Assembly: GCF_016019955.1 (NCBI RefSeq)
Contig: NZ_JAECRZ010000001.1
Location: forward strand, 372,001-436,000
Reading direction: 5' to 3'
Source: Thiosulfatihalobacter marinus
GTDB lineage: Bacteria; Pseudomonadota; Alphaproteobacteria; Rhodobacterales; Rhodobacteraceae
Length of the DNA: 64,000 bases
The translations under genes and the position numbers were made by a program. The notes under the pieces were generated by a model, which saw nothing but the letters and a program-made list of their open reading frames with translations, did not search any database and had not been told where the DNA came from. This document shows positions 1-64,000 of this stretch, in pieces (the stretch's first letter is position 1; each line of letters opens with the position of its first letter).

Positions 1-1
1 C

Positions 2-703
2 GCGCGCTGGTATGGCGGGCAACATGACGCGCTGGAGTGTCAGGCAGAGGCGGTATACGGGCTGACCGAATTCTACCGTGACGAGATCCGCAAGGCGCGG
101 CTTGTGGCCGGGACGGGATGCAACGCGGCGACCGGGCAGTATATCCTGTCGCCTTTGTTCAAAGCCGGTGTAATTGACTTTGATCATGTCATACTGGACC
201 TGAAATGTGCTGTATCGGGGGCGGGCCGGTCGCTGAAGGAGAACCTTTTGCATGCCGAGCTGAGCGAAGGGTATCACGCCTATGCCGTGGGTGGCACGCA
301 CCGGCATCTGGGCGAGTTCGACCAGGAGTTCAGCAAGATCGCAGGCCGCGAGGTGAAGATCCAGTTCACGCCGCATCTGGTGCCTGCGAACCGGGGGATC
401 CTGGGGACCGGCTATGTGCACGGTGATGCGCGCGAAATATATGATACACTGTCGGCGGTTTATGCTGACGAGCCGTTCATCAGGGTACTGCCATTTGGCG
501 AAACGCCGAGCACGAAACATATCCGGGCCTCGAACTTCTGCCATATCGGCGTGGTTGCGGACCGGATCGAGGGCCGCGTGATCGTGATCGCGGCACTGGA
601 CAATTTGACCAAGGGCTCAAGCGGGCAGGCATTGCAGAACGCGAACCTGATGCTTGGGGAAGAGGAAACAGAGGGCCTGATGTTGGCGCCGGTCTTCCCG
701 TAA
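2..703 (+). CDS. argC: N-acetyl-gamma-glutamyl-phosphate reductase, 5'-truncated by the window edge
   Basis: Arginine biosynthesis enzyme that reduces N-acetylglutamyl phosphate to the semialdehyde with NADPH. The open frame runs from the first bases of the window to a stop at 701-703, so only the C-terminal 233 or so residues are seen. The segment GTGCNAATG holds the likely catalytic cysteine. The C-terminal part has the ArgC pattern of [16 protein letters not shown], and the closing [19 protein letters not shown] helix. The gene is followed 21 bp later by ccmE on the same strand. The partial state is due to the window edge, not to decay. Confidence 0.95.
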
Positions 704-724
704 GGCCCAAGAAGGGGATAGAGG

Positions 725-1174
725 ATGAAGAACCTCAAGAAACGACGCAGAATCCAGGTGATCATTGTCGCCTTCGTGGCGCTGGCCGTGTCGACGGCGT
801 TGATCGGGTATGCCATGCAGGACGGGATCAATTTCTTCCGCTCGCCCAGCGAAGTGGCCGAATCGCCGCCCCCCGCCAGCGAGGTTTTCCGTATTGGCGG
901 GCTGGTCGAGGAGGGCACGCTGAAGCGCGGAGAGGGCGAGATCGTGACCTTTTCGGTGACGGATGGCGGCGCGTCGATCAAGGTGACCTATGCCGGTGTG
1001 CTGCCGGACCTGTTCGAGGAAAAGCAGGGCATGGTTGGTACGGGCCGTTACATCAACGGCGTGTTCGAAGCGGATGAAATCCTGGCCAAGCACGACGAAA
1101 GCTATATGCCCCGCGAAGTGGTGGATGCGCTGAAGGCGCAGGGGGTCTATGTGGAGCCCGAAGAAGGCACCTGA
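725..1174 (+). CDS. ccmE: Cytochrome c maturation protein CcmE, periplasmic heme chaperone
   Basis: CcmE binds heme covalently after CcmC/CcmD and hands it to the CcmF/CcmH lyase for attachment to apocytochrome c. The 149-residue protein has a basic N-terminus, one membrane anchor at about residues 10-31 and a periplasmic beta-barrel (OB-fold) domain. The heme-binding HxxxY motif is visible as H123 and Y127. A Shine-Dalgarno-like GAGG sits just before the ATG. A rho-independent terminator follows at 1201-1229, so the downstream phage-like pair is probably transcribed separately. ccmF and ccmH resume at 2516. Confidence 0.96.
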   Translation: MKNLKKRRRIQVIIVAFVALAVSTALIGYAMQDGINFFRSPSEVAESPPPASEVFRIGGLVEEGTLKRGEGEIVTFSVTDGGASIKVTYAGVLPDLFEEKQGMVGTGRYINGVFEADEILAKHDESYMPREVVDALKAQGVYVEPEEGT

Positions 1175-1200
1175 GGGTCCGCCGGAACCACAGGTCGCGC

Positions 1201-1229
1201 GCCCGCCGTTGTCTGACGGCGGGCTTTTT
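1201..1229 (+). terminator. Rho-independent terminator after ccmE
   Basis: Stem GCCCGCCGT (1201-1209) pairs with ACGGCGGGC (1216-1224) around a six-base loop and is followed directly by TTTTT. It lies 26 bp after the ccmE stop and before the endolysin gene, which therefore needs its own promoter between about 1230 and 1314. Confidence 0.85.
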
Positions 1230-1325
1230 CGTGCCGGGATCGGGGCGGGGCGTACGGTGGTCTTGGGCGGTGTTAACGCCTTTGCGGCAATCTGTGGCGC
1301 ACCGAGATCAGCGCGAGGAGCTGCC

Positions 1326-1937
1326 ATGCTGGACGTTCGTCAGATAGCCCGAGAGATAATCGACCGCGAAGGCGGGTTCGTGAATGACCCGGACGATCCG
1401 GGGGGGGCCACGAAATACGGGGTCACGATCGAGACCGCGCGCCGGGTCGGGCTGGACAAGGACGGCGATGGCGACGTGGACGTGAGCGACCTGCGCGCGC
1501 TGAGCCGCGAGGATGCGGTACGGGTGTTCATGGAATACTATTTTCAGCGTCCCGGGATCGCAAGGCTGCCCGAAGTGCTGCAAGCGTCGGTGTTCGACAT
1601 GTATGTCAACGCGGGCGCGAATGCGGTGAAGATCCTGCAACGCCTGCTGGGCCAGATGGGGCATCGCGTGGACGTGGACGGCGCGATCGGGCCGCAAACC
1701 GTTGCTGCCAGCCAGGCGGCGGCAGCGGCGGCGCCCGATCACCTCGCGGATGCCTACGGGATCGCGCGGCGCAACTATTATTTCCGACTGGCCGACCAGC
1801 GCCCGGCCTCACGCAAATACGCGCGCAGCCGGTCGGGTGGCAAGGGCGGCTGGATCGAACGCGCCGAAGTGTTCATTTCGCCCCGTTATCACATGAGCGC
1901 GGCGGAGTTTCACAAGCGGGTGGCGGCATGGGACTGA
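1326..1937 (+). CDS. GTA-type endolysin, glycoside hydrolase family 108 (N-acetylmuramidase)
   Basis: Peptidoglycan hydrolase of 203 residues. The GH108 signature with the catalytic glutamate (E15, in REGGFVNDP) and DPGGATKYGVT lies at residues 14-34. An EF-hand-like loop (D44, D46, D48, G49, D52, D55) is inserted before the helical part. The C-terminal half fits the peptidoglycan-binding domain that usually follows GH108. There is no signal peptide, so release must depend on a holin, and the next gene, overlapping by 10 bp, encodes one. GAGGAG at 1315-1320 precedes the ATG. In R. capsulatus a comparable endolysin-holin pair (recalled as rcc00555/rcc00556) releases GTA particles. That this pair does the same here is inference. 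Confidence 0.88.
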   Translation: MLDVRQIAREIIDREGGFVNDPDDPGGATKYGVTIETARRVGLDKDGDGDVDVSDLRALSREDAVRVFMEYYFQRPGIARLPEVLQASVFDMYVNAGANAVKILQRLLGQMGHRVDVDGAIGPQTVAASQAAAAAAPDHLADAYGIARRNYYFRLADQRPASRKYARSRSGGKGGWIERAEVFISPRYHMSAAEFHKRVAAWD

Positions 1938-2458
1938 TCGAGCGGATATTGTCGGCGTTTTTTGGCGGCGGGCGCAACGTGGTGGCGCAAACCGCCGAGG
2001 TGTTTCGCGAGAATGCCGAGGCCGGCGCGGGACGGGCCCAGGAGGTGCAGATCGCGGCAATGGAGGGATTCGCGGCAGAGTTTCGACAGGCCGGGCGCGG
2101 AAGGTTTGACCGGATCATGGATGGCGTGAACCGGCTGCCGCGTCCGGCCATGGCGCTGGGCTGTCTGGGGCTGATCGTGTCGGCCATGATCAGCCCGGTG
2201 TGGTTTGCCGAACGCATGGCGGGGATCGCGCTTGTTCCGGAGCCGCTGTGGTGGCTGTTGGGCGTGGTGGTGAGTTTCTATTTCGGCGCGCGCCACCAGG
2301 CCAAGGGCCAGGAATTCCAGCGCAGCATCGCCGGAACCATGGCGCAGGTGCCGCGCGTGGTGGACAACATCCGCGCGGTGCGCGCGCTGGAGGACGGGAC
2401 CGGCGGCGCCGAGGAGAACGCGGCGCTGGCAGAGTGGACAAAGAGCCGCGCCCGATAG
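1928..2458 (+). CDS. GTA holin, '3TM holin for gene-transfer release' family
   Basis: A 176-residue protein that starts inside the end of the endolysin gene (10-bp overlap), a typical translationally coupled lysis cassette. The N-terminal half is polar and helical, rich in Ala, Gln and Glu. It is followed by hydrophobic segments at roughly residues 75-92 and 100-118, with a possible third short membrane-associated segment, then a charged C-terminal tail. This matches the GTA_holin_3TM family as I know it. The expected role is to permeabilise the inner membrane so that the endolysin reaches the wall. No capsid, portal or terminase gene is nearby, so this is not a prophage. Confidence 0.85.
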   Translation: MGLIERILSAFFGGGRNVVAQTAEVFRENAEAGAGRAQEVQIAAMEGFAAEFRQAGRGRFDRIMDGVNRLPRPAMALGCLGLIVSAMISPVWFAERMAGIALVPEPLWWLLGVVVSFYFGARHQAKGQEFQRSIAGTMAQVPRVVDNIRAVRALEDGTGGAEENAALAEWTKSRAR

Positions 2459-2515
2459 GGTGCCGACTTGACAAAAGCCATTGGCCGCGACTTTGACCCG
2501 GCCTATACATTGGCC

Positions 2516-4489
2516 ATGATCGTAGAATTTGGCCATTTTGCCCTGATACTGGCCGCCTTCACCGCCATGGTGCAGGCGGTCGTTCCGCTGATTGGTGCCC
2601 ATAACCGCTGGCCCGGCTGGATGGCCGTTGCGCGGCCGGCGGCAGGGCTGCAATTTTTCTTTACCGGCCTGTCCTTTGGGGCGCTGACCTATGCGTTCGT
2701 GACCTCGGATTTCACCGTGCAACTGGTGAACCTGAATTCGCACTCGCTCAAGCCGGTGCTTTACAAGGTGACGGGGGTTTGGGGGAATCACGAAGGGTCG
2801 ATGTTGTTGTGGGTCTTCATTCTGACCCTGTTCGGCGCCTGCCTGGCGTGGTTTGGCGGCAATCTTCCGCCCGGATTGCGGGCGCGGGCGTTGTCGGTGC
2901 AGGCGGCGGTGGGGGTTGCGTTTTACGGGTTCATCCTGTTCACGTCCAACCCGTTCGAGCGCATGAGCGTGGCGCCGCTTGACGGGCGCGGCCTGAACCC
3001 GATCCTCCAGGATCCGGGGTTGGCGCTGCATCCCCCGTTTCTGTATCTCGGCTATGTGGGGCTGAGCGTGTCGTTTTCCTTTGCCATTGCCGCCCTGATC
3101 GAGGGGCGGGTGGACGCCGCCTGGGCCCGTTGGGTGCGGCCATGGACGCTGGCGGCATGGGTGTTCCTGACCTTTGGTATCGTGTTGGGGTCGTGGTGGG
3201 CCTATTCCGAACTGGGCTGGGGCGGGATCTGGTTCTGGGATCCGGTGGAGAACGCGTCTTTCATGCCGTGGCTGCTGGCGGCGGCGTTGTTGCATTCGGC
3301 GATCGTGGTGGAAAAGCGTGAGGCGCTGAAGAGCTGGACCATCCTGTTGGCGATTCTGGCCTTTGGGTTTTCGCTGATCGGGACATTTCTTGTGCGGTCG
3401 GGGGTGATCACTTCGGTTCATGCCTTTGCCAATGATCCGGAGCGCGGGGTTTTCATCCTGGCCATTCTGGCGCTGTTCACCGGGGGCGGGCTGGTGTTGT
3501 TCGCGGCGCGCGCCTCGGCGATGGAGGCAAAGGGGATCTTTGGCATGGTCAGCCGCGAAAGCGCGCTGGTCGTGAACAATGTCCTGTTGGCGGTGAGCTG
3601 TTTCGTGGTGTTTGTCGGAACGATCTGGCCGCTGGTGAGCGATATCTTCTTCGTGCGCAAGCTGAGCGTGGGGGCGCCGTTTTTTGACACGGCGTTCACG
3701 CCGTTTGTCGTGGCCATGGGGGTGATCCTGCCCGTTGGGGCGATACTGCCCTGGAAACGGGCAAGGCTGGGCAAGGCGATGCGGCCGCTGATCCCGGCGC
3801 TTGTGCTGGCGCTGGGGCTGGCTGGTCTGGCCTGGGCGATGCAGAGCGGGCGCACCCTTTTGGGGCCGGTCGGGCTCTTCCTGGGGGCGTGGCTGGTTTT
3901 TGGCGCCCTGACCGACCTGTATACACGCACCGGCCGCGGGGCGCGGGGCGCCCGTCTGCGGCGGCTGGCGCGGCTGCCGCGGGCCGACTGGGGCAAGGCC
4001 GTGGCCCATGCGGGGCTGGGCGTGACGATATTCGCCGTTGCCGGGCTTTGGGCGTGGGAAAAAGAGGACATCCGCGTTGCGTTTGCGAACAATCCGTTCG
4101 AGTTTGCCGGCTACGAGTTCACACTGGAGCGCGTGCGTGACGTGCAGGGGCCGAACTATCGGTCGACGATGGCCGATGTGCGCCTGCGCAGGGACGGGCG
4201 CGACGTGACGGTATTGCAGCCGGAAAAGCGGGTGTATTCGGTATCGAACACGCCGACAACGGAGGCCGCGATCCATTACCGGCTCTTGCGCGATATCTAC
4301 GTGGTCCTGGGGGATGCTCAGCTGGGCGGCGGGTATACTTTGCGCAGCTATAGCAAGCCGCTGACCAGCTGGCTTTGGATCGGCACGTTGATGATGGCGT
4401 TGGGTGGCGGGCTGAGCCTGTCGGACCGGCGCTATCGCGTGGCGGCCGGGGGGCGCAAGGCTGCGATCAGGGGAGTGCCCGCGCAATGA
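2516..4489 (+). CDS. ccmF: Heme lyase CcmF (cytochrome c-type biogenesis)
   Basis: Large polytopic membrane protein (657 residues) of the System I cytochrome c maturation machinery. With CcmH it ligates heme from CcmE to CxxCH motifs in the periplasm. The tryptophan-rich WWD domain is visible as VTGVWGNHEGSMLLWVF followed by GSWWAYSELGWGGIWFWDPVENAS. Conserved histidines lie in HEGS, LHPPFLYLGYVG and the 'VITSVHAF' region. The frame is open from a TTG at 2468, but the family begins M-I-x-E-x-G-H-F-A, so the ATG at 2516 was chosen. It overlaps ccmH by four bases (ATGA). Confidence 0.95.
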   Translation: MIVEFGHFALILAAFTAMVQAVVPLIGAHNRWPGWMAVARPAAGLQFFFTGLSFGALTYAFVTSDFTVQLVNLNSHSLKPVLYKVTGVWGNHEGSMLLWVFILTLFGACLAWFGGNLPPGLRARALSVQAAVGVAFYGFILFTSNPFERMSVAPLDGRGLNPILQDPGLALHPPFLYLGYVGLSVSFSFAIAALIEGRVDAAWARWVRPWTLAAWVFLTFGIVLGSWWAYSELGWGGIWFWDPVENASFMPWLLAAALLHSAIVVEKREALKSWTILLAILAFGFSLIGTFLVRSGVITSVHAFANDPERGVFILAILALFTGGGLVLFAARASAMEAKGIFGMVSRESALVVNNVLLAVSCFVVFVGTIWPLVSDIFFVRKLSVGAPFFDTAFTPFVVAMGVILPVGAILPWKRARLGKAMRPLIPALVLALGLAGLAWAMQSGRTLLGPVGLFLGAWLVFGALTDLYTRTGRGARGARLRRLARLPRADWGKAVAHAGLGVTIFAVAGLWAWEKEDIRVAFANNPFEFAGYEFTLERVRDVQGPNYRSTMADVRLRRDGRDVTVLQPEKRVYSVSNTPTTEAAIHYRLLRDIYVVLGDAQLGGGYTLRSYSKPLTSWLWIGTLMMALGGGLSLSDRRYRVAAGGRKAAIRGVPAQ

Positions 4490-4956
4490 TCCGGTTGCGC
4501 AAGGCGATGGCCCCGCTGATCTGGGTCGTGATGCTGGCGGGCGCTGTCTGGGCGGTGCAACCCGACGAAGTTCTGGACGATCCGGTGCTGGAAAGCCGGG
4601 CGCGGGAAATCTCGAAGGAGTTGCGCTGTCTGGTGTGCCGCAACGAAAACATTGACGAATCGAACGCCGATCTTGCGCGCGATCTGCGTCTTTTGGTGCG
4701 CGAACGGCTGGTCGCCGGAGACAGTGACACGGAAGTTGTCGACTATGTGGTGGATCGCTTTGGTGAATATGTGCTGTTGCGGCCGCGAACCGGCGGGTCC
4801 AATATCCTGCTGTGGGCGGCGGGCCCCGCGGCGCTTGGCCTTGCGCTGATCATGTCGGGGCTATACCTGCGGCGTCGCAGCCTGGCGCCCCCGCGCCATG
4901 CGGGTGGGCTGAGCGCGCAGGAAGAGGCGCGACTGAAGGAAATCCTGAAAGACTGA
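4486..4956 (+). CDS. ccmH: Cytochrome c maturation protein CcmH (thiol reductant of apocytochrome c)
   Basis: A 156-residue protein with an N-terminal signal or anchor (residues 1-23), the LRCLVCRNEN redox motif (LRCxxC), a three-helix periplasmic domain and a C-terminal membrane helix (about 105-125). It keeps the apocytochrome CxxCH cysteines reduced and works with CcmF. The ATG overlaps the ccmF stop, so the two are translationally coupled. No CcmG-type thioredoxin or CcmI part is fused to it, and neither gene is in the window. Confidence 0.94.
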   Translation: MIRLRKAMAPLIWVVMLAGAVWAVQPDEVLDDPVLESRAREISKELRCLVCRNENIDESNADLARDLRLLVRERLVAGDSDTEVVDYVVDRFGEYVLLRPRTGGSNILLWAAGPAALGLALIMSGLYLRRRSLAPPRHAGGLSAQEEARLKEILKD

Positions 4957-5022
4957 CGTGAGGTCCGGCTTGGAGCACGCGAAATGCGATGCCAGGCTGG
5001 TAATGGCAGCGGAGGCACGCGA

Positions 5023-5799
5023 ATGAATTATGAAACCATCTCAGTGAGCAACTCGGACGGTGTGGCGATCGTGACGCTGGACCGGCCCGACACGATGAAC
5101 GCGCTGACCCAGCAGATGCGGGCCGAGATCACCGACGCGGTGATCGACGCCGGGCGCAATGCGCGGGTTGTGGTTCTGACCGGCGCGGGCAAGGCGTTCT
5201 GCTCGGGGCAGGATCTGGGCGACGGCGGCAGCGCGGCGTCGATGGATCTGGAGCGGGGGCTGCGGGATGAATATACGCCGATGATCCGCGCCATTCGGGA
5301 ATGCCCGGTGCCCACGATCAGCGCGGTAAACGGCGCCGCGGCGGGGGCGGGTGCGAACCTAGCGTTGGCGGCGGATGTGGTGATTGCCGCCCAGAGCGCC
5401 TATTTTTTGCAGGCCTTTGCCCGGATTGGGCTGATGCCGGATGCGGGGGGCACCTATGTGTTGCCGCGCGCCATGGGCATGGCCAAGGCGATGGGCGCGG
5501 CATTGTTCGCCGACAGGATCTCCGCCCGCCAGGCCGATGACTGGGGCATGATCTGGGAATCGGTCGGGGACGATGTGTTTGACGCGCATTGGCGCGAGAG
5601 GGCCGCGCATCTGGCCAACGGACCGACACAAGCCTATGCCCGTATCAAGCAGGCGATGCGCGAAAGCTGGGACAAGGACTGGATCGGCCAGATGGAAAAC
5701 GAGGCCCGGTTGCAGGGCCGTCTGGGCAAGACACGCGATTTCCAGGAAGGCGTATTGGCGTTTCTGGAAAAGCGCCCCGCGAATTACGAGGGGCGCTGA
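5023..5799 (+). CDS. PaaG-like enoyl-CoA hydratase/isomerase family protein
   Basis: Crotonase-fold protein of 258 residues. The oxyanion-hole segments GAGKAFCSGQDL and NGAAAGAGANLALA are intact. The region GLMPDAGGTYVLPRAMG, followed by ADDWGMIWESV, closely follows PaaG, which isomerises 1,2-epoxyphenylacetyl-CoA to the oxepin in phenylacetate degradation. The aspartate in MPDAGG corresponds to the PaaG active-site acid. No other paa gene is in the window, so the substrate is uncertain and a general 2,3-dehydroadipyl-CoA or enoyl-CoA role is possible. The ATG at 5023 follows GGAGG; an upstream ATG at 4984 is less likely. Confidence 0.85.
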   Translation: MNYETISVSNSDGVAIVTLDRPDTMNALTQQMRAEITDAVIDAGRNARVVVLTGAGKAFCSGQDLGDGGSAASMDLERGLRDEYTPMIRAIRECPVPTISAVNGAAAGAGANLALAADVVIAAQSAYFLQAFARIGLMPDAGGTYVLPRAMGMAKAMGAALFADRISARQADDWGMIWESVGDDVFDAHWRERAAHLANGPTQAYARIKQAMRESWDKDWIGQMENEARLQGRLGKTRDFQEGVLAFLEKRPANYEGR

Positions 5800-5806
5800 T
5801 CCGTCG

Positions 5807-6310
5807 TCAGCCGCGCAGATGCGCCATGAGGGCCAGTGCCTCGGGGGTGGGTTTGCGTTCTACACGTCGATAGGCGGAACCGTCGGTGGCCCGCGTGGCA
5901 AGCCCGTGGTCGATCAACGAGCGCCGCACAAGGACGTGATCCGGAAAGGCCAGACCCTCTTTCAGTATGGTGTTGACCTCTTTTTCCGTCATCTTGCGAT
6001 GCGCCGGAAGCCGTGCCCAGAACGGCCAGAGGCACAGACCCTGAACCTTGGTCCATTTCGGCCAGCGCGCCATGCGCCCGGTGTCGTCAAAAACCCGCAT
6101 GGCGCGTTTTAGCGCGAGTTCGTCCAGATCCGGCGCGGATGGCTGTGCGGAGCGCAGATGCTGGTGGTTGCGATAGCCTGCTGCCTTGGCAATCAGCGTC
6201 AGCATTGCGGCATGGCCGGGCAGGGCCTCGGTCTGGGAAAGCGATTTGCGCAAAATCCGCGCAAAGCCGGAGATATCGTCAATGAAAAGTGGCGTCACGT
6301 CTTTGGACAT
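5807..6310 (-). CDS. DUF2087 domain-containing protein
   Basis: A 167-residue cytoplasmic protein. The C-terminal part (about residues 90-160) has the DUF2087 pattern: WARLPAHRKMTEKEVNTIL, then HVLVRRSLIDHGLATRATDGSAYRRVE. This resembles a winged-helix fold that reads 'EKEVN...LRR.LVD.G...R..DG..Y'. The N-terminal part (FARILRKSLSQ) may be a second helical module found in similar proteins of this group. The predicted role is nucleic-acid binding or regulation, by fold only. The start chosen (MSKDV) removes an unconserved upstream extension. It converges with the PaaG-like gene, seven bases apart. Confidence 0.75.
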   Translation of the reverse strand: MSKDVTPLFIDDISGFARILRKSLSQTEALPGHAAMLTLIAKAAGYRNHQHLRSAQPSAPDLDELALKRAMRVFDDTGRMARWPKWTKVQGLCLWPFWARLPAHRKMTEKEVNTILKEGLAFPDHVLVRRSLIDHGLATRATDGSAYRRVERKPTPEALALMAHLRG

Positions 6311-6498
6311 GGCCGAGCATCCTTTTGGCACTGTGCCGCCCCGGAGGGGTCGATGGCCGCCCTTGTCGACGGCACGAACAAAGGGTGCTGTCGGTGGTAT
6401 CAAACAGGTTTAGCGTGGTCGGATGACCGGCGGCGCCTTGGTGAACTGCGGACCATGGGCGGGACATAGGCGCCTTTGCGCCAGACCGCAAGCCCACG

Positions 6499-6527
6499 AA
6501 AAAGGGGCCGCCCGAAAGAGCGGCCCC
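6499..6527 (-). terminator. Rho-independent terminator of gltA
   Basis: On the minus strand GGGGCCGC (6527-6520) pairs with GCGGCCCC (6511-6504) and is followed by TTTTT (6503-6499). It lies 24 bases past the gltA stop. Confidence 0.85.
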
Positions 6528-6550
6528 TTGGCAGATCAGTGACGCCGGGA

Positions 6551-7846
6551 TCAGCGGTTTTCGATATCCACGTAGTCGCGTTCGGTTTCGCCCAGGTAGA
6601 GCTGGCGCGGGCGGCCGATCTTGTGGGCCGGATCGGACAGCTGCTCTTTCCACTGGGAAATCCAGCCGACGGTGCGCGACAGCGCAAAAACCGGGGTGAA
6701 CATCGACGTGGGGAAGCCCATCGCCTCGAGGATGATGCCCGAGTAGAAATCGACGTTCGGGAACAGCTTTTTCTCGGCGAAATAGGGATCGGCCAGGGCG
6801 GCGGCCTCGAGTTCCTTGGCGGTGGCCAGGATCGGGTTGTTCTCGACGCCCAGAAGTTCCAGCACCTCGTCGGCGGACTGTTTCATGACCGTCGCGCGCG
6901 GGTCGAAATTCTTGTAGACGCGGTGGCCAAAGCCCATCAGACGGAACGGATCGTTCTTGTCCTTGGCGCGGGCGATATATTCCGGGATGTTTTCCGGCGA
7001 GCCGATTTCCTTGAGCATCTCCAGGCAGGCCTGGTTGGCGCCGCCATGGGCCGGGCCCCAGAGGCAGGCGATGCCGGCGGCGATACAGGCGAACGGGTTG
7101 GCGCCCGAAGACGAGGCCAGGCGCACCGTCGAGGTGGAGGCGTTCTGTTCGTGATCGGCATGCAGGGTGAAGATGCGGTCCATGGCGCGGCTGAGGATCG
7201 GATCGACATGGTATTCTTCGGCCGGGACGGCAAAGCACATGTGCAGGAAGTTGGCCGCGTAATCGAGATCGTTGCGCGGATACATGAACGGTTGGCCGAT
7301 CGAGTATTTATAGGCCATCGCCGCAATCGTCGGCATCTTGGCGATCAGGCGGTGGCTGGCAACTTCGCGCTGGCGCGGGTCGCTGATGTCGGTCGAATCG
7401 TGGTAGAAGGCCGACATGGCACCGACCACGCCCACCATGGTGGCCATCGGATGCGCGTCGCGGCGGAAGCCGCGGAAGAAGTTGTGCATCTGTTCGTGGA
7501 TCATGGTGTGGCGGGTGATCGTGCGCTCGAAATCCTCAAGCTCGGCCGCCGAGGGCAGTTCGCCGTAGAGCAGCAGATAGCAGACTTCGAGATAGTGCGA
7601 TTTGCCCGCCAGCTGGTCGATCGGGTAGCCGCGGTGCAGCAGTTCGCCTTTTTCACCGTCGATATAGGTGATGGTCGAGTCGCAGGCCGCAGTCGAGGTG
7701 AAGCCGGGGTCATAGGTGAACACGCCAGCCTGGCCATAGAGCTTGCGAATGTCCAGCACATCCGGCCCCGCAGTGGGCGAATGGATCGGCAGTTCGTAGC
7801 TTTGACCGTCGATCGTCAAAGTCGCGGTTTTCTGAGTGTCAGACAT
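6551..7846 (-). CDS. gltA: Citrate synthase (type II)
   Basis: TCA-cycle entry enzyme that condenses acetyl-CoA and oxaloacetate. The 431-residue length and N-terminal beta-domain ([28 protein letters not shown]) are those of the Gram-negative hexameric, NADH-sensitive type. Catalytic signatures are visible: [26 protein letters not shown], and [14 protein letters not shown]. Transcribed alone, leftward, with a strong terminator at 6499-6527. gltX lies upstream in the same direction with a 72-bp gap. Confidence 0.97.
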
Positions 7847-7918
7847 TCAATTTCCCTTCATCTTCATGCCCGAGCGCGGATCACGCGAGCGTTGCTTGTT
7901 AGGTGGGACGCAACCCGA

Positions 7919-9343
7919 TCAGCCGTCTTGCGCCGCCGCTTCGTATCGGGCCGCGTCCATCAGGCGGGCGAGCGTTTCCTCGCGGCCCAGGACCAGCATC
8001 ATGTCGAATACGCTTGGTGTCACCGCGCGCCCCGCAAGCGCCGCCCGCAAGGGACCAGCCATCTTGCCGAACTTGATTTCGCGGGCTTCTGCGAAAGCGC
8101 TTGTGACAGCCTCCAAACCGTCTCGCGTCCAGCTAGCATTTTGCAGCTGCGGCGTCAATTCTGTCAGTATACCACGGGATACTGAATCAAGGTTTTTCGC
8201 GGCCTTCGCATCCGGTTCCAGCGGGCGATCGGCCAATACAAAGTGAGCTTTTTCAATAAGTTCCGGGAAGGTCTTGGCGCGCTCTTTGAGGCAATACATC
8301 GCAGTCCCCAAAAGGGTGGACTTTTCGTCGCTGAGGGGGGGCAGCCCTGTTGCGACGAGAAATTCCTGCAATTCTTGCAGCAGTGCGGCATCGTCCGCGG
8401 CGGCGATGTGCTGGCCGCAGAGGTTTTCCAGCTTTCTGGTGTCGAACCGGGCCGGGCTTTTGCCGATTCCGTCAAGATCAAACCACGCCCGGGCCTGCGC
8501 ATCGGTGAAATATTCGTCATCGCCATGGCTCCAGCCCAGGCGCGCGAGGTAGTTGCGCATTCCCGCCGCCGGATAGCCCATCTTCTGGTATTCCCCGGCC
8601 CCCAGCGCGCCGTGGCGCTTGGACAGCTTCTTGCCGTCCGGTCCGTGGATCAGCGGAATATGCGCCCAGACCGGCACGTCCCAGCCCATGGCCTGATAGA
8701 TCATCATCTGGCGCGCCGCGTTGTTGAGATGGTCGTCGCCCCGGATCACGTGGGTCACGCCCATGTCATGGTCATCGACAACCACCGCCAGCATGTAGAC
8801 CGGCGTGCCGTCCGAGCGCAGCAGGATCATGTCGTCAAGCTGGTCGTTGCGAATGGTGACATCGCCCTGGACCTGATCGCGGATCACGGTTTCGCCGGTC
8901 AGAGGCGCCTTGATGCGGATCGCGTGGGGGGCGTCGGGATGGGTTGCCGGGTCGGCATCGCGCCAGGGGCTGCGATAGAGGGTCGATCTTCCCTCGGCGC
9001 GGGCCTGTTCGCGGAAGGCGGCGATTTCGTCCTGCGTGGCAAAGCATTTATACGCCTTGCCCTGGGCCAGAAGCTGGTGCGCCACCTCGGCGTGACGCGC
9101 GGCGCCCTCGAACTGGGACACCACGTCGCCATCGTGATCCAGGCCCAGCCAGGCCAGCCCTTGCAGGATGGCGGCCGTTGCCTCGGGGGTGGAGCGGGCG
9201 CGGTCCGTATCTTCGATCCGCAGCAGGAACTTGCCGCCCCGGCCACGGGCGTAGAGCCAGTTGAACAGCGCGGTGCGCGCGCCGCCGATATGCAGGAAAC
9301 CGGTGGGGGATGGGGCGAAACGGGTGACGACCTGGGCTGACAT
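7919..9343 (-). CDS. gltX: Glutamyl-tRNA synthetase
   Basis: Class I aminoacyl-tRNA synthetase, 474 residues. The HIGH motif appears as [20 protein letters not shown] and the KMSKS motif as [11 protein letters not shown]. The C-terminal helical anticodon-binding domain is complete. The start at 9343 (MSAQVV) puts the protein in register with the family. An ATG nine codons upstream (9370) would place the CtrA-like box at 9352-9367 inside the gene. Divergent from comEC. A second, shorter GlxRS-like gene (gluQ) lies at 12319. Confidence 0.96.
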
Positions 9344-9351
9344 CGGGGAGC

Positions 9352-9367
9352 TTAACCTTTCGGTAAC
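9352..9367. promoter_or_regulatory. CtrA-like box between gltX and comEC
   Basis: TTAAC (9352-9356), six bases, then GTAAC (9363-9367). It matches nine of ten fixed positions of TTAAC-N6-TTAAC, the extended form of the CtrA consensus TTAA-N7-TTAA. It ends 56 bp before the TTG start of comEC. CtrA dependence of com genes is known from R. capsulatus GTA recipient work. Binding here is inferred. Confidence 0.6.
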
Positions 9368-9423
9368 CATGCATGATCTAGCGTTGGCGCCTGTCTATCG
9401 ACCCGCCCGAGAGAGGACAAGGC

Positions 9424-11508
9424 TTGCGCGCCGTCAACGAGATCCGGCTGGCCCTGCTGGGGCAGAGGGGGCATTTGTTTGCCTGGGCACCGGTTTTCCT
9501 TGGGGTTGGGATCGGTCTGTATTTCCTGTTGCGGCGCGAACCGCCGGTTGCGGCGCTGTGGGGCGCGGGTATCGGGGCGATGTGCCTTGGCGCCGGTGCG
9601 CTGCGCGGCGGCGCGGTCTCTGGTCCGTTGCTTTGGGCGCTGGCGCTGTTGGTGGCGGGGTTTGCGCTGGCCGGGGCGCGGGCGCATGCGGTGGCCGGGC
9701 CGGTTCTGACCTGGCGCTATTACGGGCCGGTCGAAGGCACCGTGGTGGGGATAGACCGGTCGGCCTCGGACGCGGTGCGCCTGACCCTGGCCAATGTGGT
9801 GCTCAAGGGCATTGCCCCCGCCGACACGCCGCGCCGGGTGCGGGTGTCGTTGCACGGATCCCAAGGCTATATCGATCCGGCGCCGGGACTGCGGGTGGGG
9901 CTGAGCGGCCACCTGTCGGCCCCGAACGGGCCGGTGGAGCCGGGCGGGTTCGATTTCCGGCGCCATGCCTGGTTTCAGCGGCTTGGCGCGGTGGGCTATA
10001 CCCGCAGCCCCGTGCTGGAACTGGGGCCACCCGCCGGGCGGCGGGACGTGTTTGCCTTTCGCATGTGGCTGTCGGGGGCAATTCAGGCGCGGATGCCCGC
10101 CGATGTGGCCGGGTTCGGCGCGGCCGTGACAACCGGGGACCGGTCCGGCATTGCGCTGTCGACCATCGAGGCGCTGCGGATATCGAACCTGGCGCATCTG
10201 TTGGCGATTTCCGGTTTGCACATGGGGCTGTTGGCCGGGTTCGTGTTTGGCGCTGTGCGGGTGGGGCTGGCGCTGGTGCCGGCGGTGGCGTTGAGGATCC
10301 CCACGCGCAAGGTGGCGGCGGTGGCGGCGCTGGTGGCTTCGGCGGGATATCTGATGCTGTCGGGGGGCAGCGTGTCGACCGAGCGGGCATTCGTGATGAC
10401 AGCGGTGATGTTGATGGCGATCCTGTTCGATCGCCGGGCGCTGAGCCTGCGGGCGGTGGCGATGGCGGCGCTGGTGGTTCTGGTGTTGCGTCCCGAGGCG
10501 CTTTTGGGGCCGGGATTTCAGATGTCCTTTGCCGCGACAACGGCGCTCGTGATCTGTTTTGGATGGTTGCGTGACCGCGAGATCGCGCTGGGGCCACGCT
10601 GGATGCGGCCGGTGGCGGCGGTGTTCCTCTCGTCGCTGGTGGCCGGGCTGGCCACGGCGCCCTTTGCGGCGGCGTTCTTTAACCAGGTGGCGCATTATGG
10701 CCTGCCTGCCAACCTGGTGTCGGTGCCGGTCATGGGCATGGTGGTGGTGCCCTCGGCCGTGGCGGCGGGGCTGTTGGCGCCGCTGGGTCTGGAGCAGATC
10801 GGGCTTGTGCCGATGGCGCTGGGGCTGCGCTGGATACTGGGCGTGGCGGAATTCGTTGCCGGGCTGGAGGGCGCGCGTGGCACGGTGCCCAGCCCGCCGG
10901 GCTGGGTGATACCGGTGCTGGCGTCGGGCGCGTTGGGGCTGGGGCTGTGGCAGGGCAAGGCGCGGTGGGCCGGGGTTGTGGTGATGGTGCTGGCGTTGGC
11001 GGGCTGGACGCAGGCGCGCCGCCCGGATGTGCTGATTGCCGATAGCGGGGCGCTGGTTGGGGTGATGACCGTGCAGGGCCGCGCGCTGTCCAAGCCGCGC
11101 GGACAGGGGTTCGTGGCGCGCAACTGGCTGGAAAACGACGGCTCGGCGCTGGATCAGGCCAGGGCAGCGGGGCTGTGGCGGGCCCCGTCGGCGGAAAGCC
11201 GGAAGGGCGTGCGCATCGTTGATCTGGGCGAAACGGGGCGCCTGATCCATGTGCAGGGCAAGACCGGGCTGGCCGGGTTCGATGGGTGCGCACCGGGGGA
11301 TGTGGCGGTATTTTCGGAACAGGCTGGCGGGGAATGGCCCTGTGATGTTTACGATCCCGCCCGGTTGAAACGGCTGGGCGCGGTGGCCATCCGGATGCGC
11401 AACGGTCAGCCGATGTTCCGCACCGTGCGCGAGGCCAGTGGCACCCGGCTTTGGAGCGGCGCGCGCCGGCAAGGGAAATCGCCGGCAAGGCAAACCCGCG
11501 AAAGATAG
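9424..11508 (+). CDS. comEC: ComEC/Rec2 family DNA-uptake channel
   Basis: Polytopic inner-membrane protein (694 residues) expected to pass single-stranded DNA into the cytoplasm. The N-terminal part has two or three membrane helices and a DUF4131-like soluble domain. The competence domain (about residues 215-490) starts with the family hallmark HLLAISGLHMGLLAGF and continues as a run of membrane helices. The C-terminal 150 residues are where a metallo-beta-lactamase domain usually lies, but no HxHxDH metal motif is seen. TTG start with GAGAGGA six bases upstream. In R. capsulatus ComEC is needed for GTA recipients. A CtrA-like box precedes it. Confidence 0.9.
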   Translation: MRAVNEIRLALLGQRGHLFAWAPVFLGVGIGLYFLLRREPPVAALWGAGIGAMCLGAGALRGGAVSGPLLWALALLVAGFALAGARAHAVAGPVLTWRYYGPVEGTVVGIDRSASDAVRLTLANVVLKGIAPADTPRRVRVSLHGSQGYIDPAPGLRVGLSGHLSAPNGPVEPGGFDFRRHAWFQRLGAVGYTRSPVLELGPPAGRRDVFAFRMWLSGAIQARMPADVAGFGAAVTTGDRSGIALSTIEALRISNLAHLLAISGLHMGLLAGFVFGAVRVGLALVPAVALRIPTRKVAAVAALVASAGYLMLSGGSVSTERAFVMTAVMLMAILFDRRALSLRAVAMAALVVLVLRPEALLGPGFQMSFAATTALVICFGWLRDREIALGPRWMRPVAAVFLSSLVAGLATAPFAAAFFNQVAHYGLPANLVSVPVMGMVVVPSAVAAGLLAPLGLEQIGLVPMALGLRWILGVAEFVAGLEGARGTVPSPPGWVIPVLASGALGLGLWQGKARWAGVVVMVLALAGWTQARRPDVLIADSGALVGVMTVQGRALSKPRGQGFVARNWLENDGSALDQARAAGLWRAPSAESRKGVRIVDLGETGRLIHVQGKTGLAGFDGCAPGDVAVFSEQAGGEWPCDVYDPARLKRLGAVAIRMRNGQPMFRTVREASGTRLWSGARRQGKSPARQTRER

Positions 11509-11513
11509 AACGT

Positions 11514-12218
11514 TCAGTAGGTTCGGATCAGCCCGACAAGACAGCCCTGCACCTTGACCTTGTCTTCGGGATAGACGCGGGTTTCGTAGGCCGGGTTGGC
11601 GGCCTCGAGCGCGATGGAACTACCATTGTGATGAAAGCGTTTCAGCGTCGCCTCCTGGTCCTCGACCAGCGCGACGACGATGTCGCCATTATCGGCGGTA
11701 GAGGATTCGCGGATGATGACCACGTCACCGTCATTGATCCCGGCCTCGATCATCGAATCGCCCTTGACCTCGAGCGCGTAATGCGAGCCGCCCGACGAAA
11801 GCATCTGTCCGGGAACCGCGACGTGATGATCGACATGGCTGATCGCCTCGATCGGGACCCCGGCGGCGATCTTGCCCATCACGGGCAATTCGCGGGCAAA
11901 CAGCTGAACCTCGTCCCGGGAGATATTTGCCGGTTGCGTGGGGGAGGGATGCGGTCCGTCGATCACGCGGGGCGTGAATCCGGTGGTTGGGGCACCGCCC
12001 ATGGATTCGGGCAGTTTCACGACCTCGATGGCGCGCGCCCGATGCGCGAGGCGGCGGATGAAGCCGCGCTCTTCAAGGGCGGTGATCAGACGGTGAATGC
12101 CGGATTTGGAGCGCAGATCCAGCGCATCCTTCATCTCGTCAAAGCTGGGCGGGACGCCATCGCGCTGCACGCGTGTGTGGATGAATTCCAGCAGGTCGAG
12201 TTGTTTCCTGGTCAGCAC
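11514..12218 (-). CDS. lexA: LexA, SOS-response repressor and self-cleaving protease
   Basis: Represses DNA-damage genes until RecA filaments trigger self-cleavage. Of 234 residues, the first 65 form a winged-helix DNA-binding domain ([19 protein letters not shown]). The cleavage site is A119-G120 in GKIAAGVP. The catalytic dyad is S155 (GDSM) and K193 (EATLKRF). GTG start with GGAGGG upstream. Autoregulation is evident from the SOS box at 12249-12263. The 3' end meets comEC with a five-base gap and no obvious terminator. LexA is reported to influence GTA production in R. capsulatus. Confidence 0.96.
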
Positions 12219-12248
12219 GACGGGCCCTCCGAATAAGAATATGTCTTT

Positions 12249-12263
12249 GTTCTATACATGTTC
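12249..12263. promoter_or_regulatory. lexA: SOS box (LexA operator) of lexA
   Basis: GTTC (12249-12252), seven bases TATACAT, then GTTC (12260-12263). This is an exact match to the alphaproteobacterial direct-repeat operator GTTC-N7-GTTC, not the enterobacterial palindrome. It sits 31 bp upstream of the lexA GTG. The AT-rich spacer may overlap the -10 element. Confidence 0.88.
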
Positions 12264-12318
12264 TGGTTTTGTGTCAATCATTTGGCGAACGGAAGGGAAA
12301 CAATGGGCGAAGACCGCC

Positions 12319-13182
12319 CTATAATCCAACCTTTTCGCGAATGTCCTGCGGGGTGGCGCCGTCGGCGCGGTATTTGGCAATGGCGCGGGCATCGTCACGC
12401 TTGGCCAGCCGCTTGCCGGCGGCATCGCGGATCAGGCGATGATGGTGATAGGTTGGGGTGGCCAGCCCAAACAGTTTCTGAAGGACGACATGGATTTGCG
12501 TGGCGTCGAACAGGTCAGTACCACGGATCACATGGGTGACGTTCTGCGCGGCATCGTCCAGCACGACAGACAGATGGTACGAGCCGGGAAAATCTTTTCT
12601 GCTCAGAACAATATCGCCGACAGTTGAAGTTAGTTTCTGCATGTCGATACTGATCGCACGGGTCGTGCCAGTCCCGGTTTCCCGAAAATTCAACCGGGTA
12701 TCGGGCGCGCCGATCACCTTCAGGGCGGCAGCCATGTTCAGGCGCAGGACTGTCCCGTCGGGCATGACAGGCGGGCGTGGTTTTGCGCGGCAGGTTCCGG
12801 GATAGATCAGCCCGTCCGGCCCATAGGCGGGTGCGGCGCCTTCCTGGGGTGCGGATGCCGCGGCGCCGATGTCGCGGCGCGTACAGGTGCAGGGGTAGAT
12901 CAGGCCCCGACGCCACAACCCGTCCAGCGCGGCCCGATAAGCGGTCAGGTGGTCGGATTGGCGCTGGGGCGGGGCGTCCCAGGCGATGCCCAGCCAGGCG
13001 AGATCGTCATAAATCTGCGCTTCCCAATGGGGCCGGCAGCGCGTGCTGTCGATGTCTTCGATCCGCAACAGGAAACGCCCGCCCGCCGCGCGCGCCATGT
13101 CATGGGCCAGCAGGGCGGAATAGGCATGGCCCAAATGCAGGGGGCCGGTGGGGGACGGGGCGAATCTTGTTGTGAATGTCAC
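12319..13182 (-). CDS. gluQ: Glutamyl-Q tRNA(Asp) synthetase
   Basis: A GluRS paralogue without the anticodon-binding domain. It activates glutamate and attaches it to queuosine in tRNA(Asp). The 287-residue length fits. Motifs are FAPSPTGPLHLGHAYSAL (HIGH type), KRLAKRDDARAI (KMSKS type) and a zinc-type cluster CTCTRRD...YPGTC. The start ATG overlaps the stop of the methyltransferase gene by four bases, so the two are coupled. Confidence 0.93.
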   Translation of the reverse strand: MTFTTRFAPSPTGPLHLGHAYSALLAHDMARAAGGRFLLRIEDIDSTRCRPHWEAQIYDDLAWLGIAWDAPPQRQSDHLTAYRAALDGLWRRGLIYPCTCTRRDIGAAASAPQEGAAPAYGPDGLIYPGTCRAKPRPPVMPDGTVLRLNMAAALKVIGAPDTRLNFRETGTGTTRAISIDMQKLTSTVGDIVLSRKDFPGSYHLSVVLDDAAQNVTHVIRGTDLFDATQIHVVLQKLFGLATPTYHHHRLIRDAAGKRLAKRDDARAIAKYRADGATPQDIREKVGL

Positions 13183-13790
13183 GTTTTTTCAACAACATAA
13201 ACCATGGCGTGAATGTTGCGCGTGGGCAGGTGGGGGCCGTGTTCACGATGCAGGAGCCGCAGTGCGCCCACATCGACATATTCGTTGAGCCGGGCCTCGT
13301 AGGTCGGATCCCTGAGCGCGTGGTCGTTATACGAGAATGTCATGAAGCCACCGCGTGCCAGCAACCCGGTCAGGGTATCGAACACGGCGAGCGGCGCCGC
13401 ACCGGGACCGATCACGCCAATGGCGGCAATGGCCTGATAATCGCCAGGCTGCACGGGCAAAGGCCCCGCGCCATCGACCTGAGTAAGGGTCCGGTAGATA
13501 CCCTTGGCACGGGCCTGTTCCAGCATCTCCGCAGAAAGATCGATCCCGTCGATCGTGGAAAACCCCTCGGCGCGCAGGGCGAGGCCGGACAGGCCGGTGC
13601 CACAGCCGAAATCGAGGATCGGCGCGTCGGGCTGTTTCAGGTGCCGGGCCAGCGCCCGGGCGCATCGCCCCGGCGTGACATAGCCGTTTTCGGCGACTTC
13701 GGCCTCGTAGGTGGCGGCCCAGTCGTCATAGAAATCGGCGACACCCTTGCCGATATACTCATAGACGATATCTAGAAATTTTCGGGTCAT
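13179..13790 (-). CDS. Class I SAM-dependent methyltransferase, substrate unknown
   Basis: A 203-residue soluble protein with the Rossmann-like SAM-binding motif I, ILDFGCGTGLSGLAL (about residues 58-72), and motif II IDGIDLSAEMLEQARAKG. The N-terminal YDDWAATYEAEV segment is typical of small-molecule or lipid methyltransferases of the UbiE-like type. It is coupled to gluQ by a four-base overlap, which hints at but does not prove a tRNA or translation link. Confidence 0.85.
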   Translation of the reverse strand: MTRKFLDIVYEYIGKGVADFYDDWAATYEAEVAENGYVTPGRCARALARHLKQPDAPILDFGCGTGLSGLALRAEGFSTIDGIDLSAEMLEQARAKGIYRTLTQVDGAGPLPVQPGDYQAIAAIGVIGPGAAPLAVFDTLTGLLARGGFMTFSYNDHALRDPTYEARLNEYVDVGALRLLHREHGPHLPTRNIHAMVYVVEKT

Positions 13791-13826
13791 GCCCCGATTA
13801 AAGCCTGTGGCGCCGGGTTCGTCCAG

Positions 13827-15170
13827 TCAGCTTTGCGCCGCGAGCCAATCCCGCCAGTCGGCCTTGGCGCGGTCGGTATAGGCCTTGTAGCGGTCCTTGC
13901 GCCCGCGCCGCCCGCCTTTGAGCCCGTCAACCGGTTGAAAAAGACCGAAATTCACATTCATCGGCTGAAATGTCTTGGCCTCGGCACCACCGGTAATGTG
14001 ATGCACCAAAGCCCCCATGGCGGTGTTCGCAGGCGCGGTTGAAAGCGGTGTGCCCAGCATCTGGGCGGCGGCCAGACGGCCCGCCAAAAGCCCCATCGCG
14101 GCGCTTTCCACATAGCCCTCGACGCCCGTCACCTGCCCGGCAAACCGAATATTGGGACGGGATTTCAGGCGCATCTGATCGTCCAGAAGCGTGGGCGCGT
14201 TGAGGAACGTGTTGCGGTGGATGCCGCCAAGACGTGCGAAAGAGGCGTTTTCCAGGCCCGGGATCATGCGGAACACATCGGTTTGCGCCCCATATTTCAT
14301 CTTGGTTTGAAAGCCGACGATATTATACAATGTTCCCAATGCATTATCCCGGCGAAGTTGAACCACCGCCCAGGCTTTTTCGTCGGGCTTGTGGGCGTTG
14401 GTCAGGCCGACCGGTTTCATCGGCCCGTGGCGCAAGGTTTCGCGGCCGCGTTCCGCCATGACCTCGATGGGCAGGCAGCCGTCGAAATAGCCGGCGGTCT
14501 CGCCTTCGTGGAACTCGGTCTTGTCGGCGGCCAGCAGCGCGTCGATGAACGCCTCGTACTGGTCGCGGTTCATGGGGCAGTTGAGATAGGCCTTGCGTTC
14601 GGCCTCGGTTTCCCCCTTGTCATAGCGCGATTGCATCCAGGCGACGTTCATGTCGATCGTGTCGGCATAGACGATCGGGGCGATGGCATCAAAAAACGCC
14701 AGCCGTTCGGCGCCGGTTTCGGCCTGGATTGCGGCGCCCAGTGCCGACGAGGTGAGCGGTCCGGTGGCAATGATCCAGTGGCCCTCGGTGGGCAGCGTGG
14801 TGATTTCGCCGGTCTCGACGCGCAGATTGGGCAGGGCGCGCAGCGTTTCGGTGACGCCTTGGGCAAAAAGATCGCGATCGACCGCCAGCGCGCCCCCGGC
14901 GGGCAGGCGGTGCTTGTCGGCCATGGCCATGATCAGCCCGTTGGCGGCGCGCATTTCCCAATGCAGCTGGCCGACGGCATTCTGTTCATCGTCATCCGAG
15001 CGGAACGAATTGGAGCAGACCATCTCGGCCAGGTGGCCGGTCTGGTGGGCAAAGGTGCCGACATGCGGGCGCATTTCGTGGATGACCACGGTCACACCCA
15101 TTTGCGCGGCCTGCCAGGCGGCTTCGGAGCCGGCCATGCCGCCACCGACGATATGCAATTCCTGTGTCAT
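13827..15170 (-). CDS. trmFO: TrmFO, folate/FAD-dependent tRNA (uracil-54-C5) methyltransferase
   Basis: Makes ribothymidine at position 54 of tRNA from methylenetetrahydrofolate and FAD, in place of the SAM-dependent TrmA. The 447-residue protein starts with a dinucleotide-binding motif, [15 protein letters not shown]. The GidA-related signatures [30 protein letters not shown] and [14 protein letters not shown] follow. The ATG at 15170 is preferred to a more upstream one because the nucleotide-binding strand then begins a few residues in, as in the family. Upstream is a gene-free stretch of 543 bp. Confidence 0.95.
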
Positions 15171-15713
15171 GACCGCGCACATAAGTCAGACCGGGCGGTT
15201 TGGAAAGAGGGGATGCGGGTCGCCGCGGTCATGGCGAGGCCAGAGAGATGTGACCCTGGAGGGACTATTTGCCGGCGGCGACCCGAAGTTTGCGAAAAAT
15301 CGCATTCGCTCTGATGCGTTTATGGCATGTCGGGCGTGGGGCGCATAGCGGAGATCGGGAAAAACAGGTGCCCGGAATTGGAAACAATTCGAGCGATTTT
15401 CCGCGCAGGGATTGGCTGGGAAAAGTGGCGCGGCTTTCGGTGGGTCGAGGTAAGCGACAATGACCCCCGAAAGCCCGCGCAACCCACGCGCGGCAGGTAA
15501 TATCCGCGCGCTGAGCGATGGATCGGCGGCCATCTTGTGGGAACACCGCCGAGATGCGCCGCTTCGGTCCTGTCCCGCAGGTTGGATCGAGGCAGCCTGC
15601 CACAGCCAGAGCCGGGGCATGATGGGATCACTTTGCGCCAGATTGGCGGTTGGAAAAACCGCCGCCTGGGAAAAACACCGTTGCGAGGCAAGAAACGGCC
15701 AAAGATCAGGGTG
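15171..15713. other. Gene-free stretch between trmFO and the ECHDC3-like gene
   Basis: The longest non-coding interval of the window (543 bp). No conserved protein, tRNA, RNase P or tmRNA signature was found in it. It must contain the trmFO promoter and probably the end of the upstream transcript. Three adjacent hairpins occupy 15428-15552 and another (GGCGGTT/AACCGCC) lies near 15645-15665. Short open frames here overlap one another on both strands and lack codon bias. Confidence 0.6.
15428..15552. ncRNA. Candidate structured RNA: three consecutive hairpins
   Basis: Hairpin 1: 15428-15446 pairs with 15462-15480, about 18 bp with two single-base bulges and a 15-base loop. Hairpin 2: CGCGCGG (15487-15493) with CCGCGCG (15504-15510). 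Hairpin 3: TCGGCGG (15523-15529) with CCGCCGA (15546-15552). The strand is undetermined because inverted repeats read the same way on both. It might be a small RNA or a trmFO leader. No known family was recognised; 6S RNA was considered but its context and motifs do not fit. Confidence 0.35.
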
Positions 15714-16499
15714 TTACTGAGCCCAGTTCGGATCGCGTTTTTCAAGGAAGGCGCTGATGCCTTCCTCGGTGTCGCGAAAGAGCATGTTCTCGACCATCAC
15801 GTCGCCGGTATAGGCATAGGCCTGATCCAGCGGCATTTGCAGCTGGGTATAGAACGCCTGCTTGCCGATCTTGACGGCGGCGCCCAGCTTGCCGGCGACG
15901 GTTTCGGCCAGCGCGCGCGTGGTGTCGTCAAGCTGGTCGGCTGGGGCAGTGGTGTTGATCAGGCCAAGCGCCTCGGCCTCGCCACAGGACAGGAACCGGC
16001 CGGTGGTCAACAGTTCGAACGCTTTCTTGCGCCCGATATTGCGGCTGAGGGCAACCATCGGGGTTGAGCAGAACAGGCCGATATTCACGCCGTTTACGCC
16101 AAAGCGCGTGCCATGCGCCGCCACGGCCATGTCGCAGCTGGCGACCAGCTGGCAGCCCGCGGCGGTGGCGATGCCGTGCACGCTGGCGATCACCGGCTGG
16201 GGCAGGGACTGAATGGTTTGCATCATGGTGGCGCAGCGGTCGAACAGATCCCTGAAATAGGCCTTGCCCCCATCTGGCGCCTGACGACCGGCGGTCATCT
16301 GTTTCAGGTCATGCCCGGCGCAGAACGCCTTGCCGGCTCCGGCGAGCACGACGGCGCGGACCGAGGCTGTGTCGCGCAGCGCCTCGAACTGGGATTGCAG
16401 CGCCGCCAGCATTTCATCCGAAAGCGCGTTCAGCCGCTCGGGCGCGTTCATCGTCAGGTAGGCGACGGCGTTCGTGTCGTGACGTTCCAGCAATTCCAT
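15714..16499 (-). CDS. Enoyl-CoA hydratase family protein, ECHDC3-like
   Basis: Crotonase-fold protein of 261 residues. It has the first oxyanion-hole segment AGAGKAFCAGHDLKQM and the second, HGIATAAGCQLVASCDMAVA. The 'FCAGHDLKQM' wording and GLFCSTPMVALSRNIGRKKAFELL are those of ECHDC3-type proteins. At the position of the second catalytic glutamate of classic hydratases there is no acid, so true hydratase activity is doubtful. Start at 16499 with GGGAGGA upstream. Divergent from the thioesterase gene with 58 bp between. Confidence 0.88.
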   Translation of the reverse strand: MELLERHDTNAVAYLTMNAPERLNALSDEMLAALQSQFEALRDTASVRAVVLAGAGKAFCAGHDLKQMTAGRQAPDGGKAYFRDLFDRCATMMQTIQSLPQPVIASVHGIATAAGCQLVASCDMAVAAHGTRFGVNGVNIGLFCSTPMVALSRNIGRKKAFELLTTGRFLSCGEAEALGLINTTAPADQLDDTTRALAETVAGKLGAAVKIGKQAFYTQLQMPLDQAYAYTGDVMVENMLFRDTEEGISAFLEKRDPNWAQ

Positions 16500-16557
16500 C
16501 TTGTCCTCCCGGGGGTTTGCGGCAAGCTTAGCCGCGACAGGCAGGGAGGAAAAGCAC

Positions 16558-16983
16558 ATGCAGGCAGTGATGAGCACGGACGAGATGATGGCGTTCCTGA
16601 CAGAGGTGTTTCCACAGGTTCGCGACGATTTCGAAGTGGAAGAGATGGACGGGGTGAACACGGTGGTGCGGCTGAAGGTGGCCGAACGGCATCTGCGCCC
16701 CGGCGGCACGGTGTCCGGCCCGGCGATGTTTTCGCTGGCCGATGTCACCGCCTATGTGGCGACGATGGCGCGGATCGGGAAAGAGGCGTTGACCGTCACG
16801 ACGAATTGCAGCCTGGATTTCATGCGCAAACCCGAGGCGGGAAAAGACCTGATCGCCCGGGCCCGGCTGTTGAAGCTGGGACGCACGCTGTCGGTGACGG
16901 ATATCCTGATCTATTCCGAAGGCGGCCAGGAACCGGTCGCCCGCGCCAGCATGACCTATGCGATACCGCCAGGGCAGGCTTGA
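16558..16983 (+). CDS. PaaI-family hotdog-fold thioesterase
   Basis: A 141-residue protein with the hotdog-fold pattern: the RPGGTVSGPAMFSLADVTAYVA helix (the PaaI-type HxGxxxxxxDxxxxx region, with P-G-G-T in place of H-G-G) followed by beta strands TVTTNCSLDFMRKP and DLIARARLLKLGRTLSVTDILIY. It probably hydrolyses acyl-CoA thioesters. Its placement opposite the ECHDC3-like gene suggests a joint role in acyl-CoA housekeeping. GGGAGGA lies 8-9 bases before the ATG at 16558, which supports this start over an open-frame extension. Confidence 0.85.
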   Translation: MQAVMSTDEMMAFLTEVFPQVRDDFEVEEMDGVNTVVRLKVAERHLRPGGTVSGPAMFSLADVTAYVATMARIGKEALTVTTNCSLDFMRKPEAGKDLIARARLLKLGRTLSVTDILIYSEGGQEPVARASMTYAIPPGQA

Positions 16984-17093
16984 CGGGGCTGACAGTAAGC
17001 GATGCGCGGTGTCAGGCGCGGGATTTTGTGGGGTATTTTGATACCTATTTTGTAAGGCATTGAAATGCTTAAATTAAATGGTGCAGACGCCGC

Positions 17094-17121
17094 TTGACGC
17101 GCGTTTTGCGTACAGTATAAC
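17094..17121 (+). promoter_or_regulatory. Sigma-70 type promoter of rplM-rpsI
   Basis: TTGACG (17094-17099), a 16-base spacer and TATAAC (17116-17121), 65 bp before the rplM ATG. This is the clearest housekeeping promoter in the window, as expected for ribosomal protein genes. Confidence 0.7.
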
Positions 17122-17185
17122 CCGTCCATCGAATTTCGGCGCGCCGGGATTCCGGCAACCCTGTCAACCAATCTGGAAGACCAAT

Positions 17186-17644
17186 ATGAAAACCTACTCT
17201 GCTACCCCGGCAGACATCGACAAGAAATGGATCATCATCGACGCCGAAGGCGTGGTGCTGGGCCGTCTTGCATCGATCGTCGCCATGCGCCTGCGCGGCA
17301 AGCACAAGGCCACCTTCACCCCGCATATGGACATGGGTGACAATGTCATCGTGATCAACGCGGACAAGATCCAGCTGACCGGCAAGAAGCGCGAAGAAAA
17401 CTACTATTGGCACACCGGCCACCCCGGTGGGATCAAGGAACGCACCAAGCAGCAGATCCTGGAAGGCGCACATCCCGAACGCGTGGTGATGAAAGCGGTT
17501 CAGCGTATGCTGCCGGGCAACCGCCTGAGCCGCAAGGTTATGACCAACCTGCGCGTCTATGCCGGTGCCGAACATCCGCACGAGGCGCAGCAGCCCGAAG
17601 TGCTGGATGTCAAATCCATGAACAAGAAAAACACCCGGAGCTAA
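17186..17644 (+). CDS. rplM: 50S ribosomal protein L13
   Basis: Full-length L13 (152 residues), an early assembly protein of the large subunit. Diagnostic segments are [52 protein letters not shown] and [25 protein letters not shown]. It forms the conserved rplM-rpsI pair with the next gene three bases downstream. An in-frame extension upstream to 17078 contains the promoter and is not part of the gene. Confidence 0.98.
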
Positions 17645-17647
17645 TCA

Positions 17648-18133
17648 ATGGCTGATCAAATCAACTCGCTTGAAGAGCTGAACGCCGTTGCCGGTGAAGA
17701 AGCTATTGTCGAAGTCGCCGCCCCGCGCGAACCCGTTCGTGACGAATTTGGCCGCTCTTACGCGACCGGCAAACGGAAAGACGCCGTGGCCCGCGTGTGG
17801 ATCAAGCCCGGTTCGGGCAAGGTGATCGTGAACGGCAAGGACCAGGACAAGTATTTTGCCCGTCCCGTGCTGCAACTGATCCTGCGCCAGCCCTTTCAGG
17901 TGGCTGGTGTCGAAGGTGAATTCGACGTTGTCGCCACCGTCAAGGGCGGCGGTCTGACCGGTCAGGCCGGTGCGGTCAAGCATGGCATCTCCAAGGCGTT
18001 GCAGCTGTACGAACCGTCCCTGCGCGCACCGCTGAAGGCCGCCGGCTTCCTCACCCGCGACAGCCGCGTTGTGGAGCGCAAGAAATACGGCAAGCGCAAA
18101 GCCCGCCGTTCGTTCCAGTTCTCCAAGCGTTAA
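17648..18133 (+). CDS. rpsI: 30S ribosomal protein S9
   Basis: S9 of 161 residues, with an N-terminal acidic extension of about 35 residues common in alphaproteobacteria before the core ([29 protein letters not shown]). The basic C-terminal tail [17 protein letters not shown], which reaches the P-site tRNA, is intact. Cotranscribed with rplM and ended by the terminator at 18162-18189. Confidence 0.98.
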
Positions 18134-18161
18134 GACGTTTTTCGAGGGACAGTATCGCAAA

Positions 18162-18189
18162 GGGCTGCCCGGCCGGGCGGCCCTTTTTT
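18162..18189 (+). terminator. Rho-independent terminator of rplM-rpsI
   Basis: GGGC-T-GCCCG (18162-18171) pairs with CGGGC-G-GCCC (18173-18183), followed by TTTTTT (18184-18189). It sits 29 bases after the rpsI stop and 5 bases before the convergent hydrolase gene ends. Confidence 0.85.
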
Positions 18190-18193
18190 CGTG

Positions 18194-19456
18194 TCAGGAG
18201 CCGTCACCGATTGCCAGGCTATCGGCATAGGTGGCAGGAAAGGTCCAGACCGCCCCTTCCTGGCGCACCAGGCCGCGCTTGTGTGGCGGGTTGCCTGACA
18301 GAAGCGTCAGAAGTATGTCGCTGCTGGCCCAGGGGGAGGACCGGAAATACCAATGACCGTTGCCCAGGGTGGCGCCCTTTGCATCTGTGACATCGATGAG
18401 GGCAAGCCTTGAGATGTCCGCGAGGCGGTCTTCGATCGGTTCGGATGTGGCGCTGCTGTCCCAGACCTGGCCCAGGCGGTGTTCGCCAAACAACAGGCGC
18501 GACATGGCCAGCGCGGAATCCTGCCCGGACATGTAGATCGAGAGCTGGTCCATGCCGTCAAGCAGCCCGTCGGCCAGGGCCTCGGAAAAATAGGTGCGGT
18601 CAAGGTCGCTGCCGATCAGTATGACCTGCCCCAGCCGCGCCCGGCCATGGCCGCCCCGGTTGAGCAGCGCGATCTGGTAGGCGGTTTCGAACACCAGCCG
18701 CGACCCGGCGCTGTAGCCGATCAGATTCACCCGGCGCACATTGGTATTGGCGGACAGGAATTCGATCAGCGAGCGCAGGTTGCGGCGGGTGGCGCTGGCG
18801 GTTTCGATATCCTTGAAATAGGCCAGCCGGCTGGGGGTGGCGGGCCAGTTGTAGCTGATGAAGGCGCCGCGATAACCCAGGTAATGCTGCAATTCGCGCG
18901 AGACCAGCGTGGGATAGGCGAAATCCACGTTGTAGCCATGCACATAGATATAGGCATCGCGGCTGCCGGAGCGGGCCAGCTGTTGATTGATCTGTTGCGC
19001 AAAGGCCTTTCGTCCGTCTGGCGGGGTGTCCATGGGCAGTTCGGCCACGAGCGGGTTGGGTGGGTCGGCTGGCAGCCCGCCGATCTCGGTTACGCCGGTC
19101 ACGGTGAGGGTGCGCGGCGGGCCGTCATCCTGTCCAAGAGTGATGGCACGCATCGCGTCGCGGTCCGCCAGCGGCGGGGTCATGGCTACATCGGCGGTGC
19201 CGACACGCAGGACAAACCCGCGGCGGTTTGCGTAGAAGGCGCTTTTGTCTTCGGTGGTGGCCGGGGCGCGGTCGGTCGCATAGAACAGCGTGTTTTGCGT
19301 TTCGATCCTGCGCCCGGTATCCCCGAGAAATGGCTTGGCCGCGCCGCTGGTGTAAAGGGCCGGGGGCGGCATCAGGCCGATTTCATTATAGCTTTTCTCG
19401 CCACAGGCGGCGAGCGTGAGGACGATGGCGATCATGCCAATCCATTTTGTCATCAT
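18194..19456 (-). CDS. Alpha/beta-hydrolase lipoprotein (DUF900 family)
   Basis: A 420-residue secreted lipoprotein. The N-terminal signal ends in the lipobox LAAC with the lipidated cysteine at residue 18. The hydrolase domain has YVHGYNVDFAYP (oxyanion region), the nucleophile elbow LIGYSAGSRLV (GYSAG) and a late histidine in GNGHWYF, as in DUF900 esterase-like proteins. The substrate is unknown. It overlaps the stop of the TetR gene (ATGA), so it is the last gene of a coupled unit with TetR and ppk2. Confidence 0.82.
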   Translation of the reverse strand: MMTKWIGMIAIVLTLAACGEKSYNEIGLMPPPALYTSGAAKPFLGDTGRRIETQNTLFYATDRAPATTEDKSAFYANRRGFVLRVGTADVAMTPPLADRDAMRAITLGQDDGPPRTLTVTGVTEIGGLPADPPNPLVAELPMDTPPDGRKAFAQQINQQLARSGSRDAYIYVHGYNVDFAYPTLVSRELQHYLGYRGAFISYNWPATPSRLAYFKDIETASATRRNLRSLIEFLSANTNVRRVNLIGYSAGSRLVFETAYQIALLNRGGHGRARLGQVILIGSDLDRTYFSEALADGLLDGMDQLSIYMSGQDSALAMSRLLFGEHRLGQVWDSSATSEPIEDRLADISRLALIDVTDAKGATLGNGHWYFRSSPWASSDILLTLLSGNPPHKRGLVRQEGAVWTFPATYADSLAIGDGS

Positions 19457-20073
19457 GCGTCCTGACCAATCAGCCCGAGACCGCGCAGATACACGCCAAT
19501 ACCGGTTTCCAGCAGATCCTCGGGAGAAAACGGGCTTTGGGTGCCGGGCGAATTGCGGGCGTACAGTTCGACCACGCCGTGGCTCATGGCCCAGATATGG
19601 GCCGAGAACATGCTTGGGGGGGGGCGTTTTTCCGGTGCTATGTGCTGGCTCAGATCATTGGCGGCGCGCTCCATCACGCCGCGGGCGCGGGCCGCGACCT
19701 TGGCCAGTTCGGGCGTGCGATTGACGGGAACGCCGCTTTCGAACATGGCGATGTAATGTCCGGGATACTTGCGGGCAAAGGCGAGATAGGCGCGCCCCGT
19801 GGCCTCGAAACTGGCCAGCGCCGAAGGCTGGCCCTTGTCGTAGGCGTACTGCATCAGGTCGGCGAAGATCTCGTAGCCCTGCCGCGCGGCCTCGGCAATC
19901 AGGTCTTCGCGGCCCTCGAAATGGCGGTAGACGGCGGCGGGCGTGACCCCGGCCTGTTTGGCCGCTTCGGACAGGGTAAAGCCCGTCGGGCCCCTGACCT
20001 CGATCAGTTGCAGGGCCGCTTCGACAAGGGCCTGGCGCAGATTGCCGTGATGATAGCCGCGTTTCTTAGGCAT
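19453..20073 (-). CDS. TetR-family transcriptional regulator with WHG-type C-terminal domain
   Basis: A 206-residue repressor-type protein. The N-terminal HTH reads [52 protein letters not shown] (about residues 12-63). The C-terminal ligand-binding part with [12 protein letters not shown] is typical of the TetR_C WHG group. Its ends overlap both neighbours (8 bp with ppk2, 4 bp with the hydrolase), so it is cotranscribed and may control its own unit. Confidence 0.9.
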
Positions 20074-20935
20074 TCCAGATGTCTGGCCCTCCGCAGATCA
20101 GGGGATCGACCGCGCCGATATTGCGCGTGTCCTTGCGATCATAGTCGAGCGCGTGCAGCACGGTGCGCATGGCGTTCAGACGGGCGCGGCGCTTGTCATC
20201 CGAGCGAATCACAGTCCAGGGGGCGGTGCCGGAATGGCTGCGCTCCAGGGTTTCGCCAATGGCGGCGGTGTAATCGTCCCAGCGGTTCAGGCCCTCGACA
20301 TCGATCCAGCTAAGTTTCCACTGTTTGAGGAGGTCGCTTTCGCGCGCCAGAAAACGGCGCAGCTGTTCGGCGCGCCCGACATTCATCCAGAACTTGAACA
20401 GATGGATTCCATCATCGACCAGGGTCTGTTCGACCGCGCCAACCTGGCGAAAGAATGTTTCGCGCTGATCGTCGGTGCAAAACCCGAACACTTTCTCGAC
20501 CACGCCGCGATTGTACCAGGAGCGATCGTAGAACACGATGTCGCCGCCCGAAGGCAAATGATCGATATATCGCTGGAAATACCACTGGGTCTGTTCCGCC
20601 TCGGAGGGTTTGGCCAGCGCCACCACGCGCGCGCCACGTGGATTAAGGTGTTCGCGGAAGCGTTTGATTGTACCGCCTTTTCCGGCAGCATCACGCCCCT
20701 CGAATACCATGGCGATCCGCGCGCCTGTTGCCTTGGACCAATGTTGCAGCTTGACCAGTTCGATTTGCAGTGCGCGCAGTTCGGATTCATAGGCTTTCCG
20801 ATTCAGCCGCTCGGAATGGGGGAAGTCCGGATCGAGCAGTTCGCCCTTGTCGGCACGTTTGATGGCGTTGCGGATCGTTGAGGGTGCGGTGGTTCTGTAG
20901 AAGGCGCTGATCGCCCCGTCGAAAGGCAGCTCCAT
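20066..20935 (-). CDS. ppk2: Polyphosphate kinase 2
   Basis: Transfers phosphate between polyphosphate and nucleotides; class I PPK2 enzymes favour nucleoside diphosphates. The 289-residue single-domain form has a Walker A loop GRDAAGKGG (residues 80-88), a lid region with RAR and [22 protein letters not shown], and a Walker B region [18 protein letters not shown]. The gene overlaps the following TetR gene by eight bases. The direction in vivo (GTP/ATP synthesis or polyphosphate synthesis) cannot be told from sequence. Confidence 0.95.
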
Positions 20936-20998
20936 GAAAGCTCTCCGTTTTCAGACACTATGACCGGCAGCGGCTGGGAGTGCAATCGGGCGGCGGGT

Positions 20999-21922
20999 TC
21001 AGGCGCCGATCGCATTCATGTCATATGGCGTGGTTTCGTAAACCTCGGTAATCCAGTTGCCATAAAGAAGGTGCGCATGGCTGCGCCAGCGATTCTGCGG
21101 CGGGCGCGAGGGATCATCATTCGGGTAATAGTTGGCTGGCACGTTGATGGGCGTGCCCTCGGCCACGTCGCGATCATATTCCTGTTTGAGCGTGTCGCTG
21201 TCATACTCGAAATGGTTGAAGATATAGAGCGCGCGATGGGCGCTGTCCTGAACAAGGCACGGGCCGACCTCGTCGCTGGACAACAGTGTCCTGAGCGCGG
21301 GAACCGCATCGATCTCGGCCTGTTTCATTTCCGTCCAGCGGCTGACCGGGATCACGCAATCGTCTGAAAATCCACGTAGATAGTGGCTGGCCGGGTCCAT
21401 GTTGCGATGCCGGAAACAGCCAAAGGCCTTGGCGTTCAGCATGTGTTTCTTGACACCATGAAAATGGTTGATCATCGCCATGCCGCCCCAGCAGACGCCA
21501 AATGTGGAATGCACATGGGTTTGGGTCCAGTCAAAGACTTCGCACAGTTCGTCCCAATAGGTGACATCGGTGAACGGCAAATGCTCAATCGGTGCGCCAG
21601 TGATGATCAGCCCGTCGAATTTCTCGCCCGTGGCCTTCACCTCGGAGAAGGGGCGATAGAATTCAGCCATGTGTTCGGCGGCGGTGTTGCGGGTTTGATG
21701 TTCGCTCATGCGGATCAGAGACAGCTCGATTTGCAGGGCTGTGGCGCCGATCAGCCGGGCGAACTGGTTTTCCGTCTGGATCTTCTTTGGCATCAGGTTC
21801 AGCAGGCCGATGCGCAGCGGGCGAATATCCTGACGGGCGGCCTGATCCTCGGACATGACCATCACGCCTTCGCGCGTGAGCACGTCAAAGGCGGGCAGGT
21901 CCGAGGGCAGTTTGATCGGCAT
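20999..21922 (-). CDS. metA: Homoserine O-acyltransferase of the MetA family, probably acetyl-CoA specific
   Basis: First committed step of methionine synthesis. The 307-residue protein has the MetA signatures [19 protein letters not shown], the acyl-accepting cysteine C144 ([10 protein letters not shown]) and the catalytic His/Glu region near HFEYD. The specificity position, in [10 protein letters not shown], is E113. In Bacillus MetA the equivalent E111 gives acetyl-CoA use, while E. coli has glycine and uses succinyl-CoA. So homoserine O-acetyltransferase is the better name despite the MetA fold. Single gene with no neighbouring met genes. Confidence 0.92.
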
Positions 21923-21958
21923 GTCAGGCGCTTTCCTGGTTTGGTTTGAGCGATTGAG

Positions 21959-22828
21959 TTAGGCGTTTGCGGCGCGCGCCTCAAGGGCGGTGGCGATCAG
22001 GTCTTCGAAATCGGATGGGTCGCGCAGCTGGCTGACCTCTTGCGCGGTGACGGTTACGCCCCATGTCGCCATGGCCGCATAGCGCGGCTGGCGGTGGGCC
22101 AGCGCCTGGGCATAGGTCCAGCGGACAAAGGCATCCGGGTTGACCTGTTCTTCGGTCAGTGCATTGTCGGCCAGGTAGGTTTCCCAGCGCGATTTCAAAA
22201 AGCCGGGCTGGTAATACATGGGCTTGGGCGCGCGGTCGAAACGGCGGACAAGCTCTTCGGTATGGGCTTCGGATCCCTTGATCCAGACCATCAGCGCGCA
22301 ATCGGAAAGTGCTTTCATGACAGGGTCTTGCGGGTTTTCCGCATCGACCACCTCGCAGATGGATCCACCACTGTCGCAAACAAAATGATCATAGCCATAA
22401 AGCGTATTGGCGCGGTCAATGAAATGCGCGGTGTCCAGCAGCGCGGCGGTTTCGGCAATGCGGTGCTGCTCTTGCCGGCGCAGGTATTCGGCGAAGGGGA
22501 CGCCGCCCAGATCGGGGTTGCCGGGTTTGCCGAGATAGGTGGAGAGGGGGGCGAGGTTGTTGAAGGTGATGTTGGAGCCGATATAGATCGAGTCTGTCAT
22601 CAGCAGCTCGCGCAGAAACGGGTTCTTCATCGCCTCGCGCTTGGCGTTGTCGGCGATGTATTCACCCATGTAGCGGGTGCCGATACGGTAGTCGACGGAA
22701 TAGTGAAACCAGGCGCCGCTATCCCGTAACATGTTGGAAACATGCGTTTTTCCAAGGCCGGACATGCCGAATAGCAGCACCTTCCTGTGCGTCGCGTCGC
22801 GCCAGTCACGGGCGGAATTGTAGATCAT
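21959..22828 (-). CDS. P-loop ATPase of unknown role
   Basis: A 289-residue protein. A Walker A loop (FGMSGLGKT, about residues 19-27) lies close to the N-terminus after a short lead, followed by HVSNMLRDSG and a 'HYSVDYRIGTRYM' stretch, as in small-molecule kinase-like P-loop folds. A hydrophobic strand with FVCDSGGSICEVVD may serve as Walker B. There is no signal peptide or membrane segment. I recall similar proteins in other Rhodobacteraceae but no assigned function. Start MIYNSA at 22828 is preferred, with GAAGGG upstream; an earlier ATG (22888) adds low-complexity residues. Confidence 0.75.
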   Translation of the reverse strand: MIYNSARDWRDATHRKVLLFGMSGLGKTHVSNMLRDSGAWFHYSVDYRIGTRYMGEYIADNAKREAMKNPFLRELLMTDSIYIGSNITFNNLAPLSTYLGKPGNPDLGGVPFAEYLRRQEQHRIAETAALLDTAHFIDRANTLYGYDHFVCDSGGSICEVVDAENPQDPVMKALSDCALMVWIKGSEAHTEELVRRFDRAPKPMYYQPGFLKSRWETYLADNALTEEQVNPDAFVRWTYAQALAHRQPRYAAMATWGVTVTAQEVSQLRDPSDFEDLIATALEARAANA

Positions 22829-22971
22829 GCCACGACCCTTCTTGCCGGTTGTCCCGGTGGTGGTAGCCGCCTGTGCGAAGGGGGTCAACGGCTATGCGCG
22901 ATCGCTCCCCGGGCGACGGAACCCCGTGTCGGCATTGCGTCGGTATCGCGTCGGTATTCCAACGGTGCGGA

Positions 22972-23877
22972 TCAGCGGCGCAATCGGCCCGCCAGCCGCC
23001 CATCGATCACCAGCAGCCCAAGCGCCAGCAGGCCGAAGCCAAGAAAGGCGCGGGGCGCGAGGGTTTCGCCCAATACCAGCGCGCCAAGACCGATGGCAAA
23101 AGGCGGGATCAGAAGGGTGACGAGGAGCAGATTGCCGCTCCCGGCCATGTCCAGCACCCGGTAATAGAGCAGATAGGCCCCGGCGGTTGCAATCAGCGAT
23201 GCAAACCCCAGGGCGACAAGCGTGGGGGCAGGCAAGGCCAGGGTGAACGGGCCTTCCATAAGCCACGCGGTGGGCAGGATCATCAGGCTGGAGGCGGTGA
23301 GCATCCCGGCAGCCGCGATTTGCGGGGGCAAACCGCGCAGGGTGCGGCGCGCCCATGCCCCGGCCAACGCATAGCTCAGTGTGGCGGCCAGCGCGGCAAG
23401 CTGAGCCAGGCTGCGCGGGTCGAATCGGGCAAGATTGTCCAGCCCGATGGCGACGGCCACCCCGATAAAGCCAAGGCTTACGCCCACCCCCTTGCGCAGG
23501 GTCAGCCGTTCGTCATCAAAGACCAGCGCCGCGACCAGCACCGCAAAGATCGCCGTGGCCGCGTTGAAGATCGAGGTCAGCCCGCTTTCGATATGAAGCT
23601 GCGCCCAGTTGAGCAGGGAAAACGGCAGCACGTTGTTGAGCAGCCCCATGACGACAAGCGCGCCCCACAGACGGGGCTGTCGGGGCAGGGGCAGTCGCAT
23701 GGCCAGAACCACACCCCACAACACAAGCGCCGCCCAGGCGGTGCGATGGGCAACCAGCGTCAGCACGCCGATTTCATCCAGCGCGATACGGTTCGCCAGG
23801 AAAACGCCGCCCCAGATCAGGGCAAGAAGGCCAAGCTCCAGCCAGGCGCGCAGAGAAAGGTGCTTTTGCGGTGTCAT
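22972..23877 (-). CDS. EamA/DMT-family transporter (first of two)
   Basis: A 301-residue protein with ten predicted membrane helices arranged as two EamA repeats, e.g. LGLLALIWGGVFLANRIAL at the start of repeat one and AGAWARRTLRGL at the start of repeat two. Drug/metabolite exporters of this family have diverse substrates, and nothing here fixes one. It lies 41 bp after the start-proximal end of a second EamA gene in the same direction. The two share little sequence, so they are not a recent duplication. Confidence 0.88.
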   Translation of the reverse strand: MTPQKHLSLRAWLELGLLALIWGGVFLANRIALDEIGVLTLVAHRTAWAALVLWGVVLAMRLPLPRQPRLWGALVVMGLLNNVLPFSLLNWAQLHIESGLTSIFNAATAIFAVLVAALVFDDERLTLRKGVGVSLGFIGVAVAIGLDNLARFDPRSLAQLAALAATLSYALAGAWARRTLRGLPPQIAAAGMLTASSLMILPTAWLMEGPFTLALPAPTLVALGFASLIATAGAYLLYYRVLDMAGSGNLLLVTLLIPPFAIGLGALVLGETLAPRAFLGFGLLALGLLVIDGRLAGRLRR

Positions 23878-23918
23878 GGCGGCAACCTAGACAATTGCCA
23901 GGCCGGCAGCGACCCGGA

Positions 23919-24788
23919 TCATGCGCTTTTCGGGCGGCGCGTCTGGGTCCAGATATTGAGGTAATTGCCGCCAAAGATCATCAGCGCGCCAAGCACGACG
24001 AAAATGTCAATCGGCTCGTCATACAGCAGCACCCCGACCACGGCGATCAGCGGCAGGCGGATGAAATCGATCGGCATGACCACGGTGGCCGGGGCAAGGC
24101 GCAGCGCCGAGGTCAGGCAGAAATGCGCAAGAAGCCCGGCACAGCCGATCAGCACCAGCCACGGGACAGAGGCCGCCGAAGGCAGGGCGATATCGCCGTC
24201 GATCCCGGCGCTGATCAGGCCAAAGGCGGCCTGCATCACGGTAAGGTAAAACAGGATGCAGGTGATCGTGGCAGTACGGGTCAGCCTGCGGGTGAACAGG
24301 GCCGACAGAGCAAAGCCGATGGCCGCCAGCGCCGCGGTGAGCTGGCCGATTTCGAAGGTCTCGGGCGAGGGGCGGGCCACCACCAGGATACCGGCAAAGC
24401 CAACTATGGCCGCCAGCGCACCAACCGGCGTGATGCGTTCGCCAAGGATCAGCGGGGCCAGCAGGATCGCCCAGAGGGGCGAGGTGAATTCCAGCGCGAA
24501 AACCTGTGCCAGCGGAATAACTGTGATCGAGTAGAACCACAGGTTCTGACCGGCGAAGTGGCTGATATTGCGGATGAAATGCAACCCCAACCTGTCCCGG
24601 TTGATCTGGGTATGGGTGCCGGTGGCGCGCGCGACGCACAATACGATGATGACGCCGACAAAGCTGCGGTACATCATGATTTCAAAGGTATCCAGCTCCA
24701 GGCTGACGGCGCGCCCGGCCACGGCCATGGAGGTGAAGGAAAAAATCGCGCCGCTCATCCAGAGCGCGGCTTTGAACGTGTCGCTCAT
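23919..24788 (-). CDS. EamA/DMT-family transporter (second of two)
   Basis: A 289-residue, ten-helix membrane protein with two EamA repeats: MSGAIFSFTSMAVAGRAVS with the PLAQVFALEFTSPLWAILLAPLILGER segment of repeat one, and ALAAIGFALSALFTRRL into repeat two. This pattern is close to the RhaT/YdcZ-like DMT group seen as S-adenosylmethionine or amino-acid exporters, but the substrate is not determinable. Start at 24788 has AAGGA upstream. A short possible leader reading frame precedes it (24806-24901). Confidence 0.88.
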   Translation of the reverse strand: MSDTFKAALWMSGAIFSFTSMAVAGRAVSLELDTFEIMMYRSFVGVIIVLCVARATGTHTQINRDRLGLHFIRNISHFAGQNLWFYSITVIPLAQVFALEFTSPLWAILLAPLILGERITPVGALAAIVGFAGILVVARPSPETFEIGQLTAALAAIGFALSALFTRRLTRTATITCILFYLTVMQAAFGLISAGIDGDIALPSAASVPWLVLIGCAGLLAHFCLTSALRLAPATVVMPIDFIRLPLIAVVGVLLYDEPIDIFVVLGALMIFGGNYLNIWTQTRRPKSA

Positions 24789-24805
24789 TCGGGATCCTTG
24801 CCGGG

Positions 24806-24901
24806 TCAGGGTGCGTTGCCCTTGCGGGCCGGTGGCCGGGCCGTGGAGGCGCGTTCGCGCGGCACGGTTGCAACGACAAATGAAAGACGTGTGTAGTGCA
24901 T
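24806..24901 (-). CDS. Possible 31-residue leader peptide before an EamA transporter gene
   Basis: Short frame (begins MHYTRLSFVV, then rich in Arg, Pro and Ala, ends GNAP) whose ATG is preceded by AAGGGGG at good spacing. It stops 17 bases before the transporter ATG. The position and strong ribosome site suggest a regulatory upstream reading frame. No homologue is known to me and chance cannot be excluded. Confidence 0.3.
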   Translation of the reverse strand: MHYTRLSFVVATVPRERASTARPPARKGNAP

Positions 24902-24992
24902 CGAGGCCCCCTTGGCCCCTGTTTCGCCGAGGTGGCCCGGATATTCCAGACAATTCTGTACATGTGAAGCTATCCGGGGCGGGCGCCGGACG

Positions 24993-25018
24993 AAAGCGCC
25001 GCCCATCGGGGGCGGCGC
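24993..25018 (-). terminator. Probable terminator of guaA
   Basis: On the minus strand GCGCCGCCC (25018-25010) pairs with GGGCGGCGC (25004-24996), followed by only three T. The stem is strong and the T-run short; it lies 23 bases past the guaA stop. Confidence 0.6.
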
Positions 25019-25041
25019 CCGTTATTGGATGGGCAGGAGGC

Positions 25042-26601
25042 CTACTCCCACTCGATGGTCCCCGGCGGTTTGGAGGTCACGTCATAGGTGACGCGGTTGA
25101 TGCCCTTGACCTCGTTGATGATACGGGTGGCGGTTTCGCCGAGGAATTCATGCGTGAACGGGTAGTAATCGGCTGTCATCCCGTCCACGGAGGTGACGGC
25201 GCGCAGCGCGCAGGCGTAATCATAGGTCCGACCGTCCCCCATCACGCCCACCGTGCGCACGGGCAGGATGGCGACGAATGCCTGCCAGATTTCATCGTAA
25301 AGGCCGTGTTTGCGGATCTGGTCGATATAGACGGCATCGGCCTCGCGCAGGATGTCGAGCTTTTCACGAGTGATTTCGCCGGGGCACCGGATGGCCAGGC
25401 CCGGACCGGGAAAGGGGTGACGGCCGATGAAGCTGGGCGGCAGGCCGAGTTCACGCCCCAGGGCGCGGACTTCGTCCTTGAACAGTTCGCGCAGCGGTTC
25501 GACCAGTTTCAGGCCCATCTTTTCGGGCAGGCCGCCGACATTGTGGTGTGACTTGATCGTCACCGAAGGCCCGCCCGAGAAGGAGACCGATTCGATCACG
25601 TCGGGATACAGCGTGCCCTGGGCCAGGAATTCCGCGCCGTCGATCTGGTCGGCGTATTTCTGGAACACGTCGATGAACAGCTTGCCGATGATCTTGCGTT
25701 TGGTTTCGGGGTCGGATTGCCCCTCGAGCGCGCCAAGGAACAGCTCGGTTTCGTCGGCGTGGATCACCGAGAGGTTCATGTTGTCACGGAACATGCCCAC
25801 AACTTCTTCGGCCTCGTTCTTGCGCAGAAGGCCGTGATCGACAAAGACGCAGGTAAGCTGATCGCCGATCGCCTCGTGGATCAGGGCCGCCGCCACCGAG
25901 GAATCGACGCCGCCGGACAGGGCGCAGATGACATTCTTGTCGCCCACCTGTTGCCGGATGGTTTCGACCATCTCGTCGCGATAGGCGCCCATGGTCCAGT
26001 CGCCCCTGAAGCCTGCCAGGCGGACGAAATTCTCGTACAGTTTCGCGCCGTTGGGTGTGTGGTGCACCTCGGGGTGGAACTGAACCGCGTAGAAATGGCG
26101 CGCGGTGTCGGCGGTGATGGCAAACGGCGCGCCGGGAGAGGTGCCGAACACCTCGAAGCCGGGGGCCAGGGCGCTGACATGATCGCCATGCGACATCCAG
26201 ACCTGTTCGCGCCCTGTCTGGAACCAGCCGTCAAGCAGGTCGAGCTTGCCCTTGGGATCGACATAGGCGCGGCCGAATTCGGCGGTGCCGTGGCCTGACT
26301 GAACCGTGCCGCCCAGTTGGGTCATCATCACCTGCTGGCCATAGCATATGCCCAGGATCGGAACGCCCAGCTCAAAGATCTCTTGCGGCGCGCGCGGAGA
26401 GCCCTGGCGGGTGACGCTGTCCGGACCGCCCGAGAAGATGATCGCCCGGGGCGCCATCTGGCGGACCATGTCCATGGTCACGTTCTGGTAGGGGTGGATT
26501 TCGCAATAGACGTTCAGCTCGCGCAGGCGGCGCGCGATGAGCTGCGTTACCTGGCTGCCGAAGTCGATGATGAGAAGGCGGTCATGGGATGTGTCAGACA
26601 T
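25042..26601 (-). CDS. guaA: GMP synthase (glutamine-hydrolysing)
   Basis: Converts XMP to GMP with ATP and glutamine. The 519-residue protein has the class I amidotransferase domain with the nucleophile in [11 protein letters not shown] and the His/Glu pair in [10 protein letters not shown]. The ATP-pyrophosphatase domain has [12 protein letters not shown], and the C-terminal dimerisation domain ends in KPPGTIEWE. Full length. Divergent from the MgtC-type gene with 165 bp between. Confidence 0.97.
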
Positions 26602-26766
26602 GCGCGCGCCTTAGATTACGGACGGGTTTTTCGCAAGAGGCAATGCGCGGCGACACCGCGACGGAGGGCCGGGCGCAAGTTTTTCTGTACATAGAAACGC
26701 TATGCAAAGTATATACATGAATCGGCAAGGACTGTTCGGGATGACCGGCGTGAAAAGGGCGGAGCG

Positions 26767-27468
26767 ATGGCGGAACTGACGGCGATTCAACTGGATGAGG
26801 CGGCGCTGAACCTGACCTTGGCGCTGTTTTGCGGCGCCTTGATCGGGTCCGAGCGGCAGGTACGGCAGCGGATGGCGGGGCTGAGGACCAATGCCCTGGT
26901 GGCGGTCGGGGCTGCGAGTTTTCTTGTGTTTTCATCGCTTTACCCTACTGAGCTGAGCCCAACCCGGGTTGGGGCGCAGGTGGTTTCCGGGATCGGGTTC
27001 CTGGGCGCCGGGATCATCTTTCGCGAAGGTTTCAACGTGCACGGGCTGAACACGGCGGCGACGTTGTGGTGTTCGGCGGCGGTGGGTGTGATCGCGGGGG
27101 CCGGCGCGCCGTTGTTCGCGGTCGCGGCAACGTCTGCGGTGATCTTTGTGAACCTGGGATTGCGGCCGCTGGTCAAATGGCTGAAACGCAAGACCCGTGC
27201 GGGGATTCCGATGACGCAGGAATACCGCATTCAGCTGCGCTGTGTCGAAAAGGATGCCACGAAAGTGCGCGCGCAGGCCATGCAGGCGCTGTCGCAACGC
27301 GGAGTGCAGGTGCTGGGATTCGATCTTGCGCGGAATGACGGGCAGGTGGATCTGGACATCCAGATCTCGATCAGCGACATGGCCGACACGCTTGAAAATG
27401 TGATTTCGCCGCTGATGATCGACAGCCGGGTGGACAAGGTGAACTGGGACATCGTTTCGGAAAGCTGA
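26767..27468 (+). CDS. MgtC/SapB family membrane protein
   Basis: A 233-residue protein. The N-terminal half has four or five membrane helices with the MgtC motifs LIGSERQVRQRMAGLRTNALVAVGAA and GIGFLGAGIIFREGFNVHGLNTAATLWCSAAVG. The C-terminal half (about residues 145-233) is a soluble ACT-like domain. MgtC proteins help growth at low magnesium and dampen the F-ATPase in pathogens; the role in free-living alphaproteobacteria is unsettled. GGAG precedes the ATG. No magnesium riboswitch was recognised in the short upstream region. Confidence 0.9.
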   Translation: MAELTAIQLDEAALNLTLALFCGALIGSERQVRQRMAGLRTNALVAVGAASFLVFSSLYPTELSPTRVGAQVVSGIGFLGAGIIFREGFNVHGLNTAATLWCSAAVGVIAGAGAPLFAVAATSAVIFVNLGLRPLVKWLKRKTRAGIPMTQEYRIQLRCVEKDATKVRAQAMQALSQRGVQVLGFDLARNDGQVDLDIQISISDMADTLENVISPLMIDSRVDKVNWDIVSES

Positions 27469-27596
27469 CGGCAACGCGAAGAAACCCGGACGGAATGTCG
27501 CTTTTCTACGCCAATGGCCGTTATCTTCCACAGAGCCCCTGAGCGCGCGCGCTAAACAGTTGCGGAACGCGAACATCCATTGGCGGAGTAAGAGTC

Positions 27597-29141
27597 ATGG
27601 CAGAAGCAGCGACACGTCGGCGCGGACGGTCCGGGGGCGGCGCGGCGCGCCGGGCGGAACGGACCGGTCTGAAGATCGAGACCGCGAAATTCATCGAACG
27701 CAACATCCCGGTCTTCGAGGTGCTCAACGACGAGGCGCTGGAGATCATCGAGGCCAATGCCGATACGGTGCTGGAAGAGGTTGGCGTGAATTTCGTCAAC
27801 AACCCGGCCGCGCTGGAACGCTGGCGCAAGGCTGGCGCGGATGTGGAAGGCGAGCGGGTGCGCATCCCGCGCGGCCTGGCGCGGCAGCTGTGCAAGACAG
27901 CACCGTCGCGGATCACGCAGCATGCGCGCAATCCCGAACGCAACGTCGAGATCGGCGGCAACACGTTGGTTTGCGCGCCGGTCTACGGACCGCCCTTTGT
28001 GCGGGACACCGCCGGCGGACGGCGCTATGCCACGATGGCGGATTTCGAGACCTTCGTGAAGCTGGGCTATATGTCCAAATGGCTGCACCATTCGGGCGGC
28101 ACGGTTTGTGAACCCACGGATGTGGCGGTGAACAAGCGCCACCTGGACATGTTGCTGGCGCATATGACGCTGAGCGACAAGCCGTTCATGGGGTCCGTCA
28201 CGGAACCCAGCCGCGCCCAGGACAGCGTGGACATGTGCGAGATCCTGTTCGGCAAGGATTTCGTGCAGAACAACACGGTGATGACATCGCTGATCAACAT
28301 CAACTCTCCGCTGACGTTTGACGATGTGATGATGGGCGCGCTGGAAGTGTATGCGGCCAACAACCAGGCCTGCATCGTGTCGCCCTTTATCGTGGGAGGC
28401 GCCATGGCGCCGGTGAGCGTGGCGGGCACGTTGACACAGGTTCTGGCCGAAGTTCTGGCCGGTATCGCCTATTCCCAACTGGTCCGGCCCGGCGCGCCGG
28501 TGATTTTCGGGGCCTTCGTGACCTCGATCGACATGAACTCGGGCGCGCCCACTTTCGGCACCCCCGAAGCGAGCCATATCCTTTATGGCGCCGGTCAGCT
28601 GGCGCGGCGCATGGGGCTGCCGTTCCGGTCGGGCGGGGGGTTGTGCGGATCGAAACTGCCGGATGCCCAGGCGGCCTATGAAACCGCGCATACGCATAAC
28701 GCGGCCTTGCTGGGGGGCGTGAACTTTATGCTGCACAGCTGTGGCTGGCTGGAAGGCGGGCTGGTGTCCAGTTTCGAGAAATTCGTGATGGATGCCGACC
28801 AGTTGGGTGTGTTGCACCACCTGGCGCGCGGTATTGCGGTGGACGAGAACGCCCAGGCGATGGACGCGATCCGCGAGGTGGGGCCGGGCGGGCACTATCT
28901 GGGATGCGCGCATACGCAGGCGAATTTCAAGGGCGCGTTCTGGCGCACCGAGATGCTGGATTACAAGCCGTTCGAAACCTGGGCGGACGAGGGCGCGCGC
29001 GACACGCAGGCGCTTGCGGGGGCGCGGGTGGAACGCCTGTTGGCCGGCTATCAGAAACCGGCCATGGACCCGGCTGTGGAAGAGGCGCTGCGCGCCTATG
29101 TGGCGGAAAAGAAGGCCTCGATGCCGGACGCCTTTGTCTGA
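27597..29141 (+). CDS. Trimethylamine methyltransferase (MttB) family protein, non-pyrrolysine type
   Basis: A 514-residue TIM-barrel protein of the MttB superfamily (COG5598). Recognisable segments are NIPVFEVLNDEALEIIEANADTVLEEVGV, PTFGTPEASHILYGAGQLARRMGLPFRSGG and VLHHLARGIAVDENAQAMDAIREVGPGGHYLG. The frame is open throughout, with no internal amber codon, so it belongs to the pyrrolysine-lacking branch, some of whose members demethylate glycine betaine or other quaternary amines onto a corrinoid protein. No corrinoid protein, reactivase or transporter gene lies beside it, so substrate and acceptor are unknown. The N-terminus is Arg/Gly-rich. Confidence 0.88.
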   Translation: MAEAATRRRGRSGGGAARRAERTGLKIETAKFIERNIPVFEVLNDEALEIIEANADTVLEEVGVNFVNNPAALERWRKAGADVEGERVRIPRGLARQLCKTAPSRITQHARNPERNVEIGGNTLVCAPVYGPPFVRDTAGGRRYATMADFETFVKLGYMSKWLHHSGGTVCEPTDVAVNKRHLDMLLAHMTLSDKPFMGSVTEPSRAQDSVDMCEILFGKDFVQNNTVMTSLININSPLTFDDVMMGALEVYAANNQACIVSPFIVGGAMAPVSVAGTLTQVLAEVLAGIAYSQLVRPGAPVIFGAFVTSIDMNSGAPTFGTPEASHILYGAGQLARRMGLPFRSGGGLCGSKLPDAQAAYETAHTHNAALLGGVNFMLHSCGWLEGGLVSSFEKFVMDADQLGVLHHLARGIAVDENAQAMDAIREVGPGGHYLGCAHTQANFKGAFWRTEMLDYKPFETWADEGARDTQALAGARVERLLAGYQKPAMDPAVEEALRAYVAEKKASMPDAFV

Positions 29142-29150
29142 GTTTTGAGT

Positions 29151-29444
29151 TCAGAGTTCGGTTTGCGAAGCGCGCAGGAGGCGCGCTTCGCCCATCATGG
29201 CGATCAGAATATCGACATGCCTGACCAGTGAATAGGCCGCGTCGCCGCTGCGCCGCTGGCTGTCGAGCTGGGTTTCCATTTCCATCAGATGCATCAGGGC
29301 CGGGCCGCTGCGCGGAAGCCGGCCATAGCCCATATGGCGCTTGAGGTGCTGGTCGCGCCGGTAATCCGGCGCGCCGGCGCGCGCGGCGCGGATCAACAGA
29401 CGTGGGCGGCGGAGATTGGCGAGGATGCCAAGAAGATCGTGCAT
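29151..29444 (-). CDS. Small DUF6477 family protein
   Basis: A 97-residue protein with the N-terminal LRRPRLLIRAARAGAPDYRRDQHLKRHMG stretch followed by a helical ALMHLMEMETQLDSQRR region and a hydrophobic C-terminal helix. This pattern fits DUF6477, which I know only from Rhodobacteraceae. The gene lies head to head with the gafA-like gene, 242 bp apart, with the CtrA-like box between. In R. capsulatus a small gene next to gafA (recalled as rcc01866) is also needed for GTA production. Whether this is its counterpart is inference. Confidence 0.7.
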   Translation of the reverse strand: MHDLLGILANLRRPRLLIRAARAGAPDYRRDQHLKRHMGYGRLPRSGPALMHLMEMETQLDSQRRSGDAAYSLVRHVDILIAMMGEARLLRASQTEL

Positions 29445-29576
29445 GGAATCAGTCCTGTTGTTGTTCCGCCTCAGTTTGCACAACTTAAGCGGGTGTTGCC
29501 TGTTGGCGAGATCAGCGTACGCGGGATTTCAGACTGTTTAGGATTTGGAAACAATCATGGTCAAACGGGTCGAATA

Positions 29577-29592
29577 TTAACAGCTAGGTAAC
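29577..29592. promoter_or_regulatory. CtrA-like box between the DUF6477 gene and the gafA-like gene
   Basis: TTAAC (29577-29581), six bases AGCTAG, then GTAAC (29588-29592). Both half-sites are identical to those of the box before comEC, with a different spacer. It ends 94 bp before the gafA-like ATG. One mismatch (G for T) from TTAAC-N6-TTAAC. Confidence 0.62.
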
Positions 29593-29686
29593 AATTCAAT
29601 TCTAAGTTGTGGAAAATTTTAGGGAAAACCTGTGTGTAAGCATGGCAACTTTCCTGACCCGTACGGAACAATAGGAGACAGGTGGC

Positions 29687-30766
29687 ATGCGTATGGAAAG
29701 CCCGATGAACGACCTGCCCGAATGGGTACCTGAAAGCGTTTCACGCTATGTGGCGCATACCGAAGATGGTGTTTCGATCCGCGAACTGGCCCGGCGCGAG
29801 GGGTGCCATGCCTCGACCGTGCTGCGCCAGATCCGCAAGCTGGAGGCAAAGCGGGACGATCCGCTGATCGATGCCGCGCTGGAACGGTTTCGCAGGAATG
29901 GCGCGGTGCCGGCAGGGGCCAAGGGAGTGACACCCAAGGTGCCGGACAGCGAAACGCTGCGCCGCGAAGGATTGCGGGTGCTGCGGCGGCTATGTGAAAG
30001 CGGCGCGGTGCTGGCGGTGGCGCCGGGGATGGACAAAGCGGTCGTGGTGCGTGACCGGGGCGATGGCGGATCGGCCAAGACAGCGGTGATCGCGCGCGAA
30101 TTCGCACAGGCGATGGTGCTGAAGGACTGGATCCGGTGCAGCGCCACGGGCCGGGTGGCGCAGTACACGATCACCGCCGCGGGGCGTTTGGCGCTGAACC
30201 GGATGCTGGCGGAACAGGAAAACGCCGCGCAGGGGTTTGCCGACGCGCAGACACCTTTTGCCGGGCAGCGTGGTATGATCGGGGACAAGGTATTGCGTGA
30301 GAAGGGGCGCACGCGGCGGGTGCGTTTCAACATGACCGAAAGCCCGCTGGCGGCGCTGTCGCGGCGCAAGGACAAGGATGGGCAGCCGTTTCTGAGCGAG
30401 GATCAGGTGGCGGCCGGAGAACGGCTGCGCGAAGATTTCGAACTGGCGCAGATGGGCCCGAATGTCAGCCAGAACTGGGACCGGTTCCTGACCGGGCCAA
30501 GCCATGGCGGCTATCGTGCGGATAGCGGGATCGGCGAGGGGCCGGGCGCGGCGCGCCAGCGGGTGGCGGATGCGCTGGGTGATCTGGGCGAGGGGCTGTC
30601 GGATGTGGTGCTGCGCTGCTGTTGTTACCTGGAAGGGCTGGAAGCGGCGGAAAAGCGGCTGGGCTGGTCGGCGCGGTCGGGCAAGATCGTGCTGCGCATC
30701 GCGCTGACCCGGCTACGCGAGCATTACCGGGGCCGGGCCGGCGGGGCGGGCGATTACATCGGCTGA
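29687..30766 (+). CDS. gafA: GafA-like activator of the gene transfer agent (HTH plus DUF6456)
   Basis: A 359-residue cytoplasmic protein. A helix-turn-helix lies at about residues 28-52 (GVSIRELARREGCHASTVLRQIRKLEAK). A linker with basic, proline-rich parts follows. The C-terminal DUF6456 domain (about 203-347) contains ESPLAALSRRKDKDGQPFL, GERLREDFELAQMGPNVSQNWDRF and the closing SGKIVLRIALTRLREHY helix. R. capsulatus GafA has this fused layout, and Caulobacter splits it into GafY and GafZ. GafA binds GTA promoters and contacts RNA polymerase. AGGAG lies nine bases before the ATG. Function here is by architecture plus the CtrA-like box; the capsid cluster is outside the window. Confidence 0.72.
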   Translation: MRMESPMNDLPEWVPESVSRYVAHTEDGVSIRELARREGCHASTVLRQIRKLEAKRDDPLIDAALERFRRNGAVPAGAKGVTPKVPDSETLRREGLRVLRRLCESGAVLAVAPGMDKAVVVRDRGDGGSAKTAVIAREFAQAMVLKDWIRCSATGRVAQYTITAAGRLALNRMLAEQENAAQGFADAQTPFAGQRGMIGDKVLREKGRTRRVRFNMTESPLAALSRRKDKDGQPFLSEDQVAAGERLREDFELAQMGPNVSQNWDRFLTGPSHGGYRADSGIGEGPGAARQRVADALGDLGEGLSDVVLRCCCYLEGLEAAEKRLGWSARSGKIVLRIALTRLREHYRGRAGGAGDYIG

Positions 30767-30774
30767 AACGCGAA

Positions 30775-30799
30775 ACGGCCCGCCCGAGGGGCGGGCCGT
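30775..30799. terminator. Bidirectional terminator between gafA-like gene and peroxiredoxin gene
   Basis: ACGGCCCGCCC (30775-30785) pairs perfectly over 11 bp with GGGCGGGCCGT (30789-30799) around a three-base loop. It separates two convergent genes, 9 bp from one stop and 24 bp from the other. T-runs are weak on both sides. Confidence 0.65.
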
Positions 30800-30822
30800 G
30801 ACAAAATGGCCCGGTGGGGGCG

Positions 30823-31371
30823 TTATGCGGCAGTTTCCACGCTGGCGGCTTCGAGATATTTCATCAGGGTCTCGGGCGCGCTTTCGCCATAGGGGTCTGC
30901 GCCGTGGTTGTCTTCCAGCCCCGGTTCCTGGAACCAGGCCTCGACCACGCCGTTGTCGATGATGGCGGCATAGCGCCAGGACCGCAGGCCAAAGCCAAGA
31001 TTGTCCTTGCGCACGAGCATCCCGACCTTGCGGGTGAACTCGCCCGACCCGTCCGGGATCACCTTGACATTGGTGATGCCCTGGGCCTCGGCCCATTTGT
31101 TCATGACAAAGCTGTCATTGACCGACATGCAGTAAATCTCGTCAACACCAAGCGACTGGAATTTATCGAAGTTTTCCTCGAACCCGGGCAGTTGGTAGGT
31201 CGAGCAGGTGGGGGTGAAGGCGCCGGGCAGCGAGAACAGGATCACGCGCTTGCCCTTGAAATAATCGTCGCTGGTCATGTCCTGCCAGCGGAACGGATTG
31301 GGGCCGCCGACGGCCTCGTCGCGCACGCGGGTCTTGAAGACGACTTGGGGGAGTTTTGCACCTGTTTGCAT
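30823..31371 (-). CDS. Peroxiredoxin, Prx5 type
   Basis: A 182-residue thiol peroxidase that reduces hydrogen peroxide and alkyl peroxides. The peroxidatic cysteine is C56 in the PGAFTPTCS motif, which, with YQLPGF after it, marks the Prx5 group. A second cysteine (IYCMSVND, about residue 80) is not at the usual resolving position, so the enzyme probably works as a 1-Cys form reduced by glutaredoxin or glutathione. Single gene, divergent from lipA. Confidence 0.92.
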   Translation of the reverse strand: MQTGAKLPQVVFKTRVRDEAVGGPNPFRWQDMTSDDYFKGKRVILFSLPGAFTPTCSTYQLPGFEENFDKFQSLGVDEIYCMSVNDSFVMNKWAEAQGITNVKVIPDGSGEFTRKVGMLVRKDNLGFGLRSWRYAAIIDNGVVEAWFQEPGLEDNHGADPYGESAPETLMKYLEAASVETAA

Positions 31372-31590
31372 CGCGAATACCTTGATTGATTGTGATTGCG
31401 GCGGGGTTTACATCGATTCTAAATTCGGGGGCAATGCTGCAATTGCATGGTCGATGATGCTGCTGCGGCAATCGCCTGACCGGGCGGCAGGGAATGTGCC
31501 GCGGGCATGGCAGCTCTGCGTTTCTGGCACTAGCGGGTTGGCTGCGGTATGCTATGCACGCTGAAATCTATTCTGCCCGAGGATGAACCG

Positions 31591-32541
31591 TTGCGTGATC
31601 TGAAACTGCCCCAACAGCGCCACCCGGAAAAGGCACACCGCCCGGACAATGCCCAGCCGCGCAAGCCGAAATGGATCCGCGTCAAGGCCCCGACCGGCGA
31701 GGGCTATAACGCCACCCGGAAAATCATGCGCGACAACAAGTTGGTGACGGTCTGCGAAGAGGCGGGTTGCCCCAATGCGGGCGAATGCTGGAGCGCGGGC
31801 CACGCCACCATGATGATCATGGGCGAGATCTGTACGCGGGGCTGCACATTCTGCAACATCGCCACCGGCAAGCCAGATGCGCTGGACGCGTTCGAGCCGG
31901 GCCGCGTGGCGGATGCGGTGCAGAAACTGGGCCTGAACCATGTGGTGATCACCAGTGTGGACCGGGATGACCTGGAAGATGGTGGCGCCGAGCATTTTGC
32001 GCAGACCATTCGCGCGGTGCGGCATCGCTCGCCCAAGACCACGATCGAGATTCTGACGCCCGATTTCCTGAAATGCGCGCCAGACGTGCTTGATATCGTC
32101 GTCGCGGCCCGACCGGACGTGTTCAACCACAACTTGGAAACGGTCCCCGGCCTGTACCCGCAGGTGCGCCCCGGCGCGCGCTATTTCCACAGCTTGCGGC
32201 TGTTGCAGCGGGTCAAGGAGATGGATCCGTCCATCTTTACCAAGTCCGGCATCATGGTCGGGCTGGGCGAGGACAAGCAGGCGGTGCATCAGGTGATGGA
32301 CGACATGCGCGCGGCGGAGATAGATTTCCTGACCATCGGGCAATATCTGCAACCGACACCGAAACACCATGGCGTGGACCGGTTCGTGACCCCCGAGGAA
32401 TTCGCGGGCTACGAAAAGGCGGCCTATGGCAAAGGCTTCCTGATGGTGTCGGCAACGCCGCTGACGCGGTCGTCCTATCACGCGGGCGACGATTTCGCGC
32501 GGCTGCGCGCGGCGCGCGAGGCGCAGTTGGTCAAGGGCTGA
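31591..32541 (+). CDS. lipA: Lipoyl synthase
   Basis: Radical-SAM enzyme that inserts two sulfurs into octanoyl groups on E2 and H proteins. Both cluster motifs are complete: the auxiliary cluster [12 protein letters not shown] and the radical-SAM cluster [13 protein letters not shown] at 31591 was chosen as start because it gives the family N-terminus (M)[13 protein letters not shown] and has GAGGA seven bases upstream. The frame is open further to an ATG at 31549, but those residues are not family-like. Predicted length is 316 residues. Confidence 0.95.
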
Positions 32542-32558
32542 AGCGGGACGCGCAGGGC

Positions 32559-33446
32559 CTATTGACCTGCGGGCAGCGCCTTGAGATAGGCGGTGATCGC
32601 GCTGCGGTCGCTGGCAGGCAGTTTTGACAGGTTTTCGACAACCCGCGCCATTTGGCCACCGGCGCTGTCAAAGTCCGGTGTGAAGCCGGTTTCAAAGTAA
32701 TAGGCGATGTCCTGGGCGGACCAGTCCAGCTGGGCCGGGGTGATGCCCGGAATATTGCCCTTGCCCTTTGGGTTGGGCGCACCGGCCATCCATTTATCAA
32801 GGTCGAGATTGCCCAACGGCCCGCGCGCGGTGTGGCATTCCGCGCAATGGCCCAGCGCCTCGACGAGGTAGCGCCCGCGTTCAAGCGTGGCATCGGTGGC
32901 GGGCATGATCCAGTCGTCATTGGCGAACAGCAGTTTCCAGCCCCCCAGCGACCGCCGGATATTGAAGGGAAAGCCGATCTTGTGCGGCTGGCTGGGGGTG
33001 GCATCGGCGGGCAGCGTGGCCAGGAAGGCGCGCAGATCGACCACATCCTGCAAACTGGCCCGCGCATAGGACGTATAGGGGAAGGCCGGATAGTAATGCG
33101 CGCCCTGGGGCGAGATACCGCGGGTCATGGCATTGGCCAGGTCCAGCGCGCTCCACCCGCCGATGCCCTGAACCGGATCGGGCGTGATGTTGGGCGCGAG
33201 AAAAGTGCCGAAAGGCGAGGGGAATTCCTGTCCGCCCGAAAGCACGGGCGCATCGCCCGGTTCGGCATTGGGGGCCGTGTGGCACGAGGCGCAGCCGGCG
33301 GCGTTGAAAACCTGTTCTCCGCGCGTCGTATCCGCGCTTAGCCCGGCCAGCGCGTCGTCCGGCAAGAAGTCAGGACGCGTCAGAAACCAGAAGGTGGCGA
33401 GGCCAAACACGGCCAGCAGGATCAGGGCAGACAGGACGCGGCGCAT
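32559..33446 (-). CDS. Membrane-anchored diheme cytochrome c
   Basis: A 295-residue periplasmic electron carrier with an uncleaved-type N-terminal helix (residues 4-22) and two heme sites, CASCH (C52-H56) and CAECH (near residue 198). Each sits in its own class I cytochrome domain, and methionine-containing loops could supply axial ligands. The layout resembles the cytochrome subunit of membrane alcohol/aldehyde or sorbitol dehydrogenases (which have three hemes) and two-heme relatives. No dehydrogenase gene is next to it. The cytochrome c' gene lies directly upstream in the same direction. Confidence 0.9.
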   Translation of the reverse strand: MRRVLSALILLAVFGLATFWFLTRPDFLPDDALAGLSADTTRGEQVFNAAGCASCHTAPNAEPGDAPVLSGGQEFPSPFGTFLAPNITPDPVQGIGGWSALDLANAMTRGISPQGAHYYPAFPYTSYARASLQDVVDLRAFLATLPADATPSQPHKIGFPFNIRRSLGGWKLLFANDDWIMPATDATLERGRYLVEALGHCAECHTARGPLGNLDLDKWMAGAPNPKGKGNIPGITPAQLDWSAQDIAYYFETGFTPDFDSAGGQMARVVENLSKLPASDRSAITAYLKALPAGQ

Positions 33447-33519
33447 TCTACGGCTCCGGCAACAGGGGCAACCGGTGGCCCGTCAAGGCCACCGGCTGGG
33501 GCGTTTCGGCAGGCAGCGA

Positions 33520-33987
33520 TCAGTTTTGCGGGACGCGATAGGCCTTGTGACAGGCGCTGCACGCGCCGCCCAGCGGCCCGATGGCGCCGCGCAGGCTGTC
33601 CAGCCCGCCCCCGGCGGCGGTCTGCATGACCATGGCGGCATCAGCCAGCGCCTTGCCTTTGGTCATCACGTCCGGGAAATTCTGCCACATTTCCGGCTTG
33701 GCGTTGGAGTCCATGAACGAGTCGCTGTCCGAGCCTTGCGGCCAGAGCGCGGATTGATCGAGCGCGGTCAGCGCGGCGAGGTTGGCGGCGGCGGCGCTGG
33801 CCTTGTCGGCGTCGTAGTCGACGGCGCCCTTGGCCATGGCGCCAAGCTGACCGATGTTGAAGGCATAAAGTGTCATCTGGGACTGGCGCGCCTTGACGGC
33901 GGCGTTGACATGTCCGTCGGCAAAGGCGGTACCGGCCAGCAGGGTGATGCCAAGCGCGGCGGCAGAGAATTTCGCAAAGCGGGTCAT
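33520..33987 (-). CDS. cycP: Cytochrome c' (class II)
   Basis: A 155-residue protein with a signal peptide (cleavage near AFADG, residue 24) and a four-helix-bundle body. The heme site is at the C-terminus, CSACH (residues 143-147) in the GACSACHKAYRVP ending that defines class II cytochromes. Cytochromes c' bind NO and help resist nitrosative stress in related bacteria. GGAG precedes the ATG. It is followed by the diheme cytochrome (73-bp gap) and is divergent from a LysR gene, which may regulate it. Confidence 0.92.
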   Translation of the reverse strand: MTRFAKFSAAALGITLLAGTAFADGHVNAAVKARQSQMTLYAFNIGQLGAMAKGAVDYDADKASAAAANLAALTALDQSALWPQGSDSDSFMDSNAKPEMWQNFPDVMTKGKALADAAMVMQTAAGGGLDSLRGAIGPLGGACSACHKAYRVPQN

Positions 33988-34080
33988 GGAGAAGCTCCGA
34001 ATAAGTTGGTTTTATGACCAAAGCCTATCTGTGAAAAAATCGAATACCATCCCAAATTTTTGCAGGGTAGTCTGTCATTC

Positions 34081-34947
34081 ATGCACAATGAGAACTGGGA
34101 CGACATGCGATTTGTACTGGCGGTGGCCGAAACCGGCACGGTCAGCGGCGCGGCGCGGCGGCTGGGGGTGAACCATGCCACGGTTCTGCGCCGGGTGGCG
34201 GCATTTGAAGACCGCCATGGGGTTGAGGTTTTTGAAAGGACATCAAAGGGTTATCTGGTGCGCCCCGAATATGCCCGGATGATGGACGCGGCGCGGGACG
34301 TGGGCAGCGCGGTGCAATCGGTGGCGCATTTGCTGAGCGGTACACAGGCGCCGCTGGTGGGGACGGTGCGGGTTTCGTCGACAGATACGTTCTGCCAGGT
34401 GGTGCTGCCGCGCCTTGTGGAGGCGTTTCACAATGACGTGAGCGGGGTGAAGATCGCGCTGATTTCGACCAATGCCTATAGCGATTTCTCGCGCAGCCAT
34501 GCCGATATCGCGCTGCGCCCGGCGCAGTCGTTGAGTGACGACATGGTCGGAGACATGGCGGCGCGGCTGGGATTCGGGATCTATGCGCGCCCCGAGGCGC
34601 CGGACATGTGGCTGGGAATGACCGGGCAACTGACCCGCGCCGCTGCCGCCGGGTGGATGGCCGAGAATGTATCTGCTGACCGGATCGTGGGCGCGGCGGA
34701 CAGTTTCATGGTGCTGGCGCAGATGGCGCGGCAGGGGTTGGGGCGGGTGGTGTTGCCCTGCCCGGTGGGCGAGGCCACGTCCGGGCTTATACGGCTGGAC
34801 CGGCCGGGAGAGTTGCCGTCGGTGCCGATCTGGGTGGCCTGTCACGTGGACATGGCCGGGGTGTCGCGCGTGGCGGCAGTGCGCCGGTTCCTTGTGACCG
34901 GGCTGGAGGCGCGGGCCGAGGCGCTGGCCGGGCATCGCGCGCGGTGA
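34081..34947 (+). CDS. LysR-family transcriptional regulator
   Basis: A 288-residue regulator. The N-terminal HTH reads WDDMRFVLAVAETGTVSGAARRLGVNHATVLRRVAAFEDRHGVEVFER (residues 5-52). The effector-binding domain starts with the 'VGTVRVSSTDTFCQVVLPRLVEAF' strand. It is divergent from the cytochrome c' gene with 93 bp between, the usual layout for LysR control of the opposite gene. The effector is unknown. An in-frame TTG at 34060 is a weaker alternative start. Confidence 0.9.
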   Translation: MHNENWDDMRFVLAVAETGTVSGAARRLGVNHATVLRRVAAFEDRHGVEVFERTSKGYLVRPEYARMMDAARDVGSAVQSVAHLLSGTQAPLVGTVRVSSTDTFCQVVLPRLVEAFHNDVSGVKIALISTNAYSDFSRSHADIALRPAQSLSDDMVGDMAARLGFGIYARPEAPDMWLGMTGQLTRAAAAGWMAENVSADRIVGAADSFMVLAQMARQGLGRVVLPCPVGEATSGLIRLDRPGELPSVPIWVACHVDMAGVSRVAAVRRFLVTGLEARAEALAGHRAR

Positions 34948-35130
34948 TCAGCGCAGGATGCGGCCGCGCGGCGTGTAGTTGGGGGTCAGCCAGTCCGGCC
35001 AGCCAAAGATACGTTCCAGAAGAACCAGCACGAAGCAGATGCCGATCACCGCAACCACCAGTTTGATCCGCTGTCGCGAAGGCGGGTTGCGGGCCCAGCG
35101 GGCCATGCGCAGGTAATGACGGATATTCAC
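34948..35130 (-). CDS. Small single-helix membrane protein
   Basis: A 60-residue protein with a basic N-terminus ([19 protein letters not shown]), one membrane helix at about residues 23-40 and a short tail ([19 protein letters not shown]). Its start overlaps the hpt stop by four bases, so it is translated from the hpt mRNA. The coupling and the sensible membrane topology support a real gene. No function is known to me. Confidence 0.72.
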
Positions 35131-35666
35131 CCGGTAAACCGCACCTTGCCGATATAGGGCAGGTTGCGGTTGCGTTGGGCATAGTCGATGCCATAGCCGA
35201 CCACGAATTCATCCGGGATCGAAAACCCGATCCAGTCGGCGGTGATGTCGGCCTCGCGGCGCGAGGGTTTGTCAAGCAGGGCGATGGTCTTGATCTTGCG
35301 GGGGTGGCGGGCTTCGAGCAGGTGCATGACGTGGTTCAGCGTGTACCCTGTATCGACGATATCCTCGACCACCAGAACATCGCGGCCTTCGATCTCGCCG
35401 CGGATATCCTTGAGAATGCGCACTTCGCGTGAACTTTCCATGGAATTGCCGTAAGAGGACGCTTCGAGGAAATCGACCTCGACCGGCAGGTCCAGTTCGC
35501 GCACCAGATCGGCGATGAACACGAAAGAGCCGCGCAGGAGGCCGACGACGACAAGTTTGTCGGTGTCGGAATACTCGGTGCGAATCTCGCCGCAAAGCTC
35601 TTCGATCCGGGCGGCGATGGACTTGGCCGAGATCATCTGGTCGATGACATATGGACGCTCTGACAT
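35127..35666 (-). CDS. hpt: Hypoxanthine phosphoribosyltransferase
   Basis: Purine salvage enzyme that converts hypoxanthine or guanine to IMP or GMP with PRPP. At 179 residues it is of normal length. The PRPP-binding motif is [15 protein letters not shown], and the flexible loop region with [10 protein letters not shown] and the C-terminal [20 protein letters not shown] are typical. The start at 35666 has GAGGG upstream; the frame is open a further 23 codons without family similarity. Coupled to the small membrane protein downstream. Confidence 0.95.
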
Positions 35667-35746
35667 GAGACCCTCTTGATTTTCCGAGCGCAGCATACGA
35701 AATGGGCGCCCAGTGTCACCTGAAAAGCGCAACAAGAAGGGGCGAC

Positions 35747-36190
35747 ATGCCGACCCACGCCGAAACCCGCACGCTGCCCTATTCCGCCGACCAGATGTAT
35801 GCGCTGGTTGCCGATGTCGCGTCTTATCCGGACTTCCTGCCGTGGTGCGCGGCGGCCCGCATTCGCTCGTCTACGCCAGAGGGCGCGGCCGAGGTGATGC
35901 TGGCGGATCTGGTGATCAGCTTCAAGGTGTTTCGCGAACGGTTCGGCAGCCGCGTGGTGTTGTATCCCGAGACCCGCCACATTGACACGGAATATCTGGA
36001 CGGGCCGTTCAAATACATGAAATCGACGTGGGATTTCAGGGATGTGGCGGGCGGCTGCGAGGTGGAGTTCTTTGTGGATTTCGAGTTTCGCAACCTGATC
36101 CTGCAAAAGGCGATCGGGCTGGTATTCAACGAGGCGATGCACCGGATCGTCGCCGCCTTCGAGGCGCGGGCAAGGGAATTGCACGGATGA
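35747..36190 (+). CDS. ratA: RatA/COQ10-like START-domain protein
   Basis: A 147-residue protein of the polyketide cyclase/START fold, annotated as RatA in E. coli and as COQ10 in mitochondria (ubiquinone chaperone). Family segments are [28 protein letters not shown] and [27 protein letters not shown]. In alphaproteobacteria a quinone-binding role is more plausible than a toxin role; no RatB antitoxin is adjacent. GAAGGGG precedes the ATG. The stop overlaps the next gene's start (ATGA). Confidence 0.87.
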
Positions 36191-37473
36191 TCACGCAGAG
36201 CCTGGCGCAATTTGTCGCCCAAACGCAATCGGCGCCCGACGCCACGCGGCACATGGTGCGGTTGTCATTGCTGGACTGGGCCGCGGTGGGCCTGGCCGGG
36301 TGCCGGGAGCCGGTGGCGCGGATCACCCGCGCGATGGCGCTGGACGAGGCCGGCGCGGCGCAGGCGCATCTGTTTGGCGGCGGGCGGGCTCCGGCGCGGG
36401 CGGCGGCGCTGGTCAACGGGGCGACAAGCCATGCGCTGGATTATGACGACACGCATTTCGCCCATATCGGGCATCCCAGCGTCGCGGTGATTCCGGCGGC
36501 GCTGGCCGTGGCAGAGCGCGAGGGGGCCGGCGGGGCGGAGCTGCAACTGGCGGCATTGCTGGGGATCGAGACAAGTATCCGTGTGGGAATTTGGCTGGGG
36601 CGGGATCATTATCAGACCGGGTTTCACCAGACCGGCACGGCAGGTGCCTTTGGCGCGGCGGCGGCGGCGGCGCGGTTGATGGGGCTGGACGCGGCCGGGA
36701 TTGCGGCGGCGCTGGGGCTTGTGGCGACGCGCGCCTCGGGGTTGAAATCGCAGTTCGGAACCATGGGCAAACCCTATAACGCCGGGATCGCGGCGGCCAA
36801 CGGGGTGGAAGCGGCGACGCTTGTGGCGCGCGGCTTTGTGCCCGATCCGCAGGGGCTGGAGGCGGCGCAGGGCTTTGGCGCGACCCATGCCGGACAGGCG
36901 GACCCGGCGGCGCTGAACGGGGTGGGGCGAAACTGGCTGTTTGACGGCATCAGCCACAAGTTCCACGCCTGTTGTCACGGGCTGCACGCCACGCTGGAGG
37001 CGCTGGCGGGCATGAACCGGCCCGCGGCGGAGGAGGTGGCCGAGATCCGCATCGCGACCCATCCACGCTGGATGAGCGTATGCAACCAGAGCGACCCGGA
37101 GACCGGGCTGGGCGCGAAGTTTTCCTATCGCATGGTCGCCGCGATGGCCTTGCTGGGCCATGATACGGCGGCGCTGGAGAGCTATTCGGACGCGCTGTGC
37201 GCCGATCCGCAACTGCGGGCTTTGCGCGCGCGCGTGGCGGTTGCGCAGGATGGCGAACTGAGCGAGACACAGGCCCGGGTGCGGATCGTGCAAAAGGACG
37301 GAACGCTGCACGAGGCGTTTCACGATCTTGACGCGCCGATGGCGCCCGAGCGGCGCGAGGCGCGGCTGAAATCCAAGGCGGCGGCGCTGGTCGGACAGGC
37401 GCGGTCAGAGGCGTTGTGGGATATGGTTGTGGCAGAGGCGGCGCCGGATGAGCTGGGCGCTGCGTTGACATAG
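36187..37473 (+). CDS. MmgE/PrpD family protein
   Basis: A 428-residue protein of the MmgE/PrpD family, which includes 2-methylcitrate dehydratase and related dehydratases and decarboxylases. Visible segments are VNGATSHALDYDDTHFAHIGHPSVAVIPAALAVAE, TAGAFGAAAAAARLMGLD, GTMGKPYNAGIAAANGVEAATLVARGF and FDGISHKFHACCHGLHATLEAL. No other propionate-pathway gene is nearby, so the substrate is not known. The ATG overlaps the ratA stop. Confidence 0.88.
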   Translation: MITQSLAQFVAQTQSAPDATRHMVRLSLLDWAAVGLAGCREPVARITRAMALDEAGAAQAHLFGGGRAPARAAALVNGATSHALDYDDTHFAHIGHPSVAVIPAALAVAEREGAGGAELQLAALLGIETSIRVGIWLGRDHYQTGFHQTGTAGAFGAAAAAARLMGLDAAGIAAALGLVATRASGLKSQFGTMGKPYNAGIAAANGVEAATLVARGFVPDPQGLEAAQGFGATHAGQADPAALNGVGRNWLFDGISHKFHACCHGLHATLEALAGMNRPAAEEVAEIRIATHPRWMSVCNQSDPETGLGAKFSYRMVAAMALLGHDTAALESYSDALCADPQLRALRARVAVAQDGELSETQARVRIVQKDGTLHEAFHDLDAPMAPERREARLKSKAAALVGQARSEALWDMVVAEAAPDELGAALT

Positions 37474-37487
37474 CCGGGCAAAATGAC

Positions 37488-37513
37488 AAAGGCGACCTTG
37501 GGGGGCCGCCTTT
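37488..37513. terminator. Hairpin between convergent MmgE/PrpD and amtB genes
   Basis: AAAGGCG (37488-37494) pairs with CGCCTTT (37507-37513) across a 12-base loop. The A and T tracts allow it to act in both directions, between two convergent stops. Confidence 0.5.
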
Positions 37514-37534
37514 GCCGGCAGTCTGGAATCGATG

Positions 37535-38716
37535 TCAGGATGCGATGTCGTAGGCCCGTTCGCCATGGGCGGCGAGGTCGAGCCCGTTGACTTCGGTTTC
37601 GGCATCCACGCGCAGCGGCGTGATCAGGGCGCAGATTTTGACCAGCGCAAATGTCATGACAACCGTGAAAACCCCGACGATGGCCAGCCCGCCAAGTTGG
37701 GCAACCCAGGCGGCCTGGCCAAACACGGCGATCATGAGCGTGCCGAAGATGCCGCCGACGCCATGCACCGCGAACACGTCCAGCGTGTCATCGATCTTGA
37801 CCTTGTTGCGCACAAAGTTCACCGCTTCCTGGCACAGGATACCGGCGACGGCGCCGATGAACATGGCCTCGACCGGGCCGACAAAGCCGCTGGCCGGGGT
37901 GATCGAGGCCAGCCCGGCGATGGTTCCGGTGACAAGGCCGACCATCGAAGCCTTGCCATATTTGATGCGTTCCCACAGCGCCCAGGTAAGCGAGGCGGTG
38001 GCGGCGGAAATATGCGTAACCGTCAGCGCCATGGCCGCGCCGCCATCGGCGGCCAGCTGCGAGCCGCCGTTGAACCCGAACCAGCCGACCCACAGCATCG
38101 CCGCGCCGATCATCACCATCCAGGGCGCGTGTGGCGGAGTGGTGCGGTTCAGGCGCGGGCCAAGCAGGACCGCGATCACCAGCGCCGCCAGACCGGCGGT
38201 TTCATGCACGACGACACCGCCGGCGAAATCGCGCACGCCGACCTCTCCCAGAATACCGCCATCGGACAACATGCCGCCGCCCCAGATCCAGTGCACTACG
38301 GGTGCGTAGACCAGAAGCATCCACAGCCCCGAGAAGAGCAGCACGAAGCCAAAGCCGATCCGCTCGACATAGGCGCCCACGATCAGGGCCGGGGTGATGA
38401 TGGCAAAGGTCATCTGGAAGGCAAAGAACAGCACTTCGGGCAGGGTGCCGGACAGGCTTTCGCTGGTGACGCCGCTGAGAAACATCTTGCCCAGACCGCC
38501 CCAGAGCCCGCTGTCACCATCGCCAAAGGCAATGGAATAGCCGACGACCAGCCAAAGCACGCTCATCAGGCAGGCGACGGCGTAGGTTTGTGTAAAGGCG
38601 CTCAGCACGTTGCGCGCCCGTACCAGCCCACCATAGAACAGCGCCAGACCCGGCAATGTCATGAACAGGACCAGGGCAGTCGCCACTATGATCCACGCGG
38701 TATCCGCTCCGTTCAT
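37535..38716 (-). CDS. amtB: Ammonium transporter AmtB
   Basis: A 393-residue, 11-helix channel for ammonium. The pore twin histidines are visible in VVVHETAGLAAL and VFAVHGVGGIFGTLM, and the gate and lining segments in PVVHWIWGGGML and MLWVGWFGFNGGS. Start MNGADTAW at 38716 has GGAAGGGAA upstream. The usual partner glnK is not adjacent on either side. A dyad like an NtrC site lies at 38802-38818. Confidence 0.95.
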   Translation of the reverse strand: MNGADTAWIIVATALVLFMTLPGLALFYGGLVRARNVLSAFTQTYAVACLMSVLWLVVGYSIAFGDGDSGLWGGLGKMFLSGVTSESLSGTLPEVLFFAFQMTFAIITPALIVGAYVERIGFGFVLLFSGLWMLLVYAPVVHWIWGGGMLSDGGILGEVGVRDFAGGVVVHETAGLAALVIAVLLGPRLNRTTPPHAPWMVMIGAAMLWVGWFGFNGGSQLAADGGAAMALTVTHISAATASLTWALWERIKYGKASMVGLVTGTIAGLASITPASGFVGPVEAMFIGAVAGILCQEAVNFVRNKVKIDDTLDVFAVHGVGGIFGTLMIAVFGQAAWVAQLGGLAIVGVFTVVMTFALVKICALITPLRVDAETEVNGLDLAAHGERAYDIAS

Positions 38717-38801
38717 TTCCCTTCCTTTCCGATTATTCGTTGGGTTTGCGGCCAAAGACCGGATAGGCGGCGCAAAACAAAGAGGCAAAGGCAGGATCGG
38801 G

Positions 38802-38818
38802 TGCCCTAAACATGGGCA
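38802..38818. promoter_or_regulatory. Possible NtrC-binding dyad upstream of amtB
   Basis: TGCCC-N7-GGGCA, a perfect 17-bp inverted repeat with the outer TGC...GCA and overall length of the classical NtrC site (TGCACC-N5-GGTGCA). It is centred about 94 bp before the amtB ATG. No well-spaced sigma-54 GG-N10-GC pair was found downstream of it. Confidence 0.45.
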
Positions 38819-38874
38819 TTTTGCAATTCGATTAAATTATGAGCGAAAATTGCCCGGCGGCGCCCGTAAATGCA

Positions 38875-39348
38875 TCAGAAGTGGGATGCGGCCGTCAGGA
38901 TCAGGGACAGCGCGTGATTCCGTGCCAAGCGGCGCACGGCATCGCGCCCCGGCGCGCCGAATTCCACGGTTTCGGTGATGCAGCCGCGATCCGTGGCCAG
39001 TCCAAAGCAGACCCGCCCTTCGGGTTTGAACTCTGATCCGCCGGGGCCGGCGATTCCGGTGACGGCGACGGCGATTTCCGCGTCGCTGTTGACCAGCGCG
39101 CCCAGGGCCATTTCCCGTGCCACCTGTTCAGAGACCGCGCCATGGGCGGCGAGCGTGGCCTCGCGCACGCCCAGCATCTCGGACTTGGCGGTGTTGGTGT
39201 AGGTGACAAAGCCCCGTTCGAACACCGCCGAAGAGCCGGGGATGTCCGTCAGCGCGGCGGCGACCATGCCGCCGGTACAGCTTTCGGCGGTGGCGATGCG
39301 CAGCCCCTTTTCGATACAGGCCGCAAGGATATCCGAGGCCAGGGTCAC
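38875..39348 (-). CDS. pncC: Nicotinamide-nucleotide amidase PncC (CinA C-terminal domain type)
   Basis: A 157-residue stand-alone CinA domain that deamidates NMN to nicotinate mononucleotide in pyridine-nucleotide recycling. Key segments are RIATAESCTGGMVAAALTDIPGSS, GFVTYTNTAKSEMLGV and AVAVTGIAGPGG. GTG start that overlaps the pgpA stop. It is the last of a coupled unit ispDF-pgpA-pncC. It lacks the N-terminal molybdopterin-like domain of full CinA. Confidence 0.92.
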   Translation of the reverse strand: MTLASDILAACIEKGLRIATAESCTGGMVAAALTDIPGSSAVFERGFVTYTNTAKSEMLGVREATLAAHGAVSEQVAREMALGALVNSDAEIAVAVTGIAGPGGSEFKPEGRVCFGLATDRGCITETVEFGAPGRDAVRRLARNHALSLILTAASHF

Positions 39349-39836
39349 AGGCGCAGCACCGCATGGGTGAGAAAGGCAAGCGCGCCCGTGGCAATGGCGG
39401 CAAAGATGCCCGCGATCACGTCATCCAGCATGACCCCCAGCGCATCGCCGCGCCGGTCGGCCCAGCCGACCAGCCAGGGCTTGGTGATGTCAAAGAGCCG
39501 GAACAGCAGGAAACCGGCGATCCAGCCGGGATAGAGGCGCAGCGGATCCAGGCCGGCATTCCAGGCGCCATAGCTGACCACAAGAAGCGCAATCCATTGG
39601 CCCGCGACCTCGTCGATGACGATCTCGGAAGGGTCATGATCCTGTGATCCCAGCGTGGCCCGATAGGTGGCCCACCAGCCGATAAGGAACACGGCCACCG
39701 TGGCAACCAGCAGCAGCGGGAAGCCACCCAGATAATGCAGCCCGAGCGCGCCGAGAACACCGACGGCCGATCCCCATGTGCCCGGCGCGGGGCGGATATG
39801 GCCGACGCCAAAGACCGTGGCGATCAGGCGACTCAT
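39345..39836 (-). CDS. pgpA: Phosphatidylglycerophosphatase A
   Basis: Dephosphorylates phosphatidylglycerophosphate to phosphatidylglycerol at the inner membrane. The 163-residue protein has four membrane helices, the N-terminal [15 protein letters not shown] motif, the acidic [14 protein letters not shown] motif and FDITKPW before a DDVIAG helix. Overlaps both neighbours by four bases. Confidence 0.94.
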
Positions 39837-40978
39837 GATGCCACCAGCGCGGCGGTGGCAATCGCGGCGATGCCTTCGGCGCGTCCCGTGAAGCCCAGCT
39901 TTTCCGAAGTGGTGGCCTTGACCGAAATGCGGTCCGGGGCAATCCCGGTGATTTCGGCCATACGAGCGCTCATCGCGGCGGCGTGCGGGCCGATCCTGGG
40001 GTGTTCGCAGATCAGGGTACAGTCGATATTGGCGATGGCAAATCCCATTTCGGAAGCAAGATCAACGGCATGGCGCAGAAAGATCGCGCTGTCGGCATTT
40101 TTCCACCTGGACTCGCCGGGCGGAAAGTGGCGCCCGATATCGCCCTGTGCCAGCGCGCCGTAAAGGGCATCGGTGACGGCGTGCATTCCGACATCGGCAT
40201 CGCTATGGCCCCGCAAGGCCCGATCGTGCGGGATGCGGATGCCGCAAAGGGTGACATGATCGCCCGGTTCGAAGGCGTGTACGTCAAAGCCGTTGCCCAA
40301 TCTAATGTCCATTCTGCCTCTCAGTTGCGTTTCCAGCCGGGCGAAATCGTCCGGCGTGGTGATCTTCAGGTTGGCTTCGTCGCCCGCCACGATGGCCACG
40401 TCAAGCCCGGCGGCGCGGGCAACTTCGACATCATCGGCGGCGCCGCCGGGATGGGCGCGGTGGGCGGCAAGGATGTCGGGCAGGGCAAAGCCCTGCGGGG
40501 TCTGGGCGCGAAACAGCCCGTCGCGGTCCTGTGTACCGGCGACATGACCCGCCTTGCCCCGCCAGAGCGCATCCGTGACCGGCAGGGCCGGGGCCGCGCC
40601 CGCAGCCCCGCCCCGCAGTGCCGCCAGCACCGCCGAAATGATGGCAGGCGTGACACCGGCGCGCGCGACATCGTGGATCAGGACATGGGTAAATCCCTGA
40701 TCGGCAATGGATTCCAGCCCTGCCCGCACAGAGGCATCACGGGTGGCGCCACCGTGGATGACTGCGGCAGGCAGGCCCGCGACCCGCGCCGCATCGTCGG
40801 GGTGAATTACCAGGACGATGTGATCAATGCCCGGATGTGCCAAAAAGGCGGCGACCGTCCAGTCGGCCACGCGGCGCCCGGCCAGCGGGCGCCATTGCTT
40901 TGGCACGTCCCCGCCCGCGCGCCTGCCGCGCCCGGCGGCCACGATCACGGCGGCGGTTTTGAAGTGCGTCTGTGTCAT
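39833..40978 (-). CDS. ispDF: Bifunctional IspD/IspF of the MEP isoprenoid pathway
   Basis: A 381-residue fusion. The IspD half (residues 1-225) forms CDP-methylerythritol and has [21 protein letters not shown] and [13 protein letters not shown]. The IspF half (226-381) makes the cyclodiphosphate and starts [14 protein letters not shown], with zinc ligands in the DVHAF and [12 protein letters not shown] segments and [13 protein letters not shown] near the end. The IspE step is encoded elsewhere. Fusion is common in alphaproteobacteria. Divergent from dusB. Confidence 0.96.
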
Positions 40979-41137
40979 GCCGTCTGTCTAGAACCTGCAA
41001 GTCTGAGTGGCAATTGACCCCATGCAAATGCTCAAAATTTAGGCAAGTGCATAAAATCGCCTCAAATCTCCTTGCGGTATTGTTGAGCTTGCCCGGTGAG
41101 TCGGGTAGCACGGGGTAAATGCACAAGGATTAGGCAT

Positions 41138-42139
41138 TTGACCGTTCAATTATCGCACCTGACATTGGCGCCGCCCGTGTTTCTGGCCCCGCTGGCCGGG
41201 ATAACCGACCGCCCGTTTCGTGACCTGGTCTTGGGCTTTGGCGCGGGGCTGGTTGTCAGCGAAATGGTGGCCAGCCAGGAAATGGTACAGGCCAAGCCCG
41301 GTGTGCGCGAGCGGGCCGAGCTGGGCTTTGGCCGTGCCAATACGGCGGTGCAGCTGGCCGGGCGCGAGGCGCATTGGATGGCCGAGGCCGCGCGGCAGGT
41401 TGCCGACAATGGCGCGGCGCTGATCGACATCAATATGGGCTGTCCGGCCAAAAAAGTCACCAGCAGCAGCGGCGCCGGGGCCAGTGGGTCGGCGCTGATG
41501 AAGGATCTCGATCATGCGCTGAGCCTGATCGAGGCGGTGGTCGGGGCCGTGGATATTCCGGTCACGTTGAAGACCCGGCTGGGATGGGACGACGCGATGC
41601 GCAACGCGCCCGAACTGGCGCGCCGTGCCGAGGCGGCAGGGGTGCGGATGATCACGATTCACGGGCGCACGCGCTGTCAGTTCTACAAGGGGCACGCGGA
41701 TTGGGCGGCGATTGCCGAGGTGAAAGAGGCGGTGACTGTGCCGGTGATCGCGAATGGCGACATCACCTCGACGGCAACGGCGCGGGCTGCTCTGGAGCGG
41801 TCCGGCGCCGATGGCGTGATGGTGGGTCGTGGAGCGCAGGGGCGACCCTGGGTGCTGGCGCAGATCGCGGCGGAGGTGTTTGGTTGCCCGGCCCCGGAAG
41901 TGCCGCGCGGGGGCGCGCTGGCCGGGCTGGTGGCGGCGCATTACGAAGCGATGCTGGGGTTTTACGGCCGCGACCTGGGACTGCGCGTCGCGCGCAAGCA
42001 TCTGGGCTGGTACATGGATACGGCCGGCACCGGCCCGATCCTGCGCCGCCGGATCCTGACGGCGCGCGATCCGGGCGAGGTGCTGCGCGCGCTGCCCGAG
42101 GCACTTGCGGACACAGCACAACACGGGGCGGCGGCATGA
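41138..42139 (+). CDS. dusB: tRNA-dihydrouridine synthase B (NifR3)
   Basis: FMN enzyme that reduces uridines in the tRNA D-loop. The 333-residue protein has PVFLAPLAGITDRPFRDL, the IDINMGCPAKKV motif, ITIHGRTRCQFYKGHADW and VIANGDITSTATAR. TTG at 41138, with AAGGA nine bases upstream, was chosen because an earlier GTG (41096) adds non-family residues and spans a likely promoter. It overlaps ntrB by four bases, the classic nifR3-ntrB-ntrC order of Rhodobacter. Confidence 0.93.
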   Translation: MTVQLSHLTLAPPVFLAPLAGITDRPFRDLVLGFGAGLVVSEMVASQEMVQAKPGVRERAELGFGRANTAVQLAGREAHWMAEAARQVADNGAALIDINMGCPAKKVTSSSGAGASGSALMKDLDHALSLIEAVVGAVDIPVTLKTRLGWDDAMRNAPELARRAEAAGVRMITIHGRTRCQFYKGHADWAAIAEVKEAVTVPVIANGDITSTATARAALERSGADGVMVGRGAQGRPWVLAQIAAEVFGCPAPEVPRGGALAGLVAAHYEAMLGFYGRDLGLRVARKHLGWYMDTAGTGPILRRRILTARDPGEVLRALPEALADTAQHGAAA

Positions 42140-43221
42140 GCATGGACAGCGCGATCTGGAACTCGTTGCCGATGCCGGCAGTGCTGATCGATGCTCAGGA
42201 TACGATCCAGGACCTGAACCCGGCTGCCGAGGGATTCTTGAATGCTTCGTCCAAGGCAATGCGCGGTCAGCCGATCTGGGACAAGATCATGATCGACGCG
42301 CCGCTGGAAGAGGCGTTTCGGCGCGCGCGTGACAATGGCACGCCGCTGTTCGTGAACGATGTGGATGTCGGCACGGGCGAGGGGCCGCCGGTGCAGTGCA
42401 CCTTGCAGATCGCACCGGTGGCGGATGCGCCGGGAGAGATGATTTTCCTGGTCTCGTCGCGCGAACTGGCCGGGCGCATGACCCGGAGCCAGGGAGTAAA
42501 ATCCTCGGCCAAATCGGCCATCGGCATGGCCGAAATGCTGGCGCACGAGATCAAGAACCCGCTGGCCGGAATCACCGGCGCAGCGCAGCTTTTGTCGATG
42601 AACCTGGGCAGCGAAGACCTGGAACTGACGGATCTGATTGTCGAGGAAAGCCGCCGGATCGTGAAACTTCTGGAGCAGGTCGAGCAATTCGGCAACCTGT
42701 CCCCGCCGCAACGCAAGCCGGTCAATATCCACGATATTCTGGACCGCGCGCGGCGGTCGGCCTTGTTGGGGTTCGGCGCGCATATGCAGATCATTGAGGA
42801 ATATGATCCATCTTTGCCACCGGCGGAGGGCGATGCGGATCAGCTGTTGCAAGTGGTGTTGAACCTATTGAAGAACGCCTCGGAAGCTGTTGATAAAAAT
42901 GGAATAATTCGTCTCAGAACATATTACGAGCATTCCTTTCGGTTGCGTCGGGCGGATGGAACCGGTCAGCCCTTGCCCTTGCAGATCGAGGTGATCGACA
43001 ATGGACCTGGCCTGCCTCAGGACATCCAGGGCGACGTGTTCGATCCGTTTGTGTCGGGGCGCGAGAACGGCACCGGGCTTGGGTTGGCGCTGGTGAGCAA
43101 GATTATCTCGGACCATGACGGTTTGATCACCGTGGACAGCGCTCCGGGACGCACCGTGTTCCGCCTGTCGCTGCCGCGCGCGGGAAAAGAAACATTGAAA
43201 CGATATGAGGAGACCCTCTGA
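42136..43221 (+). CDS. ntrB: Nitrogen-regulation sensor kinase NtrB
   Basis: Soluble histidine kinase and phosphatase (361 residues) that signals nitrogen status, normally under PII control. It has an N-terminal PAS domain (about residues 8-105), the H-box [14 protein letters not shown] with the phospho-accepting histidine, and the ATPase boxes [19 protein letters not shown] and GTGLGLALV. It overlaps dusB (ATGA) and ntrC (TGATG). A second ATG two codons later is possible. Confidence 0.95.
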
Positions 43222-44585
43222 TGGACGGCACCGTTCTTGTTGCTGACGACGACCGCACGATCCGCACCGTTCTGACGCAGGCGCTGACGCGCGCGGGCTG
43301 CAAGGTACATGCGACCAGTTCGCTGACGACGCTGATGCGCTGGGTCGGGGAAGGCAAGGGCGATGTGGTGATCACGGATGTGATGATGCCGGACGGGAAC
43401 GGGCTTGAGATGTTGCCCAAGATCAGCGAGGACCGTCCCGGCCTGCCGGTGATCGTGATCAGTGCGCAAAACACGATCATGACGGCGATCCAGGCCGCGG
43501 AGGCCGAGGCCTATGACTACCTTCCCAAGCCGTTTGACCTGCCAGACCTGATGAAGCGCACCGGCAAGGCGCTGGAACAGAAGCGCCGCGCGCCGGCCTT
43601 GGCGCCGACAGATGGCGAACGGCCGGACGAATTGCCGCTGGTCGGGCGCACTCCGGCGATGCAGGCGTTGTACCGGCTGGTTGCACGGGTGATGAATACC
43701 GACCTTCCGGTGTTGATTTCGGGGGAAAGCGGAACGGGCAAGTCTTTGATTGCGCGTGAGATTCACGATTTTTCCGATCGGCGCACCTTGCCATTCCTGG
43801 TGGTGAACGCCGCAGATCTGAGCGATCTGGAAGGGCCCGTGCGGGTGCTGGCCAAGGCCAAGGGCGGAACGATCCTGTTTGATGAGATCGGGGATATCGG
43901 CGACGAGATTCAGGCCCGGATCGTGCGTATGATCGACAATCCGGGCGACCAAAGCCCGCGATTCATGGCCACGACGCAAAGCAATCTGAACGATGCGATG
44001 GAAAAGGGAACGGTGCGGCAGGATCTGTATTATCGCCTGAACGGGGCCACGTTGCATGTGCCCAGCCTGCGCGAAAGGGTGGATGACATCCCCCTTCTGG
44101 TCGAGCATTTTCTGGCCAAGGCCGAACGTGAGGGCGCGCCGACCCGGGTGTTTTCCAAGGACTCGATGGAGATGTTGCGCGCCTATAGCTGGCCGGGAAA
44201 TGTGCGCCAGCTGGAGAACGCCGTGCGCCGGCTTGTGCTAACGGCGCGGGCGGACGAGATCATCCGGACCGAGGCCGAGGCCGTTCTGGGCGCACAGCCG
44301 CAGGTGGGGCCATTGCTGGGGGGCGAAGATACCGAAAAGCTGTCGGCAGCGGTGGCACGCCATTTGCGCCGCTATTTCGATCTGCATGGCAACATGTTGC
44401 CCCCGGCCGGTCTTTACACACGGATTTTGCGGGAAATCGAATTGCCCCTGATCGAAATCGCGCTGGATGCAACCGGCGGCAATCAGGCCAAATGCGCCGA
44501 TTTGCTTGGGATCAACCGCAATACACTCCGCAAAAAGATCACGGATCTGGATATTCAGGTGACACGACGCCGCAAGTTGATGTAA
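43221..44585 (+). CDS. ntrC: Nitrogen-regulation response regulator NtrC lacking GAFTGA
   Basis: A 454-residue regulator with a receiver domain (phospho-Asp in [13 protein letters not shown]), an AAA+ domain (Walker A GESGTGKS, Walker [12 protein letters not shown]) and a C-terminal Fis-type HTH ([21 protein letters not shown]). Between [20 protein letters not shown] and the Walker B there is a deletion, and the ELFGHxxGAFTGA loop is missing. R. capsulatus NtrC has the same feature and activates sigma-70 polymerase. So this protein probably does not work with sigma-54. Coupled to ntrB. Confidence 0.95.
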
Positions 44586-44686
44586 AACTGCCACATAACA
44601 GTGGCGCAAAGGCCGCAGGGCTTGGAAGCGTCGCGACATATGGCGGTTGACCGTGTGAGCGGTACAAGATCAGTTGAGGGTGTCGG

Positions 44687-46927
44687 GTGACAAGCCGGGC
44701 AGATACCAGTCATTGGGACAAGTTCCGGCGTTTGCGCCGCCAAAGGCGTGTCCAGAATGCCGCAACCTGGGGGCTTGTCGGGCTGGGACCGGTGCTGGCG
44801 CTGAGCACCTACCTGATTCTCGGGCCGTTCGGACAGGGCGCAAGCTCGAACGGTTTGCGGGTCATCCTGATGACCGATCTTGTCTACGTGCTGGCCATTG
44901 CGGCCCTGGTCCTGCATCGGGTGGCGCGCATGGTGGCGTCGCGTCGGGCGCAATCGGCCGGCTCGCGGCTGCATCTGCGATTGACCGGAGCGTTCGCGGC
45001 CCTTGCGCTGGTGCCGGCGGTCACGGTGGCGGTATTTGCCGGGCTGACCGTGAATATCGGCATGGAGGGCTGGTTCAGCGATCGCGTGCGGCAGGTGGTG
45101 GGCAATTCCCTGTCGGCGGCCCAGGCTTATGAGGCGGAACATATCGAGGGCCTGGAGATTGACGCGCGCGCGCTGGCCGAATTTCTGGATGCCAATCGCC
45201 GCGCGACGTTCTTTATGAATGAGGGCGATATCCGGGTTGTGCTGGCCAGCGGCCAGAGCCAGATCCAGCGCGGGCTGAAGCGGGCGTATGTGATTGACGG
45301 AACAGGGGCAATTCGCGCGCGCGGCGAACGTTCCTATCTGTTCTATTTCGAACCTCCGGCACAAGGCGACCTGCAAAAGGCACGCAGCGAAGGCTTTGCC
45401 GTCATCCGTGATCTGGAAAACAGCGAGCTGCGCGCGCTGGTGCGTTTGGACGCGTTCGTGGACAGGTTCCTGTATGTCAGCCGCGATGTGGATGGCGACA
45501 TCTTCACGCTGCTGGACGAGACCCGGGAAAGCGCACAGCTGTACCGTCAACTGGAAAGCGAACGCGGGCGGGTGCTGTTCGAGTTTGGCCTGATATATGT
45601 CGGTTTCGCCGTGATCCTGATCCTTGCGGCGATCTGGATGGGGATGTGGTTTGCCGAACGTCTGTCGCGCCCCGTGGGGCGGCTGACGGGGGCCGCGCAA
45701 CGTGTCGGCGCGGGCGACCTGGACGTGCAGGTGCCCGAGGAGGATGGCGATGACGAAATCGCCATGTTGGGGCGCTATTTCAACCAGATGACCCGGCAAC
45801 TCAAGGCGCAGCGCGAAACCCTGCTGGACAATACACGCCAGATCGAACGCCGACGCCGCATGTTCGATTCAGTGCTTTATTCGGTAACGTCGGGTGTTGT
45901 TGGCCTGGACGCGGACGGGCGGGTGTCCTTTGTGAACCGCTCTGCCGAGCGCCTTCTGGACTGGTCGGACGATCGTCAGGCCATGGCGCTGTCGGTGGCT
46001 GTCCCGGAATTCGGCGCCATGTTCGATGCCCTGAAACAGCGTGGCAATGAAGTTTCCCAGGAGGAAATCAAGGTGACACGGGCCGGGCGGCTGGAGAATC
46101 TTCTGGTGCGCATGTCGACCCGGCGCCGGGAAGATGGGTCGCTGGAAGGGTATGTGGTGGCCTTCGATGATGTGACCAATTTGGTGACGGCCCAGCGCAT
46201 GGCCGCCTGGGGTGACGTGGCGCGCAGGATTGCGCATGAGATCAAGAACCCGCTGACCCCGATCCAGTTGTCCGCCGAACGCATCCGGCGCAAGTTCTCC
46301 AGCCGGCTGGGCGAGGACAGCGAAACCCTGGATCAGATGACCGATGTGATCGTGCGCCAGACCAACGACTTGCGCCGGATCGTGGACGAGTTTTCCAAGT
46401 TTGCCCGGATGCCGGAACCGGAACGCAAGACGATCGACCTGATCGAATTGCTGAACGCGGCAGTGCTGTTGCAGGAAACCGGGCAGCCGCAAGTCTGCTT
46501 TGTCCGCGAAATCTGTGCCGGCCCGATCCAGGCCGATCTGGATGGGACAATGATTTCGCAGGCGTTGACCAACCTGATCAAGAATGCCGGGGAAGCGATT
46601 GAAACATTGATGGAAAAAGGCGCGCCGGAAGGGTTTCGGCCTGAGATAAGGGTGAGTTGCGAGGTGGATCGGTCCGACGCGGTGATCCGCATCGCCGACA
46701 ATGGAGTCGGACTGCCCGAAGATCGTGCGCGCCTGTTCGAACCCTATGTGACGACACGGGACAAGGGCACCGGGCTGGGTTTGCCGATCGTCAAGAAGAT
46801 TATCGAAGAGCATGGCGGCACGCTCGATCTTGTCGACGCGCCGGAATTTGACAGTAACGGCCACAAGGGGGCGATGGCGCAGATCAGGCTGCCGCTGTCG
46901 ACGGATGGCCATGGACATGACAAGTGA
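44687..46927 (+). CDS. ntrY: NtrY membrane-bound sensor histidine kinase
   Basis: A 746-residue kinase. N-terminal membrane helices lie at about residues 25-75 and 92-115, followed by an extracytoplasmic loop and a further helix near 300. A HAMP domain (LSRPVGRLTGAAQRVGAGDLDVQV) comes next, then a PAS domain and the kinase core (H-box [19 protein letters not shown]-box LIKNAGEAI, G-boxes DNGVGLP and GTGLGLPIV). Pairs with NtrX; in related bacteria it senses redox or nitrogen signals. GTG start with TTGAGGG upstream. Lies 101 bp after ntrC. Confidence 0.95.
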   Translation: MTSRADTSHWDKFRRLRRQRRVQNAATWGLVGLGPVLALSTYLILGPFGQGASSNGLRVILMTDLVYVLAIAALVLHRVARMVASRRAQSAGSRLHLRLTGAFAALALVPAVTVAVFAGLTVNIGMEGWFSDRVRQVVGNSLSAAQAYEAEHIEGLEIDARALAEFLDANRRATFFMNEGDIRVVLASGQSQIQRGLKRAYVIDGTGAIRARGERSYLFYFEPPAQGDLQKARSEGFAVIRDLENSELRALVRLDAFVDRFLYVSRDVDGDIFTLLDETRESAQLYRQLESERGRVLFEFGLIYVGFAVILILAAIWMGMWFAERLSRPVGRLTGAAQRVGAGDLDVQVPEEDGDDEIAMLGRYFNQMTRQLKAQRETLLDNTRQIERRRRMFDSVLYSVTSGVVGLDADGRVSFVNRSAERLLDWSDDRQAMALSVAVPEFGAMFDALKQRGNEVSQEEIKVTRAGRLENLLVRMSTRRREDGSLEGYVVAFDDVTNLVTAQRMAAWGDVARRIAHEIKNPLTPIQLSAERIRRKFSSRLGEDSETLDQMTDVIVRQTNDLRRIVDEFSKFARMPEPERKTIDLIELLNAAVLLQETGQPQVCFVREICAGPIQADLDGTMISQALTNLIKNAGEAIETLMEKGAPEGFRPEIRVSCEVDRSDAVIRIADNGVGLPEDRARLFEPYVTTRDKGTGLGLPIVKKIIEEHGGTLDLVDAPEFDSNGHKGAMAQIRLPLSTDGHGHDK

Positions 46928-46933
46928 GGTCTC

Positions 46934-48370
46934 ATGAGTGACATTCTGATTGTGGATGACGAACGCGATATTCGCGAACTGATCTCGGACATCCTGGAGG
47001 ATGAGGGCTATACCACGCGGCTGGCGGGCAATTCGGATGATGCGATGGCAGAGATCGCGCGCGAACAGCCTTCGTTGCTTATCCTCGATATCTGGCTGAA
47101 AGACAGCAACATGGACGGTATCGACATTCTGAAGGCTGCCAAGCGGGATTACCCGGAAGTGCCGGTGGTGATTATCTCGGGGCATGGCAATATCGAGATC
47201 GCCGTGGCGGCGATCAAGCAGGGCGCCTATGACTTTATCGAAAAGCCGTTCAACATCGACCAGCTGCTTGTGGTGATCCGGCGGGCCATGGAAACCTCGC
47301 GCCTGCGCCGGGAAAACACCGAATTGAAGCGACAGGATGTGAAGCCCGCCGAGATGATGGGTGAAAGCGCGGCCTTCCGAACGTTGGTGGGGCAGTTGGA
47401 CAAGGTGACGAAATCCAATGGCCGTGTGATGCTGACCGGCCCGGCGGGCGCGGGCAAGGATGTGGCGGCGCGGTATATTCATGCCAATTCCAACCGGGTC
47501 GGCGGACCGTTCGTGACGGTGAACTGTGCGGGGATGGAACCGGACCGGGTGGAAGAGGTTCTGTTTGGCCGGGAAGGCGGCGACCGGGGTATCGAGACCG
47601 GTCTGCTGGAACAGGCGCATGGCGGGGTAATCTATTTTGACGAGGTGGCCGACATGCCGTTGGCGACCCAATCGAAAATCCTGCGGGTGCTGGTGGATCA
47701 ACAATTCCAGCGCGTCGGCGGTTCGGTCAAAGTGCGGGTGGACCTGCGGGTGATCAGTTCGACCAACCGGGACCTGAAATCGGAGATCGACGCGGGCCGG
47801 TTCCGGGAAGAGCTGTTTCACCGGTTGAACGTGGTGCCGGTGCGGGTGCCGTCGCTGGAAGAGCGTCGCGAGGATATTCCGCTTTTGGCCGGATATTTCA
47901 TCAATGAATTCCACGAGTCACAGGGGCTGCCGCGACGCGCGATGAGTGAAGAAGCCGAGGCCTTGATGCAGACCATGGTCTGGCCGGGCAATGTGCGTCA
48001 GTTGAAGAACCTGATCGAGCGGGTATTGATTCTGGGCGATGGAGCGGGCGAGATCGAGGCGCGCGAATTGCCCGGCGAAAGTGACGGAGGCGATGCGGGT
48101 GATCGCGTCGTGCTGTCAGGCGCGCTGGCCACCCTGCCATTGCGCGAGGCGCGCGAGGCGTTCGAGCGCGAATACCTGCTGACCCAGATCAACCGCTTTG
48201 GCGGCAATATCAGCCGTACCGCCAATTTCGTGGGTATGGAGCGCAGCGCGCTGCATCGCAAGCTGAAATCGCTGGGTGTCGTGACATCGAACAAGGCGGG
48301 TGCGCGGGTGGCGCATGTGCCCGAGGATGGAGACGAAGCCCCCCCGCACGAGGCGCGCGAGGCGGGCTGA
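46934..48370 (+). CDS. ntrX: NtrX response regulator lacking GAFTGA
   Basis: A 478-residue regulator. The receiver domain has the phospho-Asp in LLILDIWLKDSNMDG. The AAA+ domain has an altered Walker A (GPAGAGKD) and GGVIYFDEVADM. The Fis-type HTH is near the C-terminus (GGNISRTANFVGMERSALHRKLKSLG). Where sigma-54 activators have GAFTGA, this protein reads LFGREGGDRGIETGLLEQ. It therefore probably acts as a sigma-70 repressor or activator. It follows ntrY by six bases. Confidence 0.94.
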   Translation: MSDILIVDDERDIRELISDILEDEGYTTRLAGNSDDAMAEIAREQPSLLILDIWLKDSNMDGIDILKAAKRDYPEVPVVIISGHGNIEIAVAAIKQGAYDFIEKPFNIDQLLVVIRRAMETSRLRRENTELKRQDVKPAEMMGESAAFRTLVGQLDKVTKSNGRVMLTGPAGAGKDVAARYIHANSNRVGGPFVTVNCAGMEPDRVEEVLFGREGGDRGIETGLLEQAHGGVIYFDEVADMPLATQSKILRVLVDQQFQRVGGSVKVRVDLRVISSTNRDLKSEIDAGRFREELFHRLNVVPVRVPSLEERREDIPLLAGYFINEFHESQGLPRRAMSEEAEALMQTMVWPGNVRQLKNLIERVLILGDGAGEIEARELPGESDGGDAGDRVVLSGALATLPLREAREAFEREYLLTQINRFGGNISRTANFVGMERSALHRKLKSLGVVTSNKAGARVAHVPEDGDEAPPHEAREAG

Positions 48371-48381
48371 ACACCCGTCTT

Positions 48382-48819
48382 TCATGCGCCGGGTTTGGAC
48401 AGGTCTATCAGGACACGACTGCCATCGGATTGTCGCACGGCGCAGATATCGGGTGTAATCGGGGGCGACACGGTGAGGGGGCGATAGTTGCGCCCTTCGA
48501 TCTGTTCGGCCTTGCACATTGGAATCGTGACGCGGGCAAAGCCCTGTTGTTCGAGACAGGTGCGCACGGTGGCATTGCGCCGTCCCTCGTTTGCGTCAAA
48601 TACCTCGTAGCGGTGCCCGATAACGCGGCCCTGCCCATCGGTGACGGGCCACCAGTCCTGGATGATCATCGGCGGTACGGTTTGCGCGGCATAGGAATTG
48701 CACTGGGCGCGCGCCACGTTGCTTTCCTGGACGGTCGCGCCAACCTTGTACATCGGCGTGTATTGAAGACAGCCCGAGAGCAGCACTGGGGCGGCGAGCA
48801 GGGCAAGGGCTGGTTTCAT
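48382..48819 (-). CDS. Small lipoprotein, paralogue of the adjacent one
   Basis: A 145-residue lipoprotein. The signal peptide ends in the lipobox LLSGC (cysteine about residue 17). The mature part has four further cysteines and the closing pattern IPMCKAEQIEGRNYRPLTVSPPITPDICAVRQSDGSRVLIDL, shared with the next gene. The start was set at the second ATG, since GGAG would touch the first. Function unknown. Convergent with ntrX, and, with its partner, placed between ntrX and trkA. Confidence 0.78.
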   Translation of the reverse strand: MKPALALLAAPVLLSGCLQYTPMYKVGATVQESNVARAQCNSYAAQTVPPMIIQDWWPVTDGQGRVIGHRYEVFDANEGRRNATVRTCLEQQGFARVTIPMCKAEQIEGRNYRPLTVSPPITPDICAVRQSDGSRVLIDLSKPGA

Positions 48820-48832
48820 CGGCATCTCCGAG

Positions 48833-49303
48833 TCAAAGCGGGTTTGTCAGGTCGATCAGCGCGCCCCCCCCGCCATCAAGCCGGACGGCGCAGATATTTG
48901 GGGACGGTGTGGGAGAACGGGTGAGCGGCGCAAAGCTTTGCCCGTTCATCTGCGCGGTTGTGCAGATCGGGAAAGTATAGGGCGTGTAGCCCTTCACGCG
49001 CATACATTGATTGCGGTGCTGGATACGCATGTTGGCATTCACATCCGTGGTGGTGATCGTGGCGCCGCCGCCCCAGCCCCAGGCGCCCGGATAATAGCCG
49101 ACCGTCGCATAGGGGAACACAACCGGGAAATTGGCGGCCGGAAACAACTTGTTGGCTTCGATGTCGCAGGCGGCGCTGTCGCGGCTGACACGGTCGGCGG
49201 TTGTTCCGGGCTTTACAAAAGTCGGAAAGCTGGTTGCGGCGCAGGAGGCGAGCAACAGTCCGGCAAGCGCGAGGATGCTGAAATTGCGAATTTTTGCGCT
49301 CAT
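48833..49303 (-). CDS. Small lipoprotein, paralogue of the adjacent one
   Basis: A 156-residue lipoprotein with a signal ending LLLASC. The mature part has a Gly/Trp-rich segment (YYPGAWGWGGGATIT) and the ending FPICTTAQMNGQSFAPLTRSPTPSPNICAVRLDGGGGALIDL. That ending aligns with the downstream gene in cysteine spacing and in the ICAVR...LIDL terminus. Together they look like an old tandem duplication. Function unknown. It is divergent from trkA. Confidence 0.8.
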   Translation of the reverse strand: MSAKIRNFSILALAGLLLASCAATSFPTFVKPGTTADRVSRDSAACDIEANKLFPAANFPVVFPYATVGYYPGAWGWGGGATITTTDVNANMRIQHRNQCMRVKGYTPYTFPICTTAQMNGQSFAPLTRSPTPSPNICAVRLDGGGGALIDLTNPL

Positions 49304-49431
49304 GACCGCCCCCGAACCAGACGGGTTCAATCAAAACCCAAGCCGCGGGGTGAGGTCAATGGTTGCATTTGACCTTGGCGGGCCATTCTGTCATGGGTTG
49401 CTCCAATCCGGAAAGGCTGGAGAGGCAAGTC

Positions 49432-50808
49432 ATGAAGGTGATCATCTGTGGGGCCGGTCAGGTCGGATGGCAGATCGCGCGCCATTTGTCCGGCGAAAAC
49501 AATGATGTGACCGTTGTCGACAACAATCCCGATCTTGTGCGCCGGGCCACCGATACGCTGGACGTGCAGGGGATCGCGGGATTTGCCAGCTATCCGGATG
49601 TGCTGGACCGGGCAGGGGCGCGGGACGCCGACATGATCATCGCCGCGACCCATTCCGACGAGGTGAACATGGTCACCTGTCAGGTGGCGCATTCCGTGTT
49701 TGCGGTGCCGCGCAAAATCGCGCGGTTGCGCAGCCAGTCCTATCTGGACGTGGTGTATTCGGATCTCTACCGCCGCGATCACATGCCGATCGATGTGGTG
49801 ATCTCGCCGGAACTGGAAGTGGCCGAAGCCGCGCTGAAGCGGTTGCGGGCCCCGCGCGCGTTTGACACCGAAACCTTCCTTGATGGCAAGGTGCTGATGC
49901 TGGGGCTGGCGCTGGACGAGGATTGTCCCGTGCTCAACACGCCGCTGCGGCAGTTGACCGACCTGTTTTCAACATTGCGCGCGGTGGTCGTGGGGGTGCG
50001 CCGCAAGGGCACGCTGTTCGCCCCCGAGCCGAACGACCAGCTTTTTGTGGATGATGAAATATATGTCATCACCTTTGTCGAGGATGTCAGCCGAACCATG
50101 GAAGTGTTCGGCAAGACACAAAAAAAGCAGGAGCGTGTGATCATCATTGGCGGGGGCAATGTGGGGCTTATGGTGGCCCAGCGCCTGGAAAACAGCGCCG
50201 AGAGATTGCGCACAAAGGTCATCGAACGCAGCCGCAAGACGGCAGAGAAGGCGGCCGAAGCGCTGGAACGGACCATCGTGTTGAACGGCGACGGGCTGGA
50301 CCGGGCGATTCTGGCCGAAGCCGGGGTGGAACGCGCCGATGCGGTTCTGGCCGTGACGGATGACGACAAGACGAACATGCTGGCCTCGGTACGGGCCAAG
50401 GCCAGTGGCTGTCCGCTGACGATCGCGCTGATCAACGACCCCACGCTGGCGCCGCTGATGGCGCCGCTGGGGATCGACGCCTTCATCAATCCGCGGGCCA
50501 CGACGGTCAGTTCGATTTTGCGCCATATCCGGCACGGACGGGTGCGCGAGGTCTATTCCATCGGCGATGCCGAAGCCGAAATCATCGAGGCCGAAGTGTT
50601 GTCCACATCGCCGATCGCCGGGCAGAAGGTGCGCGACATCGACTTTCCCGAAGGCGTGCTGATCGGTGCGATCCTCAAGGAGGACAAGGTGATCAAACCC
50701 AAGGGGGGCACCCGTGTCGAAGAAGGTGACGTGATCGTCCTGTTCAGCATGGCGGCCGATGTGCCGGAGGTCGAGCGCCTGTTGCAGGTCTCGATCGACT
50801 TTTTCTGA
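49432..50808 (+). CDS. trkA: Trk system potassium-uptake protein TrkA
   Basis: Cytoplasmic NAD(H)-binding gating subunit of the Trk potassium channel. It has 458 residues with two tandem RCK units, each with a nucleotide-binding loop (KVIICGAGQVGWQIARHL near residue 1, and RVIIIGGGNVGLMVAQRL near 234) and a C-terminal ligand domain. GGAGAGG precedes the ATG at 49432. Followed four bases later by trkH. Confidence 0.96.
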   Translation: MKVIICGAGQVGWQIARHLSGENNDVTVVDNNPDLVRRATDTLDVQGIAGFASYPDVLDRAGARDADMIIAATHSDEVNMVTCQVAHSVFAVPRKIARLRSQSYLDVVYSDLYRRDHMPIDVVISPELEVAEAALKRLRAPRAFDTETFLDGKVLMLGLALDEDCPVLNTPLRQLTDLFSTLRAVVVGVRRKGTLFAPEPNDQLFVDDEIYVITFVEDVSRTMEVFGKTQKKQERVIIIGGGNVGLMVAQRLENSAERLRTKVIERSRKTAEKAAEALERTIVLNGDGLDRAILAEAGVERADAVLAVTDDDKTNMLASVRAKASGCPLTIALINDPTLAPLMAPLGIDAFINPRATTVSSILRHIRHGRVREVYSIGDAEAEIIEAEVLSTSPIAGQKVRDIDFPEGVLIGAILKEDKVIKPKGGTRVEEGDVIVLFSMAADVPEVERLLQVSIDFF

Positions 50809-50812
50809 ACCG

Positions 50813-52333
50813 ATGCTGTCGCACCTGTCCAGATTGCCGCTTTTCCTGCACATGGTCGCGATTTCAGGCCTGTTGATGTTCGTGCCTGCGATCGTGGCGT
50901 CGATGCAGAATGACGACTTTGTGGCGCGCATGTTCTTTTACAGCGCCGTTTTTGTCGTGTTTGTCAGCACGCTGATCGCGATGGCCATATCGGGCACGCG
51001 CCCAGCGCCGCGCACGATCGATCACTTGCTGGCGTTATTGAGCGGGTTTACCGTATTGCCCGTCATTCTGGCGTTGCCGTTCTACGAGGCGTTGGAAACG
51101 ACGACCTTTCTGAACGCCTATTTTGAAATGGTCTCCAGCCTGACCACAACCGGGGCGACGGTGTTCTCCCAACCTGAACGGCTTGCGCCTGCGCTGCATC
51201 TTTGGCGCGGCATGGTGGGCTGGATGGGTGGTTTGATGATGTGGATTGCCGCGTCCGCCGTGTTTGCGCCGCTGTCTTTGGGCGGCTTCGAGGTGACGGC
51301 CCGCGGCGAACCCGGGCAGGCCGTGTCGGGCGGCGGCCAGATGCAGCGCGCGGCCCCGATGAAACGCTGGGTGCGCGGCGCGCGGGCGCTGGTGCCGGTC
51401 TATGCCGGGCTGACGCTGGCGATCTGGGTGATGCTGATGGTGCTGGGCGACACACCGCTTGTTTCGCTGATGCACGCCATGTCAACCATGGCCACCAGCG
51501 GCATTTCGCCCGTTGGCGGGGTGCAATACGGCCAGTCCGGGCTGGCGGGCGAGGCAGTGATCTTTCTGTTTCTGCTTTTCGCCCTGTCGCGGACCACTTT
51601 TTCCGCCGATACCGGCGCGGTTCGGCGCGAGAGCCTTTTGCTCGACCCCGAGTTTCGCATGGGCATGATGATTGTGGTGGCCGTGCCAACACTTTTGTTC
51701 CTGCGACACTGGGTCGGGGCCTATGAGGTGGACGACGTGAGCAACACGTCCGCCGCGCTCAAATCCGCGTGGGGCGGTCTTTTCACTGTTCTCAGCTTCC
51801 TGACCACGACCGGGTTTGAAAGTGGCGAATGGGGGGTGGCGCGTGACTGGTCCGGGCTCAGTTCCTCGGGGCTGATCCTGCTGGGCCTGGCGGTAGTTGG
51901 CGGTGGCGTGGCGACAACCGCGGGTGGGGTCAAGCTGTTGCGGGTCTATGCGTTGTACTTGCAGGGGCTGGGCGAGATGGAACGGCTGGTGCATCCCAAT
52001 GTGGTGGTGGGCAGCCGTGGTGGCGGCGCGCGGCGCATACGGCGGCGTGGCGCGGTGATTGCCTGGGTGTTCTTCATGCTGTTCGCAATCTCGCTGGCCG
52101 CAATTACCGCCGTGCTGGCCGCGTTGGGCAGCGATTTCGAGGAAGCGCTGATCCTGTCGATTGCGGCACTGACAACAACCGGTCCGTTGACACAGATTGC
52201 CGGGGAAGCGCCGATCGACCTGTTGGTTCTTGGCGGCTGGGAAAAGCTGGTGTTGGGCGCGGCCATGGTGCTGGGACGGTTGGAAACCCTGGCGATCATC
52301 GCGCTGTTGTCGCCGGATTTGTGGCGCAAATGA
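50813..52333 (+). CDS. trkH: Trk system potassium channel TrkH
   Basis: Membrane subunit of 506 residues with the four P-loop selectivity repeats, seen as SSLTTTGATVF, STMATSGISPVGG, SFLTTTGFESGEW and AALTTTGPLT. About ten to twelve membrane helices surround them. It works with TrkA encoded just upstream. The ATG at 50813 gives a hydrophobic N-terminus (MLSHLSRLPLFLHM). Confidence 0.95.
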   Translation: MLSHLSRLPLFLHMVAISGLLMFVPAIVASMQNDDFVARMFFYSAVFVVFVSTLIAMAISGTRPAPRTIDHLLALLSGFTVLPVILALPFYEALETTTFLNAYFEMVSSLTTTGATVFSQPERLAPALHLWRGMVGWMGGLMMWIAASAVFAPLSLGGFEVTARGEPGQAVSGGGQMQRAAPMKRWVRGARALVPVYAGLTLAIWVMLMVLGDTPLVSLMHAMSTMATSGISPVGGVQYGQSGLAGEAVIFLFLLFALSRTTFSADTGAVRRESLLLDPEFRMGMMIVVAVPTLLFLRHWVGAYEVDDVSNTSAALKSAWGGLFTVLSFLTTTGFESGEWGVARDWSGLSSSGLILLGLAVVGGGVATTAGGVKLLRVYALYLQGLGEMERLVHPNVVVGSRGGGARRIRRRGAVIAWVFFMLFAISLAAITAVLAALGSDFEEALILSIAALTTTGPLTQIAGEAPIDLLVLGGWEKLVLGAAMVLGRLETLAIIALLSPDLWRK

Positions 52334-52461
52334 TGCGGCGGCGCGCTGCCCGTCGCAACATGATTGCTTTTTGGGGTGGAAACTCTTCAAGGCGCGCTCC
52401 ATACTCGCCATGGAATACTTGATTGCACCCGATGCACCCAAAAAGAACAAAGGCAAGCGCG

Positions 52462-52701
52462 ATGGCTTCGGATCGACAGAATCTTCAAGATGTATTTTTG
52501 AATCACGTCCGGAAAACCAAGGTTCCGGTAACGATTTTCCTGATCAATGGCGTAAAGTTGCAGGGCGTGATCACCTGGTTTGACAATTTCTGCGTGTTGC
52601 TGCGCCGGGACGGGCAAAGCCAGTTGGTTTACAAGCACGCGATTTCCACGATCATGCCGGCCCAGCCCATCAGCCTTTATGAGGGTGAAGACGCCTCTTG
52701 A
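52462..52701 (+). CDS. hfq: RNA chaperone Hfq
   Basis: Full-length 79-residue Hfq, a hexameric Sm-like chaperone for small RNA and mRNA pairing. The Sm1 region [27 protein letters not shown] and the Sm2 region [16 protein letters not shown] are intact. Short C-terminal tail, as in other Rhodobacterales. Start MASDRQN at 52462; the frame extends upstream without family residues. It overlaps hflX by one base, the conserved hfq-hflX pair. Confidence 0.97.
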
Positions 52702-53972
52702 TGGAGCATGACGCGCAGATTACCCGTGCCTGGGTTCTGCATCCTGACATTTACGGTGCCGACCGACGCCGCCAGGCCTCGCTGGCGTTGGAGGAGGCTG
52801 TTGCGCTGGCTGATGCGCTGGCCGGGCTGGAGGTGGTCGGGTCAGGCATCGTGAAACTGCCCCGGGCGCATCCGGGAATGTTGTTCGGGTCGGGCAAGAT
52901 CGAAGAGCTGGGGTCGATTTTCAAGGCGAACGAGGTGGAACTGGTTCTGATCGACGGACCGGTGACACCGGTGCAGCAGCGCAATCTTGAAAAGGCCTGG
53001 AAGGTCAAGCTGCTTGACCGGACCGGGCTTATCCTGGAGATTTTCAGCGACCGCGCGCGCACCCGTGAAGGGGTGTTGCAGGTGGAAATGGCGGCGCTGA
53101 GCTATCAGCGCACGCGGCTGGTACGGGCCTGGACCCACCTGGAGCGCCAGCGCGGCGGGCTGGGCTTTGTGGGCGGGCCGGGGGAAACCCAGATCGAGGC
53201 GGACCGGCGCGCGATCGATGAACAGCTGGTACGGCTGCGCCGCCAGTTGGCCAAGGTGGTCAAGACCCGTGAATTGCACCGCAAGGCGCGCGCCAAGGTG
53301 CCCTATCCGATTGTGGCGCTGGTGGGATATACCAACGCGGGCAAATCGACCCTGTTCAACCGGGTGACGGGCGCGGATGTGATGGCCAGGGATATGCTGT
53401 TTGCCACGCTGGACCCGACGATGCGCGCGGTGCAGTTGCCGGACGGACCGGAAGTGATCCTGTCGGACACGGTGGGTTTCATCAGCGATCTGCCGACCGA
53501 GTTGGTGGCGGCGTTCCGCGCCACACTCGAAGAAGTGCTGGCGGCCGATCTGGTATGCCATGTGCGGGATGTCTCGCATCCGGAAACGGAACATCAGGCC
53601 GAAGATGTGCGCACCATTCTGGAAACGCTGGGCATCGGCGAGGATACGCGCCAGATCGAGGTGTGGAACAAGATCGATCTTCTGGAACCCGACCAGCGCA
53701 GCGCGATGCAGGCGAGGGCCGCGCGCGACGAGACGGTTTTTGCGGTTTCGGCGGTGACGGGAGAGGGGCTGGCGCCACTCTACCAGGCGATTGCGCGCAT
53801 ATTGGAGGAAGACAGGCGCCATGACGTGGTGAGCCTGCGCTTCGATCAGGGGCGCGAGCGGGCCTGGTTGTTCAAGGAAGGCGTTGTCGAGCACGAAGAA
53901 CAGACCGACGACGGCTTTGCGATTTCGGTGCATTGGACCGCCCGTCAGGCCGCACGGTTCGACAGTCTTTGA
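52701..53972 (+). CDS. hflX: GTPase HflX (ribosome-splitting/rescue)
   Basis: A 423-residue Obg-class GTPase that binds the 50S subunit and splits stalled ribosomes under stress. The N-terminal HflX domain has HPGMLFGSGKIEEL, followed by the SYQRTRLVRAWTHLERQRGGLGFVGGPGETQIE coiled region. The G domain has GYTNAGKST (G1), LFATLDPTMR (G2), DTVGFI (G3) and NKIDL (G4). The ATG shares a base with the hfq stop. Confidence 0.96.
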   Translation: MEHDAQITRAWVLHPDIYGADRRRQASLALEEAVALADALAGLEVVGSGIVKLPRAHPGMLFGSGKIEELGSIFKANEVELVLIDGPVTPVQQRNLEKAWKVKLLDRTGLILEIFSDRARTREGVLQVEMAALSYQRTRLVRAWTHLERQRGGLGFVGGPGETQIEADRRAIDEQLVRLRRQLAKVVKTRELHRKARAKVPYPIVALVGYTNAGKSTLFNRVTGADVMARDMLFATLDPTMRAVQLPDGPEVILSDTVGFISDLPTELVAAFRATLEEVLAADLVCHVRDVSHPETEHQAEDVRTILETLGIGEDTRQIEVWNKIDLLEPDQRSAMQARAARDETVFAVSAVTGEGLAPLYQAIARILEEDRRHDVVSLRFDQGRERAWLFKEGVVEHEEQTDDGFAISVHWTARQAARFDSL

Positions 53973-53981
53973 CCGGGCGGG

Positions 53982-56468
53982 TTATTGGCGGCCCGGCGGC
54001 ACAAGCCGGGTCACGCCCACGCTAGCCGCGCGCGCCAGGCCTTCGTCAAGCGACATCGGGATGTATTCGCCGCGCCGCCACAGCTGGGCCATGTCATCGT
54101 AGTATCGTGACAGGAAGTGCCCGGACTGGCCGGTGGAATTCACGAAAACCGAGCTGTCGGGATCGGCAAAATCATAGACACCCCGATAGCCTGCGGCATG
54201 GACGTTCTGGAACGGGTTTGGATCGCGCCCGTCGGTACGCCCCCGTTGCAGCGTGTTGTCGCCCCCGGATGTGGACTGGCGGATATTCACGAAATGTTTG
54301 AGCACCGGCACATTGCCCAGGACCGGGTGATCCTGGACCGCCTGATGGGCATCGCCCCAGCGCAGGGATTCCAACTGGGTGCCGTAGCGCTCCTCGATCC
54401 AGATCAGGGCGTCGTCCAGCGCAAGGCGGGCCATGTCCGTACAGGTTTCAACCGGCGCGCTCTGGGCCACGTCGCACCAGGCCGCCGCGCCGCCGACATC
54501 GCGATAGACCCGTTCGATGAACAGCGGTTCGACATTGGTGAAGGCATCGGCCAGCGGCCCCAGATCGTCGCGGATCAACCGTTCCTGCAATGCGCGCACC
54601 CAGGCGGCATAGATCAGCGGCTCGGGCAGATGTTCGTTCATATCCCCGTTCCATTCGGACAACAGCGCCAGCGCCCGCTGGCGCTGCCGCTCGCGGGTGC
54701 CGTCGGGGGCGGCCTCGCCGGTATACCACAGATCGGCGCCGATCAGCGGCAACAGCGCCCGTGCCGAGAAGCTGACTGTGTCAAGCTGGGCCTCGACGAA
54801 ACTGTCGCGGGTATGCACCTGGCGCCCCTGCATCAGCCGCTGCCAGCGCTGGATGCGCTGGCTGTCGCCCCAGTCAAAGGACACGTGCAGCGGGAACGGG
54901 CGCTCGACCATCTTGTTGTTGGTATTGCCGACAATGCCACCGACCGGCGACAGGAACACCGGATTGGAAGCATAGGGGAAGGTGCCCTGCCAGCGGTTTT
55001 CGGGGCGCCAGCCGGCCGAGGGCAGGCGGCCCTGGCTTTGGTGGCGGGCATCGCGGCGGGGCATGGCGCCGATCAGCTTGAGCGCGATGGTTTCGCGGTC
55101 GGCCAGAGTCAGGTTCTGGGAGGGCGAGATATACCGTTCGGCGGCCTTCAGGCCCTGGTCCACGGATTGCGCGCCCATCAGGGCGATGGCGGCGCTCATC
55201 GATGTGTCGGCCGGGCTGAGGGCGGTCCAGGACAGGGACGTGACATGGCCGGGCGGGGTAATGGCGGCAAGGTTGAAATGCGTGCCGGGCAGAACCGGGC
55301 CGTTATCCGTCCAGCGCAGGGTGATCGTGACCGGGGCCTCTCCCTTGATCTGGATGATCGACTTGCGGGTGTCGAATTTCCTGAACCCGTCCGGGGTACG
55401 GTATTCTTCGGGATTGTCGGGGTTGAGCTGTTCGATAAAGACATCCTGATCGTCGAGATAGGACGAGGTCAGCCCCCAGCCAAGCGCATCCGAGCGGCCG
55501 ACCAGCACCGATGGGATGCCCGGGATGGTTCCGCCGATGACGCCGCCGGATCTCAGTTCCAGGCGGGCAAGGTACCAGATGCCGGGCGCCGACAGGCCAA
55601 GATGCGGGTCATTGGCCAGAAGCGTTCCGCCAGAGGCGCTGCGATTGGGGGCGGCGGCCCAGGCGTTGGAGGCGCCCGCGAACCCGCGGCGCGGGAAGGG
55701 CGACAGGGGGTCGTCGGGCATTGGCCGCGCGGCGGCGAAACGCGGCGCTTCGGGAAACAGGGATGCGTATTCAGGCAGCGCGGCCACGCCCTTGCCGGGT
55801 GCGTCCGGCAGGATATCGGACAGGCGCGCCGGATCGCGCAGCGTCAGCGAGGTGCGGGCGCGCAGCACCTCTTCCTGGAGCTGGCCGGAAAGCTGCAGCG
55901 CCATGAGCTTTTGCACGGCCAGGGAATCCGCGGGCTGCCAGGGCGCGATCGCCTGGGGAAACAGAAACAGCTCGGGCGCACCGCGTCCCAGCGCGCTGGC
56001 ATTGATTTCGTCGATGCGGGTGTTCACGCCGTTGGCATAGGCGCGCAGTGCGACGGTTGTCTGCTCGTCCTGTGCCGCGACCGATTGTTGGGCCAGCCCG
56101 TAAAGATCGAGCCGGCGCAGCAGCTTGTCGATTTCCAGCGTGCGCGGGCCAAACACTTCGGACAGCCGTCCCTGAGCGGTGCGCCGCAGCGTGATCATCT
56201 GCCAGAGCCGATCCTGGGCATGGGCATAGCCCAGCGCAAAGAACACGTCCTGATCCGTCTCGCCAAAGATATGGGGCACGTTGGCATTGTCGCGCACGAT
56301 CTCGACAGGGGCTGTTGCCGCCGGTGTGATAAGGGTTTTGTCATAGGTCGGAAGCGAGCGGGACGCCAGGTAATAGATCAGGGCCACGGCCAGTACCGCC
56401 AGAATCACCAAAGCACCGGCAATACGCAGAAGCCATTGAATAATCGCGCCCAAATCCCTGCTCCGCAT
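53982..56468 (-). CDS. Penicillin acylase family protein (Ntn hydrolase)
   Basis: An 828-residue precursor with an N-terminal membrane or signal segment (residues 9-33). The small-subunit part holds VEIVRDNANVPHIFGETDQDVFFALGYAHAQDRLWQM. Autocleavage is expected before S267 in GFAGASNAW, which becomes the N-terminal nucleophile; TGQSGHFLSRYYDD lies near the C-terminus. Members cleave beta-lactam side chains or acyl-homoserine lactones; the substrate here is not known. Acyl-homoserine lactone acylase activity is one possibility in a group that uses quorum sensing. Convergent with hflX. Confidence 0.92.
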   Translation of the reverse strand: MRSRDLGAIIQWLLRIAGALVILAVLAVALIYYLASRSLPTYDKTLITPAATAPVEIVRDNANVPHIFGETDQDVFFALGYAHAQDRLWQMITLRRTAQGRLSEVFGPRTLEIDKLLRRLDLYGLAQQSVAAQDEQTTVALRAYANGVNTRIDEINASALGRGAPELFLFPQAIAPWQPADSLAVQKLMALQLSGQLQEEVLRARTSLTLRDPARLSDILPDAPGKGVAALPEYASLFPEAPRFAAARPMPDDPLSPFPRRGFAGASNAWAAAPNRSASGGTLLANDPHLGLSAPGIWYLARLELRSGGVIGGTIPGIPSVLVGRSDALGWGLTSSYLDDQDVFIEQLNPDNPEEYRTPDGFRKFDTRKSIIQIKGEAPVTITLRWTDNGPVLPGTHFNLAAITPPGHVTSLSWTALSPADTSMSAAIALMGAQSVDQGLKAAERYISPSQNLTLADRETIALKLIGAMPRRDARHQSQGRLPSAGWRPENRWQGTFPYASNPVFLSPVGGIVGNTNNKMVERPFPLHVSFDWGDSQRIQRWQRLMQGRQVHTRDSFVEAQLDTVSFSARALLPLIGADLWYTGEAAPDGTRERQRQRALALLSEWNGDMNEHLPEPLIYAAWVRALQERLIRDDLGPLADAFTNVEPLFIERVYRDVGGAAAWCDVAQSAPVETCTDMARLALDDALIWIEERYGTQLESLRWGDAHQAVQDHPVLGNVPVLKHFVNIRQSTSGGDNTLQRGRTDGRDPNPFQNVHAAGYRGVYDFADPDSSVFVNSTGQSGHFLSRYYDDMAQLWRRGEYIPMSLDEGLARAASVGVTRLVPPGRQ

Positions 56469-56535
56469 TGTCGCTTGCGTTCTTGCTGCGCAAGCAGGAC
56501 AAGTATTACGACGAAAGATTGCGAGGGGAAAGCAG

Positions 56536-57408
56536 ATGGCAAAAGTGACGTTTCTGGGCCTGGGCGTGATGGGCTATCCGATGGCCGGGCATCTGGCCAG
56601 TGTGGGACATGACGTGACGGTTTACAACCGCACCACGGCGCGGGCCGAGGCCTGGGCACAGGCGCATGGCGGCAGGTTCGCGGCCACGCCGCGCGCGGCC
56701 TCGCAGGGCGCCGCCTTTGTGATGAGTTGTGTGGGCAATGACGACGATCTGCGCGGTGTCTGTCTGGGCGATGACGGGGCTTTTGCCGGAATGGGCGCGG
56801 ACACGGTGTTCGTGGATCACACAACGGTGTCGGCGGCGGTAACGCGCGAGCTTTATGCGGCGGGTGCTGACAAAGGCATCAGCTTTGTCGATGCGCCGAT
56901 TTCCGGCGGGCAGGCGGGGGCCGAGAATGGCATCCTGTCGATCATGTGTGGTGGGGACGGCGCGGCCTATGAGGCGGCGGAACCGGTCATGCAGGCCTAT
57001 GGGCGCACGATCCGGCGGTTGGGTGAAAGCGGTGCGGGGCAATTGACCAAGATGGTCAACCAGATCTGTATCGCCGGTCTGGTTCAGGGGCTGAGCGAGG
57101 GGCTGCATTTTGCCGAGAAGGCCGGGCTGGATATCCGCGAGGTTGTGTCGGTGATCCAGGGCGGCGCGGCGGGCAGCTGGCAGATGGCCAACCGGCACGA
57201 AACCATGGCGGATGATCATTTCGATTACGGTTTCGCCGTGGATTGGATGCGCAAGGATCTGGGCATCTGTCTGGACACGGCCAACGAAAACGGTGCCAGC
57301 CTGCCGATGACGGCGCTGGTGGATCAGTTCTACAAGGACATCCAGAAGATGGGTGGCGGGCGATGGGATACGTCCAGCCTGATCAGGCGCCTGCGCGCGA
57401 TGGGGTGA
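56536..57408 (+). CDS. Beta-hydroxyacid dehydrogenase (3-hydroxyisobutyrate dehydrogenase family)
   Basis: A 290-residue NAD(P)-dependent oxidoreductase with the Rossmann motif VTFLGLGVMGYPMAGHL, the substrate-binding DAPISGGQAGAENG and the catalytic lysine in GQLTKMVNQ. These fit the beta-HAD family (3-hydroxyisobutyrate, tartronate-semialdehyde or glyoxylate reductases). The sequence does not single out a substrate. Its 3' end overlaps the convergent hydrolase gene by 26 bp. Confidence 0.9.
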   Translation: MAKVTFLGLGVMGYPMAGHLASVGHDVTVYNRTTARAEAWAQAHGGRFAATPRAASQGAAFVMSCVGNDDDLRGVCLGDDGAFAGMGADTVFVDHTTVSAAVTRELYAAGADKGISFVDAPISGGQAGAENGILSIMCGGDGAAYEAAEPVMQAYGRTIRRLGESGAGQLTKMVNQICIAGLVQGLSEGLHFAEKAGLDIREVVSVIQGGAAGSWQMANRHETMADDHFDYGFAVDWMRKDLGICLDTANENGASLPMTALVDQFYKDIQKMGGGRWDTSSLIRRLRAMG

Positions 57409-58183
57409 TCCCCGCGCGCCGGAACAGCGCGCGCATGTGGTCCCAATAGTACACGCCGTCCTTGTCCCTGTCCTGTAACAGGGCAAGGACCGGCGCGTTA
57501 TGGCCTTTGCGCCGGCACGTCAGCAAAACAAGCGGGGCATTGGCGCGCATGGCCGCCCGTTGCGCCTGTTGGGCATTTGACGGGGCGATGATGCGATCCT
57601 GTACGCTGTGCAGCATCAGGCAGGGCGGTCCGGCGGCGTGCAGCGCCCAGGGATGGGCACAGGCCGCGCCAAGCGCCAGAACCGCGTCGGGCCGGGGCAG
57701 GCCGAGCAGGGCGGCAGGCGGATGCCCCAGCGCCAGCCCGGCGATACCACCGGCGGAAATGCCAAGGATGGCAATCTTGTCGCTGGCGACGCCGTGTTCG
57801 CCGGACGTGGCGCGCAGGAAACCGGTCGCCGCGCCGATATCCTGCCGGGCCGCCTCGAATGCGGGACCAAGCAGGCGCCGCGCCAGCGTCAGCCCGCCGT
57901 CAAGCGCGCGGTGCCGATTTGCCTTGACCGCCTTTCGGACCTGCGGCGGCAGGGCATCCGCGGGGGTGGCCAGCCGATAGCTGACCGAGGCGACAGCCAG
58001 CCCTTCGGTGCAAAACCGTTCGGCCAGCTCGCCAACGCGGGGCGCGTGACGGTTGCCTCGGAAAAACCCGCCACCATGGGCCAGCAGAACGGTGGCATGG
58101 GCCGGTCCTGTCGGCAGAAAAAGATCGAGCGCCAGGGGCTGGCCCTGACGCTCGGCATAGGCAACGTCCTGAACAACGCGCAT
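57383..58183 (-). CDS. Alpha/beta hydrolase, hormone-sensitive-lipase-like
   Basis: A 266-residue soluble esterase-like protein. The oxyanion motif LLAHGGGFFRGNRH and the nucleophile elbow LGISAGGIAGL are clear. Asp in HSVQDRII and His in RKGHNAPV complete a plausible triad, as in carboxylesterase and kynurenine formamidase relatives. It precedes, in the direction of transcription, the convergent overlap with the dehydrogenase gene. Confidence 0.85.
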   Translation of the reverse strand: MRVVQDVAYAERQGQPLALDLFLPTGPAHATVLLAHGGGFFRGNRHAPRVGELAERFCTEGLAVASVSYRLATPADALPPQVRKAVKANRHRALDGGLTLARRLLGPAFEAARQDIGAATGFLRATSGEHGVASDKIAILGISAGGIAGLALGHPPAALLGLPRPDAVLALGAACAHPWALHAAGPPCLMLHSVQDRIIAPSNAQQAQRAAMRANAPLVLLTCRRKGHNAPVLALLQDRDKDGVYYWDHMRALFRRAGITPSRAGA

Positions 58184-58191
58184 GGCGCGGA

Positions 58192-58752
58192 TCAGGGGAT
58201 TATGCGGGTGTATTTGATGCCTTCGAGCGTGGCGCCGATCTTCAGACCTGCCTGGCCGAAGATCACCGCGATGACCGGCGCCAGGAGGTTGGTGGTTTCC
58301 GCGCTGATATCGCCGCCCTCGTTGACCACAACATATTCCACGCCGGCCCCCGCGGCCCAGCCGCTGGAGCGGCGGAACTCGGTCAGGGCGCCATCGGTCA
58401 TGAAGAATAGGACGTGGGCATATTGGTTTGCACCGATCTGGAGGCCAACGCTGCCCTTGGCGGCAGAATAATAATCAACCGTCACGTCGTTCACCCGAAG
58501 CGCGCCGCGCCCATACCCGCCGCCAAAACCAAATCCTGCCTCGGTGATGACGGGCATGACAAGCATGCCAGACGCCTTGTCGCGCAGATCCGTGGTGTTG
58601 GGGTAGTTCGTGTAAAGGTAATTCAGGGTCGTGTCGACGCGCGCGTCGATTTCGTTTGCGCCGTTGCTGCCCACGCCATTACCGCAGGCCGCGGTCAAGC
58701 CCGCCGCCGCAAGCCCGGTCAGCGTAAAGCCGCGTCTTGTCATCCTGTCCAT
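58192..58752 (-). CDS. SYLF-domain (YSC84) lipoprotein with Tat-type signal
   Basis: A 186-residue secreted lipoprotein. The N-terminus has twin arginines (MTRRGFTLTG) and a lipobox LTAAC, so Tat export and lipidation are likely. The mature part is a SYLF domain: RDKASGMLVMPVITEAGFGFGGGYGRGAL and KGSVGLQIGANQYAHVLFFM. SYLF domains bind lipids or act at the envelope, and the bacterial role is unclear. Starts 9 bp before the hydrolase gene in the same direction. Confidence 0.87.
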   Translation of the reverse strand: MDRMTRRGFTLTGLAAAGLTAACGNGVGSNGANEIDARVDTTLNYLYTNYPNTTDLRDKASGMLVMPVITEAGFGFGGGYGRGALRVNDVTVDYYSAAKGSVGLQIGANQYAHVLFFMTDGALTEFRRSSGWAAGAGVEYVVVNEGGDISAETTNLLAPVIAVIFGQAGLKIGATLEGIKYTRIIP

Positions 58753-58864
58753 GATGGTCCGCCTGTATTGTTGTTATACCTGTGCCGGTTGGTCCGGCAT
58801 TGTGGGGCGCAGTATACGCCGCGCCGCCGCGCCTGTCACTAGGACAGGCAGGGCTTGTGGCGGG

Positions 58865-59929
<1,065 letters not shown>

Positions 59930-59979
59930 TTACCGCAGAGCCGGGCTATGTGGGTGAGAAATCCAAAAGGGCCGCGGAA

Positions 59980-60504
59980 TTGAACTGGTACCAGACCGTT
60001 TTCGAGCTTATCGACATGCGCAGCTTCTCGAACCTCTGGTTCTGGATCGCGTTGGCCGTATTCTGGTCTTCGGCCAGCCATTGGGTGCTGGGTGTGCCCT
60101 GGGACATGGTGCTGCGCTCCAAGCGTGCGGGCGGGCAGTCAGAGACCGATCTGCACGATATCGTTCGGGTGAACACCAATCGCATCCTGTTCATCGCGCG
60201 GGTTTCGGGGCTGTGGCTTTTGGCGCTGGCCTGTTTCCTGCTGACCGGGCTGGCGGTACTTGGGTTCATGTATGGTGTGGAATTCGCGCAGGCCGTGTTC
60301 CTGCTGATGTTCCCGATGTCGATGGTCGGGGTCATGAGCATCAATACCTCCCGGCGCATCCAGGACGAGGCGGCGCGGGGCGACGCCTTGCGCAAACGTC
60401 TGGGGCGGCACCGGTTCTGGGTGCAGTTCGTGGGCATGATTTCCATATTCGTGACCTCGCTTTGGGGCATGTATCAGAATTTTCAGGTTTCGCCGCTGGG
60501 CTGA
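59980..60504 (+). CDS. Four-helix membrane protein conserved in Rhodobacteraceae, function unknown
   Basis: About 174 residues. Membrane helices lie at roughly residues 18-37, 75-95, 99-120 and 150-170, with a cytoplasmic stretch MVLRSKRAGGQSETDLHDIVRVNTNR. It keeps the Trp-rich FSNLWFWIALAVFWSSASHWVLGVPWDMV segment that I recall in other Rhodobacteraceae, sometimes labelled a SufBCD component without clear support. TTG at 59980 has AAAAGGG at proper spacing; a GTG at 59950 and an ATG at 60016 are alternatives. 18 bp before mfd. Confidence 0.7.
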   Translation: MNWYQTVFELIDMRSFSNLWFWIALAVFWSSASHWVLGVPWDMVLRSKRAGGQSETDLHDIVRVNTNRILFIARVSGLWLLALACFLLTGLAVLGFMYGVEFAQAVFLLMFPMSMVGVMSINTSRRIQDEAARGDALRKRLGRHRFWVQFVGMISIFVTSLWGMYQNFQVSPLG

Positions 60505-60522
60505 CCGGAGCGGAGATGACCG

Positions 60523-63500
60523 ATGCAAGACGCGCAACACATCCAGGTGGGCGGGGCGCCCGAGGGCTTTGACGCGCGGCTGGTGCTGCGCGAAGTGGCA
60601 CGCAGCGACGGGCCGGTGCTGCATGTTGCGCGCGATGACAAGCGGCTGGCGGCGATGCGCGCCGCGTTGGCTTTCTTTCAGCCCGACATGCCGGTTGTCA
60701 CCTTTCCGGGGTGGGATTGCCTGCCTTATGACCGGGTGTCGCCCAATGCCGACATATCCGCCACGCGCATGGCGACGCTGGCCGGGCTGGTGCACGGAAT
60801 GCCGCGACACTTTGTGCTGCTGACCACGCTGAACGCGGCAAGCCAGCGTGTGCCGGCGCGCGAGGTGCTGCGCGATGCGGCGTTCAAGGCCGAGGTGGGC
60901 TATCGCATTGACGAGGCAGCCTTGCGGGCCTTTCTGGTGCGCATGGGGTTCACGCAGGCGCCCACGGTGATGGAGCCGGGTGATTATGCCATTCGCGGCG
61001 GTATCATCGATATCTACCCACCCGGAGACAGCGGGCCGGTGCGGCTGGACCTGTTTGGCGACGTGCTGGACGGCGCGCGCCGGTTTGACCCGGCCACACA
61101 GCGCACCACGCAAAAGCTGGATCGGATCGAACTGGCGCCGGTGAGCGAGGTCATTCTGGACGAGGCCGCGATCACCCGGTTTCGTCAGAATTACCGGATC
61201 GAATTCGGGGCGGCCGGGACAGACGATCCGCTTTATGAAGCGATCAGCGCCGGGCGCAAGCATCAGGGTGTGGAACATTGGCTGCCGTTCTTCCATGACC
61301 GGCTGGAGACCCTGTTCGACTACCTGCCGGACGCGGTGATTTCCATTGATGATCAAATAGATGCCGCGCGGCTTGCACGTTGGGAAACGGTCGAGGATCA
61401 ATACCAGACGCGCCGCATCGCCATGCAGCAGAAGACCCGGATCGATACGGTTTACAAGCCGGTTCCCGCAGGGTTGTTATATCTGGACGAAGCGGCGTGG
61501 GATGCCTGTGTGGACGGGCGACGGGTGCTGAAATTCTCGCCCCTGCCACGTGCCGGCGGGCCGGGGGTGATTGATGCCGGGGGGCGGATCGGGCGAAATT
61601 TTTCGCCAGAACGGCAGCAGGAACATATCAGCCTTTTCGCCGCGCTGGCCGACCATATCCGCAAGAAACTGTCTGACGGGCCGGTGGTGGTGGCGAGTTA
61701 TTCCGAAGGCGCGCGCGAACGTCTGAGCGGGCTGATCGAGGATGAGGGGCTGGTCGAAACCGTACATGTCACTGATGCCTCGCGGATCGGCAAGGCCGGG
61801 CTGTACCTGGCTGTCTGGGCGCTGGAACACGGGTTCGAAGGCCCGCTTGGCACAGGTCGCGACGCGGCGGGTGCGCAAGGCACGCTGACGGTGATTTCCG
61901 AACAGGATGTGCTGGGCGACCGGCTGATCCGGGCGCCGCGCCGCAAACGGCGGGCGGAGAATTTCCTGACCGAGGCGCAATCGCTTTCTCCCGGCGATCT
62001 GGTGGTGCATGTGGATCACGGCATCGGGCGTTATCTGGGGCTTGAGGTGATCACGGCAGCCGGGGCCGCGCATGAGTGTATCGCGCTGGAATATGCTGAG
62101 AACGCAAAGCTTTACCTGCCTGTTGAGAATATCGAACTGCTGTCCAGATACGGCCATGAGGAAGGCTTGCTGGATCGGCTGGGCGGGGGGGCGTGGCAGG
62201 CCAAGAAAGCCCGGCTGAAGGAGCGTATCCGCGAAATGGCGGACCGGCTGATCCGGGTGGCGGCAGAGCGGGCGTTGCGGAGCGCGCCGGTGATGGAGGC
62301 GCAGCATCATGCTTGGGAAGAGTTCAGCGCGCGCTTCCCCTATGAAGAGACCGACGACCAGCTGAGCGCGATTGGCGACGTGATGGGCGATCTTTCATCG
62401 GGCCAGCCGATGGACCGGCTGATCTGCGGCGATGTGGGATTTGGCAAGACCGAGGTGGCGATGCGCGCCGCCTTTGTGGCGGCGATGTCAGGCATGCAGG
62501 TGGCGGTGATCGCGCCAACCACGCTTTTGGCGCGTCAGCATTACAAGAGCTTTGCCGAACGTTTTCGGGGATTCCCCATAAATGTCAGGAGCTTGTCACG
62601 TTTCATCTCAGCAGGAGAAGCGGACAAGACGCGCGACGGAATGGCGCGCGGCACGGTGGATATCGTGATCGGTACCCATGCGCTTTTGGCCAAAAGCGTG
62701 CGGTTCAAGAATCTCGGCCTGTTGGTGATCGACGAGGAACAGCATTTCGGCGTTGCCCACAAGGAGCGGCTCAAGCAGATGCGCAGCGATGTGCATGTGC
62801 TGACCCTGACGGCGACACCGATTCCGCGTACGCTGCAACTGAGCCTGTCGGGGGTGCGCGACCTGTCGATCATCGGCACGCCGCCCGTCGACCGTCTGGC
62901 GATCCGCACATATGTCAGCGAATTTGATGCCGTCACCATACGCGAGGCTTTGTTAAGAGAGCATTACCGGGGCGGGCAAAGCTTTTACGTGGTGCCGCGC
63001 ATCAGCGATCTGCCTGAAATCGAAGCGTTCTTGCGCGAGCAGGTGCCGGAAGTCACGGTTGTCGTTGCCCATGGCCAGATGGCGGCAGGTGAACTGGATG
63101 ACCGGATGAACGCGTTTTACGACGGAAAATATGACGTTTTGCTGGCCACGACGATCGTGGAAAGCGGGCTGGATATTCCCACGGCCAATACGATGGTGGT
63201 GCATCGGGCCGATATGTTCGGGCTGGCGCAGCTCTATCAGATCAGGGGGCGCGTGGGCCGGTCCAAGACGCGGGCCTATGCCTATCTGACGACCCGGCCG
63301 CGTGCGCAGCTGACGCCAACGGCGGAAAAACGGCTGCGGGTGCTGGGCTCTCTCGACACGCTGGGCGCCGGATTTACCCTTGCATCTCAAGACCTTGATA
63401 TTCGCGGCGCGGGAAACCTGCTGGGCGAGGAACAGTCGGGGCAGATGCGCGATGTGGGCTATGAGCTCTACCAGTCGATGCTGGAGGAGGCGATTGCCAA

Positions 63501-64000
63501 GATCCGGGCCGGCGAAATGGAAGGGTTGAGCGAAGCGGATGACCAGTGGGCGCCGCAGATCAACCTGGGAGTGCCGGTGCTGATCCCGGAAAACTATGTG
63601 CCGGATCTGGATGTGCGTCTGGGGCTGTATCGCCGTCTGAGCGGGTTGCAGGGCAAGGTGGAGCTGGAGGGATTTGCCGCTGAACTGATCGACCGGTTTG
63701 GGAAATTGCCAAGGGAAGTCAATACCTTGCTGCTGGTGGTGCGGATCAAGGAGATGTGCAAGAAGGCCGGGATTTCCAAGCTGGACGGCGGGCCGAAAGG
63801 GGCAACGATCCAGTTCCACAACGACAAGTTCGCCTCGCCGCAGGGGCTTGTGGAGTTCATCCAGAACCAGAAGGGGCTGGCCAAGGTCAGGGACAACAAG
63901 ATCGTGGTGCGGCGGGACTGGAAGAAGGAAAGTGACAAGATCAAGGGCGCGTTTGCCATCGCCCGCGACCTGGCTGTGAAGGTCCGGGACGAACGGAAAA
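60523..64000 (+). CDS. mfd: Transcription-repair coupling factor Mfd, 3' end beyond the window
   Basis: Translocase that removes stalled RNA polymerase and recruits UvrA at lesions. About 1159 residues are in the window and the frame is still open at the edge, where only a short C-terminal piece should be missing. Domains in order: the UvrB-like D1 region (FPGWDCLPYDRVSPN), the RNA-polymerase-interacting domain (about 485-550, GDLVVHVDHGIGRYLGLE), and RecG-like helicase domains with Walker A GDVGFGKTE and Walker B VIDEEQHFGV. The TRG region (RIGRVGRSK-like, GRVGRSKTRAYAYL) and D7 follow. No frameshift was found. Confidence 0.95.
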   Translation, partial: MQDAQHIQVGGAPEGFDARLVLREVARSDGPVLHVARDDKRLAAMRAALAFFQPDMPVVTFPGWDCLPYDRVSPNADISATRMATLAGLVHGMPRHFVLLTTLNAASQRVPAREVLRDAAFKAEVGYRIDEAALRAFLVRMGFTQAPTVMEPGDYAIRGGIIDIYPPGDSGPVRLDLFGDVLDGARRFDPATQRTTQKLDRIELAPVSEVILDEAAITRFRQNYRIEFGAAGTDDPLYEAISAGRKHQGVEHWLPFFHDRLETLFDYLPDAVISIDDQIDAARLARWETVEDQYQTRRIAMQQKTRIDTVYKPVPAGLLYLDEAAWDACVDGRRVLKFSPLPRAGGPGVIDAGGRIGRNFSPERQQEHISLFAALADHIRKKLSDGPVVVASYSEGARERLSGLIEDEGLVETVHVTDASRIGKAGLYLAVWALEHGFEGPLGTGRDAAGAQGTLTVISEQDVLGDRLIRAPRRKRRAENFLTEAQSLSPGDLVVHVDHGIGRYLGLEVITAAGAAHECIALEYAENAKLYLPVENIELLSRYGHEEGLLDRLGGGAWQAKKARLKERIREMADRLIRVAAERALRSAPVMEAQHHAWEEFSARFPYEETDDQLSAIGDVMGDLSSGQPMDRLICGDVGFGKTEVAMRAAFVAAMSGMQVAVIAPTTLLARQHYKSFAERFRGFPINVRSLSRFISAGEADKTRDGMARGTVDIVIGTHALLAKSVRFKNLGLLVIDEEQHFGVAHKERLKQMRSDVHVLTLTATPIPRTLQLSLSGVRDLSIIGTPPVDRLAIRTYVSEFDAVTIREALLREHYRGGQSFYVVPRISDLPEIEAFLREQVPEVTVVVAHGQMAAGELDDRMNAFYDGKYDVLLATTIVESGLDIPTANTMVVHRADMFGLAQLYQIRGRVGRSKTRAYAYLTTRPRAQLTPTAEKRLRVLGSLDTLGAGFTLASQDLDIRGAGNLLGEEQSGQMRDVGYELYQSMLEEAIAKIRAGEMEGLSEADDQWAPQINLGVPVLIPENYVPDLDVRLGLYRRLSGLQGKVELEGFAAELIDRFGKLPREVNTLLLVVRIKEMCKKAGISKLDGGPKGATIQFHNDKFASPQGLVEFIQNQKGLAKVRDNKIVVRRDWKKESDKIKGAFAIARDLAVKVRDERK

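Follow-up and report, generated by a model that had tools for sequence, protein, structure and literature searches.

A gafA gene with a CtrA-type promoter box in a Rhodobacterales genome, and the apparent loss of this box in one clade of the genus

The window analysed here is a stretch of 64,000 nucleotides (C11:372001-436000), and its central question is whether it holds an activator of gene transfer agents (GTAs) of the GafA type, placed under the regulator CtrA. The original prediction, made from the letters of the DNA, proposed a 359-residue GafA-type protein at 29687-30766, with an N-terminal HTH, a C-terminal DUF6456 domain and a CtrA-like box in its promoter. A further question is how far the box is kept in the family and in the genus of the window's organism.

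The gafA gene, its neighbourhood and the GTA cluster

The gene (start at C11:401687) lies in the order guaA (-), MgtC, mttB (+), DUF6477 (-), gafA (+), peroxiredoxin (-) and lipA (+), with these features:

25042..26601, minus strand: guaA, published gafA synteny marker
29151..29444, minus strand: DUF6477 gene, divergent to gafA (PF20083, E 3e-37), coordinates counted from its ATG, though it may begin at a TTG at 29483
29687..30766, plus strand: gafA, GTA activator of 359 aa, domains by Pfam and predicted structure
31549..32541, plus strand: lipA, published gafA synteny marker

The neighbourhood of gafA between guaA and lipA, with a divergent rcc01866, is a published synteny (PMC9638019), and the DUF6477 gene is by position alone the counterpart of rcc01866. 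A DUF6477 gene lies upstream of gafA and divergent to it in 131 of 133 gafA loci.

The reading frame of 359 aa begins with an ATG preceded by AGGAG and has an in-frame stop 15 b upstream. Together with the synteny and the profile search, it confirms the proposed protein and its C-terminal domain: DUF6456 (PF20057) takes residues 212-348 with 208 bits against a cut-off of 26.3 (E 5e-62), which places the protein with GafA/GafZ and not with another family. The proposed N-terminal HTH is recovered as a fold. Pfam HTH families match below their cut-offs only (best MarR, E 1e-3, residues 24-55), and in an AlphaFold model (34 sequences, pLDDT 80.7, pTM 0.57) residues 5-74 resemble DnaA domain IV on a DnaA box (1j1v; Z 8.0, 70 aligned, rmsd 1.9). 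Residues 87-186 of the model resemble MarR/PadR winged helices (Z up to 7.6) and residues ~280-359 sigma region 4 (Z up to 8.3). Scores near 8 are suggestive rather than proof, and may reflect just a common arrangement. DnaA-like N-terminal and sigma-like C-terminal parts were proposed for GafA of R. capsulatus, and the outer two parts of the present model agree with them (PMC9638019). Foldseek with the model gave no match at E 0.001, and a PDB search with the GafA sequence gave two matches only, both above E 0.1.

The assembly (66 contigs, 4.16 Mb) has one DUF6456 gene. Its product is 74% identical to that of Shimia abyssi, 56-58% to those of Ruegeria and 56% to that of Cereibacter ovatus. 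The closest match filed as a phage, MW462191 (L200), has 38% identity over GafA residues 144-347. The neighbours of the DUF6456 gene in MW462191.1 are a transcriptional regulator, a small DNA-binding gene and a sulfur acceptor, and they look like the mucR / DnaA-like / sufE neighbourhood of gafYZ in Hyphomicrobiales (PMC9638019). A phage origin of this match is therefore rejected, and the entry is probably a misfiled bacterial contig.

GafA of R. capsulatus (rcc01865) is likewise a fused N-HTH and DUF6456-type protein with guaA/lipA synteny and a divergent neighbour of the rcc01866 type; it has 382 aa against 359 here, where the function is predicted from sequence. Caulobacter shares DUF6456, found also in a Caulobacter control genome, and GTA activation. 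It differs in having two proteins, GafY and GafZ, and in the part taken by IHF and the RogA repressor. In the window, the DnaA-like N-terminus and DUF6456 stand in one 359-aa frame, which is not the two-gene arrangement of GafY/GafZ. In Dinoroseobacter shibae, gafA (Dshi_1584) also has an in silico CtrA site and a neighbour of the rcc01866 type (Dshi_1585), but is described as adjacent to ctrA (PMC6473078), whereas the two genes are on different contigs in the window's genome, neither of them near a contig end. A ctrA-gafA spacing of 27-42 kb on one contig is seen in 12 of 25 genus genomes, with and without a box before gafA alike. CtrA is present in the window's genome and is above the family cut-off in 25/25 genus genomes.

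Some 87-101 kb upstream of gafA, and also on C11, is the GTA cluster (locus L006; C11:301029 to 314978). Thirteen of its 15 scanned ORFs match phage/GTA families. Those of the first part are TerL, portal, S78 prohead protease, capsid, connector (weak), head completion and tail completion; those of the second part are tail tube, GTA gp10-type, DUF2460, hub, NlpC/P60 and a 1306-aa g15 with GTA_TIM. The TerS-like ORF at C11:301029, which is without Pfam match, and one 226-aa ORF match none. A genome devoid of a GTA capsid cluster was named beforehand as an argument against GafA; here the capsid gene is among the matches, and the cluster looks intact. Between the YceG gene and terS there is a GC-rich inverted repeat followed by a T-run (L006:4942-4976), which may end transcription of the gene before it or act as a leader terminator of the kind involved in anti-termination of the Caulobacter GTA. 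A prophage on contig C7 (L007, G000:C7:18000-37999) combines a lambda-type portal and a phage lysozyme with tail genes resembling those of a GTA (DUF2460, hub), and its GTA_TIM match falls into two pieces inside one open frame.

Domain layout, single copy, synteny, the divergent DUF6477 gene, the GTA cluster and the CtrA box described below agree in identifying the window gene. Its sequence makes it an ordinary, well-supported GafA, from a Rhodobacterales genome that among named organisms is closest to Shimia.

The CtrA-type box and its conservation in the family

The gafA promoter holds the following elements:

29491..29499, no strand assigned: conserved GGGTGTTGC between the divergent DUF6477 gene and gafA, from the family consensus and the genus alignment
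29535..29555, plus strand: conserved distal promoter element TGTTTAGGATTTGGAAACAAT, from the box-aligned family consensus and the genus alignment
29577..29592, plus strand: CtrA-type box TTAAC-N6-GTAAC, exact, TTAACAGCTAGGTAAC
29603..29609, plus strand: -10-like TAAGTTG, presumed role; family consensus TTAGGTTG at about box +26..+33

The box is exactly as predicted, one base off TTAAC-N6-TTAAC. Exact copies of TTAAC-N6-GTAAC number two in the window, against 0.01 expected from shuffles, and four in the 4.16 Mb genome, where the same pattern read backwards occurs once; by such counts the box at 29577-29592 is more than chance. A looser search with a 17-base consensus at two mismatches has little discriminating power (2 found, 2.5 expected). 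The arrangement of GafA and CtrA box, variant included, is correct but already published, and is not new. Fogg 2019 names the identical variant in the gafA promoter of R. capsulatus and aligns it with gafA promoters of 14 species; CtrA binding has there a Kd of 55 nM, and mutating either half-site brings transfer down to 10-22% of wild type (PMC6363796).

The end of the box is 94 b from the gafA ATG, as compared with the "usually 65-71" b given by Fogg 2019 (PMC6363796). Relative to the conserved HTH codon S43, the box starts at -236, inside the family range of -288 to -205 (median -226), and the difference in distance lies thus in the start codon and leader. The element at 29535..29555 is, by its position, a possible candidate site of the GafA C-domain; in R. 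capsulatus, GafA-C binds promoter fragment 3, in which the predicted -35 element lies (PMC9638019). Other conserved blocks of the box-aligned family are GGGGTGTTGC at -87..-78, TTTA..TTTT..AAA.AAT at ~-39..-21 and TTAGGTTG at +26..+33. The +26..+33 block might serve as a -10, with the CtrA box covering the -35, a reading that does not fit the start site inferred by Fogg from RNA-seq, ~87 b before the ATG (PMC6363796).

DUF6456 was found in 275 of 296 family genomes. The locus set (n=134) combines the window's own locus with 30 that each represent a different genus, a further 23 of the genus and 80 named loci; the N-terminus is readable in 133, and the upstream sequence is long enough in 132. 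The set is neither random nor independent, being drawn from the 30 best DUF6456 scores of the 296 genomes and the 80 nearest named loci. TTAA-N7-GTAA is present in 101/132 gafA upstream regions (shuffle mean 0.63, largest 3), and the textbook TTAA-N7-TTAA in 2/132, no more than in shuffles. The "mismatch" is, therefore, the conserved form. Outside the box-less clade described below, 11 of 15 other regions have a box with one mismatch (shuffles 0-6). Of the 30 loci taken one per genus, 24 have the exact box and six a box with one mismatch.

The DnaA-box-like motif TGTGNATAA is found in 24/132 gafA leaders against 0.37 in shuffles, downstream of the position of the CtrA box. These leader sites appear real but patchy; the window's own leader has no perfect copy and only degenerate versions, at 29608-29639. 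In EMSAs at the gafA promoter, the GafA N-domain gave non-specific binding only (PMC9638019).

A GafA operator TTTGRAAACA, common to gafA and GTA promoters, was considered and rejected, being absent from the GTA promoter of the window's genome. With up to one mismatch it is found in 13/23 gafA regions (shuffle mean 2.3, largest 6) and 5/23 GTA regions (shuffle mean 1.8, largest 4). The best shared 8-mer, TGGAAACA, occurs in seven gafA and four GTA promoters; the lower count, set against a shuffle maximum of 3, is too weak.

The second exact box of the window precedes comEC:

9352..9367, plus strand: second exact TTAAC-N6-GTAAC, between gltX and comEC
9424..11508, plus strand: comEC, DNA-uptake channel (PF03772, E 2e-60)

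This box overlaps the first codons of gltX if its ATG is at 9370, and is intergenic if at 9343. TTAA-N7-GTAA stands within ~165 b before comEC in 23/25 genus genomes, including 13 of the 14 without a gafA box; the exact form is absent in G186 and G312, and the box of G299 is farther away than in others. ComEC of R. capsulatus takes up GTA DNA, the recipient side of GTA exchange (PMC10883770), and comEC of D. shibae was reported as CtrA-regulated (PMC6473078). With the gafA and comEC boxes, GTA production and GTA reception each have a boxed gene in this one window.

The gene, its domains, the box, the synteny, the GTA cluster and CtrA are all found in this genome, and an explanation leading from CtrA through gafA to the GTA cluster is, as a whole, very probable. 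CtrA would bind TTAAC-N6-GTAAC at 29577-29592, as in R. capsulatus, and turn gafA on. GafA would contact DNA via its DnaA-like N-terminal and sigma-4-like C-terminal parts and, by analogy with R. capsulatus, RNA polymerase omega via its central part, and would then switch on the GTA structural cluster ~87-101 kb upstream. CtrA binding, polymerase contact and GTA activation are in this scheme carried over from R. capsulatus. The original prediction held further that CtrA acts on the R. capsulatus GTA only indirectly, via the activator. This stands for the structural-gene promoter and may not extend to all GTA genes: CtrA-P and GafA were proposed to act jointly on the genes for head spike, tail fibre and lysis (PMC9638019).

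Absence of the box in one clade of the genus

Twenty gafA regions have neither the exact nor the one-mismatch box, and 16 of them are genus members or equal to one: 13 genus genomes and three titled loci (Shimia sp. Alg240-R146, a Shimia MAG and an uncultured Shimia) with GafA identical to that of genus members. The remaining four are L094, L138, L150 and L157. Counting G308, which was read apart, 14 of 24 readable genus genomes are without the box and 10 have it; G311 is unreadable. At the box position, the box-less clade has no one-mismatch copy. In the genus GafA tree, which includes five pairs of identical proteins, a branch (86/95; 88% of 200 bootstraps) separates the box-less rows from the rest. 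The independent tree of ctrA-locus DNA groups all 14 box-less genomes (100/99, all 200 bootstraps). Since they are grouped on both trees, a single loss of the gafA box is the simplest account. In the genus alignment the flanks are collinear, and the box and the next bases are replaced in the box-less rows.

A palindrome like CACAGC-N8-GCTGTG takes the place of the CtrA block in L041, L042, L047 and L055-L060 (9/13 box-less rows tested, loosened pattern). DnaA-box-like TGTGGATAA sites are also seen at the place of the lost box in part of the clade. Another regulator may be in charge of gafA in part of these genomes.

The ctrA promoter has GTAA-N7-TTAA starting 66-74 b before ctrA in 25/25 genus genomes, including 14/14 box-less ones. 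Upstream of ctrA, L171 and L186 have an inverted repeat CAACC-N3-GGTTG, with imperfect versions in other boxed genomes, which resembles the TAGGTTG block of gafA promoters. Between the 10 boxed and 14 box-less genomes (G311 left out), fixed differences in CtrA are confined to columns 68, 93, 234 and 235. None of them is inside the presumed limits of the DNA-binding domain, and a changed DNA specificity of CtrA is rejected as the cause. TerS is present in 25/25 and GTA_TIM (g15) in 23/25 genus genomes, and 13/14 box-less genomes have GTA_TIM over the whole domain; it is absent in G186. The gafA domain is open in 13/14 box-less genomes and frameshifted in G308, which may be an assembly error. 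Loss of CtrA, an evident change in its specificity and decay of the GTA are thus all discounted as causes of the missing box. GTA_TIM is absent in G186 (L069) and G317 (L078) and partial in G298 (L073), with TerS present, possibly a decay of the GTA in single species.

A move of the box to the GTA promoter is rejected: none was found in the 25 terS upstream regions of 350 b, scanned for TTAA-N7-[GT]TAA on both strands and for GTAA-N7-TTAA on the forward strand. A move elsewhere upstream of gafA is rejected as well, no exact form in any orientation being found over ~1 kb (895-1000 b) in the 16 box-less rows and G308. One-mismatch forms in another orientation or place occur in 6/17 box-less rows (L042, L047, L049, L050, L054, L118), which by a rough estimate is about what five forms over 230 b would give by chance. 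TTTCC-N6-TTTAA[AC], common to L049, L050, L054 and L118, is possibly a weak CtrA site in reverse orientation.

The balance leans slightly to a history in which the box and the -10-like block were lost once, freeing gafA from CtrA, with CtrA keeping its own and the comEC promoters. Half-sites, indirect control and weak reversed sites are possible alternatives to independence of gafA from CtrA in the clade.

Rival readings and meaning of the loss

The box-less genomes bear also on the window itself. They would need a CtrA-independent drive of gafA if their GTA is made and no other CtrA site is there, and with 14/24 readable genus genomes lacking the box and 13 of these 14 keeping g15, members of the genus can do without the box. 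A genuine GafA with a box that is no working CtrA site here, and driven by something else, is conceivable on this ground. It is nonetheless very unlikely, as the box is kept in the 10 other readable genus genomes and in 101/132 family regions, and EMSA and mutant data established the identical variant in R. capsulatus.

Decay of the kind seen in some relatives, such as the frameshifted gafA of G308, the missing GTA_TIM of G186 and G317 and the partial one of G298, would make the window's GafA a remnant in a genome with a non-working GTA. In the window's genome gafA is open and 13/15 cluster ORFs match their families, and this reading is held to be highly improbable. Least credible of all, and close to negligible, is that the DUF6456 protein serves a prophage rather than the GTA. 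The prophage on C7 would be an example, with its split GTA_TIM protein, DUF2460 and hub genes, but gafA has its place on a different contig, C11, within the conserved surroundings of guaA and lipA, and DUF6456 and TerS are in 25/25 genus genomes, as against a second GTA_TIM set in G000 only. The preferred explanation is that CtrA acts through gafA on the GTA cluster.

The window itself adds one more organism under a published rule, and its value is in the box-less exception. That one clade of the window's own genus lacks the gafA box appears to be new: among the publications listed for Shimia, GTA and CtrA and for CtrA sites of gafA promoters, none mentions such a loss in its title or at the start of its abstract. 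A box that was called remarkably conserved is missing in a clade that keeps gafA, CtrA and the GTA genes as well as both other CtrA boxes examined. If true, production and uptake of GTAs, elsewhere under one regulator, would be separately controlled in the box-less clade, and the clade would be a natural experiment on the need for CtrA in starting GTA production. Comparison of boxed and box-less Shimia would then bear on whether CtrA is an obligatory gate of the GTA or one of several inputs, and on whether the making and the taking up of GTAs must be co-regulated.
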